Of a stretch of 64,000 nt of DNA, positions 1 through 64,000 are shown piece by piece. The translations under genes were made by a program, and so were the position numbers. The stretch is taken from positions 1 to 64,000 of the forward strand of contig CAIVHB010000084.1 of assembly GCA_903905585.1 (NCBI GenBank), given 5' to 3'. Below the pieces are notes generated by a model, which made no database searches, was not told where the DNA came from, and was given only the letters and a program-made list of their open reading frames with translations. The stretch is from an uncultured Ferrovum sp. Its GTDB lineage: Bacteria; Pseudomonadota; Gammaproteobacteria; Burkholderiales; Ferrovaceae. How positions within the stretch are numbered: position 1 is the first letter of the stretch; every line of letters begins with the position of its first letter.

Positions 1-2
1 AC

Positions 3-893
3 ATGGCCATTTTGCTTCAGTTGCTTCTGAGTGGCGTTGCGCTCGGCATGATCTATGCTGTGATTGCCTTTGGCTATCAAAGTACCTTCGCAACTTCAGG
101 CACCCTTAATTTCGGACAAGGTGAAGCCTTAATGTTGGGGGCCATGGTAGGTTTGAGCATGGCTGGGAACGTAGCCGGTGGTCCGTACATCAACTATTGG
201 GCAATGATCCCGATTGTGCTGATTTTTGGCGCCCTGCAGGGCGCAGTCGTAGAGCGAATTGGGGTGCGGCCCGCAATCAAAACCAAAAGCGAGTTTGGTT
301 GGATTATGTCAACCATTGCGCTCGGCATTATTTTCAGAAACGTAGCAGAGAATGTTTGGGGGCGCGATGACATGCCATTTCCTTCCCCTCTGCCAACAGA
401 TCCCTTACATATTTTTGGCGCCAGCGTTCTCCCAATGGAATTACTGGTGGTCGTTGGGGCAATTGTCATGATGGTGGGTGTAGAGATTTTTAATCGGCGC
501 AGTATTTATGGCAAGGCAGTCGTAGCAACCTCCACCGACCGAGATGCAGCAGGCTTAATGGGAATTAATACTGGCTTAGTGATTACCTTTTCTTACGCAC
601 TCTCCTCTGCAACGGCCGCTTTTGCCGGAGTGTTGATTGCACCCATCACCCTGACCGGCGCCAGCATGGGCGCGGTACTGGGGCTCAAAGCGTTTGCTGT
701 AGCCATTATTGGCGGCCTTAACTCTGGCTTAGGTGTGATCGTTGGGGGCATCTTATTAGGGGTTGCGGAGACCACCACAGGATTCTACATCTCAACTGGC
801 TATAAAGATGTGCCTGGACTCATCCTGTTGTTGCTGGTGTTATCGGTCAAACCTGCCGGCTTATTCGGCAAATCCGTTATTAAGAAGGTTTAA
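3..893 (+). CDS. livH: Branched-chain amino acid ABC transporter permease LivH
   Basis: Inner-membrane permease of a LIV-type (HAAT family) importer for branched-chain or related amino acids. The 296-residue protein is hydrophobic throughout, with about eight membrane segments, and starts with the LivH-like stretch LLQLLLSGVALGMIYAVIAFG. The sequence FGQGEALMLGA near residue 37 occupies the place of the family's INFAHGE motif. The ATG lies three bases into the window, so the ribosome binding site cannot be seen, but the N-terminus matches family starts. The LivM-LivG fusion begins 3 bases after the stop and LivF follows, so this is one operon. The periplasmic binding protein is not in view and presumably lies upstream. 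The substrate is inferred from family only; a urea-type (Urt) permease is less likely because of the length. Confidence 0.9.
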   Translation: MAILLQLLLSGVALGMIYAVIAFGYQSTFATSGTLNFGQGEALMLGAMVGLSMAGNVAGGPYINYWAMIPIVLIFGALQGAVVERIGVRPAIKTKSEFGWIMSTIALGIIFRNVAENVWGRDDMPFPSPLPTDPLHIFGASVLPMELLVVVGAIVMMVGVEIFNRRSIYGKAVVATSTDRDAAGLMGINTGLVITFSYALSSATAAFAGVLIAPITLTGASMGAVLGLKAFAVAIIGGLNSGLGVIVGGILLGVAETTTGFYISTGYKDVPGLILLLLVLSVKPAGLFGKSVIKKV

Positions 894-896
894 GCG

Positions 897-2846
897 ATGA
901 AGCGTTCCCATCTATTTCTTTCTTTACTCGGTATGGCTTTTGCTTTAGCTCTCCCGATTGTTGTGACGAACGAATATTACGTTCACCAATTCGTCCTCAT
1001 AGCTATTTATGCAACGCTCTTGTTTGGCCTAGATATTGTGGTCGGCTTTACTGGAGAAGTTTCGCTGGCGCATGCTGGGCTATTTGGAATTGGTGCTTAC
1101 ACAGCAGGCATTTTGACTTGGAAACTGGGATTTCCTTTTTACGCTGCCCTGCCCTTCAGTATCGCCGTGACTTCAGGATTTGGGGCCATTCTGGCGCTTC
1201 CCGCACTTCAAGTGACCGGCCCCTACCTGGCAATGGTAACGCTAGCTTTTGGCACAATTGCACAAATTTTAATTAACGAAATGACTTTTCTTACCAACGG
1301 AGCAATGGGGCTGACCATCCATAAGCCCTCTCTGTTTGGTTTTATATTGCAAGAATCGCAATACTACTACTGTGCCCTGACGATCTTTTTCTTTGCCATG
1401 ATCGCGGTGCATCGAATTTTACGATCGCATCTAGGTCGCGCCTTTGAAGCCCTTCGCGGCAGTCCTGTTGCTTCAGATTGTATGGGTGTGAGCGTTTATT
1501 TTTATAAAGTATTTGCATTTGTAATCAGCGCTGGGTTGGCTGGTTTAGCCGGTGGCATGTTTACCTATAACGAACTCTACATCGCCCCTAATACTTTTAA
1601 CTTTGAACTCACCATTCTGTTCCTCCTCGCCATCATCATGGGCGGAAGAAAAAGCCGCGCAGGCGCAGTGCTTGGTGCAACAATTGTGGTGTTGCTTCCT
1701 AATTTACTCGATGACATTGAATTATTCCGCTATCTCGCTGAATTCGCTGTCACCGTCGTTGCAATTCGTGCGGGTTTCGTGTTTAAAAAAGAGGGGGTAA
1801 GCGGGCTCAAGGATTTATTGATTCCTGGTGTGGGCTCGGTACTTCTGTTGGCGGCATCATTCAAACTTGAGAACATGACCAACTGGCGAATTACGATTTT
1901 TGGCCTGTTGATTTTGTTTGTTGTGTACTACCTGCAAGAAGGCATTATTGGTTGGGCAAAAGAAGTTTATGTTACTTGGAAAGGTGACAAGAAATCCACA
2001 GCATTGAGCAGCGAAGAACTGAACGTTGACCCCTCAATTGCGTTGAGTTCAGAACACGCTGGCAACATTCAGAGCGCTGATGGCATCCTGCTACAAGCCA
2101 AAGGAATTCTGATGCAATTTGGTGGTTTGAAGGCACTCAATGAAGTAGACCTCAGCATCAAAAAAGGAACCGTGCATGGTTTGATTGGCCCGAATGGATC
2201 GGGTAAATCCACCATGATGAACGTACTTACCGGGATCTATAAGCCTACGTCTGGTTCTGTTCAATTTAATGGAAAAGAATTATCTGGATTGCCCCCTGCA
2301 GATATTGCACAGCAAGGGATTGCGCGGACTTTTCAAAATATTCAGTTGTTTGGTGAGATGACTGCTCTTGAAAATGTGCTTGTTGGCCTGCATCATACCT
2401 TTCACAGCAATTTGCTTTCAGTGATTTTGTCTACGCCTAGCCAATGTAGCGAAGAACAGGCAGCTCGTGCCCGGGCTGCAGCCATTCTAAAATTTGTAGG
2501 CCTGAGCGATGTGGCGCATGAGCAAGCACGTAATCTTGCCTATGGCCGTCAGCGGCTATTAGAGATCGGACGTGCCTTGGCCCTAGACCCTCAGTTATTG
2601 TTACTTGATGAACCCGCAGCAGGCCTGACTCCTGCTGAAATCCCTGACCTTATTGCGATTATTGGTCGCATTCGCGAACAAGGAATTACTGTCATTCTGA
2701 TTGAGCATCATATGGATGTGGTGATGAGTATTTGTGATCGTGTTTCAGTGCTCGACTTCGGACAAAAAATTTCTGAGGGTTTGCCAGCTGAAGTACAGAG
2801 CGATCCGCGCGTGATTGAAGCCTATCTGGGCGGTCAGCCAGCCTAA
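897..2846 (+). CDS. Fused LivM permease - LivG ATPase of branched-chain amino acid ABC transporter
   Basis: One uninterrupted 649-residue frame joins two subunits that are usually separate. Residues 1 to about 355 are a LivM permease with multiple membrane helices and the family segment GFTGEVSLAHAGLFGIGAY near residue 50. After a polar linker (about 360-395), residues 396-649 are a LivG ATPase with Walker A GPNGSGKST (431-439), a signature region around LAYGRQRLLEIGRAL, Walker B LLLLDEPAAGL and an H-loop histidine in LIEHH. The signature departs from the textbook LSGGQ, as is usual in LivG. There is no stop or frame slip across the linker. The LivM part also carries an extra hydrophobic stretch around residues 310-350. 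LivF follows 17 bases later, giving the second ATPase of the complex. Confidence 0.9.
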   Translation: MKRSHLFLSLLGMAFALALPIVVTNEYYVHQFVLIAIYATLLFGLDIVVGFTGEVSLAHAGLFGIGAYTAGILTWKLGFPFYAALPFSIAVTSGFGAILALPALQVTGPYLAMVTLAFGTIAQILINEMTFLTNGAMGLTIHKPSLFGFILQESQYYYCALTIFFFAMIAVHRILRSHLGRAFEALRGSPVASDCMGVSVYFYKVFAFVISAGLAGLAGGMFTYNELYIAPNTFNFELTILFLLAIIMGGRKSRAGAVLGATIVVLLPNLLDDIELFRYLAEFAVTVVAIRAGFVFKKEGVSGLKDLLIPGVGSVLLLAASFKLENMTNWRITIFGLLILFVVYYLQEGIIGWAKEVYVTWKGDKKSTALSSEELNVDPSIALSSEHAGNIQSADGILLQAKGILMQFGGLKALNEVDLSIKKGTVHGLIGPNGSGKSTMMNVLTGIYKPTSGSVQFNGKELSGLPPADIAQQGIARTFQNIQLFGEMTALENVLVGLHHTFHSNLLSVILSTPSQCSEEQAARARAAAILKFVGLSDVAHEQARNLAYGRQRLLEIGRALALDPQLLLLDEPAAGLTPAEIPDLIAIIGRIREQGITVILIEHHMDVVMSICDRVSVLDFGQKISEGLPAEVQSDPRVIEAYLGGQPA

Positions 2847-2863
2847 AGGGAGAAAACACAAAA

Positions 2864-3586
2864 ATGTTAGAAGTTAAAAATCTCACCGCCGCCTATGGCC
2901 AGGTCAGCGTATTGCATGGTGTTAGTCTAAAAGTAGAAAAAGGCCAACTTGTTACCTTAATCGGTTCGAATGGAGCAGGAAAAACAACGACCATGCGCGC
3001 GATTAGCGGCATGATCAGCCCTACCGGTGGCGATATTTTGCTAGGAGGAAAGTCTATTGGTGGCTTGGCCTCTCATCAGATCAGCAAATTAGGTGTTGCG
3101 CATAGCCCTGAAGGCAGAAGGGTATTTCCAACGCAAAGCGTCAGAGACAATCTTTTGCTTGGCGCATTTTCGCGCCTTACCATGGGGCGTGAACGCGGAG
3201 ACGTTGAAGGCGATTTAGAGCGGTCTTTGGATTTGTTTCCCCGACTACGCGAACGTAAAGACCAACTTGCTGGCACCTTATCTGGCGGGGAGCAACAAAT
3301 GTTAGCGATGGCGCGTGCTTTAATGCTCAAGCCCGAAGTACTGTTGCTGGATGAACCCTCAATGGGCTTAGCACCCATCTTAGTGGAAGAGGTATTCCAT
3401 ATCATCAAGCGCCTGAAGCAAGAAGGCGTGACCATGTTATTGGTAGAACAGTTTGCTGCTGCTGCCCTAGGTGTAGCCGATTATGGTTATGTAATGGAAA
3501 ACGGTCGTATTGCAGTTGAAGGTCTCGCTGCCCAACTACAAAACGATCCCAAAGTTAAGGAAGCATATTTAGGCGGTGGCCACTAA
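2864..3586 (+). CDS. livF: Branched-chain amino acid ABC transporter ATP-binding protein LivF
   Basis: This is the second cytoplasmic ATPase of the importer, pairing with the LivG half of the preceding fusion. The 240-residue protein has Walker A GSNGAGKT (34-41), the signature LSGGEQQ, Walker B LLLDEPSMGL and the LivF-typical tail ending EAYLGGGH. A purine-rich AAGGGAGA ribosome binding site at 2846-2853 lies 10 bases before the ATG. It is the last gene of the operon; the convergent ubiB gene ends 35 bases further on, and no terminator hairpin is evident in that short gap. Confidence 0.93.
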   Translation: MLEVKNLTAAYGQVSVLHGVSLKVEKGQLVTLIGSNGAGKTTTMRAISGMISPTGGDILLGGKSIGGLASHQISKLGVAHSPEGRRVFPTQSVRDNLLLGAFSRLTMGRERGDVEGDLERSLDLFPRLRERKDQLAGTLSGGEQQMLAMARALMLKPEVLLLDEPSMGLAPILVEEVFHIIKRLKQEGVTMLLVEQFAAAALGVADYGYVMENGRIAVEGLAAQLQNDPKVKEAYLGGGH

Positions 3587-3621
3587 TTCCGAGGGGTATG
3601 CAAATCTAAGCAACGTGTCCT

Positions 3622-5145
3622 TTAACGAATAAGCCAAGCCAAAAATTCGGCAAAAGCCAAACCACTCAAAGCACCAAGCAGCAAATACACCCAGCGACTT
3701 AATCGCCTTTGCTCCACGATTAAACTCTCGATCAGGCCTTGCTGATTTGCGCGCAGATGACTCTCTTCCAAGTAACGTGAAGCCAAACGAGGCAACTGAG
3801 GAATGAGGTAGGCCCAATGTGGACCCTCTTTTTCTAATTCTTTAACGGCTCGACGCCAGCCTACTTGCTCATTCATCCAACGCTCAAGAAAGGGCTTAGC
3901 AGTCTTCCATAGATCGAGCTCGGGATCGAGGTCCCGCCCAAGGCCCTCAATATTCAGCAAGGTTTTTTGCAACAATACCAACTGGGGTTGCACCTCCATC
4001 TGGAATCTTCGCGAAACCTGAAACAGGCGCAATAATACACGCCCGAATGAAATTTCTTTCAATGGTCTATCAAAGATAGGCTCACACACTGAACGTATAG
4101 CGCGTTCAAATTCTTCTACTCGGGTATCCGCCGGCACCCAACCCGCCTCCAGATGTGCTTCGGCCACGCGACGATAATCCCGACGGAAAAACCCAATCAG
4201 GTTTTGAGCCAAATAATCTTTATCCCGCTGCTCTAAGGCCCCCACAATTCCAAAATCTAAACCTATCCACACTCCGTCATCGGCCACGAAAATATTACCT
4301 GGATGCATATCCGCGTGAAAAAACCCATCACGAAAAACTTGAGTAAAAAATATTTCCACCCCATCTTTAGCTAGCTTAGGGATATCTATTCCCTTGGTAC
4401 GCAGGATGTCAACTTTGGATACGGGTGTTCCAATCATCCGCTCCATTACCATGACTTGGTGATCACACCAATCCCAATAGACTTCAGGGATGCGCAATAA
4501 AGTTCCTTCGATAAAATTACGACGCAGTTGGCTGGCGTTAGATGCCTCAATCAACAAATCTAATTCGTCACGCAAATGGCGGGCAAACTCTTCCACCACT
4601 TCACGAGGGCGCAGGCGCCTTCCACCCGGAAGTGATTCAAGTACGCGGGCCGCAGTTCGCATGAGATTGAGATCTCGGGCAATAACTGAGGCAATACCAG
4701 GGCGCAAGATTTTGACAGCTACTTCACGTCCATCTAACAAGGTAGCAAAATGCACCTGAGCCACTGAAGCGCTGGCCACTGGTTTTTCATCAAATTGCTC
4801 AAAGACCTGAGTCAGGTCAGGGCCATAAACATCGGTCAACACCTTACGCGCAGCAGCCCATGTAAATGGTGGCACTTGATCTTGCAGAAGCGCCAATTCA
4901 TCGGCTATATCAAGGGGTAATAAATCACGTCGGGTTGAAAGAGCTTGTCCCAACTTCACAAAAATTGGACCCAAGCCCTCCAGTGCCAATCTCAGTCGCA
5001 TCCCTCTGGGTGCATTAGAAATATTTTTGAACCCGCCCCTTGGCAAACGCAGGATCAAAGAGAATGGCTGCGGGAGTGAAACTAAACCATCAAGGCGATA
5101 ACGCCATGCCACCCATAGAATTCGAATCAGTCGCAGCAGGCCCAT
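3622..5145 (-). CDS. ubiB: UbiB, ABC1/ADCK-family atypical kinase for ubiquinone biosynthesis
   Basis: Membrane-associated ATPase or atypical kinase needed for ubiquinone synthesis, thought to help extract lipid intermediates for the Ubi enzymes. Family marks are the KxGQ region ([15 protein letters not shown]), the Ala/Ser-rich nucleotide loop ASASVAQVH, the lysine in AVKILRPG, the catalytic-type stretch HADMHPGN and the DFG in GLDFGIVG. The C-terminus holds one or two membrane helices (ending EFLAWLIR). I place the start at the ATG at 5145, which has GAG 7-8 bases upstream. A TTG at 5157 overlapping the ubiJ stop would add four residues but has no visible ribosome binding site. It is the last gene of the ubi operon. 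Confidence 0.92.
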
Positions 5146-5153
5146 AAGTGATC

Positions 5154-5771
5154 TCAATGAGAGGTGGTTTTTTCTTTAAAGCGAGCTTCAAGACGAGCTA
5201 TTCTTTGCTCAAGTCGATCCGTAGCATCACGCACATTATCAATATCGTCGCAATGCTGAGAAACAATATCCTCAGAAGGAAATAAGCGTGCCTCATGCAT
5301 TGCATAGTCAGTGCTAGATCGTGCCAAACGACCAGCCGCTTCTGTGCCCCATGTAAAAAAACTGTGAAGTTTTTGCGCTATTTGCTCTGAGGCAATATCA
5401 CCGAGATAAGGCGCCATCCACTCAGCAGGATCAGGTCGCAAATGTCGTGCAATAAAAGCCAATTCTGCAGCAAGCCCAGCGTTTCCCTCAATTCTTACCT
5501 CACGCATGATGGCATCCATTCCTTTACCCAACACTGAAAGCTTTTCAGAAGGCAATGAGAAATGAACCCCAGGATTTGAGCGAAGTGAATCAAAGGCAGC
5601 TTGATCAGACAAACCTTGGGGCAAGCCGTCTGAGTCGAGTAATAATTCCCCCACTACCCCAGCCACATCCCAAGCAATCCGATGCCCTGCAAATGGCTGA
5701 AGACGCTCCTGAACCCAGGGAGCGTCCGTAATAAGCCGCCTCAATATTGGGGCGACAATTCGACCCGTCAC
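5154..5771 (-). CDS. ubiJ: UbiJ, SCP2-domain ubiquinone biosynthesis accessory factor
   Basis: Lipid-binding accessory factor of the Ubi complex: an SCP2-type sterol-carrier domain followed by a C-terminal coiled coil ([17 protein letters not shown]). It resembles E. coli UbiJ in length and in the stretch [20 protein letters not shown]. The open frame extends back to an ATG at 5840, deep inside the upstream gene. The GTG at 5771 is preferred because it forms a GTGA overlap with the upstream stop, has AGGTGG just before it and gives 205 residues, close to the roughly 201 of E. coli UbiJ. The gene sits between the Tim44-like gene and ubiB, consistent with a ubiE-ubiJ-ubiB pathway operon. Confidence 0.82.
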
Positions 5772-6718
5772 GCCACCTGCTGGATGCCCACAAGCAACCA
5801 GGATGAGTGAGGGTCGCTTAAAAGTTTTCTTACATGCCAAATTTCGTTGACTGATTCTGGCGTAGCCCTATCTTCACTGATTGTGGCCTGATACTGCACG
5901 CTCGCAATGGCTTCATTATTTTCAATACTTAAATCGAGCAATTGAGCATCTACCGTCAGCACATCTACGCGTTGTTGAGCAGCGCCACGCTCTTGTATAG
6001 CCAACGATATCTCTGCATACATTTGTGGGGTTGTAAATTGACGCAAGTCGTTCAAATCACCTGCATCGTTAGCAGCCTGCAACCTCACGTAAGCCAATTT
6101 TGCTTCGCGAATAAAGGCAGGAAGATCAAATCCAGGTGGAAGATTCAAAGGAGGCTGCTCCGACACTGATTGCTGCCCCGATGCACCGTAAGTGCCTTGA
6201 GGGACATATTGTGGCTGCGGTGGAACTTCCGCATAGCCTCCCGACACTGCTTCTGCATAGTGCTGAGGTGGAGCCGAAAATAAAAAACGCCGGACTAAGA
6301 AGATAAATCCTGCTACCAAAAGCCCCATGAACACAATATTCATTAGGCCACCACCGAAATCCCCACCACCGAATCCGCCCCCGTGCCCACCAAACAACAA
6401 TCCTCCAAGTAAGGCTCCACCTGCGAATCCAGCAAGGGGGCCTAGCCAGCTATTTCGCTGAGGCACGGGTGCAGGAGCCACCTGGGGCCTAACAGGGGCA
6501 GGAGCAGCTGCAGTACCCGGCACACCAGGGGCGTTGGGGCGAGCAGCGTTAGGCGCAGCCGGAGAAGGAGTAGGAGCGCGCTGCATGCTTTGCGTATCAC
6601 GTTGACGCCCCACACTTCCACCGCCACCCAAGCGTTTGGCGGCAAATGCATCTTGAATCCCTAGCGAAAAGCAGAGAACAAGAAGCACCAGTACTGAAAA
6701 ACGAGAGAATGTATTCAT
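5768..6718 (-). CDS. Tim44-like domain protein with signal peptide
   Basis: A 316-residue protein of unknown function found in ubi clusters of betaproteobacteria. It has an N-terminal signal peptide (hydrophobic residues 8-22, likely cleavage after AFA near residue 26), then a Pro/Ala-rich region (about 45-95), a Gly-rich hydrophobic patch (about 95-125), a membrane helix (about 128-145) and a C-terminal Tim44/MRPL45-like domain from about residue 195 (FIREAKLAYVRLQAAND). The C-terminal fold is known from proteins that work at membranes or bind lipids. Its place between ubiE and ubiJ suggests a link to quinone synthesis, but that is inference. The ATG at 6718 follows the ubiE stop by 3 bases, and its stop overlaps the ubiJ GTG. 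Confidence 0.8.
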   Translation of the reverse strand: MNTFSRFSVLVLLVLCFSLGIQDAFAAKRLGGGGSVGRQRDTQSMQRAPTPSPAAPNAARPNAPGVPGTAAAPAPVRPQVAPAPVPQRNSWLGPLAGFAGGALLGGLLFGGHGGGFGGGDFGGGLMNIVFMGLLVAGFIFLVRRFLFSAPPQHYAEAVSGGYAEVPPQPQYVPQGTYGASGQQSVSEQPPLNLPPGFDLPAFIREAKLAYVRLQAANDAGDLNDLRQFTTPQMYAEISLAIQERGAAQQRVDVLTVDAQLLDLSIENNEAIASVQYQATISEDRATPESVNEIWHVRKLLSDPHSSWLLVGIQQVA

Positions 6719-6721
6719 ATT

Positions 6722-7444
6722 TTAGTAACGATATCCCATGTGAAGCGCAACAATTCCCGCGCTAAGGTTGTGGAACTTAACACTAAGAAAACCAGCGTCC
6801 TGCATCATTATCTTAAGTTTATCTTGGTCAGGATGCATACGAATGGACTCCGCTAGGTAGCGATAGCTTTCGGCATCTCCTGCTACCCATTGTCCCATTC
6901 GCGGAAGCACATGCAATGAATAGGCATCATAAGCCAATTTCAAGGGTTCCCATATTTGAGAAAACTCAAGCACAATGGCTTTTCCCCCCGGGGCCAATAC
7001 CCGATACATTTCGGCTAACGCATTTTCCTTGTGGGTCATATTACGCAATCCAAAAGCTACAGTGACCAGATCAAAGCTTTTATCTGCAAATGGCAGTTTT
7101 TCTGCATCGCATTGCACAGCAGGAATGGGGTGACCTCGATCAACCATTCGATCTCTGCCTCGAGCGAGCATGGCAGCATTGATATCAGTCATCACCACAT
7201 GGGGGGTAAGCTGCGAGAAAGCCAACGCCAGATCACCGCTTCCTGAGGCAAGGTCTAGAACCCTATCCCCTTGTTTGACGCGCGCCAATTCAACTGTGAA
7301 ACGCTTCCAAAGCCGATGTAACCCCGCTGACATCAGATCGTTCATTACATCATAGCGATCTGCGACGGAGGTAAAAACAGCCCCTACGCGCCCCGCTTTC
7401 TCAGATTCATCAACCTGGGTAAAACCAAAATGCGTTTTTGTCAC
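6722..7444 (-). CDS. ubiE: UbiE, demethylmenaquinone/2-methoxy-benzoquinol C-methyltransferase
   Basis: SAM-dependent C-methyltransferase of ubiquinone (and, where present, menaquinone) synthesis. The 240-residue protein has the N-terminal [19 protein letters not shown] motif of the UbiE/COQ5 family, the SAM-binding loop [12 protein letters not shown], and the second family signature around [17 protein letters not shown]. The start is GTG at 7444, overlapping the stop of the DUF971 gene (GTGA), so translation is probably coupled. It is followed by the Tim44-like gene, ubiJ and ubiB in one minus-strand operon. Confidence 0.95.
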
Positions 7445-7809
7445 GCTTTAGACTCCGCCTTGTGTTGGGCGACCTGTTCCAGATAACGTCCCCATAAGAA
7501 GGGTTGGTTTTCACCGATTTCACGTAACCATGCCCAAGAATAAATTCCCGTGTCATGCCCATCATTGAACACAATTTGCACCCCATAGTTCCCAACAGGC
7601 TTTAATTCAAGTATCCCCACATCCTGCTTATTGAGTTGTAATACTTCTTGTCCCGGGCCATGCCCTCTGACTTCAGCTGAAGGCGACTGGACACGTAAAA
7701 ACTCAAAACTAAACTCGAAATGCAGTCCGTCATCGAAACTAATTTTTAGCACTTTGGCAGGCTGATCAAGCGTAAGCTCAGTCGGCCAAGGGATAGTATT
7801 CAAGGCCAT
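7441..7809 (-). CDS. DUF971 domain protein (gamma-butyrobetaine hydroxylase N-terminal-like)
   Basis: A 122-residue single-domain protein of the DUF971 family, the fold that also forms the N-terminal domain of gamma-butyrobetaine hydroxylase. The family pattern is seen in [27 protein letters not shown] and in the C-terminal [14 protein letters not shown]. Small DUF971 proteins have been connected with iron-sulfur cluster handling, but its role here is not shown. It is the first gene of the ubi operon and overlaps ubiE by four bases. The ATG at 7809 faces the phoB promoter region. Confidence 0.85.
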
Positions 7810-7874
7810 TTTTTGAAGGTCCGATAAGATTAATGTTTAGTTTGCAATCATAATCCAAGTACGCCCTAAAGGGG

Positions 7875-7908
7875 TTGTCACAAAAAAGTCACCTCACTGA
7901 TATATAAA
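7875..7908 (+). promoter_or_regulatory. Pho box and -10 element upstream of phoB
   Basis: Two 7-base direct repeats, TTGTCAC (7875-7881) and AAGTCAC (7886-7892), are separated by the AT-only spacer AAAA, an 11-base period. This is the architecture of a PhoB-binding Pho box (CTGTCAT-N4-CTGTCAT). A -10-like TATAAA at 7903-7908 lies 10 bases downstream, the usual distance when the Pho box replaces the -35 element. It implies that phoBR is autoregulated under phosphate limitation. The start codon is 75 bases further on. Confidence 0.7.
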
Positions 7909-7983
7909 TTAAGATGAATAGAAATATGTTTACCTAATTATCATTTCCCTATCCTGTCATTATCCGTCCCCGGAGAAGTTAAC

Positions 7984-8673
7984 GTGGCTGCTCAAATTTT
8001 GGTTGTAGAAGACGAAATCGCTATCCAGGAACTGATCGCCCTGAACGTTCGTCAAGCCGGTCACCGTCCCACCCTAGCTGCCGATGCCGAGGAGGGTCTT
8101 GCTAGGGTGCAGCAAAGTTTGCCTGACCTTATTCTTTTAGACTGGATGCTACCCGGAATGAGCGGAATTGATTTCCTTCGCCGATTACGAGCCAATGGCA
8201 GAACACAAGCTATACCCGTCATTATGCTGACTGCCCGCGCTGAGGAACAAGACAAGTTATTGGGTTTAGAGCACGGGGCTGATGACTACATCACAAAACC
8301 CTTTTCTACACGCGAACTCAATGCTCGTATCAAGGCCGTTTTACGTCGCCGTGCGCCTCAGATGACCGAAGACCGAGTGGAATTTGGTGATCTGGTCTTA
8401 GATCCTTCTACCCACCGTATTTCAGCCAATGGCGCTGACATCGCTGTGGGGCCAACAGAGTTCAAATTACTACACTTCTTCATGACCCATCCAGAGCGCG
8501 TGTACTCTCGTACTCAAATCCTCGATCAGGTATGGGGCGACCATGTTTTCATAGAAGAACGTACGGTAGATGTGCATATACGCCGCTTGCGCTCTGCACT
8601 GAATGCTACTGGACATGATCGCTTGCTCCAGACGGTTCGTGGATCAGGCTATCGCTTCACTCGGGTCGCCTAG
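7984..8673 (+). CDS. phoB: Phosphate regulon response regulator PhoB
   Basis: OmpR/PhoB-family response regulator. Residues 1-120 form the receiver domain with acidic residues E9/D10, phospho-acceptor D53 (LLDWMLPGM), T82 and K104 of ITKPFS. Residues 130-229 form the winged-helix DNA-binding domain (VGPTEFKLLHFFM, ERTVDVHIRRLR, RGSGYRF). The start is GTG at 7984 with GGAGAAG (7972-7978) as ribosome binding site. PhoB rather than another family member is supported by the Pho box upstream and phoR downstream. phoU and pst genes are not in this window. Confidence 0.93.
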   Translation: MAAQILVVEDEIAIQELIALNVRQAGHRPTLAADAEEGLARVQQSLPDLILLDWMLPGMSGIDFLRRLRANGRTQAIPVIMLTARAEEQDKLLGLEHGADDYITKPFSTRELNARIKAVLRRRAPQMTEDRVEFGDLVLDPSTHRISANGADIAVGPTEFKLLHFFMTHPERVYSRTQILDQVWGDHVFIEERTVDVHIRRLRSALNATGHDRLLQTVRGSGYRFTRVA

Positions 8674-8752
8674 CTTAATCTTAATAGGTACAAGGCAATA
8701 CTGTTCATAGCCAATATCTAGCCATAGCGTGTGCAGATGTTAAGCTAGAGAG

Positions 8753-10117
8753 ATGTCATCACCCTGGCCTTATCTTATTCGCAGGATCTCTCTAGCCTGC
8801 TTTATTGCTTTGCTCATCGCCGCCTTTTTTGGTTCGCGCTCAGGGTTAGTTGCGCTTTCCCTTCTCATTTCAATTCAGTTCACCAGCCACCTTGTTCAAC
8901 TTTGGCGTCTCACCCATTGGCTAAAAAACCCCACCCCTGCTTCTGTTCCTCAAGCAAGTGGTCCTTGGGGCATGGTGTTCATTAGCCTTTTTCGATTGCA
9001 ACGCAGAGCGGAACATGGAAGTGAATTATTAAGAGAGGCACTGAGCCGATTTCAACAAGCAGGAGCGGCACTCCCAGATGGCTTAGTCATCATGGATGCA
9101 TACGATCGCATCGAGTGGTGTAACCCGCTCGCAGAAGAGCACTTGGGCATTGATTTAGACCGTGACCGAGGTCAGCAACTCACCTATTTGATGCGTCAGC
9201 CCAATTTTTTAGAATGGTTATCAAAAGAATCCTATGAGTACCCCCTAATATTAAGAAACACTCGGGGATCTGGGACCAGCCTTCTTTTTTCTTTAGTGCG
9301 ATACGGTAGCCGTGAAAAATTAGTTGTCAGTCGCGATATTACTGTGATCGAAAATGCTGAACGCATAAGGAGAGACTTTGTTGCGAATGTCTCCCACGAG
9401 TTGCGTACACCCATTACGGTGATCTCTGGTTTTCTTGAAACGCTCGAAGATGCCGAAGAACTGGAACACGAAAGTTTGATGCGCGCCATTGGTTTGATGC
9501 GTTCTCAAGCAGAACGCATGCAGCATTTGGTAGAAGAGTTATTAAGCTTATCGCGACTGGAGAGCGATGTAGGCGAACCAATACGAGATGAAGTTTCACT
9601 ACAGGAATTTATAGAGCTACTCAATCGCGAAACCACCCAACTCAGCCGAGGACGACACAAAATTATTGTTGAAATTGAAGGGGATGATGTCTTAATGGGT
9701 AGCCGGACAGAATTACATAGCGCTTTTGGAAACCTCGCTAGCAATGCCGTTCGCTACACTCCAGAAAAAGGAACCATTACACTTAAGTGGCGACGAACAG
9801 AAACGGGTGGCGCCTTTAGTGTGAAAGATAGTGGAATTGGCATAGCACCAGAGCATATCCCTAGACTCACTGAGCGCTTTTATCGGGTAGATAAAAGTCG
9901 TTCGCGGGATACCGGGGGAACGGGGCTTGGACTATCAATCGTCCAGCACATCTTGACTCGCCATCAAGGCTATTTAGATATTCAAAGCACCCTCGGATCA
10001 GGTAGCGAGTTTATTGCCCATCTGCCTTCTGAAAGACTCGCTGTTTCGGCTTCTCAGTCTCTTCCCAAAAACCAGCTAGAAATATCCTCTACTAAACCGA
10101 TTGAAACGCTAAAATGA
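8753..10117 (+). CDS. phoR: Phosphate regulon sensor histidine kinase PhoR
   Basis: Membrane sensor kinase partner of PhoB. It has two N-terminal membrane helices (about 12-28 and 30-45), a short linker, a PAS domain (about 95-200), the H-box FVANVSHELRTP with phospho-accepting H215, and an ATPase domain with the N-box NLASNAVRYTP, the G1 box DSGIGI and the G2 box GGTGLGLSI. Lack of a large periplasmic domain is typical of PhoR. It lies 79 bases after phoB; the EIIA gene starts 28 bases after its stop, so phoBR and the PTS genes could share transcripts. Confidence 0.93.
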   Translation: MSSPWPYLIRRISLACFIALLIAAFFGSRSGLVALSLLISIQFTSHLVQLWRLTHWLKNPTPASVPQASGPWGMVFISLFRLQRRAEHGSELLREALSRFQQAGAALPDGLVIMDAYDRIEWCNPLAEEHLGIDLDRDRGQQLTYLMRQPNFLEWLSKESYEYPLILRNTRGSGTSLLFSLVRYGSREKLVVSRDITVIENAERIRRDFVANVSHELRTPITVISGFLETLEDAEELEHESLMRAIGLMRSQAERMQHLVEELLSLSRLESDVGEPIRDEVSLQEFIELLNRETTQLSRGRHKIIVEIEGDDVLMGSRTELHSAFGNLASNAVRYTPEKGTITLKWRRTETGGAFSVKDSGIGIAPEHIPRLTERFYRVDKSRSRDTGGTGLGLSIVQHILTRHQGYLDIQSTLGSGSEFIAHLPSERLAVSASQSLPKNQLEISSTKPIETLK

Positions 10118-10145
10118 ACTTCCGATTTTCTTTGTATTTAAAGAC

Positions 10146-10553
10146 ATGATAGGCATATTGATCGTCGCCCACGGGGCACTCGGAGAATGCTTAATTCACT
10201 GCGCTAGCCATGTTTTGGGGCGACGTCCGTTACGCTTACGCCAGCTAGGCGTAACGGTTCACGACGACCCTGAACTGATCTTGCCGCATGCTAGAGAGTT
10301 GGTTAAAGATTTAGATGATGGCAGCGGGGTACTAATTTTATCGGACATATGTGGTGCCACGCCCTGCAATATTGCGAGCCGCCTCATTCATCCCGGCCAC
10401 GCTGAACTTTTGTCTGGAGTGAGCTTACCCATGCTTGTCCGGGCCCTCACCTACCGCGATGAATCCCTTGCTTCCGTCATTGAGAAAGCCATGACGGGCG
10501 GAGTAAATGGGGTGATGCATATTAGTACGCAATCCGATCATCCTGTGGAATAA
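10146..10553 (+). CDS. PTS EIIA component, mannose (ManX-N) family
   Basis: A 135-residue single-domain EIIA of the mannose/fructose/sorbose family, with the phosphorylated histidine at H9 in the motif LIVAHGALGE and the family stretch DICGATPCNIA. It takes phosphate from HPr. No EIIB, EIIC or EIID gene is nearby, so the chain EI-HPr-EIIA probably serves regulation rather than sugar uptake, as seen in other betaproteobacteria (inference). HPr starts 4 bases after the stop. Confidence 0.9.
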   Translation: MIGILIVAHGALGECLIHCASHVLGRRPLRLRQLGVTVHDDPELILPHARELVKDLDDGSGVLILSDICGATPCNIASRLIHPGHAELLSGVSLPMLVRALTYRDESLASVIEKAMTGGVNGVMHISTQSDHPVE

Positions 10554-10557
10554 ACCT

Positions 10558-10827
10558 ATGCCCTCTCAAGAAATTGAAATCATTAACAAACTTGGTCTGC
10601 ACGCGCGAGCATCCGCTAAATTGACTCAAACGGCTAGCCGCTTCCCTTGTGACGTCTCCATTTCGCGCGGCCCTCGCACTGTTAACGCCAAAAGTATTAT
10701 GGGCGTCATGACATTAGCCGCCAGCCGAGGAAGTCGAGTAACGATAGGAGCAGAAGGACAACAGGCTGAAGAAGCATTGGCTGCTTTGGTCGCTTTAATC
10801 GCTGATAAATTCGGCGAAGGGGAGTAG
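10558..10827 (+). CDS. ptsH: Phosphocarrier protein HPr
   Basis: An 89-residue HPr that shuttles phosphate from EI to EIIA. The active-site histidine is H15 in GLHARAS. The regulatory serine position S46 is present in AKSIMGVM, so the protein could be a target of HPr kinase/phosphorylase; hprK is not in the window. It is tightly packed between the EIIA gene and ptsI, whose ribosome binding site overlaps its last codons. Confidence 0.94.
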   Translation: MPSQEIEIINKLGLHARASAKLTQTASRFPCDVSISRGPRTVNAKSIMGVMTLAASRGSRVTIGAEGQQAEEALAALVALIADKFGEGE

Positions 10828-10832
10828 ATCAA

Positions 10833-12557
10833 TTGAGCTTCGCGATGTTCGGTATAGGCGTTTCAGGTGGTATCGCTATTGGTCCAGCTCGTCTGTTATC
10901 GCACACCTCGCTTGAAGTTTCTCACTATGCAGTGAATGAACATCTCCTAGATAAAGAAGTCGCACGTTTTGATAGCGCGATTACTGTAGTCAGAGATGAG
11001 CTAGCGTCATTGGGAGAAACCGTTCCTGCTGGCGCCCCTGCCGAAATGGAAGCCTTTCTTCAATTGCACCTCATGATCCTGAATGACACCATGCTGTGTG
11101 AAGCCCCACGCGCACTGATCGTTCAGCAAGGATGCAATGCAGAATGGGCTTTAAAACAGCAAATGGATTTGCTGGTTAAGCAATTTGAGGCCATTGAAGA
11201 TGCTTATCTTCGAGAGAGGCAAGTAGATGTCGTTCAAGTCGTTGAACGTATCTTAAAAGCCTTGCTTGGCGAACCCAGTCAGATCAGCGCGAGCAATAGT
11301 CGAGATGGGCCAGGCATTTTGGTGGCGCACGATCTGAGTCCTGCCGACATGATGTTGTTTAAAGAACATCACTTCGCTGCCTTCATTACCGATGTTGGAG
11401 GCGCGACTTCTCATACTGCAATTGTGGCCCGTAGTCTCAACATTCCCTCCGTTGTCGCCTTGCATCATGCTTGGCCGCTGATCAGAGAAAATGAAATTCT
11501 GATTATCGATGGCACTCAGGGCGTGGTTCTGGTCAACCCAGATCGTCAGATACTGACTGAGTACCGCTTGCGGCAAGAACAGTGGGATCTCGAGCGACAG
11601 AAACTCAAACGATTGCGATCTACCAAAGCCATTACGCTGGACAGTCAGGATATAGAACTCCATGCCAATATTGAGTTTCCCTCAGATGTTGAACAAGTAA
11701 GGAAACACGGTGCAACAGGAATCGGCCTTTTCCGAAGTGAATTCCTGTTTATGAATCGCCCCGATCTTCCCGATGAAGAAGAGCAATTTATTGCTTATCG
11801 CACTGTCGCTGAGGCCATGAAGGGCGCACCAGTTACGATTCGTACGCTCGATATCGGAAATGACAAGCCCATTGATCAGGGCCCAAAAAACACCAATAAC
11901 CCCGCTCTGGGCCTACGAGCAGTGCGTTATTGTTTGTCCGAACCCAGACTATTCAATACACAGTTGCGCGCCATTCTGCGCGCTTCTCAGTATGGAAAAA
12001 TCAAACTTCTTATTCCCATGTTGTCTTGCCGTGACGAATTATCCCAAGCACTGACCATGCTGGAAGCCGCGCGCAACCAACTGCGTTCCGAAGGAATCAA
12101 ATTTGATGAGGCAATGCCCGTAGGGGGCATGATAGAAGTTCCTGCAGCCGCACTCGCTTTGGAATCATTGCTCGACCTTCTGGATTTCATCTCGATCGGA
12201 ACCAATGACTTGATTCAGTACACTTTGGCTATAGACAGAACTGACGACAGCGTGGCGCACCTTTACGATCCTCTTCACCCTGCTGTATTACACCTACTTG
12301 CTCATGTCATCCGCACGTCAAACAAGCTTGGGGTTCCTGTTTCGGTGTGTGGCGAAATGGCGGGGGAACCTGAACTCACTCGAGTATTGCTTGGCATGGG
12401 GCTACGATCTTTTTCCATGCACCCCAACCATCTACCCATGGTAAAACAAATTGTTCTCAAGTCATCGGTCAAGTCCCTCCAAGCACCCACAAAGCGACTG
12501 CTATCGGCTTTTCTTCCAGAAAAAATTCACGGGATTTTAGCTAAACTCAATGCTTAA
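10833..12557 (+). CDS. ptsI: Phosphoenolpyruvate-protein phosphotransferase (PTS enzyme I)
   Basis: Enzyme I takes phosphate from phosphoenolpyruvate and passes it to HPr. The 574-residue protein has the N-terminal HPr-binding and phosphohistidine region with H194 in GGATSHTAIVAR, and the C-terminal PEP-binding barrel with GIGLFRSEFLFM, FDEAMPVGGMIEVPAA and SVCGEMAGE (active-site Cys). I choose the TTG at 10833 because AAGGGGAG (10817-10824) is 8 bases upstream. The ATG at 10845 would leave that site 20 bases away. It is the last gene of the EIIA-HPr-EI group. Confidence 0.93.
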   Translation: MSFAMFGIGVSGGIAIGPARLLSHTSLEVSHYAVNEHLLDKEVARFDSAITVVRDELASLGETVPAGAPAEMEAFLQLHLMILNDTMLCEAPRALIVQQGCNAEWALKQQMDLLVKQFEAIEDAYLRERQVDVVQVVERILKALLGEPSQISASNSRDGPGILVAHDLSPADMMLFKEHHFAAFITDVGGATSHTAIVARSLNIPSVVALHHAWPLIRENEILIIDGTQGVVLVNPDRQILTEYRLRQEQWDLERQKLKRLRSTKAITLDSQDIELHANIEFPSDVEQVRKHGATGIGLFRSEFLFMNRPDLPDEEEQFIAYRTVAEAMKGAPVTIRTLDIGNDKPIDQGPKNTNNPALGLRAVRYCLSEPRLFNTQLRAILRASQYGKIKLLIPMLSCRDELSQALTMLEAARNQLRSEGIKFDEAMPVGGMIEVPAAALALESLLDLLDFISIGTNDLIQYTLAIDRTDDSVAHLYDPLHPAVLHLLAHVIRTSNKLGVPVSVCGEMAGEPELTRVLLGMGLRSFSMHPNHLPMVKQIVLKSSVKSLQAPTKRLLSAFLPEKIHGILAKLNA

Positions 12558-12573
12558 GTATTGTAGTTAGCAG

Positions 12574-12608
12574 ATCGGGTGCAGTGAAAAACCCCCACCG
12601 CACCCGAT
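12574..12608 (+). terminator. Inverted repeat after ptsI, possible terminator
   Basis: Perfect 9-base arms ATCGGGTGC (12574-12582) and GCACCCGAT (12600-12608) enclose a 17-base loop 17 bases after the ptsI stop. No run of T follows, so it is not a textbook intrinsic terminator. It could stabilise the 3' end or be a binding site. Confidence 0.4.
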
Positions 12609-12925
12609 ATACAGGTGAATCAAATAATGCATGCAGGAAACTGAAATGTTGCCGTGACTTTTATTTTTTTATGCCACACACCCCAGAACAGCAAGAAAAC
12701 TGACTACCCAATCAACACCATTCGGTGTCCCACGATTCATCCCCAGTATCACAACCAAAGACGCCCCTCCTCCTTCTAATCAATACTTAATTCGTGGGCA
12801 CTAAGTATCAACGTATAGACAGAGAATAGTCATAAGCCAAAACGAAGTCAACCATATCATATAAATGAATTGAGCTATTTTTGCACCAAGTAATTAAGCC
12901 ATTAAATATAAAAGGGAAATTAAAC

Positions 12926-12941
12926 TGGCATTTTTCTTGCC
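12926..12941 (+). promoter_or_regulatory. Sigma-54-like -24/-12 promoter upstream of GntR gene
   Basis: TGGCA at 12926-12930 and TTGCC at 12937-12941 place GG and GC exactly 12 bases apart, as in the RpoN consensus TGGCAC-N5-TTGCW. The predicted transcript start is near 12952, about 43 bases before the GntR start codon. A single NtrC-like half site, TGCACCA, occurs at 12882-12888, but no full enhancer palindrome was found. Confidence 0.45.
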
Positions 12942-12994
12942 TGTAACGTCTTGTTGTCATTACACTCAAGAAAAGTTAGGTCAATATTTATCCC

Positions 12995-13705
12995 ATGAAC
13001 GCCCCACTCTACCTCGATGTTCGAAGACAAATTTTAAGCAGCATTACCCTAGGCAAATGGCCTACGGGGACGCCTTTACCCAATGAATCCGAGCTCTCCA
13101 GAGAATTCGGTGTGAGCGTTGGAACGCTGCGTAAAGCGGTTGAAGAACTCGTACATGATAAAATTTTGGTTAGGCAGCAGGGCCGAGGCACTTTTGTTGC
13201 AACACACAATGTTGAACGTACACTGCTCGACTTCTTTCGCATTCGGCACAACGATGGTGTTTCACGCTTCCCAGAAATTGAAACGCTGAGCCTTCGAAAA
13301 ATCTCTGCGGATGAAAACATAGCGCAACGCCTACATTTAGTAGATGGTGCCAAGGTGTATCGCATTATTAATCTTTTAAATGTAAACGGCTTGCCCGCAG
13401 CCTTAGATCAAATTTTTCTTCCAGCGGAGCGCTTTGAAGGCTTAAACATTGATCTATTTCGCTCAAGAAGCGGCACCATTTATCACCTTTACCAGAATCG
13501 TTTTGGCGTAAATATTCTAAAGGCTGAAGAACAGGTGCGAGCCTGCAAGTGCGGAGCAAAGGAAGCGCGAGCACTTCAAATCCCTCGCTCTACGGTATTG
13601 TTGGAAATAGAGCGAATTTCTCGCACTTACTATGATGTTCCCGTGGAATGGCGCCAAACACGCGTCAATACCCTTCATCATTATTATTCCAGTGAATTAG
13701 GTTGA
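12995..13705 (+). CDS. GntR-family transcriptional regulator, HutC/UTRA type
   Basis: A 236-residue repressor-type regulator: N-terminal winged helix-turn-helix (residues about 6-70, with PNESELSREFGVSVGTLRKA) and a C-terminal UTRA ligand-binding domain (about 90-232). The ligand cannot be told from sequence; UTRA domains bind amino sugars phosphates, histidine pathway intermediates and others. No transport or catabolic gene adjoins it, so it is an orphan between the PTS genes and rubA-metXW. A sigma-54-like promoter precedes it, which is unusual for this family. Confidence 0.88.
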   Translation: MNAPLYLDVRRQILSSITLGKWPTGTPLPNESELSREFGVSVGTLRKAVEELVHDKILVRQQGRGTFVATHNVERTLLDFFRIRHNDGVSRFPEIETLSLRKISADENIAQRLHLVDGAKVYRIINLLNVNGLPAALDQIFLPAERFEGLNIDLFRSRSGTIYHLYQNRFGVNILKAEEQVRACKCGAKEARALQIPRSTVLLEIERISRTYYDVPVEWRQTRVNTLHHYYSSELG

Positions 13706-13823
13706 GTGACTTCACAAGCAAACCTAAATACCACACCAGCACCCAAAACTCCTCCGCAGTCGCTACAATATAAGACTTTCACCGTACATAGCCGCATTAC
13801 AAATAACCGGCTTATAAGACACT

Positions 13824-14006
13824 ATGAGTTCTGAGCAAGAGTTTCGCGTTTTTCGCTGCATTCTTTGTGGTTGGATTTATGATGAAGAAACCGGCGTTCC
13901 TGAAGATGGCATTGCGCCAGGTACCCGCTGGGAAGACGTCCCTGCTAGCTGGGTATGCCCTGATTGCGGGGCCATGAAAATAGATTTCGAGTTAGTAGAA
14001 ATCTAA
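13824..14006 (+). CDS. rubA: Rubredoxin
   Basis: A 60-residue one-iron electron carrier. Two Cys pairs bind the iron: CILCGW near residue 13 and CPDCGA near residue 46, with the rubredoxin-typical GWIYDEETG and [14 protein letters not shown] between them. Its TAA stop shares a base with the metX ATG (TAATG, 14004-14008), so the two are probably translated together. Its redox partner is not evident here. Confidence 0.94.
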
Positions 14007-15145
14007 TGTCAAGTAAGGGGTCCGTGGGGGTGGTTACTCCACAGATTGCACACTTCGAAGCCCCACTTAGCTTGTCATGCGGGCAGTCCTTGGCCAATTA
14101 TTGTTTGGCCTATGAAACCTATGGAACACTGAATACTGAGCGCAGCAATGCCATTCTGATTTGTCATGCATTATCTGGTAATCACCATATTGCTGGCACC
14201 TATGCCGACGACCCAAGACAAATAGGCTGGTGGGACAACATGGTAGGACCGGGGAAGCCAGTAGATACCAATCGGTTCTATGTGATTGGAGTCAATAATC
14301 TAGGTGGGTGTCACGGTTCTACGGGGCCCTCTTCGATTAACCCAAGTACAGATCGCCCTTGGGGCGCTGCATTCCCATTTGTTACTGTTCAAGACTGGGT
14401 GCATGCCCAAGCAGGACTTGCAGACCATTTGGGGATTGAGCGCTTTGCAGCGGTTATGGGCGGAAGTTTGGGGGCAATGCAAGCCATGCAATGGAGTTTG
14501 AGCTATCCTGATCGTCTAGCGCATGCGTTGGTGATCGCTGCCGCTCCCAAATTATCTACCCAAAATATTGGCTTCAACGAGGTTGCAAGACAAGCGATTG
14601 TCACCGACCCTGACTTCTACGGCGGAGATTTCTACGCCCATAGCGTGATTCCTCGTCGCGGATTGCGCTTGGCGCGCATGCTGGGTCACATCACCTATCT
14701 GTCTGATGACGCCATGCGAGAAAAATTTGGCCGTGAATTACTCAGTGGTCAACATCGATTTTCATTGGAAGTTGAGTTTGAAATTGAATCCTACTTGCGT
14801 TACCAAGGTGATAAATTCAGCGAACGCTTCGATGCTAATACCTATCTGATCATGACTAAGGCTCTGGATTATTTTGATCCAGCCGCAGAGATTGGAGGGG
14901 GTGATTTAAGCAGAGCGCTGTCTCATGCAAAGGCTTCTTTCTTAGTGGCCAGCTTCACTTCAGATTGGCGCTTTTCCCCCGCGAGATCTCGTGAAATTGT
15001 TAAAGCTTTATTAGATAACCGTTTGCCCGTGAGCTATGCCGAAATCGACGCACCGCAGGGGCACGATGCCTTCTTAATGGATCATCCTGATTATCAGCAA
15101 CTTGTGGCTGCCTATCTGAATCGTGTGGCAGAGGAATGCGCATGA
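14006..15145 (+). CDS. metX: Homoserine O-acyltransferase MetX
   Basis: Alpha/beta-hydrolase fold enzyme that activates homoserine with an acyl group (acetyl or succinyl) for methionine synthesis. It carries the nucleophile S154 in [10 protein letters not shown], the substrate loop [18 protein letters not shown], and the C-terminal Asp (DWRFSP) and His (QGHDAF) regions of the triad. An open frame reaches back to a TTG at 13964, but the ATG at 14006 forms a TAATG junction with rubredoxin and gives the usual length of 379 residues. Acetyl or succinyl preference cannot be fixed by motif alone; pairing with metW is common in proteobacterial MetX of both kinds. Confidence 0.92.
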
Positions 15146-15735
15146 GTCCATCCATTCGCGCAGACCAAGCAGCAATCGCAGAATGGATCCGCCCCGGCTC
15201 CAGCGTCCTAGACCTGGGGTGCGGTGATGGTGCTTTACTTGATTATTTAAAAGACAATCGCGATATCAGAGGCTATGGAGTTGAAAACCAACCCGCCAAT
15301 GTCATTGCCTGTGTAGCACGCGGAGTAAATGTCATTCAGATCGACTTAGAAGCTGGCTTATCGGGTTTTGACAATGGTTCTTTTGACCACGTGATCCTCT
15401 CTCAAACCTTACAAGCCATGCATAACTCTGCATCCCTGTTGCGTGAAATGTTGCGCGTAGGCCGCGAGGGGATCGTTAGTTTTCCTAATTTTGGTTTCTG
15501 GAAAAACCGTCTGCAGGTATTAGGAGGGCACATGCCCGTTTCAGACGATTTGCCGTTCTCTTGGCATGACACGCCTAATATTCACCTGTGTACCCTGACA
15601 GACTTTGAAGACCTTTGTTCTGAGATTGGGGCAAGCGTCAAAAAACGCCTCGTTTTGAATGAAGGCAAAACAGTAGATTTCATGCCAAACCTACGCGGTA
15701 ATGTCGCTATTTATCGGATTGGGGCTCAGACTTGA
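15142..15735 (+). CDS. metW: MetW, methionine biosynthesis methyltransferase-like protein
   Basis: A 197-residue class I SAM-methyltransferase-like protein that accompanies MetX. The SAM loop is [15 protein letters not shown], followed by the MetW-typical [13 protein letters not shown] and [14 protein letters not shown]. MetW homologues have been reported to work with MetX in methionine production. The ATG at 15142 overlaps the metX stop (ATGA) and has GAGG 7 bases upstream; an ATG two codons earlier sits directly against that site and is less likely. The gene's 3' end overlaps the convergent ampG by 10 bases. Confidence 0.9.
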
Positions 15736-16967
15736 TCATTCATTTGTTCAAACTGGAGTTGCTTGCGCAAAACCCAAACTAGTAACAAACCGGGTACCCC
15801 TGCCAAAACCGAAAACAAGAAAAAAACAGGCCATCCCAGCAACTCCGCTAATAGGCCAGAGAGCGGCCCCACATACACTCTGCCTACCGCCGATAATGCA
15901 GACAGCAAAGCAAATTGCGTAGCACTATAGCGGGTGCTGCATAAGCCCATCAGCAAGGCAGCAAATGCCGCAGTGCCCATTCCCGAGGTTAGATTTTCTG
16001 TTGTTACAGCAAACACCATTAATCCTAGGTCGTGGCCTCTTAGGGCCAACGCAAAGAACCCCAGAGCCGCGACCGCTTGCAACAACCCAAACCATAATAA
16101 CGCGCGCACTAATCCTAAACTTGCCAAACCCAAACCACCGATCAGGGCGCCCAATAAGGTAGCGATTAAAGCAACTGCTTTATTCACTACCCCCACTTCT
16201 GCTAAAGAAAACCCCACACCACGTAATAAAAAAGTAGTGGATAAAGCAGTAGCAAACGCATCTGATAATTTATAAGCAACCACCAGTAACAGCAGCGCCC
16301 ACGCTCCCTTTCGCCCCATAAACTCTCTGAGCGGCCCCACAACAGCTTCTTGCAAAGTTTGGGGGGCGAGTCTCTCTATCTGCGGCTCTGGTGCCCATAA
16401 GCTCACTAAAGGAAGTACCAGAAAGATTCCCGCCATTAAAATAAAGACTGTTTGCCATCCCAAGGACTGCGCCATAATTAGCGCAAGCGCCCCAGAGACC
16501 AACATGCCCAGCCGATAACCCATTACAGCCATCGCAGCGCCTAAACCTCTCTGGGTAGGCGCTAATACCTCTGTGCGCCATGCATCTATGACCACATCTT
16601 GGCTTGCCGATAAAAACGCCAAGAGCACCGCCAAACCAGCTAAACGAGGCAAGGATTCGGGGACAGCCGTCCAAGCCATATTGAGCAAAACCAAAGCTAA
16701 GGCAATCTGCGTCAACACCATCCAGCCCCGGCGTCGCCCGCCAAATGGGGGGGAATAGCGATCCAATCCAGGCGACCATAAAAACTTCCATGTGTAGGGC
16801 AAGCCTGCCAGAGAAAACCAAGCAATAGATTGCAAACTGGCTCCTTGAGAAGTCAGCCACGCCTGCAAAGTGGCTCCGCTCAATGCCAAGGGAAGACCCG
16901 AGGCAAAACCCAGCAAAAGGGCTGCTAGTAGTCGTCGATCAAATATAATGAGCATGGCGCTTTTCAT
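15726..16967 (-). CDS. ampG: AmpG-family MFS permease (muropeptide transporter)
   Basis: Major facilitator superfamily inner-membrane protein of about 413 residues and 12 hydrophobic segments, resembling AmpG, which imports anhydro-muropeptides for cell-wall recycling. Family-like marks are ASGLPLALSGATLQAWL at the N-terminus, GLPYTWKFLWSPGLDRY and the ASQDVVIDAWRTE segment. The ATG at 16967 overlaps the xth stop (ATGA), so it is preferred over an upstream TTG. The exact substrate is inferred from family. Confidence 0.85.
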   Translation of the reverse strand: MKSAMLIIFDRRLLAALLLGFASGLPLALSGATLQAWLTSQGASLQSIAWFSLAGLPYTWKFLWSPGLDRYSPPFGGRRRGWMVLTQIALALVLLNMAWTAVPESLPRLAGLAVLLAFLSASQDVVIDAWRTEVLAPTQRGLGAAMAVMGYRLGMLVSGALALIMAQSLGWQTVFILMAGIFLVLPLVSLWAPEPQIERLAPQTLQEAVVGPLREFMGRKGAWALLLLVVAYKLSDAFATALSTTFLLRGVGFSLAEVGVVNKAVALIATLLGALIGGLGLASLGLVRALLWFGLLQAVAALGFFALALRGHDLGLMVFAVTTENLTSGMGTAAFAALLMGLCSTRYSATQFALLSALSAVGRVYVGPLSGLLAELLGWPVFFLFSVLAGVPGLLLVWVLRKQLQFEQMNDQV

Positions 16968-17764
16968 ATTGGCCAAGCATACTCAACAGTAAGCGGGGCA
17001 TGATCACTAAACCGCTGATCTTTAAAGATTGAAGCAGAACGCGCCATCGCACCTATACCGGGCGTGACAATTTGATAATCAATCCGCCATCCCACGTTCT
17101 TAGCCCAAGCCTGACCTCGATTAGACCACCAAGTGTAGCCCTCGTCCGATGCCTCGGGATATAACGATCGATACACATCTACCCAGTCCATCTGCCCACC
17201 CAATAGCTGCGTCATCCAAGCTCGCTCCTCTGGTAGGAAGCCACTATTCTTCAGATTACCCTTCCAGTTTTTAAGGTCTTTTTCGGTGTGTGCAATATTC
17301 CAATCACCACAGATCACCACTTCTCGCCCACTTGCTCTGAGCGCTTGCAGATGCGGCAAAAAAGCCTTTAGAAATCTAAATTTAGCTTGCTGCCGCTCCT
17401 CTGAACTCGACCCCGAAGGCAGATACACCGAAACCACCGACAACTTGGGATATACCAACTCCGTATAGCGACCTTCCTCATCAAATTCGCTCACCCCAAA
17501 ACCGGTAATCACTTGATCGGGTTTCTGGCGGGCATAGACACCCGTCCCGCTGTAACCCTTCTTTTCTGCAAAATGGAAGTAGCCTTGATAGCGTACATTC
17601 CCTCGGTATGTGGGGGCGCGCATGGCATCTGTTAAATCGGCATCCTGCGCTTTCACTTCCTGCACAGACACGTAATCAGCATCTTGCTGCCCCACCCATT
17701 CAAAAAAACCTTTAGTGGAAGCAGAACGAATACCATTTAAATTGGCGGAAATAATTTTAAGCAT
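16964..17764 (-). CDS. xth: Exodeoxyribonuclease III
   Basis: DNA-repair AP endonuclease and 3'-5' exonuclease of the ExoIII/APE1 fold, 266 residues. Catalytic motifs are ANLNGIRS (N8), VQEVKAQ (E36), GDWNIAH, WRIDYQI and SDHAPL (terminal Asp-His). The start at ATG 17764 gives the E. coli-like length and the family N-terminus MLKIISANLNG. A longer frame back to 17854 would run into the divergent pyrE gene and is rejected. Translation of ampG is coupled to its stop. Confidence 0.93.
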   Translation of the reverse strand: MLKIISANLNGIRSASTKGFFEWVGQQDADYVSVQEVKAQDADLTDAMRAPTYRGNVRYQGYFHFAEKKGYSGTGVYARQKPDQVITGFGVSEFDEEGRYTELVYPKLSVVSVYLPSGSSSEERQQAKFRFLKAFLPHLQALRASGREVVICGDWNIAHTEKDLKNWKGNLKNSGFLPEERAWMTQLLGGQMDWVDVYRSLYPEASDEGYTWWSNRGQAWAKNVGWRIDYQIVTPGIGAMARSASIFKDQRFSDHAPLTVEYAWPI

Positions 17765-17833
17765 GGCGTCCAAATCAATTTTTATACACTTGCAGTTTAG
17801 CGGGCAATCCAAAGTCCCGTTAAACTCTCGTTT

Positions 17834-18478
17834 ATGGATACTTTTCGATCTCAATTTTTAGCGTTTGCAATTGAGCGTGGCGTGATTCGCTTCGGCCAAT
17901 TTCAAACCAAGGCTGGACGCACATCACCGTATTTTTTCAATGCGGGCTTATTCAGTGATGGCGCCTCTCTTTCAACCTTGTGTGGCTTTTATGCCGATGC
18001 CGTTCTAGCTTCTGGTATCACACCCGATGTGATTTTTGGGCCTGCCTACAAAGGCATCGTTTTAGCGGCAGGTTTGGCTACCGCGTTGGCGCAACGCGGC
18101 CACAATCTGCCTTTCTGCTACAACCGCAAAGAAGTCAAAGACCATGGAGAAGGGGGGCAGTTGGTTGGTGCAGAATTAAAAGGAAAAGTATTAGTGATTG
18201 ATGACGTGATTTCCGCCGGGACTTCTGTGCGCGAATCAGTAAGTATTATGCAAGCCGCGGGGGCCAGACCCTATGCTGTGGTCACCGCGCTTGACCGCAT
18301 GGAGCGAGGCACAGGCTCTTTATCTGCTGTTCAAGAAGTGCGTCAAGATTATGGCTTGCAGGTTTTTAGTATCGCTACCCTAGATGATCTGGTGAATTAC
18401 ATCGCAAAAGTACCCGCACTGTACCCCCATATCACTCCCATTCAAACCTACCGAGAGCAATACGGGGTAAGTCTTTAA
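17834..18478 (+). CDS. pyrE: Orotate phosphoribosyltransferase
   Basis: Pyrimidine biosynthesis enzyme that joins orotate to PRPP to make OMP. The 214-residue protein contains the PRPP-binding motif [13 protein letters not shown], the catalytic loop region [15 protein letters not shown], and the N-terminal substrate stretch FKTKAGR-like [16 protein letters not shown]. It is divergent from xth (69-base gap) and its stop overlaps the end of gatB by four bases. Confidence 0.95.
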
Positions 18479-19923
18479 TCGCCCGCCAACAAGATCTTCA
18501 ATAGTTCATTGAGTTGAGCTGGATTGGCCTTGCCCTGGGTGGCTTTCATCGCCTGCCCCACAAAGAAACCAAAGACCTTTTCCTTGCCCCCGCGATACTC
18601 TTCCACCTGGGTTGGGTGTTTAGAGATCAATTCTTTCAACACAACTTCTAGTGCGCCGGTATCTGAAATCTGACGCAAGCCACGCGATTCAATTAAGGCA
18701 TCCACCTCACCACCTTCCGACCACATAATCTCGAACAACTCTTTGGCAATTTTTCCAGAGATCGTTCCGTCACCCACGCGCACCAGCAAGCCTGCGAGCT
18801 TCGTGGCACTTACCTTAGCGTCAGTCAACTCTAGGCCTGCGCGATTCAGCGCTGCAGAAAGTTCACCATTCACCCAGTTAGCACATAGCTTGGCATCTAC
18901 TCCCTTTGCCGCAGATTGTAACGCCTCAAAATATTCTCCCGCCTCGCGGGTAGCGGTTAACAAGCCAGCATCATATGCTGAGAGACCCAATTCGGTCTCA
19001 TAGCGAACTTTCCGTACTTCGGGGAGCTCGGGCATACCCGCAGCGACCTCAGCAATCCACTCAGTAGATACACATAACGGTGGCAGATCAGGATCAGGAA
19101 AATAGCGGTAATCATGGGCATCTTCTTTAGATCGCATTGAGCGTGTTTCATCCCGATCCGGATCATATAAGCGTGTTTCCTGCACCACCTTGCCGCCGTC
19201 TTCAATCAACTCGATTTGCCGCTTAATCTCAAACTCAATGGCGCGTTCTAGAAAGCGAAAGGAATTAAGGTTTTTAATCTCACAGCGCGTACCAAATTCT
19301 TTTTGACCCAAGGGTCTGACCGATACGTTGGCATCGCAGCGAAAAGAACCCTCTTGCATATTCCCATCGCAAATTTCAATCCAACGCACCAAGGCATGGA
19401 GGGCACGTGCGTATGCCACAGCCTCTTCGGATGAACGCATTTCGGGTTCAGTCACAATCTCAAGCAAGGGCGTACCTGCGCGATTTAAGTCGATACCTGA
19501 CTGCCCCTGAAAATCTTCATGCAAAGACTTGCCGGCATCTTCTTCCAAATGTGCGCGCGTTAAATTGACTACTTTCTCACCCGCCTTAGTTTGAATGCGA
19601 AGCGATCCCCCCTGCACGACTGGGAGCTCCATCTGACTAATCTGATAGCCTTTAGGCAAATCGGGATAGAAGTAATTCTTGCGAGCAAAAATAGAAACCG
19701 GAGCGATGTGCGCCCCTACCGCCAAACCAAAGCGAATGGCGCGCTCAACCGCCGCACGATTAGGCACAGGTAATACGCCTGGGAATCCCAAATCTACTGG
19801 GCAAGCTTGCGTATTCGGTTCCGCACCAAATGCTGTAGACGCCCCTGAAAATATTTTAGACAGCGTAGAGAGCTGCGCGTGTGTCTCTAAACCGATGACA
19901 ACTTCCCAATTTTTTTGAGTCAT
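18475..19923 (-). CDS. gatB: Asp-tRNA(Asn)/Glu-tRNA(Gln) amidotransferase subunit B
   Basis: tRNA-binding and kinase subunit of GatCAB, which converts mischarged Glu-tRNA(Gln) and/or Asp-tRNA(Asn) to the correct amide form. The 482-residue protein starts with [13 protein letters not shown], has [12 protein letters not shown] and the AEEDAGK-like [11 protein letters not shown] of the ATP site, and ends in a YqeY-like tail domain. The ATG at 19923 overlaps the gatA stop by four bases. Together with gatA and gatC it forms one minus-strand operon. Confidence 0.95.
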
Positions 19924-21397
19924 TGAGTGACTCCTGAGTACGATGCGGGCCGTTTAGTGTGCCAATCGGTTGCGGTCTGGAAAGCGTGTGCCATTTGCAA
20001 CAAGCGCGTTTCTTCCCACCACGGTCCAATCAATTGCAACCCTACTGGCAAGCCATGATCAAAGCCAGCAGGAACACTGAGGGCCGGCAAGCCCGCCAGG
20101 TTCACTGGAATGGTGTATAGGTCTGCCAGATACATTTGAACAGGGTCTGCGCCAAAAGAACCCAGCGGGAATGCAGTGGTCGGTGCTACTGGCCCCGCAA
20201 TCACATCACACCGCTCAAAAGCACGCTCAAAATCGTTGGCAATTAAACGGCGGACCCGTTGTGCTTGCAGATAATAAGCATCGTAGTAGCCGTGCGACAA
20301 CACATAGCTACCCATCAAAATTCTCCGTTTTACTTCTGGCCCAAATCCCTCGCCGCGTGAGTGCTCATAGAGTTCACCTAGATCTTTGTATTGCGCGGCA
20401 CGATGGCCAAATCTCACCCCATCAAAACGCGAAAGATTGCTCGAAGCCTCTGCGGGAGCAATAACGTAATACGCTGGAATCGCTTGCTCACTCATAGGCA
20501 AATCAATCTCTACACCCTCACATCCCAGCGCTAACAGTTCTTGAATCGCGCTTTCCACAACAGCCTTCACTCCGTCTGACAATCCTTTGCCAAACCATTG
20601 TTTGGGGATACCCACTCTGAGTCCGCGGATAGGTTGATGCAACCCATGACTACAAGGAGCATCCTGACGATTCACGCTTGTAGCATCGCGTGGATCGTGG
20701 CCTGAGATCACATCCATCAGTAAAGCCAAATCCTGCGCCGAACGAGCAAACATTCCCGCTTGATCCAAGCTAGACGCATACGCGATCATCCCGTAGCGCG
20801 AAACACGGCCATAGGTAGGCTTAATGCCTGAGATACCGCACCATGCTGCAGGCTGACGTATCGATCCGCCCGTGTCAGTTCCTGTGGCCGCAGGTGCCAA
20901 GCCCGCCGCTACCGCAGCAGCCGAACCGCCTGAGCTACCACCGGGCACACGGGTCAAATCCCAAGGATTTTTAACGGGGCCAAAAAAAGAGTTTTCATTA
21001 GAAGACCCCATGGCGAACTCATCCATATTGGCCCGACCAAGCGTTACAAAACCCTGCCTGTTAAGCTGTTCTACAACATGCGCATCATAAGGTGAAATGA
21101 AGTTTTCTAGCATGCGTGAACCGGCTGTGGTGCGCCAACCCTTCGCACAAAATAAATCTTTCTGTGCAATCGGTATCCCAACCCATGGCAAATCAGGAGA
21201 AGCCACACGCATCTCATCCGCCAAAGCAGCTTCTTGCAGTGTGTGCTTACGATCCACCGTGATGAAAGCATTTAACTCAGGCTGTGCTTGATCGATACGA
21301 TCGAGATAGGCCGTAGCGAGTTCCACAGCAGAGACTTCGCGCCGCCCTAAGGCCGCAGAAATCTCAAGTAAACCTTGGTTGAGAAGTTCAGTTAGGC

Positions 21398-21401
<4 letters not shown>
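19920..21401 (-). CDS. gatA: Asp-tRNA(Asn)/Glu-tRNA(Gln) amidotransferase subunit A
   Basis: Amidase-signature subunit that releases ammonia from glutamine. The Ser-cisSer-Lys triad is visible as K81 (PIAQKDLF), S156 ([11 protein letters not shown]) and S180 ([11 protein letters not shown]), close to the positions known in GatA crystal structures. Length is 493 residues. It overlaps gatC and gatB by four bases at each end, so the three subunits are likely made in step. Confidence 0.96.
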
Positions 21402-22864
<1,463 letters not shown>

Positions 22865-22930
22865 TTTTATGAACAGTGCCGCGGACTAAAAGAGAGGTTT
22901 CTTCACCTAGCCCGCTATTGGAAAGAAAAG

Positions 22931-23794
22931 ATGAGCACTAGAGAGTTTTTTCAGCGAGGACCCTCACCGCTTGTTCGGTTGGCGTTCTTCTGCGCCTTCT
23001 CTGTTGCACTCATTATTCTCGATACCCGCTATCACTCAGTGGGTTTTATTCGTGCGGCTTTAAACATTCTGATCTATCCTGCAGAGCAAGTCGCACATCT
23101 ACCTGTTTATTTGTTTGAGCAATCTACTGAGTTTTTCTCCAGCCAAAGCGAACTGCGAGCGAGTAATGAACGCTTGAATCATCAGCTCATTGTATTTTCT
23201 GAGCGCGCTGCTCAAAGTGCAAGCTTAGAAAGAGAACTCAATGAGCTACGCAAACTAAACGACCTCCCATCACGAAGCAAACTACCCTCTATACTCGCCG
23301 AAGTAAGACATGGTGGCCGCAATCCCTATTCCGCAAAACTCATTTTAGATCGGGGTAGCCAAGCCGGACTCATTGAAGGTCAACCTGTTATGGATACCGA
23401 GGGATTAGTCGGACAAATCACCCACGTGAGTCCCATGAGCGCAGAAGTCACCTTGGTCACAGAGCAGAACCAGCAAATCCCTGTCCGTATTTTGCGAAAT
23501 GGGCTTCGAACTTTATCTGAAGGCGACGGCTCTTCTGGCACGCTGTCCCTCCCCTTTTTACCTGAAGGCGCTGACATTCAAACAGGCGACCAAATTGTCA
23601 CTTCGGGCATTGATGGTACCTACCCTGAGGGCCTGCCTGTTGCGGTAGTTTTGCACATAGAACGCAGTTCCAGTCGTGTCTTTGCTAGGGTAACGTGCAC
23701 ACCCGTTGCCGGGATCAGCCGAGGACACTATGTACTGGTTTTGACCCCACCCAAAAATGCTGATTCATCCAAACTTGGCAGCAAGGATGATTAG
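22931..23794 (+). CDS. mreC: Rod-shape determining protein MreC
   Basis: Bitopic inner-membrane protein linking MreB to the periplasmic elongation machinery. It has a short cytoplasmic tail, one membrane helix (about residues 15-33), a coiled coil (about 70-112, ASNERLNHQLIVFSERAAQ) and a C-terminal beta domain with VMDTEGLVGQITHV and GDQIVTSGIDGTYPEGLPV. The 66-base gap after mreB has no strong terminator. Its 3' end overlaps mreD. Confidence 0.95.
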   Translation: MSTREFFQRGPSPLVRLAFFCAFSVALIILDTRYHSVGFIRAALNILIYPAEQVAHLPVYLFEQSTEFFSSQSELRASNERLNHQLIVFSERAAQSASLERELNELRKLNDLPSRSKLPSILAEVRHGGRNPYSAKLILDRGSQAGLIEGQPVMDTEGLVGQITHVSPMSAEVTLVTEQNQQIPVRILRNGLRTLSEGDGSSGTLSLPFLPEGADIQTGDQIVTSGIDGTYPEGLPVAVVLHIERSSSRVFARVTCTPVAGISRGHYVLVLTPPKNADSSKLGSKDD

Positions 23795-24299
23795 TCAACA
23801 CGATCGGGTTCTGCGAGACCCCTCTCACTCAAGACTAATTTGGGCCAGCGTTATTGTCGCTTATTTTCTGACCTTGCTCCCTTGGGGTGGCTGGGCGCTC
23901 ATTATTGAGCCCAACTGGCTACTTATTGTATTGATTCATTGGTGGCTGCGTGAGCCTTGGCGAGTAGGTCAATCAGCTGGGTTTTTTGGTGGTCTGATGG
24001 TAGACATTGCTCAGACTGGGATACTAGGTGTATCCGCCCTGTCATTCTCAATCGCAGGATGGCTTACAATTAAATTTAGAACCCGCATGCTGGCTTTTAG
24101 CCCTGTTGCGCAGACCCCCCAAATCCTGCCCATTCTATTTGGCACTCGCCTGATCTGCGTATTGACAGAATGGCTTTGTCAAGGTGGAACACCCAACTGG
24201 TGGGTGCTTATTGGATGCGCGAGTGATTTTGCCGTCTGGATTCCCGTCACGCTACTTCTACATCAACAAGACCTTCGCCGCAGTCACTCCTCACCATGA
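23787..24299 (+). CDS. mreD: Rod-shape determining protein MreD
   Basis: Small polytopic membrane protein (about 170 residues, five to six hydrophobic segments) of the elongasome. Family-like features are LLPWGGWALIIEPNWLLIVLIHWWLREPWRVG and the Asp in MVDIAQTGILG. I prefer the ATG at 23787, which overlaps the mreC stop in the pattern ATGATTAG. An in-frame ATG at 23757 would add ten residues but has no ribosome binding site. Its stop overlaps the mrdA ATG (ATGA). Confidence 0.85.
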   Translation: MISQHDRVLRDPSHSRLIWASVIVAYFLTLLPWGGWALIIEPNWLLIVLIHWWLREPWRVGQSAGFFGGLMVDIAQTGILGVSALSFSIAGWLTIKFRTRMLAFSPVAQTPQILPILFGTRLICVLTEWLCQGGTPNWWVLIGCASDFAVWIPVTLLLHQQDLRRSHSSP

Positions 24300-26230
24300 A
24301 ATCGCGCAACCGCGAGTACGACCAAGCACTCAGCCTGCACGCTTACCGCAGTCGTTTGCAGGTAGCCACCTTCGCCATATTAGCGGGCTGCGCGCTTCTT
24401 ATCCTACGCTTTCTCTGGCTACAAACAATTCAGTATGAACACTATCGCACCTTAGCGGAAGCCAATCGCATCACGATTTCTCCTGTGGTCCCTGCGCGCG
24501 GAATGATCTTGGACAGAGAAGGCAGACCACTTGCCAGCAACTACTCTGCGTATACCTTAGAGATCAGCCCATCTCAAATTGATGATTTAGAAGCCACCAT
24601 CGAAGGTCTGAGCAAAATACTAGAAATCTCCCCACGCGATCGTCGACGTTTTCGCAAGCTGTATGAAGAAAGCCGCAATTTTGACAGCTTACCCATTCGC
24701 AATCGTCTGTCTGAAATAGAGGTCGCCAAATTTGCAGTGAATCGTTATCGCTTTCCGGGTGTTGAAATCAGGGCACGTTTATTCCGAAGTTACCCTGAGG
24801 GCGCCTCTGCTTCTCATCTCATTGGCTACATAGGTCGTATCAATGATGCAGATATTGGGCGGTTAGATGAGGCCGGCTTGCGAGCGAATTACCGTGGCAC
24901 CGAGCATCTAGGCAAGGTGGGTATTGAGCAAAGCTACGAACGCGACCTGCATGGACTCACCGGTTCTGAACAACTTGAAACCGATGCGGGGGGGCGCGCA
25001 GTTCACTCTCTTGCCCGCAAAGAACCTGTATCCGGTAATGACCTCACGCTCAGCATTGATCTGAGTTTGCAGCAAATTGCCGAACGTGCTTTTGGGACCC
25101 GCAGAGGGGCTTTGGTAGCAATAGAACCCAACACGGGTGAAATACTTGCTTTTGTTAGCCAACCAGGTTTTGATCCTAATTTATTTGTCGATGGCATCGA
25201 TCAAGCAAACTGGGAAATGCTGAATCAATCTTCGGATAAACCTCTCAACAACCGTGCCTCGCGTGGTCTCTACCCACCCGGTTCAACAATCAAACCCTTC
25301 ATGGCACTGGCAGGACTGCAAACCAAACACCGAACCACAGAAACCGTGATTCAAGATCCAGGATACTTCGCTTTTCCCGGCTCCTCACATCGTTATCGTG
25401 ACTGGAAACCAGAAGGCCATGGCACTGTAGATTTGCATCGCGCTATCGTCCAGTCTTGCGATACCTATTTCTACACGCTTGCCAATGAAATGGGCATCGA
25501 TGTTATCCACGATTTTCTTTCACAGTTTGGCTTGGGTGATAAAACTGGTATTGATATGGAAGGAGAATTACCCGGCATACTCCCCTCCAGGCCTTGGAAA
25601 AAAGCACGCTTCCACCAAGATTGGTTTGGTGGGGAAACGGTGATCAGCGGAATCGGCCAAGGCTACAACCAAATGACACCCTTGCAGATGGCAAGTGCCA
25701 CAGCTACTCTCGCTAGCGGTGGTAAGTTTTATCGGCCCCATATTGTGAAGTCAATTCGCGACAGCCTGAGTGGCGAGCATCGTGAAGTTAAACCTGTGTT
25801 GGTGCGCAATGTCGGCTTGCGGGAAGAAGACTTCACTGCGGTTCGCAATGCCATGATAGATGTGATGCGTCCCGGTGGAACGGCAGCACAGGCTGGTGCA
25901 GGAACCCCCTACAGCTTCGCCGGAAAAACAGGTACTGCCCAGGTAGTTGGAATCAAACAAAACGAGAAGTATGTTGAAAATCGAGTGAAAGAAGCCAATC
26001 GCGACCATGCTTGGTTTGTAGGCTTTGCACCTGCTGAATCACCCACCATCGCTGTTGCCGTTTTAGTTGAAAACGGCGGCCACGGTGGGAGCACTGCTGC
26101 CCCCATCGCCCGTCAAGTTGTGGATTACTGGATTTTAGGCAAAAAGGCGAATGGCCCAGCTGAGGAATTAGGTGGCGATACACCACCAGCCAAACCAGGT
26201 GGCTCTGGAGAGGACACTCACAATGATTAG
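24296..26230 (+). CDS. mrdA: Penicillin-binding protein 2 (elongation transpeptidase)
   Basis: Class B PBP that cross-links peptidoglycan during cell elongation. The 644-residue protein has an N-terminal membrane anchor (about 24-43), the pedestal with VPARGMILDREGRPLA, and a transpeptidase domain with S330 in GSTIK, the SCD motif (SxN equivalent) and KTG in FAGKTGTAQV. S330 matches the E. coli PBP2 active-site number. Overlaps mreD by four bases and rodA by eight. Confidence 0.97.
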   Translation: MKSRNREYDQALSLHAYRSRLQVATFAILAGCALLILRFLWLQTIQYEHYRTLAEANRITISPVVPARGMILDREGRPLASNYSAYTLEISPSQIDDLEATIEGLSKILEISPRDRRRFRKLYEESRNFDSLPIRNRLSEIEVAKFAVNRYRFPGVEIRARLFRSYPEGASASHLIGYIGRINDADIGRLDEAGLRANYRGTEHLGKVGIEQSYERDLHGLTGSEQLETDAGGRAVHSLARKEPVSGNDLTLSIDLSLQQIAERAFGTRRGALVAIEPNTGEILAFVSQPGFDPNLFVDGIDQANWEMLNQSSDKPLNNRASRGLYPPGSTIKPFMALAGLQTKHRTTETVIQDPGYFAFPGSSHRYRDWKPEGHGTVDLHRAIVQSCDTYFYTLANEMGIDVIHDFLSQFGLGDKTGIDMEGELPGILPSRPWKKARFHQDWFGGETVISGIGQGYNQMTPLQMASATATLASGGKFYRPHIVKSIRDSLSGEHREVKPVLVRNVGLREEDFTAVRNAMIDVMRPGGTAAQAGAGTPYSFAGKTGTAQVVGIKQNEKYVENRVKEANRDHAWFVGFAPAESPTIAVAVLVENGGHGGSTAAPIARQVVDYWILGKKANGPAEELGGDTPPAKPGGSGEDTHND

Positions 26231-27317
26231 AAGATGGATTGCCAGAATCATTGCTCCCCTAGATGCCCCTCTTTTAGGACTCATTTTAAGCCTGATGCTG
26301 CTTGGCCTTGCGGTTTTGTTTAGCGCGTCTGGCAAAGATCTGATGACTGTGATTGGGCAAGCCCGCAGCATGCTCGTTGCACTATTGGGAATGTGTATTT
26401 TAGCCCATCTTCCCCCCCAATATTTAATGCGTCTGGCTGCACCTGCCTATGCTTTTGGTTTAGTGATGCTGATCGGTGTAGCGCTATTCGGTGAGGTCAG
26501 CCATGGTGCACGTCGTTGGTTACACTTAGGGCCAGTTCGTATTCAACCTTCAGAGTTTATGAAGCTTGCCCTGCCCCTAGCTCTGGCTGCATGGTTTCAA
26601 TACCGCGAAGAATCGCTCAGCTTTAAGGACTTTTTAATTGCCTTGCTATTGTTCATTGTACCGGTAGGCCTTATCGCGAAGCAGCCCGATTTGGGTACCG
26701 CCCTCCTCATTGCCAGCTCAGGCTGTTTCGCTTTATTTCTTGCAGGCCTTTCATGGCGAGTCATCGTCTTAGCTGCCACAGCGGGGGCAGCAGCCTTACC
26801 TGTTGCATGGACTTTTTTGCACGATTATCAACGCCAAAGAATACTTACCCTCATTAATCCCGCCAGCGATCCTTTAGGAGCTGGCTATCACATCATTCAA
26901 TCTACGATCTCAGTAGGCTCTGGGGGCATCTTTGGCAAAGGGTGGTTAAGTGGCACACAAGCGCACCTAGACTTTTTACCCGAACCAAAAACTGATTTCA
27001 TTTTCGCCGTATTCTGCGAAGAGTTTGGTCTATTAGGCGAACTCATTCTGTTGGGGTTACTGGTTAGTCTAGTTATTCGTGGGCTCAGAATTGCAGGACA
27101 TTCCTCATCCGTCTTCAACCGCATTGCAGCCGGTTCCATTTGCTTAACTCTGTTCACCTATACCTTTGTGAACATGGGTATGGTTGCGGGCATCCTGCCA
27201 GTAGTTGGCGTGCCCTTACCTTTCATCAGCTATGGCGGAACGGCCCTCATTACCCTGATGCTGGGCCAGGGCATATTAATGAGCATCAGTCATCATCGCA
27301 CCATCGTCAAACGATAA
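26223..27317 (+). CDS. rodA: Peptidoglycan glycosyltransferase RodA
   Basis: SEDS-family polymerase that makes glycan strands with PBP2. It has about ten membrane helices, GARRWLHLGPVRIQPSEFMK, the Asp-containing KQPDLGTALL, and the C-terminal GVPLPFISYGGTAL. The ATG at 26223 gives 364 residues and overlaps the mrdA stop (ATGATTAG, the same pattern as mreC/mreD), with GGAGAGG upstream. A longer frame from 26172 lies wholly inside mrdA and is rejected. Confidence 0.95.
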   Translation: MIRRWIARIIAPLDAPLLGLILSLMLLGLAVLFSASGKDLMTVIGQARSMLVALLGMCILAHLPPQYLMRLAAPAYAFGLVMLIGVALFGEVSHGARRWLHLGPVRIQPSEFMKLALPLALAAWFQYREESLSFKDFLIALLLFIVPVGLIAKQPDLGTALLIASSGCFALFLAGLSWRVIVLAATAGAAALPVAWTFLHDYQRQRILTLINPASDPLGAGYHIIQSTISVGSGGIFGKGWLSGTQAHLDFLPEPKTDFIFAVFCEEFGLLGELILLGLLVSLVIRGLRIAGHSSSVFNRIAAGSICLTLFTYTFVNMGMVAGILPVVGVPLPFISYGGTALITLMLGQGILMSISHHRTIVKR

Positions 27318-27327
27318 GAGCTAGGCT

Positions 27328-27930
27328 TTGAAAGTTGCCTACATCCTTTTTTTTGCTGAACTCATAAGCGGCTGCTCAACTTACTCGCGCGCGCCCATAT
27401 CACCGACACCACCCACTCAATCAACACTCCCCTCATCAGGTGGCGCCGTCCCCCCTGACAGCCAACGTTTCGGTGGGTACTATCTAGATGATGGCCCGGG
27501 TATTAATGCCCCCAAAGACTTCTCGCAAATACCCGATGCTGTTCCAAAAAATGAACCTCTGTTATCAGGTCCGAATAAGCCTTATGAAGTAATGGGGGAA
27601 GTGTATTTTCCAGACACCTCAAATTTACCTTTTAGCGAGCAGGGTATCGGCACTTGGTATGGAAAGAAATTTCATGGCAAGCCCACCTCATCGGGCGAGA
27701 TTTACGATATGTATGGCATGACCGGTGCGCATAAAACCATGCCTATCCCTAGCTATGCGCGTATTACCGACACCAAAACCGGTAAATCCGTCATCGTTAA
27801 AATCAATGATCGCGGCCCCTTCTTTCCTGGCCGCGTGATAGACCTCAGCTATGCTGCTGCCGCCAAGCTCGGCTATGCCAGCAAAGGCAGCACCACCGTC
27901 ATCGTCGAGCGCGTCTTCCCCCCCAAATAA
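27328..27930 (+). CDS. rlpA: RlpA-like septal ring lipoprotein
   Basis: Outer-membrane lipoprotein with a double-psi beta-barrel. Lytic activity on denuded glycan is known for some RlpA proteins. The 200-residue protein has a lipobox ISGC (Cys16) and the RlpA core GIGTWYGKKFHGKPTSSGE, NDRGPFFPGRVIDLS. No C-terminal SPOR domain is present, so septal targeting by that route is absent. The start is TTG at 27328; no in-frame ATG lies before the lipobox. Located between rodA and dacC as in many proteobacteria. Confidence 0.88.
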   Translation: MKVAYILFFAELISGCSTYSRAPISPTPPTQSTLPSSGGAVPPDSQRFGGYYLDDGPGINAPKDFSQIPDAVPKNEPLLSGPNKPYEVMGEVYFPDTSNLPFSEQGIGTWYGKKFHGKPTSSGEIYDMYGMTGAHKTMPIPSYARITDTKTGKSVIVKINDRGPFFPGRVIDLSYAAAAKLGYASKGSTTVIVERVFPPK

Positions 27931-28012
27931 GTTTTTGGAGGGGTGGCCCATTTTTCGCGATTGCTTTTAAGCTTAAGTGAGTGACTGGCTAAGATTAAGA
28001 GGTCCTGAGCGG

Positions 28013-28018
28013 TATAAT
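28013..28018 (+). promoter_or_regulatory. Consensus -10 element upstream of dacC
   Basis: A perfect TATAAT lies 30 bases before the dacC ATG. No good -35 hexamer is found 16-18 bases upstream, so if it is a promoter it may need an activator. It would allow dacC-ybeD-lipB-lipA to be transcribed apart from the mre genes. Confidence 0.35.
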
Positions 28019-28047
28019 GGTGAAGTTGCTCATACATCAAAGTACCC

Positions 28048-29346
28048 ATGAATCGTTTCTCACCTTTTAAGCCAGCCTCACTGAAGTCTTTTTTATCTTT
28101 AGCCCTATGTGTTGTGGCTTTGCCCCTGTTGGCTGAAGCAGCCGACAAACCCGCTGCTGCGCCGACTCCCACTCCTGTGGCGGCATCGCCCACTCCGGCT
28201 GTGAGCACCATTGCGCCCATGGCTCCCAGCGCTGCGCCAGGTTCCTCCGCAACAGGTACCTCAAGCCCTGCCAATCTTATTATTCCTCAAGCGCCTATTT
28301 TGGCAGCTAAATCTTGGTTATTACTGAATGTCACCAGCAATCAGATTCTGACTGTGGGTAACCCAGATGCTCGGATAGAGCCGGCTTCTTTAACTAAGTT
28401 GATGACGGCCTATTTAAGTTTTAAGGCTTTACGTCAAAAATCTATTGCACTGAATACCGTTGTAGCGGTTTCACCCAAAGCCTGGAAAGCAGAAGGTTCA
28501 AGAATGTTTATTGAGCCGAATCGCCCCGTAACGGTGGATGAACTCTTACATGGCATGATCATTCAATCGGGAAATGATGCCAGTATTGCCTTGGCGGAAC
28601 GGGTTGGCACCAGTGAAGAACAATTTGCCCAAATGATGAATCAGCAGGCTGCTGCATTGGGTATGACCAATACCCACTTCATGAATGCAACCGGTTTACC
28701 TGACCCTCAACACTTCAGCACCGCTCGAGATCTTTCTAAAATTGCGCGCGCGATTCAACATGATTTCCCTGAGTATTACCCCTTGTACTCTGAAAAACAA
28801 TATCGCTACAACAACATCAATCAGCCCAACCGCAATCATTTGTTATGGAAAGACCCTTCGGTGGATGGCATGAAAACAGGCCATACCGATAGCGCAGGAT
28901 TTTGCTTGATTGCATCAGCTAAACGAGGCGATCAGCGTTTACTAAGCGTAGTAGTAGGCACTGATTCAGAAAGCGCTCGAGCAGCAGAGAGCGAGAAGCT
29001 CCTGAATTATGGCTTCCAATATTTTGATACGCAGCGCATTCATGTCGCTCATGCTGTGATGACCAAGCTACCTGTTTACAAGGCGCATTCTGATCTCTTA
29101 GAAGTGGGTTTTCGCGAGGACCTATGGCTAACCTTACCAAAAGGTGACTTTGCGAGATACAAAGAAGTCTTCCGCCCCAAGGCTCCGCTTGTAGCCCCTA
29201 TAGCAGCAGGCGCGAGTGTTGGCACGCTCGATATTGTTGTAGACGGCAAGGTTGTAGCCAACTTTGAAGCGCCATCCCTCATTGAAGTACCTACTGGCAA
29301 TATTCTCCAGCGCTTCTGGGGGAGCCTCAGATTAATGATGCCCTAA
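28048..29346 (+). CDS. dacC: D-alanyl-D-alanine carboxypeptidase (PBP5/6 family)
   Basis: Low-molecular-weight PBP that trims the terminal D-Ala from peptidoglycan stem peptides. The 432-residue protein has a signal peptide (cleavage near LLAEA, residue 31), an unusual Ala/Pro/Thr-rich stretch (about 33-75), the SxxK motif with S114 (ASLTKLM), SGN in IIQSGNDAS and KTG in GMKTGHTDSAG. A C-terminal PBP5-type beta domain and an amphipathic tail follow. dacA would be an equally fair name. ybeD starts 2 bases later. Confidence 0.92.
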   Translation: MNRFSPFKPASLKSFLSLALCVVALPLLAEAADKPAAAPTPTPVAASPTPAVSTIAPMAPSAAPGSSATGTSSPANLIIPQAPILAAKSWLLLNVTSNQILTVGNPDARIEPASLTKLMTAYLSFKALRQKSIALNTVVAVSPKAWKAEGSRMFIEPNRPVTVDELLHGMIIQSGNDASIALAERVGTSEEQFAQMMNQQAAALGMTNTHFMNATGLPDPQHFSTARDLSKIARAIQHDFPEYYPLYSEKQYRYNNINQPNRNHLLWKDPSVDGMKTGHTDSAGFCLIASAKRGDQRLLSVVVGTDSESARAAESEKLLNYGFQYFDTQRIHVAHAVMTKLPVYKAHSDLLEVGFREDLWLTLPKGDFARYKEVFRPKAPLVAPIAAGASVGTLDIVVDGKVVANFEAPSLIEVPTGNILQRFWGSLRLMMP

Positions 29347-29348
29347 TC

Positions 29349-29627
29349 ATGAGCGAAATCGAATCGGATCGTGATGCGCTGTTTGAATTCCCATGCGATT
29401 TTCCTATCAAGATTATGGGAAAAACGCAGGAGGGCTTTGCACAAACCATCGCAGAATTGATCATTCGTCATGCACCTGATTTTGATTTGGCCACTATGGA
29501 AATGCGTGCCAGTTCAGCCGGGCGATATCTCAGCCTGACTTGCACCATACGGGCGCATTCACGTGCTCAACTAGATGCTATTTATCAAGATCTCAGTGCA
29601 CACCCAATGGTTGCAATGGCGCTCTAA
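29349..29627 (+). CDS. ybeD: DUF493 family protein (YbeD-like)
   Basis: A 92-residue ACT-like small protein of the YbeD/DUF493 family, with [17 protein letters not shown] at the N-terminus and a C-terminal [14 protein letters not shown]. Its biochemical role is not established. The position between the carboxypeptidase gene and lipB is the same as in E. coli. Confidence 0.9.
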
Positions 29628-29628
29628 T

Positions 29629-30258
29629 ATGCTTAAGGACATGATCGTTCGCGATCTGGGTCTTACTGAATATTCTGAAACATGGCATGCCATGCGAGCG
29701 TTTACTCAAGATCGCACAGGAGATAGTCCCGATGAACTTTGGTTAACCGAACATCCCCCTGTCTTTACCTTAGGGCAAGCAAGTAAACCTGAACATCTTC
29801 TTTTTCCGGGCGACATTCCGGTTGTTCAAACAGATCGAGGTGGCCAAGTCACTTATCACGGCCCAGGGCAAATTGTGGTGTACGTGTTATGGGATTTAGT
29901 GAGGCTTAAATTGGGCGTGCGTCATCTTGTTCGATTACTAGAAACGGCTGTGATTGAGGTGCTTGCCGAACAAGGGGTGACCGCAAAAGGACGGGTAGAT
30001 GCTCCTGGTGTGTATGTGAATGAAGCAAAAATTGCCAGCATAGGGCTGCGTATTCGCAAGAGCCGCAGTTATCATGGGTTAGCCTTTAATGCAGAAATGG
30101 ATCTTGAACCTTTTGCACGGATTAACCCTTGTGGTTATGCTGGCCTTCAAGTTACAGATTGCCGTTCTCTGGGCCTTAGCCCCACTATTCATGATTTAAA
30201 AGTGAGCTTGACCAAGCAGCTTGCTCTTACCCGACACTGCATACTCAAAGACCTTTAA
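29629..30258 (+). CDS. lipB: Octanoyltransferase LipB
   Basis: Transfers octanoyl groups from acyl carrier protein to lipoate-dependent enzymes. Catalytic dyad K134 (NEAKIASIG) and C168 (INPCGYAGL) are present, with the family loop [13 protein letters not shown]. The ATG at 29629 is one base past the ybeD stop and yields 209 residues, the family length. An in-frame start at 29575 lies inside ybeD and is rejected. lipA follows after 12 bases. Confidence 0.95.
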
Positions 30259-30270
30259 ACTTGGCAACAC

Positions 30271-31236
30271 ATGAATAACAAAACTTCAGCTAACGCGCCC
30301 GTCGATATCACTGGAATTAAACAAACCGGTCAGGCTAAAACCGCGCGTATCCCTATTAAAGTTGTGGCTGCCGAGCCCTTACGCAAACCTGATTGGATCC
30401 GCGTGAAAGTCAGCCAAACCCCTCGTTTTCATGAGGTTAAAAATCTGCTGCGTGAGCGCAAACTGCATTCAGTCTGTGAAGAAGCCTCTTGCCCGAATAT
30501 TGGTGAATGCTTCAGTAAAGGCACAGCCACCTTTATGATTCTGGGAGATCTGTGCACACGTCGCTGCCCCTTTTGCGATGTAGGTCATGGCCGCCCACTC
30601 CCGATTGATCCTGCCGAGCCATCGCAACTGGCAGATAGCATTGCCTTATTGCGCTTGCGCTATGTGGTGATTACCAGCGTAGATCGTGATGACTTACGTG
30701 ATGGCGGTGCAGGACATTTTGCTGATTGTATTCGTGCTGTTCGGATCGCCTCCCCCTCCACCCAAATTGAAGTACTGGTTCCAGACTTCAGAGGGCGCTT
30801 AGATGTAGCCTTAGACATATTGGCTGCAGCGCCCCCCGATGTGATGAATCACAACCTAGAAACCGTTCCGCGCCTTTATAAACAGGCCCGCCCGGGCTCA
30901 GACTACGCGCACTCATTAAAGTTACTTCAAAACTTTAAGGCGCTTCATCCGGATATCCCCACCAAATCGGGTTTGATGATTGGATTAGGCGAAACCGATG
31001 AGGAAATTCTGACGGTAATGCAGGATCTACGGGCACATGACGTAGATATGCTCACTTTGGGGCAGTATTTGCAGCCTTCCTCCCATCACCTTCCGGTGAT
31101 GCGCTATATGGAACCTCAGCGTTTTCAATGGTTTGAACAGCAAGCATTGGCGATGGGCTTCCGCCATGCCGCGTGCGGCCCCATGGTCCGAAGCTCCTAC
31201 CACGCCGACCAGCAAGCCCACCATGCAGGCGTGTAA
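30271..31236 (+). CDS. lipA: Lipoyl synthase LipA
   Basis: Radical SAM enzyme that inserts two sulfurs into protein-bound octanoyl chains. Both clusters are seen: the auxiliary cluster ligands C69, C74, C80 ([12 protein letters not shown]) and the radical SAM ligands C95, C99, C102 (CTRRCPFC). The C-terminal RSSYHAD supplies the serine ligand known for the auxiliary cluster. Length 321. It ends the plus-strand mre-to-lip cluster. Confidence 0.97.
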
Positions 31237-31363
31237 ATCGGCTTATTAAACCGCGGTAACCTTGCGTCAATCTGCTTGTAACTAACTCTCGGTAGGCTAA
31301 AGGGTGACCCATGTTTTATAGGCATTCGTGCCCCCATTTAACGCTCCTTATTATTGAGCCACC

Positions 31364-32608
31364 ATGCTGATCCGAATCAACGTAAAAGAAGCAAAACTTG
31401 GAATGTACATTCACGAAGTCTGTGGATCATGGTTGGAACACCCATTTTGGAAATCTCATTTTCTTTTAGATTCTGAGGCTGATTTAAAGCGTCTAAGAGG
31501 ATCAGGCGTATCCGAAATTTGGATTGACGACACCAAAGGGAAGTCTCCTGAACATCAATCACAATCAATGTCCGAAGTTGAAGCCACCGCTTCGGTAGAT
31601 GCTATTTTGGCGGTTCAGGAAGAAGCGCAGCATGTTGCCGAAGTACTGGCGGAAATACATGAAGGCCCAAAAAAGCTTTCCGTTGCAGAAGAAATGAAGC
31701 AAGCAGAAGAGATTTGTGAACGCGCAGAAGAACAGGTTAAGCATCTGTTTACCCAAGCTCGCTTAGGAAAGGCACTAGACCGCTCAGGATCAGTAAATAT
31801 TGTTGAAGAGATTTCTCATTCGATATTTAGAAATCCCAATGCACTCATTAGTCTCGCTCGCATCAAAACCAAGGATGACTATACCTACCTGCACTCAGTT
31901 GCGGTGTGTGCCTTGATGATTTCTCTTTCTCGCCAACTAGGCTTTGATGAAAAAACCACGCAGTTAGCAGGGCTCGGCGGCTTGCTGCATGACATCGGTA
32001 AAATTCGCATCCCACTATCCGTATTAAATAAACCAAGTTCACTCACAGAAGAAGAATTTTCTGTCATTCAAGGTCACCCCTCTGCTGGTTTTAATATCCT
32101 AAAACAAAGCGGTGAATTTCCCGATGAAGTATTAGAAGTGTGCTTACACCATCACGAAAAAACGGATGGCTCTGGTTACCCAGACAAGCTCACGGGAGAT
32201 CGTATTTCTGTGATGGCAAAAATGGGGGCCGTGTGTGATGTGTATGATGCCATCACTTCGGATCGCCCTTACAAAGCCGGCTGGAGACCCGGCACCGCTA
32301 TTCGCAAAATGGCCGAGTGGAGTAAAGGCCACTTCGACGAAAAGATTTTTCATGCTTTTGTGAAGGCGGTAGGCATCTATCCAACTGGCTCTTTGGTAAA
32401 ACTCAGTAGCGGTCACTTAGCCGTAGTCTGCGACCAAGAAGAAGGGGCTTTGCTCAAACCTGTGGTGAAATTGGTGTACTCCATTCACCAAGAGCAACGC
32501 ATGGATCCTGAACACATGAACCTCAGCCATCATGATCATGAGATCGTATCTCAAGAAGACCCTAGCAAATGGGGCTTTAAGGATATTGACTCTCTTTGGC
32601 GCGATTAA
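31364..32608 (+). CDS. HD-GYP domain cyclic di-GMP phosphodiesterase
   Basis: A 414-residue cytoplasmic protein predicted to degrade cyclic di-GMP. Residues 1 to about 130 form a DUF3391-type N-terminal domain with a charged helical stretch (about 75-130). The HD-GYP core has H177, the HD pair H209-D210 (LLHDIGKIRIP), HHHEKTDGSGYP (263-273) and DVYDAITSDRPYK. All metal-ligand positions appear intact, so activity is likely. The gene is alone with its own 127-base upstream region, and its 3' end overlaps gspN by four bases. A tie to type II secretion is suggested only by position. Confidence 0.9.
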   Translation: MLIRINVKEAKLGMYIHEVCGSWLEHPFWKSHFLLDSEADLKRLRGSGVSEIWIDDTKGKSPEHQSQSMSEVEATASVDAILAVQEEAQHVAEVLAEIHEGPKKLSVAEEMKQAEEICERAEEQVKHLFTQARLGKALDRSGSVNIVEEISHSIFRNPNALISLARIKTKDDYTYLHSVAVCALMISLSRQLGFDEKTTQLAGLGGLLHDIGKIRIPLSVLNKPSSLTEEEFSVIQGHPSAGFNILKQSGEFPDEVLEVCLHHHEKTDGSGYPDKLTGDRISVMAKMGAVCDVYDAITSDRPYKAGWRPGTAIRKMAEWSKGHFDEKIFHAFVKAVGIYPTGSLVKLSSGHLAVVCDQEEGALLKPVVKLVYSIHQEQRMDPEHMNLSHHDHEIVSQEDPSKWGFKDIDSLWRD

Positions 32609-33378
32609 AACCGCAGTTTCCATGGCACGCTGCCATCAACTTGCTGCGGTCCAACCAACTTGATGATGGGTTCGAGATCACGGGCATAACGCGCCTCGGA
32701 CCATAAGCGTCCAGAAATTTTTAACTGCAGCGGCTGAGTGCCGAACTGCCCATCTCCATCCACATGCAAGGGGCCTTTCAGCGTAATAAGTTTCAGTATC
32801 CCAATCGTGTCTTCTGACTTCCATTGAATCTGCCAGCTCCCAAGATCGGGTAAACGCACTTGAGAAGAATAGCCGTGCATGCAGGTGAGGCTTGCTTCAC
32901 CGGTTATCACCTCATTCTGAATATTAATTTTTTCCGCCTGAAAGTGAAGTTCAGCGGAGGGCTGCACCATCATCCAAAGTGGATTACGCCATTTGATCGA
33001 GCTTACTTGAATGATAAAATCTGCCTTGTGCAGCGTCACTCCGTCCCAACTCATTTGAAGTACGACTTGCCCTGTCGCAGGCCCTGAAAGCGCGCTTACA
33101 TTCACGGCCAGCAGACCATCCCATCCGGGAGAATAGCGCCATTCCCAGCGCCCTAAGGGGAGCGTTGAAAGAGGATCATCACCCCAGTAAAAATCAGCGC
33201 TGCCCTGAATTAAGCCACCCTCTATATGAGTCAATTGCACACGCTGGCCTGATAGCTGTTTGGCCAAGCCAGCCAACCAAGCATCGGGAGTATCAACAAA
33301 CAGCGTAAGGCAAGCGCCTGCCACTATTACGGCAAGCACCATCATAAAGCTCCTGAATCGCCTCCAGATGCGCATCAT
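32605..33378 (-). CDS. gspN: Type II secretion system protein N
   Basis: A 257-residue GspN-family protein with an N-terminal membrane anchor (about 11-28) and a periplasmic domain containing the GspN-like IEGGLIQGSADFYWGDDPL. It is the last gene of the gsp operon and starts 15 bases after gspM. Its function in secretion is poorly defined and it is missing from many systems. Confidence 0.82.
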   Translation of the reverse strand: MMRIWRRFRSFMMVLAVIVAGACLTLFVDTPDAWLAGLAKQLSGQRVQLTHIEGGLIQGSADFYWGDDPLSTLPLGRWEWRYSPGWDGLLAVNVSALSGPATGQVVLQMSWDGVTLHKADFIIQVSSIKWRNPLWMMVQPSAELHFQAEKINIQNEVITGEASLTCMHGYSSQVRLPDLGSWQIQWKSEDTIGILKLITLKGPLHVDGDGQFGTQPLQLKISGRLWSEARYARDLEPIIKLVGPQQVDGSVPWKLRF

Positions 33379-33393
33379 TAGCGAATGACTAAT

Positions 33394-33912
33394 TCAGGAT
33401 GCAGGCGCTATTTGCTGCAGCACCGCGCGAAGTTGCACACCGCCGGCATTATCAAGACCCGTCGCATTCAATGTTTGAATGCGCACGTTGGCCGTACGCT
33501 TGAGGTGATCCGCCCACATTAAGAACCGATTGAAGTTCACTTTTGGAAGGACGATTTCTACCTGTCCGTTTTCTAAGGTAGTGATACTTTGGATCTGACC
33601 CCGGATACCAGACTCAGCAGCAGATTGCTCAATATGGGAAGCCAATGCAGGCCCCAGATTTTGAATAGAGGCACTGCCTGCACCACCGAGTTCTTGTCGC
33701 AGATGAATTGCTTCATCTGCATCACGGTGTAACTGATCTACGCTAGCGCGAAGAACTGGCAAGCTCGCTGCAAACTCATGATGATATTGAATAACAGGAA
33801 AGACTAATGTTGATAGCACTAAGAACGACCCAACAACCGCCCCCATGATCTGAATCAGCAAACGTTCGCGTTGTGATCGGATATTCCACCACTCTGTGAT
33901 TGCATCTTTCAT
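33394..33912 (-). CDS. gspM: Type II secretion system protein M
   Basis: Bitopic inner-membrane platform protein, 172 residues, with a short cytoplasmic N-terminus carrying WWNIRSQRERLLIQ, a membrane helix (about 20-40) and a periplasmic ferredoxin-like domain. It partners with GspL. The ATG overlaps the gspL stop (ATGA). Confidence 0.88.
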   Translation of the reverse strand: MKDAITEWWNIRSQRERLLIQIMGAVVGSFLVLSTLVFPVIQYHHEFAASLPVLRASVDQLHRDADEAIHLRQELGGAGSASIQNLGPALASHIEQSAAESGIRGQIQSITTLENGQVEIVLPKVNFNRFLMWADHLKRTANVRIQTLNATGLDNAGGVQLRAVLQQIAPAS

Positions 33913-35132
33913 GGTGTGGCCTTCATTAATTTAAGCATAACGTTTTGACCGTTGGAGTCTGCTTTCAATGTGCCCTCCAATCCTAATTTCTTGAGTTGGC
34001 CCAGCAAAGTCTCAGCTTGATCGGCTGAATCGCAGTGCCAAACCAATAATGCATTTTGGTTTTGGTAATCCAAACTTATCAAATGCGCATAGTCAATATC
34101 GCCCAGCTCTTTTAATCGCCCCAGTAATGCAGGTAATTCATCAGGTGAATAAGTTCCTGCCTGCGCTCGCAAATCTGCCAACCCTTTCTGCATCTGGAGT
34201 TGCGGGTTAAGGATGCTGCGAGTTTCAGGAAAACCTCTACGTAGCTCTGTTTCAGTCTGCGCTTTTAATTGACGAATGGTATTGCCCCATAGCCAAGTCT
34301 GGACACTAAAGCCTAAGACCCAAACCAAAACCGTTGCTGCCGCCAGGATCAAAGTCAGCTTAAGTGGACGGTTAAGTTTGCGCCAATTATTTGTGGAATC
34401 GCTCGCAAACGCACCGGTAAGAACATTGCTAGCGTGAGCGGAAAGAGGCCGCATCGCATACCCTTTAAAATTGCCTTCTATGGTGCAGCGCACGCCTAGT
34501 TCCTCAGACCAGGCAATACTGACTTGCTCGACGCGATCGGGGGCAATGCCTTCCCAAATGAGACGCAAGTGGGTAGGTCTTTGCGTTTTGTCTTTTTCAC
34601 TCAGGATTTTTTTTAAAATGAATGGCGGTTCATCACTCTCTACAGTATCAAGCGCATGGCTTAGCCCGTTTTGCTGCACAAGATAAGCGCCATGGACATT
34701 GATTAAGGCAGTCCATTCATTTGGCTGATTTGAAATAACTGCGGACTGCGAATACATTTCATCAACGCTTACACCTTGCTCCTTCAGATAGGCTAATAAT
34801 TGATTCAGCCAATTTCTATCCAGAATTTGAGCACGCGTAAGAGGGCTTACACTTTGGATATCCGATACGATATGCGCATTATTGAGATCGCCTAATAAAT
34901 ACTCCTCTACAGCATAGGGCAGCGCCTCACGCCAACGTCCTTTGCGAGGCAAATCGATATCAAGCGTCAGTACTTCACACGCTGGAAGAAATACCTGTGT
35001 ACGAAACCCGGTCGGTAGCCCACGATCCAGTCTTCCTCCCTTAAGACCCGTATCGGTTACCCAAAACCATTGGGTAACGTTTTGGTCATCTGGACTCCAG
35101 TTTTCCGGAACAAATAGTCTAAGTAAGTTCAT
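33909..35132 (-). CDS. gspL: Type II secretion system protein L
   Basis: Inner-membrane platform protein that recruits the GspE ATPase. The 407-residue protein has a cytoplasmic actin-like domain (to about residue 245, with WREALPYAVEEYLLGD), a membrane helix (about 255-272) and a periplasmic domain. It starts 3 bases after gspK and overlaps gspM. Confidence 0.9.
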   Translation of the reverse strand: MNLLRLFVPENWSPDDQNVTQWFWVTDTGLKGGRLDRGLPTGFRTQVFLPACEVLTLDIDLPRKGRWREALPYAVEEYLLGDLNNAHIVSDIQSVSPLTRAQILDRNWLNQLLAYLKEQGVSVDEMYSQSAVISNQPNEWTALINVHGAYLVQQNGLSHALDTVESDEPPFILKKILSEKDKTQRPTHLRLIWEGIAPDRVEQVSIAWSEELGVRCTIEGNFKGYAMRPLSAHASNVLTGAFASDSTNNWRKLNRPLKLTLILAAATVLVWVLGFSVQTWLWGNTIRQLKAQTETELRRGFPETRSILNPQLQMQKGLADLRAQAGTYSPDELPALLGRLKELGDIDYAHLISLDYQNQNALLVWHCDSADQAETLLGQLKKLGLEGTLKADSNGQNVMLKLMKATP

Positions 35133-35135
35133 TTT

Positions 35136-36128
35136 TTAAAATAAAGTGCGCCGTTCCCAAAGTATTGCAGGGAGCGTAAGGTTGGGATTACGTTGTGTAA
35201 GAGCGCTTAGTCCGTAATGTACCTGCCCATAGGTGGCTCGCGCATCTATTTGAAAAAAACTCGATGAAATAGACCAATCGATTTGAAATTTAGGCACAGA
35301 AGCAGGATCAGTAGAACGCGGGCTCAATAAATGCTCAGCGAGTTCTGAAGGAGCGCGCTCCAGTAAATCATTATTGCTTACAAAAGGTCTTTCCGCGCGC
35401 AGCAAGGCTATTTGATTCGCCTCTTCATCGGAGAGCTGAAACAGGATAGCCATCACAGGTACTGGGGCAGTATTGATATTGATGGTCGTGTGAATGGGTA
35501 GTGCTGTGACATAGGGTCGCAATTTAGCAATAATCTCAGGGGTAAAGCCGCGCACCCTAATCAATTCATTGACATCAATCATGGGGCGATTCGCACTACG
35601 TTGTGACTGGATCATACCTAGATAGTCAATGTCCTCAGCGCCACCTGGCAAGGTTACATCATCATCCTTATCTACCCAATCTTTAAGGCTATTCGCAAGA
35701 TTAGGATCAATCTCCAATTTCATAAATAAATTTTTGATCAATTCAAAATCAGCATGCGATCCACCCAGTCCCAAATTATTTAAATTAACAAATCCTTGTG
35801 CATCCGTGACACCGCCTTCAACGGTTCCATTCTCAACAGGTAAAGTTGGAAGTGCTTGTGCCCACATTTCAGTGAGCGCATCAATAGCAGGATTTTTTTG
35901 TTTATCCATTTGTTGATCTTCAAGCAAAGATGCCCTACCAAAATCTATGACCCCTCGAGCACTAGCCTGAGCTTGAGATAACGCAATTTGATTTTCAGCG
36001 GTACTGAATCTAAATCCAGCCTGCATACTCACCAGAACAACAAAAGTAGTGGCCAGTGCCGCAAGCAAAACCGCACTCACCAGAGCAAAGCCCTGCTGAA
36101 ATTGAGCTCTGATAAATCGACGATTCAT
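35136..36128 (-). CDS. gspK: Type II secretion system minor pseudopilin GspK
   Basis: Large minor pseudopilin, 330 residues, expected to sit at the pilus tip. The prepilin site is QQG|FALVSAVLLAAL; residue +5 after cleavage is Ser instead of Glu, as is typical of GspK. Helix-hairpin-helix-like repeats follow (VNELIRVRGFTPE). The ATG overlaps the gspJ stop by four bases. Confidence 0.93.
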   Translation of the reverse strand: MNRRFIRAQFQQGFALVSAVLLAALATTFVVLVSMQAGFRFSTAENQIALSQAQASARGVIDFGRASLLEDQQMDKQKNPAIDALTEMWAQALPTLPVENGTVEGGVTDAQGFVNLNNLGLGGSHADFELIKNLFMKLEIDPNLANSLKDWVDKDDDVTLPGGAEDIDYLGMIQSQRSANRPMIDVNELIRVRGFTPEIIAKLRPYVTALPIHTTININTAPVPVMAILFQLSDEEANQIALLRAERPFVSNNDLLERAPSELAEHLLSPRSTDPASVPKFQIDWSISSSFFQIDARATYGQVHYGLSALTQRNPNLTLPAILWERRTLF

Positions 36129-36739
36129 ATCGCTGCCGGTACATCGAAGATGCGGGTAATCTGAAGCCCATCTTCGAGTTCAATTTGTATTTCTACTGCG
36201 CGAGGCAAGCCTGTATGTGCAGGTTTTCGCCAACGTCTATCCCAAGCCTGTTGAGGGCCCGCAGGCCCCAATAGCCTCACCTCGAATCGTTCTACATGTT
36301 GTAGGATGACTGAGGGTTTAGGCGCGTTGCGCGAACCCTGATCTAATGCTTCCCAACTCAGTCGCTCAATCTGATGATTTCTTAAACGCCAACTGACACG
36401 CTGAGGGGCTGCTGCCAAGGTACCTAAATTAGGACTACCCACTTTAGTCCATGTAATGAGGGCATCCAACACGCCTCCAGCATCGAAGTCAGCACTCATC
36501 CCCTCCTCTTCCACTCCAGAGCTATTGCGAATCGGTCTATCCGTAGCCTGATCTAAATCACTGTGAAAAATGATGAAGCAGTGATCTAAGGCATGCCATT
36601 TTTCATCTCTAGTTTGCAGATGACGTTGCCCATCGATCAGGGAATTAAGACCGCGATATCCCATTAGAGAAACGAGTGCGAATAGCCCCAGCGCAACCAG
36701 AACCTCGACCAAAGTAAAACCATTGCGTCGAGAGGTCAT
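36125..36739 (-). CDS. gspJ: Type II secretion system minor pseudopilin GspJ
   Basis: Minor pseudopilin of 204 residues with prepilin cleavage site NG|FTLVEVLVALGLFA and Glu at +5. The C-terminal part matches GspJ (WRLRNHQIERLSW, VEIQIELEDG). Overlaps gspI and gspK by four bases at each end. Confidence 0.93.
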   Translation of the reverse strand: MTSRRNGFTLVEVLVALGLFALVSLMGYRGLNSLIDGQRHLQTRDEKWHALDHCFIIFHSDLDQATDRPIRNSSGVEEEGMSADFDAGGVLDALITWTKVGSPNLGTLAAAPQRVSWRLRNHQIERLSWEALDQGSRNAPKPSVILQHVERFEVRLLGPAGPQQAWDRRWRKPAHTGLPRAVEIQIELEDGLQITRIFDVPAAI

Positions 36740-37116
36740 GGTGGATTCTGCAAAATGAAGACTGCTACTTGCGCTAGGTTATTCGCATCGGCTTGTTCAT
36801 TGTGCACCCGCACCGTGATTTTTTGAAATGGCGAGTTAGGAATTTTTTCTGTTGTCTCTGTCCAAACCATGGTGATGCCAGCTTGAGTGATATGCCCTTC
36901 ATTTTGCCCCTCTTTGGGCTCGATGCGCTGAGCGCGCAATAGTGCGATATGATCCTCAGCAACCCAGCGAGCGATCATTCTTTGATCCAGCGCTCCTGAC
37001 AAATCTGTGGCTTGACTCAGCGCCCGTAAGCCTGCCCCTAGAGTCACCGCAACAATTAATAGTGCAACCAAGACCTCAACCAGAGTGAATCCATTTTTCT
37101 TTGAGTAGGCGTGCAT
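36736..37116 (-). CDS. gspI: Type II secretion system minor pseudopilin GspI
   Basis: Minor pseudopilin of 126 residues with prepilin site NG|FTLVEVLVALLIVA. I start at the ATG at 37116, which shares a base with the gspH stop (TAATG) and has AAGGTGG just upstream; an in-frame TTG at 37134 would add six residues. The body shows the GspI-like ARWVAEDHIALLRAQ. Confidence 0.9.
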   Translation of the reverse strand: MHAYSKKNGFTLVEVLVALLIVAVTLGAGLRALSQATDLSGALDQRMIARWVAEDHIALLRAQRIEPKEGQNEGHITQAGITMVWTETTEKIPNSPFQKITVRVHNEQADANNLAQVAVFILQNPP

Positions 37117-37610
37117 TACTCCACCTTCACCCAAGCAACTTTTCCTAATGCATCCCCCTTCAATCGCAGCACTTTATTGTGCAAACGCAACTGAATTTGG
37201 TATTCAGGGGCAGCATCTCCTGGTACAAATATGAGCCGATTACTATCACCCCAAGTCATTTCAGCGGGCAATGTGTTAAGCGGTAGTTGAGTGTTGTCAC
37301 TCAGTATTCGCCAATGTCCGGCCTCATCGAGCTCTTGGAATTCAGAGCCATTTCTTTTCGGCAACCAGGCGATGGGCCTACCTGTCGATTCCGCATAGTT
37401 GTAAGCGTATTGAAGTCTGAGCCCAGTAGTTTGCGCTTCAGCTCGCAGCAGCGCTGAATCATCAGGTAAAAAATTAGGCACGATGAGCGCTACTGTCACA
37501 CCAATGATCACCATCACAACAAGGAGCTCAATCAGAGTAAAGCCCTTACTCAGATTTCTCGTATGATCGCTCAGCAATGCCGACCTGTCACCAGTTGCCG
37601 ATATCAGCAT
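37116..37610 (-). CDS. gspH: Type II secretion system minor pseudopilin GspH
   Basis: Minor pseudopilin with prepilin site KG|FTLIELLVVMVIIG. The open frame runs far back into gspG, so the start is uncertain. The ATG at 37610 has GAGG 6 bases upstream and gives 164 residues with a 22-residue leader; a TTG at 37577 after AGGT would give a more usual 11-12-residue leader. Both keep the mature protein unchanged. Confidence 0.85.
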   Translation of the reverse strand: MLISATGDRSALLSDHTRNLSKGFTLIELLVVMVIIGVTVALIVPNFLPDDSALLRAEAQTTGLRLQYAYNYAESTGRPIAWLPKRNGSEFQELDEAGHWRILSDNTQLPLNTLPAEMTWGDSNRLIFVPGDAAPEYQIQLRLHNKVLRLKGDALGKVAWVKVE

Positions 37611-38052
37611 TGACACCCTCACCACCCGGTACCCCATCTGCACCATAACTAAATACATCAATTTCACCATGTACACCGGGGTTGATATATTGATACTCGT
37701 GCCCCCAGGGATCCTTAGGAAGTTGATCTAAATAGCCTCCTGTTTTCCAGTTAGCAGGAATGGGGTCAATATCTGTTTTTTTGACTAAAGCATTCAGGCC
37801 CTGGGTATTGCTGGGATACGCAAAGTTATCCAGCCTATATAGCTTGAGCGCCTGAACAATAGTACTGACATCTTGCTTCGCAGCAACCACACGCGCTTCA
37901 TCAGGACGACTCATGACGCGAGGAATAATCAATGCTGCCAATACCCCTAAAATCACAATGACCACCATGATTTCGATCAAGGTAAATCCGGCTTGCTTCT
38001 TTGCTTGCAAAGGTGGCTGCGTGTGTTTCTGAGTGGTATTTTTATCAGTCAT
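37588..38052 (-). CDS. gspG: Type II secretion system major pseudopilin GspG
   Basis: Major pseudopilin of the secretion pseudopilus. The 154-residue precursor has a long leader ending QAG|FTLIEIMVVIVILG, and the conserved GspG body with YPSNTQGLNALV, LPKDPWGHEYQYINPG and the calcium-loop region SYGADGVPGGEG near the C-terminus. It follows gspF by 4 bases. Confidence 0.96.
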   Translation of the reverse strand: MTDKNTTQKHTQPPLQAKKQAGFTLIEIMVVIVILGVLAALIIPRVMSRPDEARVVAAKQDVSTIVQALKLYRLDNFAYPSNTQGLNALVKKTDIDPIPANWKTGGYLDQLPKDPWGHEYQYINPGVHGEIDVFSYGADGVPGGEGVNADIGNW

Positions 38053-38056
38053 TGCA

Positions 38057-39280
38057 TTACCTAATTATTTGGTTGAGATCAAAAATGGGCAGAAGGATAG
38101 CAAGCACGATAAGGAGCACCATGCCCCCCATAAAAAGAATCAGCGCAGGTTCGAGTAAGCGCGTAAAAACCATGACGCGGTTTTCTACTTCCTGAGTTTG
38201 TATAGAGGCAATTTTTTCCAGCATTTGATCCAGCATGCCACTGGCTTCCCCGCCAGCAATTAAATGGATCATCATGGGCGGAAATAATTTTGAGCTATTC
38301 AATGCTCGAGACAAGCTTGCCCCTTCTCGTACATGGCGCTCGGCCTGAACTAAGGCGCGGCGCATAGGAATATTGCTCACCACCCCTACACCTGAACCCA
38401 GCGCAGTAAGCAGCGGTACCCTTGCATTGACCAAGATCGCCAATGTACTTGTCAGTTGTGCAGTATTGATTGCCCTAATCATTTTCCCGATCAAAGGAAG
38501 CCTCAGTAGTACGAGATGCCATCGATACAAATGACTTTCGTTGCGCAAGGCGCGCGAAAAAAAGAAAAGGCCTAAAGTTAATGCCAGGCCTAATAACCAA
38601 CCACTGTTCCGCACAAAATCACTGAGCGCAATCATGCCCCGAGTCAGTATGGGCAAAGATTGATGCGTGTTATGAAACACTTGCACCACCTGGGGCACTA
38701 CCCAAGTCAACAAACTTCCCACCACCAATAAGGCCACTACAGTGACGATAATGGGATAAATCAAGGCAAGCGAGACCTTATTCCTCAAGGACTGTTGAGT
38801 TTCAGTGTAATCCGCAAGTTTCGCTAGAACCTGTGCCAGCTGTCCTGAGGTTTCACCGGCAGCTACCAAGGCACGATACAACTCTGGAAAATGCTGTTGC
38901 TGTGTAGCTAAGGCCCGCGACAAGGGTTGACCGCTCAGCACCTCACCACGAATGACCGCAAGTGTTCGTTTCACTACCTGAGATTCTGTTTGCGCAATTA
39001 ATGCATTGAGAGTTTGCTCGATAGTCAAACCCGCACCCACAAGAATTGCGAATTGGCGGGTGAGCAATGCAAGTTCGTGAGCACTCAACGATCGATGCCA
39101 TTGAAACTTCTTAAGCATCGATACATTTAATGAAGCTGAAGGCTTCAGTGCAGTCACAGCTATCGGCGATAGACCCTGCTCACGCAGTTGGCTTCGAGCT
39201 AGGCGAGCACTATCGGACTCAATGACCCCTTTTTCTAGCTGACCGCTTTTAGATAATGCTTCGTAGCGAAATCCAGCCAT
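38057..39280 (-). CDS. gspF: Type II secretion system inner-membrane platform protein GspF
   Basis: Polytopic platform protein of 407 residues with two repeats of the T2SSF domain. Family marks include LLTRQFAILVGAGLTIEQ, LVAAGETSGQLAQVL, and the second-repeat IAGGEASGMLDQML. Three membrane helices are expected. It lies 11 bases after gspE. Confidence 0.95.
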   Translation of the reverse strand: MAGFRYEALSKSGQLEKGVIESDSARLARSQLREQGLSPIAVTALKPSASLNVSMLKKFQWHRSLSAHELALLTRQFAILVGAGLTIEQTLNALIAQTESQVVKRTLAVIRGEVLSGQPLSRALATQQQHFPELYRALVAAGETSGQLAQVLAKLADYTETQQSLRNKVSLALIYPIIVTVVALLVVGSLLTWVVPQVVQVFHNTHQSLPILTRGMIALSDFVRNSGWLLGLALTLGLFFFSRALRNESHLYRWHLVLLRLPLIGKMIRAINTAQLTSTLAILVNARVPLLTALGSGVGVVSNIPMRRALVQAERHVREGASLSRALNSSKLFPPMMIHLIAGGEASGMLDQMLEKIASIQTQEVENRVMVFTRLLEPALILFMGGMVLLIVLAILLPIFDLNQIIR

Positions 39281-39291
39281 GATTGATCGTT

Positions 39292-40764
39292 TTAATTACG
39301 GGTAACACGCAAGATTTCTTCAGGCGTGGTGATACCTTCAGCAATCCAACGCATCCCATCCTGACGTAAATTTCGCATACCGCGCTTTTCCGCATTCTGC
39401 CTTAGCGCATGCTCCCCTTCCCCGTCATGAATAAGTCGCTTCAACTCCTCATCGATGGGCAAGAGCTCATAAATACCTGTTCGCCCGGCATAACCTGTGT
39501 GGTTACATTTTGGGCAAGCTTTAGCGCGCCAAACCAATGCGGGTAGTTGTGCTTCAGGAAAAGCAGCCTGCTGCAGCGCATCCACAGGAACTTGCTCTTT
39601 ACACGCCGAACACAATTGGCGCACTAAGCGTTGAGCCAATACGCCCAATACCGAAGAAGAAAGCAGGAAGGGTTCAATACCCATATCCACTAAGCGGGTA
39701 ATAGCACCAACCGCATCATTGGTATGCAGAGTAGCCATCACCATATGCCCTGTTAGACTGGCCTGCACCGCAATTTGTGCTGTTTCTAAATCACGTACTT
39801 CGCCGATCATAATGACATCGGGATCTTGACGCAGAATTGACCGCAAGGCGCGCGCAAAAGTGAGTTCAATCCGTGGATTCACTTGAGTCTGACCGATTCC
39901 ATCCAAGTCATATTCAATGGGATCTTCAACTGTCATCATATTTAAGGCTTCGCTATCCAGCCTTGAAAGCGCGGCATACAGAGTTGTTGTTTTACCCGAT
40001 CCGGTTGGCCCAGTGACCAACACAATGCCATGCGGTTGGCGAATCATTTGGTCTAACTGTGAAAGCTGATCTAACGCCATGCCTAATCGTTCCAATTGCA
40101 AACGACCCGCCTGTTTGTCTAGCAGTCGCAAAACCACGCGCTCACCATGCCCCGTAGGCAAAGTAGATACACGCACATCAACAGGCCGTCCCGCCAATCG
40201 CAAAATGATGCGGCCATCTTGTGGAAGACGTTTTTCCGAGATATCGAGACTGGCCATGATCTTAATGCGCGAAACGATTGCAGCATGAAGTGCTCGCTGC
40301 GGCTCAAGAATGTCGCGCAAGGTCCCATCAATTCGATAGCGCACCACCGAGCGATGCTCAAAGGCTTCGATATGAATATCGGAGGCATCATCACGTAAAG
40401 CTTGTGTTAGTAGAGCATTAATGAGTTTAATGATGGGGGCATCATCCTCACTATCGAGCAAATCAGTAACCGAGGGAATTTCCTGCGCCAACTGATTCAG
40501 ATCAATATCTTGATCGAGATCACCCATGATGGACTGCGCTGATTGATCTCTTTGCGAATAGGTTAGGCTGAGCAACTGATCGAACTCAGTTTGATTGACC
40601 CAAGTGATTTTGATCGGCCGCCTTAATACTCTACGTAATTCGCTCAGCGTCGCAGGGCTTAGACCTTCACGTGCACAAATGGTGATTACCTCTTTTCCAT
40701 CTGTGTTTGGACTCACAACGACGCCTGATGCTCGCGCAAAAGAATAAGGAATCGCCGTCGTCAT
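39292..40764 (-). CDS. gspE: Type II secretion system ATPase GspE
   Basis: Cytoplasmic hexameric ATPase powering pseudopilus assembly, 490 residues. It has Walker A GPTGSGKTT (252-260), the Asp box and Walker B (DPDVIMIGEVRDLETA), the His box (ATLHTNDAVGAI) and a tetracysteine zinc motif (CSACKE ... CPKCNHTGYAGRTGIYE). The ATG at 40764 lies 13 bases after the gspD stop. A longer frame back to 40899 runs inside gspD with non-homologous sequence and is rejected. Confidence 0.95.
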   Translation of the reverse strand: MTTAIPYSFARASGVVVSPNTDGKEVITICAREGLSPATLSELRRVLRRPIKITWVNQTEFDQLLSLTYSQRDQSAQSIMGDLDQDIDLNQLAQEIPSVTDLLDSEDDAPIIKLINALLTQALRDDASDIHIEAFEHRSVVRYRIDGTLRDILEPQRALHAAIVSRIKIMASLDISEKRLPQDGRIILRLAGRPVDVRVSTLPTGHGERVVLRLLDKQAGRLQLERLGMALDQLSQLDQMIRQPHGIVLVTGPTGSGKTTTLYAALSRLDSEALNMMTVEDPIEYDLDGIGQTQVNPRIELTFARALRSILRQDPDVIMIGEVRDLETAQIAVQASLTGHMVMATLHTNDAVGAITRLVDMGIEPFLLSSSVLGVLAQRLVRQLCSACKEQVPVDALQQAAFPEAQLPALVWRAKACPKCNHTGYAGRTGIYELLPIDEELKRLIHDGEGEHALRQNAEKRGMRNLRQDGMRWIAEGITTPEEILRVTRN

Positions 40765-40777
40765 TTCGAATAATCTT

Positions 40778-43021
40778 TCAGTGCTTGGTGGGAGCAACTT
40801 CAAGGGTTTGTAACACTGGCCCTTGCATTGGCGCCAAAAGGGGATGATCAGGCATCTGAAGATTTCTCTGCGCATCCCGCATGAATTCATAGCGATCACC
40901 GGTCAGGCTCGTGGGAGCAGCTGCGTCGCGCAGAATGACAGGGCGCATAAACACCATCAGATTGGTCTTGGCGTGCGTGCGCGAATCAGATCGAAATAAA
41001 TAACCAATGTAGGGAATATCTCCTAGAAGGGGCACTTTGCCTGAAGAGCCATCCACTTCATCTGAGATCAAGCCACCTAAGACAATAATTTGACCATCAT
41101 CGACTAACACCACAGATTCGATTGTGCGTTTTTTGGTAACCACCCCCCCGCCTAAACTAGAAAGTTGCGTTGTTGTAGTGTTATCCACGCTAGAGACTTC
41201 TTGATATATGGCCAGCTTGACTGAGCCACCCTCTGAAATCGTAGGCTTTACTCTTAAAGTAATTCCAACATCATGGCGCTCATAAGTTTGGAATGGACTG
41301 GTTAACCCCCCTACTGTGCTGGTTTGAGAACCTGTTAGAAAAGGAACGTTTTGACCGACCACAATCTTGGCTTCTTCGTTATCGATAGTCAGTATATTAG
41401 GGGTGGAGAGCACATTTACGCTGCTATCTGTTTGCATCGCCTGAACTAGGGCACCCAAATTAGTGATCACTGTGCCATTAGGCAGGGTAACTTTTCCTTT
41501 GACTACACCTACGTTTAGTCCCTGTGTTACGCCTGTGATATTGCCCGCAGCACTAATAATATTAGTACCGTTCGTGGTCGTAAAATTGGTTCCGCCTATC
41601 AGCGTGCCCTGGCTTCCGCTCAAGCCACTGAGAGATTGCCATTGCACACCAAATGAATCGGCCTTAGTTTGTGATACTTCAACGATCAGTGCCTCAACAA
41701 AAACCTGGGCACGACGTGCGTCCAATTTTTCAACCACCGCACGCAGATTGTTATAAACGTTTTCGGGTGCGACGACGACCAAAGAATTGGTAGAGGGATA
41801 GGCTTCAACTACTCCACCACCTTGGCTTGGAGGCAAGCTAAAGCTAACGGATGAGGGGCCCTGACTTGTAAAGTTTTGTATAGTTGAAACACCGCTCGAT
41901 AAACCAGTCGTAGCTGCATTACCAGGCGAGCCCGCAGCATTTGAATTAGCAGCACCCGCTGCTGCCCCAGTTGATCCAAATGGATTATTGGCCGCTGATG
42001 AACTAGATGATTTACCTGAATCTCCCGTCAATATTCCACGCAAAGCTTCTGCTACTTTTAGCGCTTCCGCATTCTTGAGATAGATCACATGAATATTGCC
42101 CACCCCAGCAGCAGGGGTGTCTAGCTTTTCAATCAACTGACGAATGCGATTCAATGTCGCTGTGTTTTCACTGCGCACTAATAAACTATTGGTTCGTGGA
42201 TCCACCGTCATAGTGGTTTTAGTGCTTTGCTGATTTTGCCCAGCATTCAATCCAGCTTGGGTGACCTCAGGTAACAGTTTACCCACCATTGAAGCGATGT
42301 CTAATGCCGAGGCATAGTCCAATTTAATGATTTTTACCTCACCAGAGGGAGGCACATCAATCCCCGCAATCACTTTAAGCAGTCGCGTCATATTAGACGC
42401 ATAGTCGGTGATGACTAAGGTGTTGTTATTGGGATAGGCATTGATCACATTGTTGGGGGTAATCAAGGGGCGCAATACCGGCAAGAGCTGAGCGGCATTT
42501 TCATACTGCAAGGGGATAACCTGAGTAATGATGCGATCACCAGAAACCTTACTTGGTTCGAGGCTCACAGGATTTTCACTCAATTTAGCATCGGCCTCTG
42601 GGAGAATTTTAGTAAACCCCCCGCTCTCTATTGCTGAAAAACCTTGCAATCGCAGAGCAGACAGAAAGATGGAATACACCAAATCACGAGAAACGGGCTC
42701 ACTAGAAACAATATTCACCACACCGTTCACTCTGGGATCAATCAAAAAGTTATGGTGCGTCACAAGCCCCACCACCTTTGCGACACTCGCAATATCCGCC
42801 CCCTGAAAATTCAGGATGACCTTATTCCCTTTTCCGGCATCTTCAGGCGTATTCAGATCGGTGACATGAGAAGGATGCTTTGCGTCATTGCCCGCGCCAA
42901 AAGAATCAGGACTACAAGGAGGGTTAGCACAAAGTAGCTCAGCAGCCGCTTTTGCAGCAGAGACCTGATGCGAAGAAATTACGATTGCAAGCAACAATGC
43001 TAAGGAATAGCGAAGGTTCAT
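40778..43021 (-). CDS. gspD: Type II secretion system secretin GspD
   Basis: Outer-membrane secretin channel, 747 residues. After a signal peptide (cleavage near VSAA, residue 23) come the N0 domain (from about residue 68, VILNFQGADIASVAKVVG), N1-N3 domains, a Ser/Gly/Ala-rich low-complexity insert (about 335-385) within N3, and the secretin domain with VPFLTGSQ and VPLLGDIPYIGYLF. No lipobox is seen, so it may need a separate pilotin, which is not in the window. Confidence 0.95.
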   Translation of the reverse strand: MNLRYSLALLLAIVISSHQVSAAKAAAELLCANPPCSPDSFGAGNDAKHPSHVTDLNTPEDAGKGNKVILNFQGADIASVAKVVGLVTHHNFLIDPRVNGVVNIVSSEPVSRDLVYSIFLSALRLQGFSAIESGGFTKILPEADAKLSENPVSLEPSKVSGDRIITQVIPLQYENAAQLLPVLRPLITPNNVINAYPNNNTLVITDYASNMTRLLKVIAGIDVPPSGEVKIIKLDYASALDIASMVGKLLPEVTQAGLNAGQNQQSTKTTMTVDPRTNSLLVRSENTATLNRIRQLIEKLDTPAAGVGNIHVIYLKNAEALKVAEALRGILTGDSGKSSSSSAANNPFGSTGAAAGAANSNAAGSPGNAATTGLSSGVSTIQNFTSQGPSSVSFSLPPSQGGGVVEAYPSTNSLVVVAPENVYNNLRAVVEKLDARRAQVFVEALIVEVSQTKADSFGVQWQSLSGLSGSQGTLIGGTNFTTTNGTNIISAAGNITGVTQGLNVGVVKGKVTLPNGTVITNLGALVQAMQTDSSVNVLSTPNILTIDNEEAKIVVGQNVPFLTGSQTSTVGGLTSPFQTYERHDVGITLRVKPTISEGGSVKLAIYQEVSSVDNTTTTQLSSLGGGVVTKKRTIESVVLVDDGQIIVLGGLISDEVDGSSGKVPLLGDIPYIGYLFRSDSRTHAKTNLMVFMRPVILRDAAAPTSLTGDRYEFMRDAQRNLQMPDHPLLAPMQGPVLQTLEVAPTKH

Positions 43022-43052
43022 AAACTTTATCAGAAAAGGGGTTTAAAACGTT

Positions 43053-43907
43053 TCAAGGTCTAACTGTGTATTGAATTTGGCTGGGCTGCCCGCCTCGTAA
43101 TAATTCTAATTTCACCATGCTACCGTTACCAAATTGCTGATACAGCGAAGGAATGTCTGCCAAATTATTGAGCTGCTGGCCATTGGCTTGCCGCAAGACA
43201 TCTCCGGTCCGCAGACCCAAGCGGTCTAAAAGCGAGCCACCCGATACCTCTTTAAGCAACAATCCACCTGAGGGCGAAGGAATCGCATCGCCCAAACTAT
43301 TATGCATTTTAGGGTCTTGCAGACCTTTATTGAGTTCAGCCTGAGAAAAACTGAAGTGATTAGGGCCTAGATTTTGAACATCCAGTTTAAAAGCTACATT
43401 TTTTGAATTACGGCTACTTGGCGGCATGGTGCCCGAACTGGAGCTCATGCCCGCTTGAGGCAACGTCGCAGCAGGTTTTTTATTTAGGCTTTCAAGCGCT
43501 AACTCTAGCGGCTGATTATTCTGAACAAGGATGACCGAATCCCTGCGGACAGATTGCAAGTCAATACCAGGAGCAATTTCCTGGCCTTCCATAAATGGGG
43601 ACGTCTTTCCATCCATTGAAATAATCGCCACACCTTTACCAGAACGTTGACCCGTTATCACTCCAATCAATTTTAGGTTGCTGGGCGCCACAGTAATGAC
43701 CGCATCGGGCATCAAGTCATTTTGCGCTGTAGATCGCCCAAAAATCGATGAATTAAGATCAGCATTGACTACGTTTTGCAGTTTATGTCCCTCATTTAAC
43801 TGAAGTACGGGAGAAGTAAATACTTGCATAGACCAATGCAGCACACTCGCCCCTAAGACCAAAGCGGATAAAGCAGCAAAAAATCGATGCAGGAGAGGAG
43901 TGCGCAT
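43053..43907 (-). CDS. gspC: Type II secretion system protein C
   Basis: Inner-membrane protein that couples the platform to the secretin. The 284-residue protein has an N-terminal membrane helix (about 10-28), a periplasmic homology region (LIGVITGQRSGKGVAII), and a C-terminal PDZ-like domain (GGSLLDRLGLRTGDVLRQANGQQL). I start at the ATG at 43907, giving the usual anchor; the open frame extends to 44021 but adds unrelated sequence. It is the first gene of the gsp operon. Confidence 0.9.
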   Translation of the reverse strand: MRTPLLHRFFAALSALVLGASVLHWSMQVFTSPVLQLNEGHKLQNVVNADLNSSIFGRSTAQNDLMPDAVITVAPSNLKLIGVITGQRSGKGVAIISMDGKTSPFMEGQEIAPGIDLQSVRRDSVILVQNNQPLELALESLNKKPAATLPQAGMSSSSGTMPPSSRNSKNVAFKLDVQNLGPNHFSFSQAELNKGLQDPKMHNSLGDAIPSPSGGLLLKEVSGGSLLDRLGLRTGDVLRQANGQQLNNLADIPSLYQQFGNGSMVKLELLRGGQPSQIQYTVRP

Positions 43908-44022
43908 GGGGGGCAGAATTAGGCCGAGAGAACTCAAGCAAATGGTTACTAACTGAATGATGACATAACAATGGAAGATTTGAATGAATTGCCTATGCCG
44001 AAAGTTCTTTGCGGCGCACAAA

Positions 44023-44041
44023 ACTCATGAATTTACTCATG
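44023..44041. repeat. Short direct repeat upstream of TonB-dependent receptor
   Basis: ACTCATG occurs twice, at 44023-44029 and 44035-44041, with a 12-base period, 55-73 bases before the receptor start. The 188-base gap between gspC and the receptor must hold both promoters. The repeat could be a regulator site, but chance is not excluded. Confidence 0.25.
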
Positions 44042-44095
44042 CTTTTGCCATTTTTGTCATATAAAATCCGACCTTCTTTACGCTTTAACCTCATT

Positions 44096-46315
44096 ATGAA
44101 CATATCTCGCATTCTTTCAGCCAGCCTTCTTTCTTTACTGTGTATACCTGCTTTTGCTGAAGACATCGCTCAGACGTCTCTTAGCCATTCCCAACCAGAC
44201 AATGTGCCTGGAGCACCTAGCACAGGCAAAGAGAGCGCTTCGCTGCCAACCATCGTTGTCACTGGCTCCCGAGCAGGTCGAAACCCAAACAACATGGCTG
44301 CCTCGATTGATGTCATCGACCGTAACGAGATCGCTGATGAAAAAGCCCGCGTAGATTTAACCGAAGACCTCAATGGTATTCCCGGCATTCAAGGCCTGAA
44401 TCGACATAACTATGCACAAGACTTGCAGGTTTCCTCAAGAGGCTTTGGTGCAAGGTCTACCTTCGGTATTCGCAGCTTAAAACTCATCATGGATGGCATT
44501 CCAGCCAGCATGGCTGACGGACAGGGGCAATCCTCCACATTCAACCTTGATCAAATCGAACGGATTGAGGTGCTTCAGGGTCCGCTTGCCTCTATCTACG
44601 GCAACCAATCCGGCGGAGTGATTCAAGCCTTCACCCGCAACGGCAAAGGCGCGCCTTCGGTAGAAGTAAGCGGCGAACATGGTTCGTGGAATACCTCTAA
44701 AGAAGACTACGCACTTTCAGGCTCAGAGAAAGGCATCAGTTACCTGATTGACGACTCACACTTTCATACTGATGGTTATCGCCCCGACAGTGCTGCCCGA
44801 CGCGACCAACAGCTAGTCAAGATCTCATTAAGCCCCATTGAAGATGGCAAGCTCACCTTAGAAGCCAATAACTATCAGCAGTTTGCTCAAGACCCTTTGG
44901 GTTTAACTCAATCGCTCTATCTCACTAAGCCCTTAGGAGCGCTCAATACAAAAAGCGGAACGACTGGATATACCGACCTTGCCTCCGCGTTAGCCTCCCG
45001 CAAATCAATTCTTCATAATCAATATGGCATCAATTATGAACAAAAGCTACCTGACGGAAGTAGAGTAGAAGCCACCGTTTATGACGGTAATCGTCACGTT
45101 GTGCAGTTCTTATCGAGTGTCAGTTCTTCAGGTGTAGTTGACTATGCAAGAATCTTCTATGGGGAAGATATTCGTTGGATTAAAGATTTTAACCTTGATG
45201 CAGGATCAAAACTCACCCTTACAGCAGGTGTAGATAACGACCAGTATTCTGATGATAGACGTTCCTACAGAAACATGAGTACTACGTCCACAACCACACT
45301 TTGTGGTGTCCAAATCTGCGGAATTTATGGGTCATCAACACCCACTCGTTTAGAAACTGACGTCGTTAAAAGTACTGATCCTTATGTGCAAGCAGAACTC
45401 GCAACAGGTAATTGGATCTTAAGCGGAGGGCTGCGCTATACACACATGACATTCAATGTAAATAATGTCATTGCATCTTCGGGAACCCCTGCCACAGCAA
45501 GCGGGAACTTGACCTTCATTCACACCACCCCTGTCCTTTCTGCGCTCTACATTATCAATCCCAGCACTAGAGTTTATATCTCCGCTGCAGATGGCTATGA
45601 GTCTCCAACTATGAGTGAAATGTTTTACTCACGAACCTCAACATCAGCGGTTACTGAAAAATTTAATATGGGTCTAAAAGCCTCTCAATCTCATTACTTT
45701 GAGGCGGGCATGAAATCTTATTTAGACGACAGTACTCTTCTCAAATTCGATGCCTTTAGTACTTATATGGACAACGAGGTTGTCATTGATCTGGCTGTAA
45801 ATGGTCAGACAGCCTACAAGAATGCACAAACTCAACGTCACGGATTGGAGTGGAGCCTGGATTCGGCGCTATCCCAAAGCGTAAATGGGCGCATGGCCAT
45901 CAATGTCATGAAGGCATATTTTGTAAGCGGTAAAAGTATTTCCAGTACCGGAGCATCATCGTCCATTGGTGGATCAACGCTTCCTGGTGTTGCCACCAAG
46001 AGTTTCTTTGCCGAGCTAAACTGGGAAGCGTTTAAAGGGTTTAGTGTGGGTTCTGAATTCATTGCCCGTGGGCGTATTTTCGTAGAAGACACCAATACAA
46101 AAATGCCTGCGCCGGGCTACGCAGTAACGAATTTAAAAGCTGTTTGGCATCAAGAAATATCTGCTTGGAAATTTAAGGAGTTTGTTCGCTATGACAATAT
46201 AGGTGATCGCTCTTATGCTGGAAGCGTCATTGTCAACGAAGGGAATAGTCGCTTCTTCGAAACGGGTGCACCCCGTTCGTACATGGTTGGCCTCACCGGT
46301 TCTTATCAGTTTTAA
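44096..46315 (+). CDS. TonB-dependent outer-membrane receptor
   Basis: A 739-residue outer-membrane receptor. It has a signal peptide (cleavage after PAFA, residue 18), a TonB box-like LPTIVVTGSR, a plug domain (ASIDVIDRNEIADEKA, IERIEVLQGPLASIYGNQSGG) and a 22-strand barrel ending in a C-terminal Phe (GLTGSYQF). It looks like the siderophore or FecA-like branch, but the ligand is unknown; no siderophore or Fur-box evidence is nearby. A Cys pair in a predicted loop (TLCGVQICG) may form a disulfide. The start at 44096 gives a proper signal peptide; the longer frame from 44009 is rejected. It is a single gene closed by a strong terminator. Confidence 0.88.
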   Translation: MNISRILSASLLSLLCIPAFAEDIAQTSLSHSQPDNVPGAPSTGKESASLPTIVVTGSRAGRNPNNMAASIDVIDRNEIADEKARVDLTEDLNGIPGIQGLNRHNYAQDLQVSSRGFGARSTFGIRSLKLIMDGIPASMADGQGQSSTFNLDQIERIEVLQGPLASIYGNQSGGVIQAFTRNGKGAPSVEVSGEHGSWNTSKEDYALSGSEKGISYLIDDSHFHTDGYRPDSAARRDQQLVKISLSPIEDGKLTLEANNYQQFAQDPLGLTQSLYLTKPLGALNTKSGTTGYTDLASALASRKSILHNQYGINYEQKLPDGSRVEATVYDGNRHVVQFLSSVSSSGVVDYARIFYGEDIRWIKDFNLDAGSKLTLTAGVDNDQYSDDRRSYRNMSTTSTTTLCGVQICGIYGSSTPTRLETDVVKSTDPYVQAELATGNWILSGGLRYTHMTFNVNNVIASSGTPATASGNLTFIHTTPVLSALYIINPSTRVYISAADGYESPTMSEMFYSRTSTSAVTEKFNMGLKASQSHYFEAGMKSYLDDSTLLKFDAFSTYMDNEVVIDLAVNGQTAYKNAQTQRHGLEWSLDSALSQSVNGRMAINVMKAYFVSGKSISSTGASSSIGGSTLPGVATKSFFAELNWEAFKGFSVGSEFIARGRIFVEDTNTKMPAPGYAVTNLKAVWHQEISAWKFKEFVRYDNIGDRSYAGSVIVNEGNSRFFETGAPRSYMVGLTGSYQF

Positions 46316-46335
46316 GTCTCCAGCAATTGAGCTCT

Positions 46336-46379
46336 AATTAAAAAGCCCCTTTCAAAAAAACGAAAGGGGCTTTTTAATT
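46336..46379. terminator. Bidirectional intrinsic terminator
   Basis: A perfect 18-base inverted repeat, left arm AATTAAAAAGCCCCTTTC (46336-46353) and right arm 46362-46379, with an 8-base loop. A-rich flank on the left and T-run on the right give an intrinsic terminator in both directions, fitting the convergent TonB receptor and ychF genes on either side. Confidence 0.93.
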
Positions 46380-46394
46380 TTCTTTCCTTAGCAC

Positions 46395-47486
46395 TTAAAC
46401 GTTAAAAAGGAAATTCAACACATCACCATCGTGCACGACATATTCCTTTCCTTCAGCGCGCATCTTGCCTGCTTCTTTAGCGCCTTGCTCGCCCTTGAAT
46501 TGAATGAAGTCATCAAATGCAATGGTCTGCGCGCGGATGAAGCCTTTTTCAAAGTCGGTATGAATCACGCCGGCAGCTTTAGGGGCAGTGTCACCCACAT
46601 GAATCGTCCAGGCACGAACTTCCTTCACGCCTGCCGTGAAGTAAGTCTGCAAGCCTAGCAATGTGTAGCCTGTGCGGATGAGGCGATTCAGCCCCGGCTC
46701 TTCTAAGCCCAAATCAGCTAAGAACTCTTGTTTATCAGCATCATCAAGATCCGCTAACTCCGCTTCAATTTTTGCGCAGAGTGCAACGACGGGCGCGCCT
46801 TCTTTGGCTGCGTGTTCTTCTAAGCGTGTTAAGTGCGGATTGTTCTTGAAACCGTCTTCCATCACATTGCCTACGTACATGGCAGGTTTAATCGTGAGCA
46901 GACAAAGTGGTTTCAAAATCTGCTTGTCGTCATCACTGAGACCAAAAGTACGCGCAGGTTTACCTTCATTAAGATGAGGCATCAAGCGCTCACAAAGTGA
47001 AACCAACTGCGCCGCTTCTTTATCACCTGAACGGGCTTTCTTACCTTCCCGATGAATCGTCTTTTCAACAACCGACATATCAGCCAACGCGAGTTCAGTC
47101 AGAATGACTTCGATATCAGAGAGAGGATCAACCTTACCTGAAACGTGAACTACGTTTGAATCTTCAAAACACCGCACGACATTAACAATCGCATCCGTTT
47201 CACGAATGTTCGCTAAGAACTGGTTTCCCAATCCTTCGCCTTTACTTGCTCCGGCTACTAAGCCCGCAATATCGACAAACTCCACAATCGCTGGTTGGAT
47301 TTTTTGTGGATTCACTATCTCAGATAAAGCAGCCAATCTGGGATCGGGTACCTCAACAATACCCACATTAGGTTCGATCGTGCAAAAGGGATAATTCTCA
47401 GCAGCAATACCTGCCTTGGTTAGTGCGTTAAACAGGGTGGATTTACCCACATTAGGTAAGCCAACAATTCCGCATTTAAGACTCAT
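46395..47486 (-). CDS. ychF: Redox-regulated ATPase YchF
   Basis: Obg-related P-loop protein that prefers ATP over GTP and associates with ribosomes. The 363-residue protein has the G1 motif GLPNVGKST near the N-terminus, G3 [20 protein letters not shown], a coiled-coil insertion and a C-terminal TGS domain ([25 protein letters not shown]). It is the last gene of the ispE-prs-rplY-pth-ychF line on the minus strand. Confidence 0.96.
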
Positions 47487-47545
47487 CGTTCTTCCTTAGA
47501 ATAATTCTTGGGTATGTTACTAAAGACGCTCTATTCTTAGTATGG

Positions 47546-48121
47546 CTAGCGGGTATGCAGTGTCAACATGGCAGCTTCCTGCTGACCAGCTAATAATTTA
47601 GGCCATACCTGTAATGACTGATCAATGGTTACATCAATGGCAGCACGCTCATCTTTACCTGGGCGATGTAGCACGTAGTCTTTTACCTGGCCCCGATCAC
47701 CAGGATGTCCTATACCTAAGCGCAAGCGCCAAAAATCAGGCACTCCCAGCTGTGCGGCAATATCTTTTAATCCATTGTGCCCTGCATGACCGCCAGCATA
47801 TTTCAGCTTAACGATCCCGGGCTCCAAATCTAATTCGTCGTGCGCCACTAAAATTTCGTTAGGTAATATTTTGTAGAAATGGGCAACCGCTAATACTGCG
47901 CGGCCACTCAAATTCATGAACGTAGTGGGCTTCAATAACCAGCACTCATGATCGCCTTGATGTAAACGCCCTAACGCACCATGAAATTTGGTTTCTAGTC
48001 GTAAGTTCACGCCAGCTTCACCCGCCAGTCGATCAACGAACCAAAATCCTGCATTGTGGCGGGTATCCTGATACTCAGGGCCCGGATTTCCCAGGCCAAC
48101 CACTAGGCGAATTGTCGCCAT
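47546..48121 (-). CDS. pth: Peptidyl-tRNA hydrolase
   Basis: Recycles peptidyl-tRNAs released from stalled ribosomes. The 191-residue protein has the catalytic H22 in DTRHNAGF, plus [23 protein letters not shown] and [12 protein letters not shown]. It is downstream of rplY, separated by a long hairpin, and 59 bases ahead of ychF. Confidence 0.96.
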
Positions 48122-48138
48122 ACGGGTTCTCCAAAATC

Positions 48139-48180
48139 AAACGGCCGGAGCGGTGGGGTCTCCACTGCACCGGCCGGTTT
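48139..48180 (-). terminator. Long hairpin between rplY and pth
   Basis: An imperfect inverted repeat of about 18 pairs: outer arms AAACGGCCGG (48139-48148) and CCGGCCGGTTT (48170-48180), inner arms GCGGTGG and CCACTGC, with a 5-base loop. In the minus-strand transcript it is followed by TTTGATTTTGG. It may act as a partial terminator or attenuator that lowers pth output relative to rplY. Confidence 0.5.
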
Positions 48181-48205
48181 AACGAAGCTTAAACAGCGGC
48201 GTCGA

Positions 48206-48844
48206 TTATTTCTTCTTTGCGTCCGCAGCAGGGGCGGCCGCAGCAGCAGGGGCCGCTTCTTCCTCAGTTGCCTTAGCAGCACGTGGCAACACGATAGTCG
48301 CAACAGCAGGATTCCCGCCTTTATGCGCCGCAGCAAACTCCACACCTTCACCCACTTTCAAATCAGAAATATGAATAGAGTGACCCGCTTGTAAATGAGC
48401 TAAATCAACTTCAATAAACTCAGGTAACTTTGAAGGTACGCATAACACATCAATTTCATTCATGATGTGAGAAACAATTCCACCTGCAGTCTTCACACCA
48501 GGCGCAATGTCAGCATTGATGAAATGCAGAGGCACCTTCATATGAATCTTCTGGTCGCCTGATACACGCTGAAAATCAACATGCAACACCTCAGGCTTCC
48601 ATGCGTGCATTTGCACATCACGAAGCAATGCTTGCTGGGGCTCACCATCGACTTTAAGGGTTAAAATGGATGCATGGAAAGCTTCCTGACGTAGCTTGTG
48701 GAAGATTTCGTTGTGATCGAGTTCGATCGATTGGGCAGCGGAATTTCCGTAAAGAATTCCAGGAACGCGGCCCGCACGACGCAGGCGGCGGCTCGCTCCG
48801 GTGCCCTGCTCAGTACGCTTAGTAACAGCAATTTCAATAGTCAT
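48206..48844 (-). CDS. rplY: 50S ribosomal protein L25/general stress protein Ctc
   Basis: 5S rRNA-binding ribosomal protein of the long CTC type, 212 residues. The N-terminal L25 domain has [24 protein letters not shown]; the C-terminal TL5 domain has [18 protein letters not shown]; an Ala/Glu/Lys-rich tail ends [10 protein letters not shown]. Located between prs and pth, the standard arrangement. Confidence 0.95.
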
Positions 48845-48939
48845 AATAACTCCAAGGTAGTAAAAGCATGACCCGCGACCAGGTTATGCAAGGGTGTGTA
48901 GCCTGTTTCCAGACTCCACAAATCTTCTTCCGTAAAAGC

Positions 48940-49890
48940 TTATTCCATAAACAATGAACTGACCGAATCTTCGTCACTGATTCGACGCAATGTCTCAGCC
49001 AGAAGGCCTGCAATCCCTAACTGACGAATTTTAGGACTCTGCAGCGCAGCACCGGTTAGACGTATCGTATCGGTCACCACCAACTCATCTAGTTCCGAGC
49101 CATTAATACGTTCTACTGCCTGTCCGGATAACACCGGATGCACAATATAGGCACACACTTTTGCGGCTCCGGCGCGCTTCAAGGCAGCTGCACCTTCACA
49201 CAAGGTGTTGGCGGTATCCACAATATCGTCAACGATCAAACAAGTTCTTCCTTCAACTTCACCGATCACATTCATGACCTGCGCCACATTAGGCTTGGGT
49301 CGACGCTTATCGATGATTACCAAATCCGCCTCTAGGCGTTTAGCAAACGCTCTAGCGCGCACTACTCCACCCACATCAGGTGAAACAATTGCAAGCTTCT
49401 GATAATCATGTCGCCATATATCACCCATCAAAACCGGCGCGGCATAGACATTATCAACGGGAATATCAAAAAACCCTTGTATCTGATCGGAATGCAAATC
49501 CATCGTTAACAGTCGATCAATCCCTACTGCCTGCAACATATTTGCCACTACTTTTGCCGTGATGGCCACCCTTGCAGAGCGCGGGCGTCTATCTTGGCGT
49601 GCATATCCAAAATACGGGATCGCTGCAGTAATTCTCCCAGCAGATGCTCGCTTCAGCGCGTCTGCCATCACCATCACTTCCATCAGGTTATCGTTGGTCG
49701 GTGCATTGGTTGATTGCAAAATAAAGCAATCTCGCCCGCGCACGTTCTCTAATAACTCGACGCTCACCTCACCGTCACTAAAACGGCCAACTGTTGCTCG
49801 CCCCAAATGAACGTTCAAATGCTGGACGACTTCTTCGGCAAGGCGAGGATTCGCCGAACCGGTAAATACCATCAAATCAGCAGATGCCAT
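48940..49890 (-). CDS. prs: Ribose-phosphate pyrophosphokinase
   Basis: Makes PRPP from ribose 5-phosphate and ATP for nucleotide, histidine and tryptophan synthesis. The 316-residue protein has [16 protein letters not shown], the ATP loop [11 protein letters not shown], the metal and ribose site [13 protein letters not shown], and the PRPP motif [13 protein letters not shown]. The ATG at 49890 matches family length; an in-frame start at 49917 would only add nine residues before it. tRNA-Gln lies 30 bases upstream on the same strand. Confidence 0.95.
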
Positions 49891-49920
49891 ATAGGATCCG
49901 TGGGCGCACAACATCAATAA

Positions 49921-49995
49921 TGGCTGGGGAGGTAGGGATCGAACCTACGAATGCCGGAATCAAAATCCGGTGCCTTACCACTTGGCGACTCCCCA
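49921..49995 (-). tRNA. tRNA-Gln (anticodon TTG)
   Basis: A 75-base cloverleaf including an encoded CCA end (49921-49923 on the minus strand). The acceptor arms TGGGGAG and CTCCCCA pair fully. The anticodon stem CCGGA/TCCGG closes a 7-base loop with TTG at 49961-49963, reading CAA. The T-arm contains GTTCGATCC. It sits between ispE and prs, a conserved place in betaproteobacteria. Confidence 0.97.
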
Positions 49996-50005
49996 ACAGA
50001 GGACT

Positions 50006-50851
50006 TTATTTCCAATTCTTCAATGGGTGATCCTGTAAACCTTGAGCAACAAAACCCTGCCACCCCTCAGGCAGTTCTGCAAAACAGGCTTGGGCTTCTG
50101 ACTCTGTTGAAAAATCAACAAACACACAGCACCCTGATCCAGTCATTTTTGCATTCCCCCAAGATCTTAGCCATTCTAAGTGATCTTTAACTTCAGGGAA
50201 GCGGGCGCAGACTACAGGCTCTAAGTCGTTATGACCTTCCATTTCGGAAAAGCCCACAATTTTGATACGTGGCGTAGATCTTGTCAATTCAACTGCGTTG
50301 AAAATCAAGGATGTTGGCACAGATACTGGCGGCACCAAGACAATATACCAAGCACTGTGCACAGCAATCGGTGTGAGAATCTCTCCAACTCCCTGCGCAA
50401 AAGCAGAGTCTCCCCGAACAAAAACAGGCACATCTGCCCCAAGTTCTAGGCCTATCTGAGCCAGCATATTGCGGCTCAACCCCAAACCCCAGAGCTTATT
50501 TAAACCAATTAGAACCGTTGCCGCGTCTGAACTGCCCCCACCTAATCCACCACCCATGGGCAGTTTTTTAGACACAGAGAGTGCCACCCCTTTGCCACAA
50601 CCTGAATATTTCGCTAGCAAACGAGCCGCGCGAATACATAGATCCTGCTCTGGTGGAACCCCATCAAGTTCGCTAGTTCGCAGAAATACGCCATCTGAGG
50701 CAGAACGCAGCGTTATGGTATCGCCAAAATCAAGGAAGGTGAACAAGGTTTCAAGAAGATGGTACCCATCCTCTCGCCGACCTACGACATGCAGAAACAG
50801 GTTGAGCTTGGCTGGCGCGGGTAAAACCAGTTCAGATTCAGGAATTTCCAC
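50006..50851 (-). CDS. ispE: 4-diphosphocytidyl-2-C-methyl-D-erythritol kinase
   Basis: GHMP-family kinase of the MEP isoprenoid pathway. It carries PAPAKLNLFLHVVGRREDGYHLLETLF, the ATP loop PMGGGLGGGSSDAA, and the C-terminal MTGSGCCVFV. The start is uncertain: GTG at 50851 leaves about 11 residues before PAKLN, as in relatives, and overlaps lolB by 14 bases; a TTG at 50878 would extend it by nine residues and overlap more. tRNA-Gln follows 10 bases after the stop. Confidence 0.9.
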   Translation of the reverse strand: MEIPESELVLPAPAKLNLFLHVVGRREDGYHLLETLFTFLDFGDTITLRSASDGVFLRTSELDGVPPEQDLCIRAARLLAKYSGCGKGVALSVSKKLPMGGGLGGGSSDAATVLIGLNKLWGLGLSRNMLAQIGLELGADVPVFVRGDSAFAQGVGEILTPIAVHSAWYIVLVPPVSVPTSLIFNAVELTRSTPRIKIVGFSEMEGHNDLEPVVCARFPEVKDHLEWLRSWGNAKMTGSGCCVFVDFSTESEAQACFAELPEGWQGFVAQGLQDHPLKNWK

Positions 50852-51512
50852 GAACCAGATTCCATCGGTCAATGACAAGGCGGATTTGAGTTTCAGGTTT
50901 ATTCATTTGGATCAATCCCGGCAAACTCTGACCACCGACAATACGCCAATTTTGTAAACTGCAAGTCCAACCATTTTGGGTGAATTGAACGACTCGAATT
51001 TCATCTCCCTCATCCTTAAATCCGGCGATGTCCGTTGAGATTTCGCCAGTGGCCCAATGCGCAAGTTGATCCAGAGAAAGGCTTGCCCCCAAAACAGTCT
51101 TGAGGAGCGGCTCGCTGCTTTGTGCCTCAACCGCATCGCGATCAGGCAATTTTAATAAGGCTCTGCCTGGCTCTTCATCTAAGCGCATCACTTGACTACC
51201 CAGTGGCGTGCGCATAGCAATATGGTTTGAACCTGACCCGTGAGACCAATCCACCTGCAAGGTATCGTTGCGCGTGCCCTGACGAATAGAGATGCGTCCT
51301 GTGAGCTCAAAACGGGCAATCGGCCCCAAGCCTTTAGACAGATCTCCCTCTATAGGTGGCGAAGAAACTTTTGCAGATGGGGCGTCATATTTGTAGGGAC
51401 GCAAAAAAGGAGCCGGAAATATTTCACAACCTGAAAGTGCTACTAGCATTAACATCGAAAGCGCTTTGCGCAATCGCTCTAATCTAGCGGTGTTTAAAAA
51501 CTTTTCAGGCAT
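50838..51512 (-). CDS. lolB: Outer-membrane lipoprotein LolB
   Basis: Receives lipoproteins from LolA and inserts them into the outer membrane. The 224-residue precursor has a lipobox LSGC (Cys near residue 29) and the LolB fold with FELTGRISIRQGTRNDTLQVDW and MRTPLGSQVMRL. The ATG at 51512 is preceded by GGAGAAGGA, so it is preferred over a TTG at 51548 that overlaps the upstream stop. lolB-ispE overlap is typical in this group. Confidence 0.88.
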   Translation of the reverse strand: MPEKFLNTARLERLRKALSMLMLVALSGCEIFPAPFLRPYKYDAPSAKVSSPPIEGDLSKGLGPIARFELTGRISIRQGTRNDTLQVDWSHGSGSNHIAMRTPLGSQVMRLDEEPGRALLKLPDRDAVEAQSSEPLLKTVLGASLSLDQLAHWATGEISTDIAGFKDEGDEIRVVQFTQNGWTCSLQNWRIVGGQSLPGLIQMNKPETQIRLVIDRWNLVRGNS

Positions 51513-51544
51513 TCCTTCTCCATCAGCAAAACATTCGTACTTAC

Positions 51545-53296
51545 TCAATGATGGAAGAGCCCAACTGCATCTTTTAAGACCTGATTGTCCGGGTGTGCGT
51601 CAAAATTCACTCTGAGAAATTTGATTGCCTCTTCCTCGCGGCCTTCCTTCCAAATGACTTCTCCAAGATGGGCCGCAATTTCAGGATCAGGTTGTCGTGA
51701 AAAAGCCTTGCGTAAAGTTTTTTCAGATTCTTGAAGCTTATTCATACGATATTGCACCCACCCCAGACTATCCATGATGAATGGGTCATCCGGCAAAAGT
51801 GCCAAAGCTTTTTGAATCAGATCGTAAGCTTCGGAATAACGATCTGTTCGATCAGCCAATGAATAGCCTAGCGCGTTGTAGGCATGCGCATGATCAGGTT
51901 TAAGTGCGATGATTTTGCGAAGATCAGCTTCGAGCAGATGAATACGATTCAGTTTATCTGCCACCATCGCGCGGTCGTATAACAAATCAATCGAATCTGG
52001 AACGATCTCCAAGCCTTTGGTAAGCACATCATAAGCAGCTTGGTATTCTTTGCTGTCATTAAGAAGCTGCGCATCTACTTGTATCAAAAGAGTTTTTTGT
52101 TGCGGCGTTTCAGCAGGCAAGCCATGCAACATCTCTCTGGCCTCCTTTAAGCGATTTTGCTTTGCCAGCATAGCGGCAATTCTCATACGTGCTGGCACAT
52201 ATTGTTCGCCCTTTTCTACTTTGCTATACCAATCAATAGCACCCTTCCAATCTTTTTGATCTTCACGAATTTGCCCAAGATAGTATCGCGCAGTATCTGG
52301 CTCGCGATAACCAAAAGCCAACACATTTTTCATGTGGATCTCGGCAGTAGCTAAGTCTTTAAGCTCCATGGAAAGCAAGCCCACGGCCAAAGACATTTCA
52401 GGATTACCAGGCGCATTTTTTAATAATTTCTCAAATTGCTCACGGGCACTGTCATACGCCTTTTCATCTACCAGCAGACGCGCGTACATCAACCTGACAT
52501 CTTGAGATTGAGGATATTTTTCTAAGAAGCCTCGATAAAACAGTAGCAGTGCCTGAGGGTTTTTTCCTGCTTGAAGTATCTGCGCCTGTAATAATGCAGC
52601 TGACTCCCATCCCGGACGATTCTTCTCAGCTTGCTGTAAGGCCATTTTAGCGAGATCGTTTTTATTGGCTTCGATTGCTGCAAGCGCCAAAGCATAGTGC
52701 GCCTCAGGAACATTAGCGTAAGGTTTTGCCAAGGCAGATACCAGATCCAAAACTGCCGTCTTATCTGGTTGACGCCCCAAGAGGCTATGTAAATTCATAA
52801 ATAAAGACCCAACCTGCATGCCTGCCTTAGAAAACATCTTTTCTAATAGAGGTCGCGCTTCACTCAGTTTGCCTTCACCTACTAACAAACCAGTCAAAGT
52901 TTGTCGTGCACGATCAGATTCCGGATCTTGGTCTGACCAAAGCTTGGAGGCCTCTAATGCCGCCTTAGGGTTTTGTGCGAATAGCGCAACCTCGGTAGCT
53001 CTTTGGGACACGCGGGGGTCTTTAGTACTGCGAGCGAGTTCAAGATAGGTATTGACTGCTAGGCTCAACCGGTTTCGCTGCCCCGCTACTTCAGCTAGCA
53101 TCATCTGATAAAAAACCTTGGATGAAAGCTCTTGGGGGGGAAGCGTTCCGGGAGTGGCACTTTCTTCGGCTATCTGCTCCATTGAAGTATCTGAATCCGC
53201 TGCTTGCACAGTATGGGCTTCAATACCGCACATAATAGCCAGAGGCATGATCACTGACAAACGCAGAGACAAAAACTTAAGTTTTTGAAAAAACAT
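51545..53296 (-). CDS. Tetratricopeptide repeat protein, exported
   Basis: A 583-residue protein with a signal peptide (cleavage near TVQAA, residue 33) and many TPR units from about residue 55 to the end. The clearest lie near residues 465-545 (AHAYNALGYSLADR, PFIMDSLGWVQYRMNKLQES). It is likely a periplasmic or outer-membrane-associated scaffold. Similar proteins lie upstream of lolB in many betaproteobacteria, suggesting a shared envelope role, but the function is unknown. It is first in the minus-strand line and divergent from mutM. Confidence 0.85.
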   Translation of the reverse strand: MFFQKLKFLSLRLSVIMPLAIMCGIEAHTVQAADSDTSMEQIAEESATPGTLPPQELSSKVFYQMMLAEVAGQRNRLSLAVNTYLELARSTKDPRVSQRATEVALFAQNPKAALEASKLWSDQDPESDRARQTLTGLLVGEGKLSEARPLLEKMFSKAGMQVGSLFMNLHSLLGRQPDKTAVLDLVSALAKPYANVPEAHYALALAAIEANKNDLAKMALQQAEKNRPGWESAALLQAQILQAGKNPQALLLFYRGFLEKYPQSQDVRLMYARLLVDEKAYDSAREQFEKLLKNAPGNPEMSLAVGLLSMELKDLATAEIHMKNVLAFGYREPDTARYYLGQIREDQKDWKGAIDWYSKVEKGEQYVPARMRIAAMLAKQNRLKEAREMLHGLPAETPQQKTLLIQVDAQLLNDSKEYQAAYDVLTKGLEIVPDSIDLLYDRAMVADKLNRIHLLEADLRKIIALKPDHAHAYNALGYSLADRTDRYSEAYDLIQKALALLPDDPFIMDSLGWVQYRMNKLQESEKTLRKAFSRQPDPEIAAHLGEVIWKEGREEEAIKFLRVNFDAHPDNQVLKDAVGLFHH

Positions 53297-53421
53297 GGAT
53301 AGTGGACCTATTTTAGTTACCGAGGGCGCGCTTGTAAGGCGTTCTAATTGTCTAGACCTTTGAGGATCGCAGTAGTTCTATAGTTAAGTTAAAGCAAATT
53401 ACATAAATTGGCGAATTCTTC

Positions 53422-55575
<2,154 letters not shown>

Positions 55576-55696
55576 GTTCAAATTCCCTATCAATAAGGTG
55601 CCGTAAGACAGAATGTGGATGCATAGCTACTGTTAGAATTCAGTTATGGCTTTTAAATATTTCTACCCTGGATATTACCGTTGACGAACTCTTACC

Positions 55697-56704
55697 ATGT
55701 TTAGTTTTTTTCGGTCGCGCGCTCGTGCACATGATAGTCAGACGGACAACCCCGAGATTGCGCATCAAATTTCACAGACTGCAGCAGCAGAGCACAAAAG
55801 TTGGCTTCAAAAACTGCGCGCGGGGTTGGCTCGGACCAGAGAACGCATTGGCTCAGGGCTTGGGGGATTGTTCCAAAGCGGTGGGAATATCGATGAGGCT
55901 TGGTTTGAAGCATTAGAAGAAGCTCTTTTGATGGCGGATGTTGGCGTTACAGCCTCTCGCAAACTCATCAGTCCATTGCGGCAGATTGCAAAGCATGAAT
56001 CCCTTTCTGATGCAAGCACATTGAAAATACGACTCATTGATGCACTTACAACATTATTAGTTCCTCTAGAACGCGAGATGGTTCTGCAAGATAACGCTCC
56101 TACAGTCATTCTATTTGTAGGCGTCAATGGGGCTGGCAAGACGACGAGCATCGGTAAATTAGCGCAGCACCTTTTACTCAGCAATGAAAGCGTCATGCTG
56201 GCTGCGGGTGACACCTTTAGAGCTGCTGCTGTAGAACAACTTAAAACCTGGGGTGAACGCAATCAAGTGCCCGTAGTCAGTCAATTGCAGGGAGAGTCTG
56301 CCGCAGTCATTTTTGACGGCATACAGTCCGCTAAAGCCAAAGGTATCAGTGTTTTACTGGCCGATACCGCCGGAAGACTGCCCACCCAGCTGCATTTAAT
56401 GGAAGAACTCAAGAAAGTGAAACGCGTGGCAAGTAAGGCTTTAGAAGGCGCGCCGCATGAGATTTTTTTGGTTCTGGATGCAAATACTGGCCAGAACGCT
56501 GTTTCGCAAGTACGCGCTTTCGATGATGCCTTGGGATTAACAGGATTGATTGTGACCAAGCTAGACGGGACAGCAAAGGGAGGCGTGCTTGCCGCTATTG
56601 CGGCTGATCGACCTATTCCAGTTTGTTTCATTGGAGTAGGCGAAACACTTTCGGATCTAAAGCCCTTTCGAGCAAAAGATTTTGCGGAGGCACTGATTGA
56701 CTGA
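55697..56704 (+). CDS. ftsY: Signal recognition particle receptor FtsY
   Basis: SRP GTPase receptor guiding inner-membrane proteins to the translocon. The 335-residue protein has a short acidic/basic A-region (1-60), the helical N domain, Walker A GVNGAGKT (142-149), DTFRAAAVEQL, DTAGRLPTQ and TKLDGTAKGG. The 121-base upstream region separates it from rsmD. Its 3' end overlaps ftsE by eight bases and contains the ftsE ribosome binding site. Confidence 0.96.
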   Translation: MFSFFRSRARAHDSQTDNPEIAHQISQTAAAEHKSWLQKLRAGLARTRERIGSGLGGLFQSGGNIDEAWFEALEEALLMADVGVTASRKLISPLRQIAKHESLSDASTLKIRLIDALTTLLVPLEREMVLQDNAPTVILFVGVNGAGKTTSIGKLAQHLLLSNESVMLAAGDTFRAAAVEQLKTWGERNQVPVVSQLQGESAAVIFDGIQSAKAKGISVLLADTAGRLPTQLHLMEELKKVKRVASKALEGAPHEIFLVLDANTGQNAVSQVRAFDDALGLTGLIVTKLDGTAKGGVLAAIAADRPIPVCFIGVGETLSDLKPFRAKDFAEALID

Positions 56705-57386
56705 TTTCGTTCCTATGATTGAGATAAGCGCCTTGACGCGCCGCTACCCTGATGGCCGAGAGGTCTTGCGGGGGATTGATTTGCGGATTCAGGCCGGAGA
56801 AATGCTGTTTTTAGGTGGCCCCTCGGGGGCCGGAAAAACTACGCTGCTTCGTCTAATCGCAGGAATTGATCGTCCCACCAGCGGTGAGATCAAATTGAAT
56901 GGGCAACCATTGAGTCGACTCAGTTCGCCAGCCTTAGAGGCTTTGCGCAAAAACATTGGGATGGTGTTTCAAGAACATAAATTATTGCTAGATCGCTCAG
57001 TTGAGCAAAACGCTGCTTTGCCGCTTCAAATTCAGGGCTTGGCTGGCGCAGAAATACACAAGCGCGTCGCTGCCGCCCTAGAGCGAGTGGGATTGGGTGG
57101 ACGTGCTAACGACTCCCCTTTGGCCTTATCAGGTGGCGAACGGCAAAGACTTTGTATAGCACGTGCCTTAGTAGGTAAACCTGCCTTAATTGTAGCCGAC
57201 GAGCCTACGGGCAACTTAGATACCGAATACGGAGAAGCCATCCTAACCTTGTTCCGCTCTTTTCATTTAGCGGGTGTCACTCTGGTCATCGCGACCCACG
57301 ATGAGCGTTTAGTGCAAAGTCTAGAGGGGCGTTTAGTGCATCTAGACCAGGGCAGAGTTATTAGCGATGGAAGAACAATCTCATGA
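56697..57386 (+). CDS. ftsE: Cell division ATP-binding protein FtsE
   Basis: ABC ATPase that with FtsX regulates septal peptidoglycan hydrolases. The 229-residue protein has Walker A GPSGAGKT (41-48), the signature LSGGERQR, Walker B LIVADEPTGNLD and the H-loop ATHDERL. I keep the TTG at 56697 because a full GGAGG (56686-56690) lies 6 bases upstream. The ATG at 56715 would match E. coli's N-terminus better but is 24 bases from that site. Confidence 0.93.
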   Translation: MTDFVPMIEISALTRRYPDGREVLRGIDLRIQAGEMLFLGGPSGAGKTTLLRLIAGIDRPTSGEIKLNGQPLSRLSSPALEALRKNIGMVFQEHKLLLDRSVEQNAALPLQIQGLAGAEIHKRVAAALERVGLGGRANDSPLALSGGERQRLCIARALVGKPALIVADEPTGNLDTEYGEAILTLFRSFHLAGVTLVIATHDERLVQSLEGRLVHLDQGRVISDGRTIS

Positions 57387-58291
57387 GAGGATTTGCAGAA
57401 AGACACGGACATGCCATTGCCTCAGCAGCTCGGCGCTTGATGACTGAGCCTCTCACCAACCTTCTTACAATATTTGTGATCGCTTTATCTTTGGCCGTTC
57501 CTACTTGCTTGTATCGGATTATTTCCGATGCAGCCACCATGGCCAAAGGTCAAGCGGGTCCCCCTGCCATCACCCTGTTCTTCCGACTCGGTGTTCGTGA
57601 AGATCAAATGAGCAAAATCCGGGAGAGTCTGGCTCATCACAAGCAGGTATCAAGCGTAGATTATGTTTCTCCCGAACAAGGATTAAAAGAGTTACAACAT
57701 CGTCTTGGCTCGGACGATGTGCTGACTGGTTTAGACCTCAACCCCTTACCTGCTGCGCTGATCGTGCATGCATCTTCCACCGACCCTGCTGTGCTGTTGG
57801 ACTTACAGAAAGAACTCAGCGCCTCTCCTGCTGTTGATCAAGTGAAGCTCGATGCTGAATGGGCTCGTCGGCTTCATGCCCTTACCCATCTGCTACAAGA
57901 GGCTATCTTGGCACTGGCCTTGATATTTGCTGCAGCAGTCGTGATCGTGGTGATGAATACTGTGCGTTTGCAGGTTACTGCCGCTCGCGAGGAAATTGAG
58001 GTCTGCAAACTCATGGGCGCAAGCGATGCTTTTGTGCGTCGCCCATTTGTCTATTTCGGCATGTTCCAAATGTTTTTTGGGGGGGGGGTTGCTATTGGAA
58101 TGACAGAACTAGCCCGCCTAGCCTTCAACTCCCTCAGCGCGGAATGGCTTGGACCGTATGGCCTGAACTTTCAGGTTCAACCTTTACCCTGGCTACAAGC
58201 AGGTGTTGGATTACTGCTCGCCTTAATTTTAGGCTGGATTGCAGCATCGAGCGCCGTTTCAACCTTTTTATATCGATTAAGGCCGCGCTAA
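57383..58291 (+). CDS. ftsX: Cell division protein FtsX
   Basis: Membrane partner of FtsE, 302 residues with four membrane helices (near 25-45, 170-195, 220-245 and 270-290) and an extracytoplasmic domain between the first two. Family-like features are VSPEQGLKELQHRLG and EIEVCKLMGASDAFVRRPF. The ATG overlaps the ftsE stop (ATGA). Confidence 0.94.
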   Translation: MRGFAERHGHAIASAARRLMTEPLTNLLTIFVIALSLAVPTCLYRIISDAATMAKGQAGPPAITLFFRLGVREDQMSKIRESLAHHKQVSSVDYVSPEQGLKELQHRLGSDDVLTGLDLNPLPAALIVHASSTDPAVLLDLQKELSASPAVDQVKLDAEWARRLHALTHLLQEAILALALIFAAAVVIVVMNTVRLQVTAAREEIEVCKLMGASDAFVRRPFVYFGMFQMFFGGGVAIGMTELARLAFNSLSAEWLGPYGLNFQVQPLPWLQAGVGLLLALILGWIAASSAVSTFLYRLRPR

Positions 58292-58331
58292 CGTTTTACA
58301 CTCCCCTAAAGTTAGAAACTTTTTCGCCGTA

Positions 58332-58358
58332 TTGGCACTCTAATCACTAGAGTGCTAA
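58332..58358 (+). promoter_or_regulatory. CIRCE operator (HrcA-binding site) upstream of rpoH
   Basis: TTGGCACTC (58332-58340), a 9-base spacer, and GAGTGCTAA (58350-58358) match the CIRCE consensus TTAGCACTC-N9-GAGTGCTAA with one mismatch in 18 fixed positions. CIRCE is the binding site of the heat-shock repressor HrcA. It overlaps the likely rpoH promoter. No hrcA gene is in the window. Confidence 0.9.
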
Positions 58359-58361
58359 TAT
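58332..58361 (+). promoter_or_regulatory. Probable sigma-70 promoter of rpoH inside the CIRCE element
   Basis: TTGGCA (58332-58337; 5 of 6 with TTGACA) and TAATAT (58356-58361; 4 of 6 with TATAAT) are 18 bases apart. A transcript would begin near 58368, only a few bases before the GGAGG ribosome binding site (58371-58375). HrcA bound to CIRCE would cover both hexamers. Confidence 0.6.
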
Positions 58362-58380
58362 AACGATCATGGAGGTTTCT

Positions 58381-59238
58381 ATGACTACAATGACCCTTCC
58401 CGTTCCATCACTTACTGGCGCAAGTAGCTTAGAAAGCTATATACAGTCAGTCAATCGTATGCCTATGCTCACGGCAGAGGAAGAATTCGCCCTTGGCGAG
58501 CGGCTTCGTACCCAAGGCGATCTGGAAGCCGCACAGAAACTAGTGCTTTCACATTTACGCTTGGTGGTATCGATTTCTCGCCAGTACATTGGCTATGGCC
58601 TTCCTCAGGCCGACCTGATTCAAGAAGGAAACCTTGGCTTGATGAAGGCGGTTCGGCGATTTGATGCCACCCGAGGGGTGAGACTCGTTTCGTTTGCAGT
58701 GCATTGGATTCGCGCTGAAATGCATGAATACGTTGTTCGTAATTGGCGCATGGTGAAGATTGCCACCACCAAGGCCCAGAGAAAACTGTTCTTTAACTTG
58801 CGCAGCATGAAGTCAAGCACCGGAACCCTGAGTGACCGGGATACCCACGAATTTGCCAAGACTTTAGGCGTGAAGCCTGAAGAAGTACGTGAAATGGAAA
58901 TGCGCTTATCCGGTGGTGATGTTTCTCTGGAGGGTGGTCAAGATGAAGAGGAACAGGCTTATTTGAGCCCATTGGCCTACTTAGCTGATGAAGGCGCAGA
59001 ACCCTCTGACATTCTTGAAAATGCCCAGATTGGCCTTTTAGAGACTGAAGGGCTGCAGGATGCCCTTGCTCATTTAGACCCCAGGAGTCGTCGTATTGTT
59101 GAAGCCCGTTGGCTTAAAGAGGACGGGGGATTAACCCTGCATGATTTGGCGGATGAATTTCAGGTGTCCGCTGAGCGTATTAGACAGATTGAACAGAAGG
59201 CATTGGCGACCCTCAAAAAGACGCTAGTGCCGGCTTAG
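58381..59238 (+). CDS. rpoH: RNA polymerase sigma factor RpoH (sigma-32)
   Basis: Heat-shock sigma factor. The 285-residue protein has region 2 (DLIQEGNLGLMKAVRRFD, FAVHWIRAEMHEYVVRNW), the diagnostic RpoH box QRKLFFNLR (133-141) and region 4 (HDLADEFQVSAERIRQIEQKAL). I use the ATG at 58381, 5 bases after GGAGG; an ATG at 58369 overlaps that site. The very short leader implied by the promoter leaves little room for an E. coli-type RNA thermometer. It follows ftsYEX as in many proteobacteria, and its stop overlaps the convergent sco gene by four bases. Confidence 0.96.
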   Translation: MTTMTLPVPSLTGASSLESYIQSVNRMPMLTAEEEFALGERLRTQGDLEAAQKLVLSHLRLVVSISRQYIGYGLPQADLIQEGNLGLMKAVRRFDATRGVRLVSFAVHWIRAEMHEYVVRNWRMVKIATTKAQRKLFFNLRSMKSSTGTLSDRDTHEFAKTLGVKPEEVREMEMRLSGGDVSLEGGQDEEEQAYLSPLAYLADEGAEPSDILENAQIGLLETEGLQDALAHLDPRSRRIVEARWLKEDGGLTLHDLADEFQVSAERIRQIEQKALATLKKTLVPA

Positions 59239-59843
59239 GCCCCACCCTCTGCAATGAGATTGTGAATATCCTCTGCAATGTCCTTTGCAGAGGTTTCAGG
59301 GGCGTAAAGCAGTCTTGCTCGACCTTGTGTATCCATTACATAAACAAAGCCACTGTGCTCAAACATCTTAGGTGTTTTTGATGATTGTTGTACATAGACT
59401 TTAAAGTCCTTTGCAGCTGCATCTACTTCTGCTTGCGTTCCCGTTAAACCAATAATATGAGAGCCAAAAGGTTTTAAGTATTCGCTGAGAGTTGAAACCG
59501 TATCCGTCTCTGGATCTACCGTGATAAAAACAATATCAACAGTATGCTTAGCTTGAACCTCTGGTGAAATGAGATCTAAAGCAGCCTGCATTCTTTGCAG
59601 TGTTGCTGGGCAAATGTCAGGGCACTGGGTAAAACCAAAGTACACCAGTTGTATGTGCCCTTTAAAATCTTTTGCCTGACGAGTATGTCCCGTTTGATCT
59701 ATTAAGACCCAGGCCTGGCCATAAGGCGCACCTTTAATATCTGCGCCATGAAAGGGTAAGGGTTTATTTTGGCATCCTGCTAAAGCAGTCGCCAATGTAA
59801 CTGCGAGATAAAAGATCTTAACGCTCTGAAAACTTGTCATCAT
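59235..59843 (-). CDS. SCO1/SenC family copper chaperone lipoprotein
   Basis: Copper-binding thioredoxin-fold protein for assembly of the CuA centre of cytochrome c oxidase. The 202-residue protein has a lipobox LAGC (Cys near 24), the copper ligands C74 and C78 in TQCPDICP and H163 in FEHSGFVYVMD. It is downstream of ctaB and ctaA, in keeping with oxidase assembly. The ATG follows ctaB by 4 bases. Confidence 0.93.
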   Translation of the reverse strand: MMTSFQSVKIFYLAVTLATALAGCQNKPLPFHGADIKGAPYGQAWVLIDQTGHTRQAKDFKGHIQLVYFGFTQCPDICPATLQRMQAALDLISPEVQAKHTVDIVFITVDPETDTVSTLSEYLKPFGSHIIGLTGTQAEVDAAAKDFKVYVQQSSKTPKMFEHSGFVYVMDTQGRARLLYAPETSAKDIAEDIHNLIAEGGA

Positions 59844-59847
59844 TAAA

Positions 59848-60744
59848 CTACGCAGATAATTTCAAATAATGATCAATCAACATCACTGCGAATAGCAACA
59901 TCAGATACCAGATTGACCAAGCAAAAGTGGTTTTAGCAATCGCGTCTGTGTAGTGTTTCCAGACCATCCAAGCATAGTAAACAAAAATAGCATCTAGTAT
60001 CACTGCGCCAATCAGATAGATCAATCCGCACAAACCTGAAGCGACCGGGAGCAGGCTCGCAGCCACCATAATCAGGGTATAGAGAAACACATGCAGCCGA
60101 GTGAACAATTCACCATGCGTAACGGGAAGCATGGGGATCCCTGCCTTGGCATATTCCTTCTTTCTATAAAGCGCCAGCGCCCAAAAATGCGGGGGCGTCC
60201 AAACAAAAATAATCAAAAATAACAACAAGGCATCTGCACTGACTTCTCCTGTCACTGCTGCCCAACCCAAGACAGGGGGCATCGCGCCAGAGGCACCGCC
60301 AATGACAATATTTTGAGGGGTTGCAGGCTTGAGGAGCACCGTGTAAATAATGGCATAGCCCACAAAAGTCCCCAGAGTGAGCCACATGGTCAAGGCATTG
60401 ACTTGCGTATATAGCAAGGCCATGCCAACCCCCCCCGTAATCGCTGCGAGCAGGAGTACCTGGCTTGATTCTATGGTGCCGCGAGCCGTGCCGCGATCCC
60501 GTGTTCTAGCCATCATGGCGTCAACCTGTTGCTCAACTAAGCAGTTAATCGCTGCTGCTGCCGCTGCCACCAAGAAAATACCCAAAGTTCCCGCGACTAA
60601 GATGACAGGATTGACCATACCAGGAACGGCCAAGAACATCCCAATCACTGCCGTAAAAACAATCAGTGCAACCACTCGAGGTTTGCACAGTTGAATAAAT
60701 TGGCGAAGGATACCTTCAGTGACTGGAAGTGCTTGGGTTTCCAT
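59848..60744 (-). CDS. ctaB: Protoheme IX farnesyltransferase (heme O synthase)
   Basis: UbiA-family membrane prenyltransferase that turns heme B into heme O. The 298-residue protein has about eight membrane helices, the Asp/Arg-rich motif [18 protein letters not shown] and the family stretch [13 protein letters not shown]. It starts 2 bases after ctaA, so heme O and heme A synthases are made together. Confidence 0.95.
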
Positions 60745-60746
60745 CT

Positions 60747-61736
60747 TTATTCCATTATCAAAGATACGGGTCTAGAACGCACTGCGGTATTCGCAGCGAC
60801 TAGAGCGAATAGCAATATAGCAGCGCCGCCATTATGCATCACAGCAAGTGGCAAGGGCAGCTGCCACAACACTAAACTGATCCCTATCGCCAATTGAACG
60901 CCTAGTGCTAGGAATATCCCCAGACCAAATTGTTTTAATCCTGGTGCACGCATCAGAACATATCCCAGCACAAACAGGATCACTGATACGCTTGCAGCTC
61001 CTAGCCTGTGCAACCAATGAATCGCGGTTAAGGCAGCTTGACTGAGTAACTGACCGTCTGCGGTGTAGCCCAGCTCACGAAACAGATGAAATCCATGTTC
61101 GAAGTCTGCTTCTGGCACCCATTGTCCCTGGCATAGCGGAAAGTCTGCACAAGCCAATGCCGCATAATTCGTGCTGGTCCAAGCCCCTAGTGCGATCTGG
61201 CACACCAACGCAATCAAGCCTATTAATGAAAACGTTTTTACTGCATTGCTCACAGGCTGACCCTCTGCGATCTTTGTTTGACGCAATGCCATGACTGAAA
61301 GAAGCGCAAATGTTGTCATCCCGCCGATGAGGTGCAGACTCACAATCACAGGTTTAAGCAGAAGGGTGACTGTCCACATTCCCAACATTCCTTGGAATAT
61401 CACCACCCCAACTAGTGCTGTGGAAAGCCACGGAATTGTTCCAGGTCTGCGCTGCCGCCAAGCCAGCACTGATAGGGCCAATATTAGAAAACCAAGACTG
61501 GTGGCAAAGTAACGATGAATCATTTCTAGCCAAGCCTTATGAGGCTCAACGGGTTTACCAGGGAAATGACTTTCGGCCTTTACAATATCCGCCGCAGCCT
61601 CTGGAACGCCAACATGTCCGTAGCATCCAGGCCAATCAGGGCAGCCTAATCCTGCATCGTTTAAACGAACATAGGCCCCCAGAATAACAATTCCTAGGGC
61701 CAATGCTGCTGCAATATTTACAAGCGTTTTAAACAT
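60747..61736 (-). CDS. ctaA: Heme A synthase (COX15/CtaA)
   Basis: Membrane enzyme that oxidises heme O to heme A for aa3-type oxidase. The 329-residue protein has [12 protein letters not shown], and likely heme-ligand histidines in [20 protein letters not shown] and MHNGGA. I start at the ATG at 61736, which gives the family N-terminus and has AGAGGA upstream; the open frame from a TTG at 61760 overlaps the previous gene. Confidence 0.94.
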
Positions 61737-61752
61737 TCGAAGAGGTCCTCTT

Positions 61753-62373
61753 TTATCCAATCTGAGAGGCTTTGAGAAGTCGCTCCATGTCCTTCAAAAT
61801 TCCTTTCAGTTCAGGATTGGCGGGATAACGCATAACGACATTCCCGAGCGGATCTACGACCCAAATGTGATCTTTTGGCTCCCCTTTTTCAGAGCTTAGT
61901 GCGTCTGATAATTGCTTATCCGAAAGATGAAACCAATGCGTACCCTGATATTGTTGAGTAATATCACTGCGAACATTTGCTTCACCTTCAATTAATAGGA
62001 CGCGTTCTACGCGATCATCATCATGCCCAAGGGCTGCCCGAACCTGTCGTAAAGCATAAAGCTTTGTCTCACAGGCTTGATTACAGTCAGCGCTATCTTC
62101 TGCAATGAGCAGCCATTTGCCCTTGAATGTTGCAAGTGAGGTTTCTTTCCCGCTCTCATCTTTTAGATGAACCTCTGGTAAGGGATGGACATCAAGTAAT
62201 GTCCCATAATTTTTATGACCAACTGGGTGCACAAAGAAATACCAAATATAGGACAGTACAACGGGGGCGGCAAAAACCAGAATCATGAATATCAGCTGAA
62301 TTTTTGCGGAACCAGATTGCCCTTTTAAAGCACGTCCCTGATGCCGGATTGTAAGACCAACTAAACGTTTCAT
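61753..62373 (-). CDS. Divergent Sco-like thioredoxin-fold membrane protein
   Basis: A 206-residue protein with one N-terminal membrane helix (about 25-47) and a periplasmic thioredoxin-like domain. It has a CxxxC pair, C97 and C101 in SADCNQAC, and a downstream H169 in KDHIWVVDPLGNVVMRYP. This is the same order and spacing type as the copper ligands of Sco proteins, although the overall sequence is otherwise unlike the SCO1 gene nearby. Lying between surf1 and ctaA, it is likely to help build the oxidase, possibly as a second copper or thiol-redox factor (inference). The ATG overlaps the surf1 stop by four bases. Confidence 0.8.
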   Translation of the reverse strand: MKRLVGLTIRHQGRALKGQSGSAKIQLIFMILVFAAPVVLSYIWYFFVHPVGHKNYGTLLDVHPLPEVHLKDESGKETSLATFKGKWLLIAEDSADCNQACETKLYALRQVRAALGHDDDRVERVLLIEGEANVRSDITQQYQGTHWFHLSDKQLSDALSSEKGEPKDHIWVVDPLGNVVMRYPANPELKGILKDMERLLKASQIG

Positions 62374-63098
62374 GATGTCACCACCGACTTCTTAAAGAAA
62401 GTAAAGTAAATGTAAATAGCGGCTGTTGTAGCTGCCAGTGCAAACCATTGAAAAGCGTACCCTCGGTGTGTATCAATGCCTAAGTTAGGGTGATCTTTTA
62501 CGACTTTTAAACCTTCACTGGGTGAATTCAGGTTGAGCACCCAAGGAGCAACCTGATAGCCCATTGCTTTTGCATAGGCGTCGGGCTTGAAGTTTTGCCA
62601 AACCTTCCCCTGAACAGTTTCACCTGATAACTCTAGAAAGCGCGTCTTACCTGGACTTAATTCACCTTGAATGTTTACAGTTGATGTTGGGACAGACACA
62701 TCAGGGGCATTATGGTTCATTGGATCTTTTTTAATGAATCCTCGATTCACCATGATGACTAACTTTCCGATTGCCAGAGGAGTAAGAACGTAATATCCAA
62801 TCTCTTCTCCTAATGATCGGTTATCAATATAAATCTGGCCTTCTGCCAAATAGTGCCCCGAAGCTTTTGCCCTGCGATATTGGAGACTTTGTGATGCGAT
62901 TTCATCTGCGCTGAGTGAATCAAGTTCTAAGGGGGGTAGTGAAATCCTAGCTTCCAGAGTAGCCTGAAGCCCATACTTTTCTGCAGCTCGGTTAAGTTGC
63001 CAATTACCTAATGCTAAGCCGACCGCAATCACAACGATGGCTGCTAATGTTGGTATCCAGTGAATACGCTTATAGACGGGAACAAGGGTGGGCGTCAT
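62370..63098 (-). CDS. SURF1-family cytochrome oxidase assembly protein
   Basis: A 242-residue inner-membrane protein with membrane helices near both ends (about 13-30 and 218-235), the N-terminal motif GNWQLNRAAEK and the C-terminal RGYAFQWFALA of the SURF1/SHY1 family. SURF1 helps insert heme A into oxidase subunit I. It is divergent from the small DUF2909 gene. Confidence 0.92.
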   Translation of the reverse strand: MTPTLVPVYKRIHWIPTLAAIVVIAVGLALGNWQLNRAAEKYGLQATLEARISLPPLELDSLSADEIASQSLQYRRAKASGHYLAEGQIYIDNRSLGEEIGYYVLTPLAIGKLVIMVNRGFIKKDPMNHNAPDVSVPTSTVNIQGELSPGKTRFLELSGETVQGKVWQNFKPDAYAKAMGYQVAPWVLNLNSPSEGLKVVKDHPNLGIDTHRGYAFQWFALAATTAAIYIYFTFFKKSVVTS

Positions 63099-63134
63099 GC
63101 TGTCTTGAATAGAATACTTTTTAAGGGTTGCTTC

Positions 63135-63332
63135 ATGCGTATCGTTGTTTCAATCTTTCTTTTATGCATCATTGGCAGCCTAGGCAGCGCCTTTTACTAT
63201 GTTCTTACAGACAAAGGGGGCAGCAAGCGCGCTCTAAAAGCACTCAAACTTCGAGTTGGATTATCTATCACCTTGTTTTTGATTCTAATGTTAGGTTTTC
63301 ACTTTGGGTTTTTGCCTAATCGCCACCTTTAG
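63135..63332 (+). CDS. DUF2909 twin-transmembrane protein
   Basis: A 65-residue protein with two membrane helices (about 3-20 and 40-60) and a basic loop (GGSKRALKALKLRVGLS). It fits the DUF2909 family, which is found beside ctaE and surf1 in beta- and gammaproteobacteria; its function is unknown. The ATG at 63135 has AAGGG 7-8 bases upstream; a longer frame from 63060 overlaps surf1 and is not supported. It is on the opposite strand to the oxidase genes. Confidence 0.85.
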   Translation: MRIVVSIFLLCIIGSLGSAFYYVLTDKGGSKRALKALKLRVGLSITLFLILMLGFHFGFLPNRHL

Positions 63333-63430
63333 GCATCGCTCAAATGAAGAACCCGGGCCGCATGACTACGACACCCGGGTCCATGAACCATTCACTATTG
63401 TTTAGGGAATTGCTCGGAATGCTTCAAAGA

Positions 63431-63458
63431 TATGGCGCGCATGTTACTGCGCACCATA
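63431..63458 (-). terminator. Hairpin downstream of ctaE
   Basis: Arms TATGGCGCGCA (63431-63441) and TGCGCACCATA (63448-63458) pair over 11 positions with one mismatch (a G-U in the minus-strand RNA), around a 6-base loop, starting 10 bases after the ctaE stop. No strong T-run follows. A terminator or RNA-stability element is likely. Confidence 0.5.
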
Positions 63459-63468
63459 GACAAATGAA

Positions 63469-64000
63469 TTACATCCAGTAAACGAATATAAATAATCCCA
63501 ACCAAACCACATCAACAAAGTGCCAATACCAAGCGACTGCTTCAAAGGCAAAATGATGTTCTGGTGTGAAGTGACCTTTACCACATCGTGCCATGATTAC
63601 GATCAGCATCAAGGTACCAAGGGTAACGTGGAATCCATGAAAACCGGTCAACAAAAAGAAGGTCGCACCGTAAACACCAGTAGAAAGCGTAAACGCTGCC
63701 TCGCCGTATTCAGTTGCTTGAAAGAACAAGAAGGTCAGGCCTAAAGCAATGGTAGCGGCCATCCCTATCAAAAGCTGAGTACGCTTATTTTCCATCAGTG
63801 CATGATGAGCCCAGGTGAGGGTAACACCCGACGTCAACAGCAGCAGAGTATTCACTGCGGGGAGCCCCCAAGCTTCCATAGGCTTAAATGCATCTGTTAG
63901 GTAAGGGCCTTCGCTTGGCCAACCGGGTTTAAACCCAGGCCAGATCAGTTGGTTATCAAGATCACCTAGAATGGGAACTGACATTTGTCGCGCATAAAAC
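63469..64000 (-). CDS. ctaE: Cytochrome c oxidase subunit III, N-terminus cut off by window edge
   Basis: C-terminal portion (176 residues visible) of subunit III of aa3-type oxidase. The frame stays open to the last base, reading FYARQMSVP before the internal Met at 63984. That stretch belongs to the conserved FYARQLSVP region of the family, so the Met is not the true start. Visible features are the helices around WGLPAVNTLLLLTSG, FFLLTGFHGFHV and the terminal YWHFVDVVWLGLFIFVYW. About 100 residues are missing beyond the edge. Confidence 0.93.
   Translation of the reverse strand, partial: FYARQMSVPILGDLDNQLIWPGFKPGWPSEGPYLTDAFKPMEAWGLPAVNTLLLLTSGVTLTWAHHALMENKRTQLLIGMAATIALGLTFLFFQATEYGEAAFTLSTGVYGATFFLLTGFHGFHVTLGTLMLIVIMARCGKGHFTPEHHFAFEAVAWYWHFVDVVWLGLFIFVYWM

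Follow-up and report, generated by a model that had tools for sequence, protein, structure and literature searches.

A predicted CIRCE operator merged with promoter sequences upstream of rpoH in an uncultured Ferrovum sp.

The rpoH locus and the predicted HrcA regulon

We analysed a 64,000-nucleotide stretch of DNA (the window), which belongs to a draft genome of 2.29 Mb (contig C84 of G000) from an uncultured Ferrovum sp. and carries rpoH, the gene for the heat-shock sigma factor sigma-32, 89 bases downstream of ftsX (Table 1). The translated product contains the motif QRKLFFNLR, which we take to be the RpoH box, and its nearest relative was found in L002, a MAG labelled uncultured Ferrovum sp. 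(protein identity 94%). A CIRCE element lies inside the ftsX-rpoH gap, and no terminator-like site was found between the two genes. Within ftsX, a run of ten G (58079-58088), the window's sole run of at least nine G or C or at least ten A or T, leaves the frame open and marks a possible slippage or assembly spot.

The CIRCE differed from the consensus TTAGCACTC-N9-GAGTGCTAA at a single one of 18 positions (A3G), and no other match with three or fewer mismatches was found in the 64-kb window (mean in shuffles, 0.02). The element is an inverted repeat, hrcA is present in the same genome, and the site co-occurs with its repressor across genomes, as described below. The original prediction, a CIRCE that matches at all but one of 18 fixed positions and overlaps TTGGCA and TAATAT hexamers, was confirmed, together with the GGAGG that follows it. 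We regard the CIRCE as a confirmed, real sequence element.

Table 1 Positions of the features at the ftsX-rpoH junction of the window
Feature	Position	Strand	Basis
ftsX, neighbour 5' of rpoH	57383..58291	+	TIGR00439 over cut-off
Probable sigma-E -35 GAAACTT, 6/7 to the known GGAACTT	58315..58321	+	GAAC enrichment in order loci
CIRCE (predicted HrcA operator) TTGGCACTCTAATCACTAGAGTGCTAA	58332..58358	+	17/18 matches, spacer 9; conserved at rpoH of relatives
CIRCE left arm TTGGCACTC	58332..58340	+	
CIRCE spacer TAATCACTA	58341..58349	+	
CIRCE right arm GAGTGCTAA	58350..58358	+	
Sigma-70-type -35 TTGGCA, from left CIRCE arm	58332..58337	+	G at position 3 commoner at rpoH than at groES
Probable sigma-E -10 TCTAA, CIRCE positions 8-12, 17 nt past the -35	58339..58343	+	T10/A12 bias
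Extended -10 TGCTAATAT, right CIRCE arm plus three bases	58353..58361	+	TANNNT conservation
Predicted sigma-70 transcript start, leader about 12-15 nt	58366..58369	+	Inferred from -10 position
Shine-Dalgarno GGAGG of rpoH	58371..58375	+	Sequence
rpoH, heat-shock sigma factor sigma-32, 285 aa, ATG at 58381	58381..59238	+	TIGR02392, 380 bits, cut-off 323

The presence of hrcA in the genome, which the original prediction had named as a point to check, was established by matches to PF01628 (E 2e-60) and to the TIGR00331 equivalog (308 bits, cut-off 197). The gene is followed by hemH, grpE, dnaK and dnaJ, all on the same strand (four names assigned by eye after reading the translations); the hemH-like gene (L088:4047-5156) thus sits between hrcA and grpE in a heat-shock cluster. 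The exact core GCACTC-N9-GAGTGC occurred at two places genome-wide, rpoH and groESL, and one-mismatch cores occurred at four further places, which is near background as a control pattern gave five matches. At the second exact site, where groES was confirmed by PF00166 and groEL was named by eye, the CIRCE is perfect and a sigma-32-like promoter lies directly 5' of it. The grpE promoter is likewise sigma-32-like (CTTGAA-N14-CCCCAT; 0.01 expected in 12 kb). From these sites, we predict HrcA repression at rpoH and groESL and transcription of groESL and grpE by sigma-32; dnaK is probably sigma-32-driven as well, judging by a promoter sequence read by eye.

Promoter sequences within the CIRCE

The two ends of the CIRCE coincide with a sigma-70-type promoter. 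The hexamers TTGGCA and TAATAT (58356-58361) are separated by an 18-nt spacer, with TG before the -10 and 9/12 matches overall. Such a match alone is unremarkable, as 0.6 would be expected by chance in the scanned stretch of 601 bases, and the promoter call rests on conservation. Across the rpoH loci of the order sample described below, CIRCE positions 25-30 read TANNNT in 168/172 and TAANNT in 146/172; just beyond the 27-base CIRCE, position 29 was A in 146/172 and position 30 was T in 168/172, compared with T at position 30 in 2/30 groES loci, all of which carry a CIRCE. The A3G mismatch of the window turns the -35 into TTGGCA, a better -35, and G at position 3 was found in 66/172 rpoH sites versus 2/30 at groES. 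The groES loci carried CTTGAAA-like sites at -28 to -32 (27 matches over the 30 loci). The occurrence of this promoter signature at rpoH, and rarely at groESL, suggests that the CIRCE doubles as a promoter at rpoH and hardly ever at groESL.

A second promoter, missed in the original prediction, may run through the same element. The sigma-E consensus is GGAACTT-N16/17-TCNNA, and the window contains GAAACTT-N17-TCTAA (58315-58343), for which a start at about 58350 and a leader of about 31 nt are predicted. Sequences matching GGAACTT at 6/7 positions or better started 16, 17 and 14 bases before the CIRCE in 52, 29 and 17 of 173 loci (window included), while a reversed-motif control reached at most two loci at any offset. 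The shorter motif GAAC was found at -17 to -13 of the CIRCE in 110/171 order loci versus 2-7/171 in eight equal windows upstream, and was missing from the expected place in 61/171; in the class sample, the corresponding counts were 24/38 versus 0 to 4 in other windows. Within the CIRCE spacer, a part expected to vary freely, T stood at position 10 in 117/172 rpoH sites versus 0/30 at groES, and A at position 12 in 106/172 versus 7/30. The A at position 12 was present in 87/110 loci with upstream GAAC versus 18/61 without it (odds ratio 9, p 4e-10; Fisher tests, relatedness ignored), and in the groES control a GGAACTT-like sequence occurred once in 30 loci, at -34. The close relative L002 carries TGAACTT-N17-TCTTA before rpoH, and the same search recovered TGAACTT-N16-TCTGA before E. 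coli rpoH, presumably its P3 promoter. The genome of the window also encodes rpoE (TIGR02939 over cut-off), followed by a probable rseA, whose RseA match fell well short of its cut-off. Together, the spacer bias and the upstream GAAC at rpoH appear to be features that HrcA does not explain.

Genome-wide, the sigma-E pattern gave four matches (two per strand) versus 26 for the reversed control; it was not enriched and was dropped as evidence. A sigma-E-like pair was found in 3/21 upstream regions of hrcA-less genomes and in 2/12 class loci without CIRCE (shuffles, 11/1000), suggesting that the sigma-E promoter generally does not visibly outlive the operator. We are less sure of the sigma-E part than of the HrcA part. 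The promoter first assigned to rpoH held as far as its sigma-70 hexamers went, and it was incomplete in that a probable sigma-E promoter feeds rpoH through the same element.

Co-occurrence of the rpoH CIRCE with hrcA

In the 80 best rpoH relatives, a CIRCE with two or fewer mismatches was found within 300 bases upstream of the gene in 77. One relative, L066, has hrcA and an rpoH site with four mismatches only, and two Nitrosospira multiformis genomes (L052, L057) are counter-examples in which hrcA is present and CIRCE is absent at rpoH. Upstream of rpoH in L052, a sigma-E-like GGAACTT-N16-TCTTA is kept. Unlike N. multiformis, the Nitrosospira MAG L059 carries the rpoH CIRCE.

To avoid choosing relatives by eye, we took a sample of 200 genomes of the order, in which hrcA was found in 178/200 and rpoH scored over cut-off in 197/200. 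The hrcA-positive set came to 172 genomes after setting apart G029 and G044 (both lacking an rpoH that passed the cut-off), G108 and G167 (unretrieved), G000 (the genome of the window) and G083, which has a weak hrcA match (E 1.5e-10) and no CIRCE at rpoH and was moved to the hrcA-less table. The hrcA-less set comprised 22 genomes, including G184 and G187, whose membership was deduced, and G121, which has no rpoH over cut-off. The results showed a CIRCE with four or fewer mismatches upstream of rpoH in 172/173 hrcA-positive loci (172 genomes) and in 0/21 hrcA-less genomes with rpoH, where the best sites had 5 to 9 mismatches; shuffled upstream regions contained such a site in 10/3920 cases. 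By mismatch count from 0 to 4, the 172 CIRCEs fell into 73, 60, 31, 5 and 3 loci. The remaining locus (L219 in G169) has perfect CIRCE arms and a 10-base spacer; GCACTC-N9-GAGTGCTA is matched nowhere in this genome, so another spacing may be favoured by the HrcA it encodes. Another genome, G046, has two rpoH copies (L245 and L254), each with a CIRCE of its own (one and two mismatches).

A genome-wide scan for GCACTC-N9-GAGTGCTA gave matches in 175/200 order genomes and, anywhere in the hrcA-less genomes, in 0/22; the other genomes without a match were G029, G135 and G169. The hrcA-less genomes belong to nine families, of which f4, f24, f31, f34 and f50 also hold hrcA-positive genomes with an rpoH CIRCE, so several of the hrcA losses were likely independent. 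A Ferrovum MAG outside the sample (G205, locus L107) has a perfect rpoH CIRCE and no hrcA was found in it, which may reflect an incomplete assembly.

Outside the order, an rpoH CIRCE with three or fewer mismatches was found in 38/50 class members, a count that scores CIRCE alone, regardless of hrcA status. This sample comprised one genome per family; apart from the genome of the window, 60 had rpoH over cut-off, and the count covers 50 of these, the other ten having low scores. One class locus, L373 (G215), carries tandem CIRCE-like elements, TTAGCAGTC-N9-GAGTGCTAA and TTAGCACTC-N9-GAGTGCTAA, 5 bases apart, with AAT after each. Upstream of E. coli K-12 rpoH, no CIRCE was found (best site, 7 mismatches), and a search of the E. 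coli control genome for HrcA found no match. The original prediction had suspected HrcA sites near rpoH in some other betaproteobacteria and had proposed comparing the upstream regions of relatives; the comparison bore this out, and the site extends beyond the betaproteobacteria.

The fate of the operator was followed in the 6/21 hrcA-less upstream regions from families with hrcA-positive members, of which two aligned to the CIRCE site without gaps (G180, TTGGCA-N18-TAGAAT; G033, ATAGCA-N18-TAAAAT) and one with a 1-base deletion (G160, TTGGCA-N17-TACTAT); G112, G176 and G052 gave no clean alignment. In G180 and G033, 4/7 operator-only positions (7-9, 19-21 and 24) had changed in each, and the hexamers remained, versus operator-only mismatches in 12/1204 cells at hrcA-positive sites. 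A sigma-E-like pair is kept in G033 (GGAACTT-N16-TCATA) and in G112 (TGAACTT-N16-TCTTA). This small natural experiment would fit the expectation that HrcA was the sole reason for the dyad.

Proposed control of rpoH and comparison with known systems

We consider it fairly probable, from sequence and conservation, that 58315-58361 is a composite promoter-operator at which HrcA gates transcription of rpoH by both sigma-70 and sigma-E; that HrcA controls rpoH in one way or another is highly probable. Transcription of rpoH could start from the sigma-70 promoter TTGGCA-N18-TAATAT, with its extended -10, or from the sigma-E promoter GAAACTT-N17-TCTAA, and HrcA bound to the CIRCE would lie over the two sigma-70 hexamers as well as the sigma-E -10 and would block either promoter. 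In other bacteria, as known from Bacillus, HrcA depends on GroEL for its activity. With GroEL engaged by misfolded protein, HrcA would become inactive and rpoH would be derepressed; groESL, grpE and probably dnaK would then be transcribed by sigma-32, with groESL also directly derepressed, until restored GroEL re-arms HrcA and rpoH is shut again. For this scheme we infer HrcA binding, repression, the transcript starts and GroEL dependence at rpoH. The original prediction that sigma-32 is placed under HrcA, joining the two circuits, is well supported by comparison, from the tracking of hrcA and from the groESL CIRCE with its sigma-32-type promoter, N. multiformis being the exception.

The evidence was weighed against four other readings. 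HrcA may repress rpoH through the sigma-70 promoter alone, the GAAC/TCNNA pair not being a working sigma-E promoter here. This is consistent with a window -35 of GAAACTT rather than GGAACTT, with the loci that lack GAAC, with the few sigma-E-like pairs in hrcA-less genomes and with the lack of genome-wide enrichment; however, the enrichment of GAAC at a fixed position, its association with A12 (an estimate that ignores relatedness), the TGAACTT-N17-TCTTA of L002 and the presence of rpoE argue against it, and we find it doubtful. Our confidence in the composite promoter-operator is nevertheless lowered by the scarcity of hrcA-less sigma-E pairs and by the share that this sigma-70-only arrangement retains. 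That the CIRCE is a chance palindrome or relic of promoter hexamers without a repressor role might be suggested by its ends, which double as hexamers, but the near-absence of operator-only mismatches with hrcA, the changes at both gap-free hrcA-less sites and the census of 172/173 versus 0/21 make this extremely improbable. It is also very unlikely that rpoH is transcribed mainly by read-through from ftsEX or from an unseen promoter, with the CIRCE minor or acting as a roadblock: read-through across the 89-base gap, which has no terminator-like site, could bypass the promoters, yet promoter bases in or beside the CIRCE are conserved in 168/172 loci and are readable in 3/6 hrcA-less sites.

The last reading makes an RNA thermometer of the E. 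coli type, placed in the 5' coding region, the chief sensor of heat and gives HrcA a secondary role; it seems unlikely to us. The original prediction had seen little room for a thermometer, and the short leader on which it drew agrees with our prediction for the window. In 135 order loci, whose start codons were set by an approximate rule, the start codon followed the CIRCE at a median distance of 32 (range 21-160) and the predicted sigma-70 leader had a median of 23 nt, with 20 nt or less in 44%; short leaders are common. A thermometer of the E. coli type is compatible with so short a leader, because the E. coli rpoH thermometer lies mostly within the coding region. Whole folds were slightly more stable than synonymous shuffles in every third of these loci (45/135; mean z -0.67, 36% below -1), which favours a thermometer; the E. 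coli fold was more stable than shuffled (z -1.9), and the fold of the window gave z -0.6 and +0.6 in two tests. Against it, the start region was more open than shuffled in the window (z -2.1) and in the 45 loci (mean z -0.8), a comparison with a weak E. coli control (z +0.55). A 7-bp hairpin at 58367-58384 (about -6 kcal/mol at 37 C) covers the Shine-Dalgarno and ATG of rpoH in the window and would fit a thermometer; it was not counted as one, as similar sequence was seen only in L002 among nine relatives compared (the region was misplaced in L266 and L268). An Rfam search over 58250-58700 gave no match near a gathering score, and a sub-threshold match to a microRNA family (23 bits, gathering score 100) was rejected.

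The composite promoter-operator shares its operator consensus and repressor family with the CIRCE/HrcA control of groESL and dnaK in Bacillus and many Proteobacteria. It differs in that the groESL CIRCE sits downstream of a sigma-32-type promoter, whereas the rpoH CIRCE lies inside the promoters and its target is itself a heat-shock regulator. E. coli rpoH has sigma-70 promoters, the sigma-E promoter P3 and a known thermometer; it shares the upstream sigma-E pattern (TGAACTT-N16-TCTGA) and differs in having no CIRCE, with no HrcA match in the genome. A survey by Permina and Gelfand reportedly covers, by its title, HrcA sites including those of betaproteobacteria, and may include rpoH. A CIRCE at rpoH has a precedent in Geobacter sulfurreducens: in the accessible part of a study of that species, TTAGCACTC-N9-GAGTGCTAA at -51 of rpoH was described and HrcA control predicted (PMC545781). 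It is a Deltaproteobacterium, and overlapping sigma-70 and sigma-E promoters or a census of hrcA are not mentioned in this part of the text (PMC545781). Within the accessible parts of PMC3135505, PMC1978210, PMC10490939, PMC545781 and PMC11764788, a CIRCE at rpoH was reported in PMC545781 only. In the open literature searched, we met no description of the fusion of CIRCE with a sigma-E promoter or of the near-complete dependence on hrcA, although either may still be published.

The 47-bp arrangement of CIRCE, extended -10 sigma-70 promoter and sigma-E -10 could be the ancestral rpoH switch of Beta- and Gammaproteobacteria, in which HrcA, and so GroEL capacity, would veto housekeeping and envelope-stress input, the HrcA-free thermometer control of E. 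coli being derived after loss of hrcA; we give this proposal an even chance. Activation by sigma-32 and repression by HrcA, the two classic heat-shock circuits of bacteria, are commonly presented as alternatives. Here they would be linked in series: HrcA would act on a sigma factor whose targets include the chaperones that HrcA itself senses, and input from the envelope-stress sigma factor would probably pass the same HrcA gate. The layout gives testable predictions in easily grown relatives. As it tracks hrcA across the order sample and is found in many class families, the E. coli scheme appears not to be general, and the textbook E. coli wiring, without HrcA at rpoH, may be the exception.
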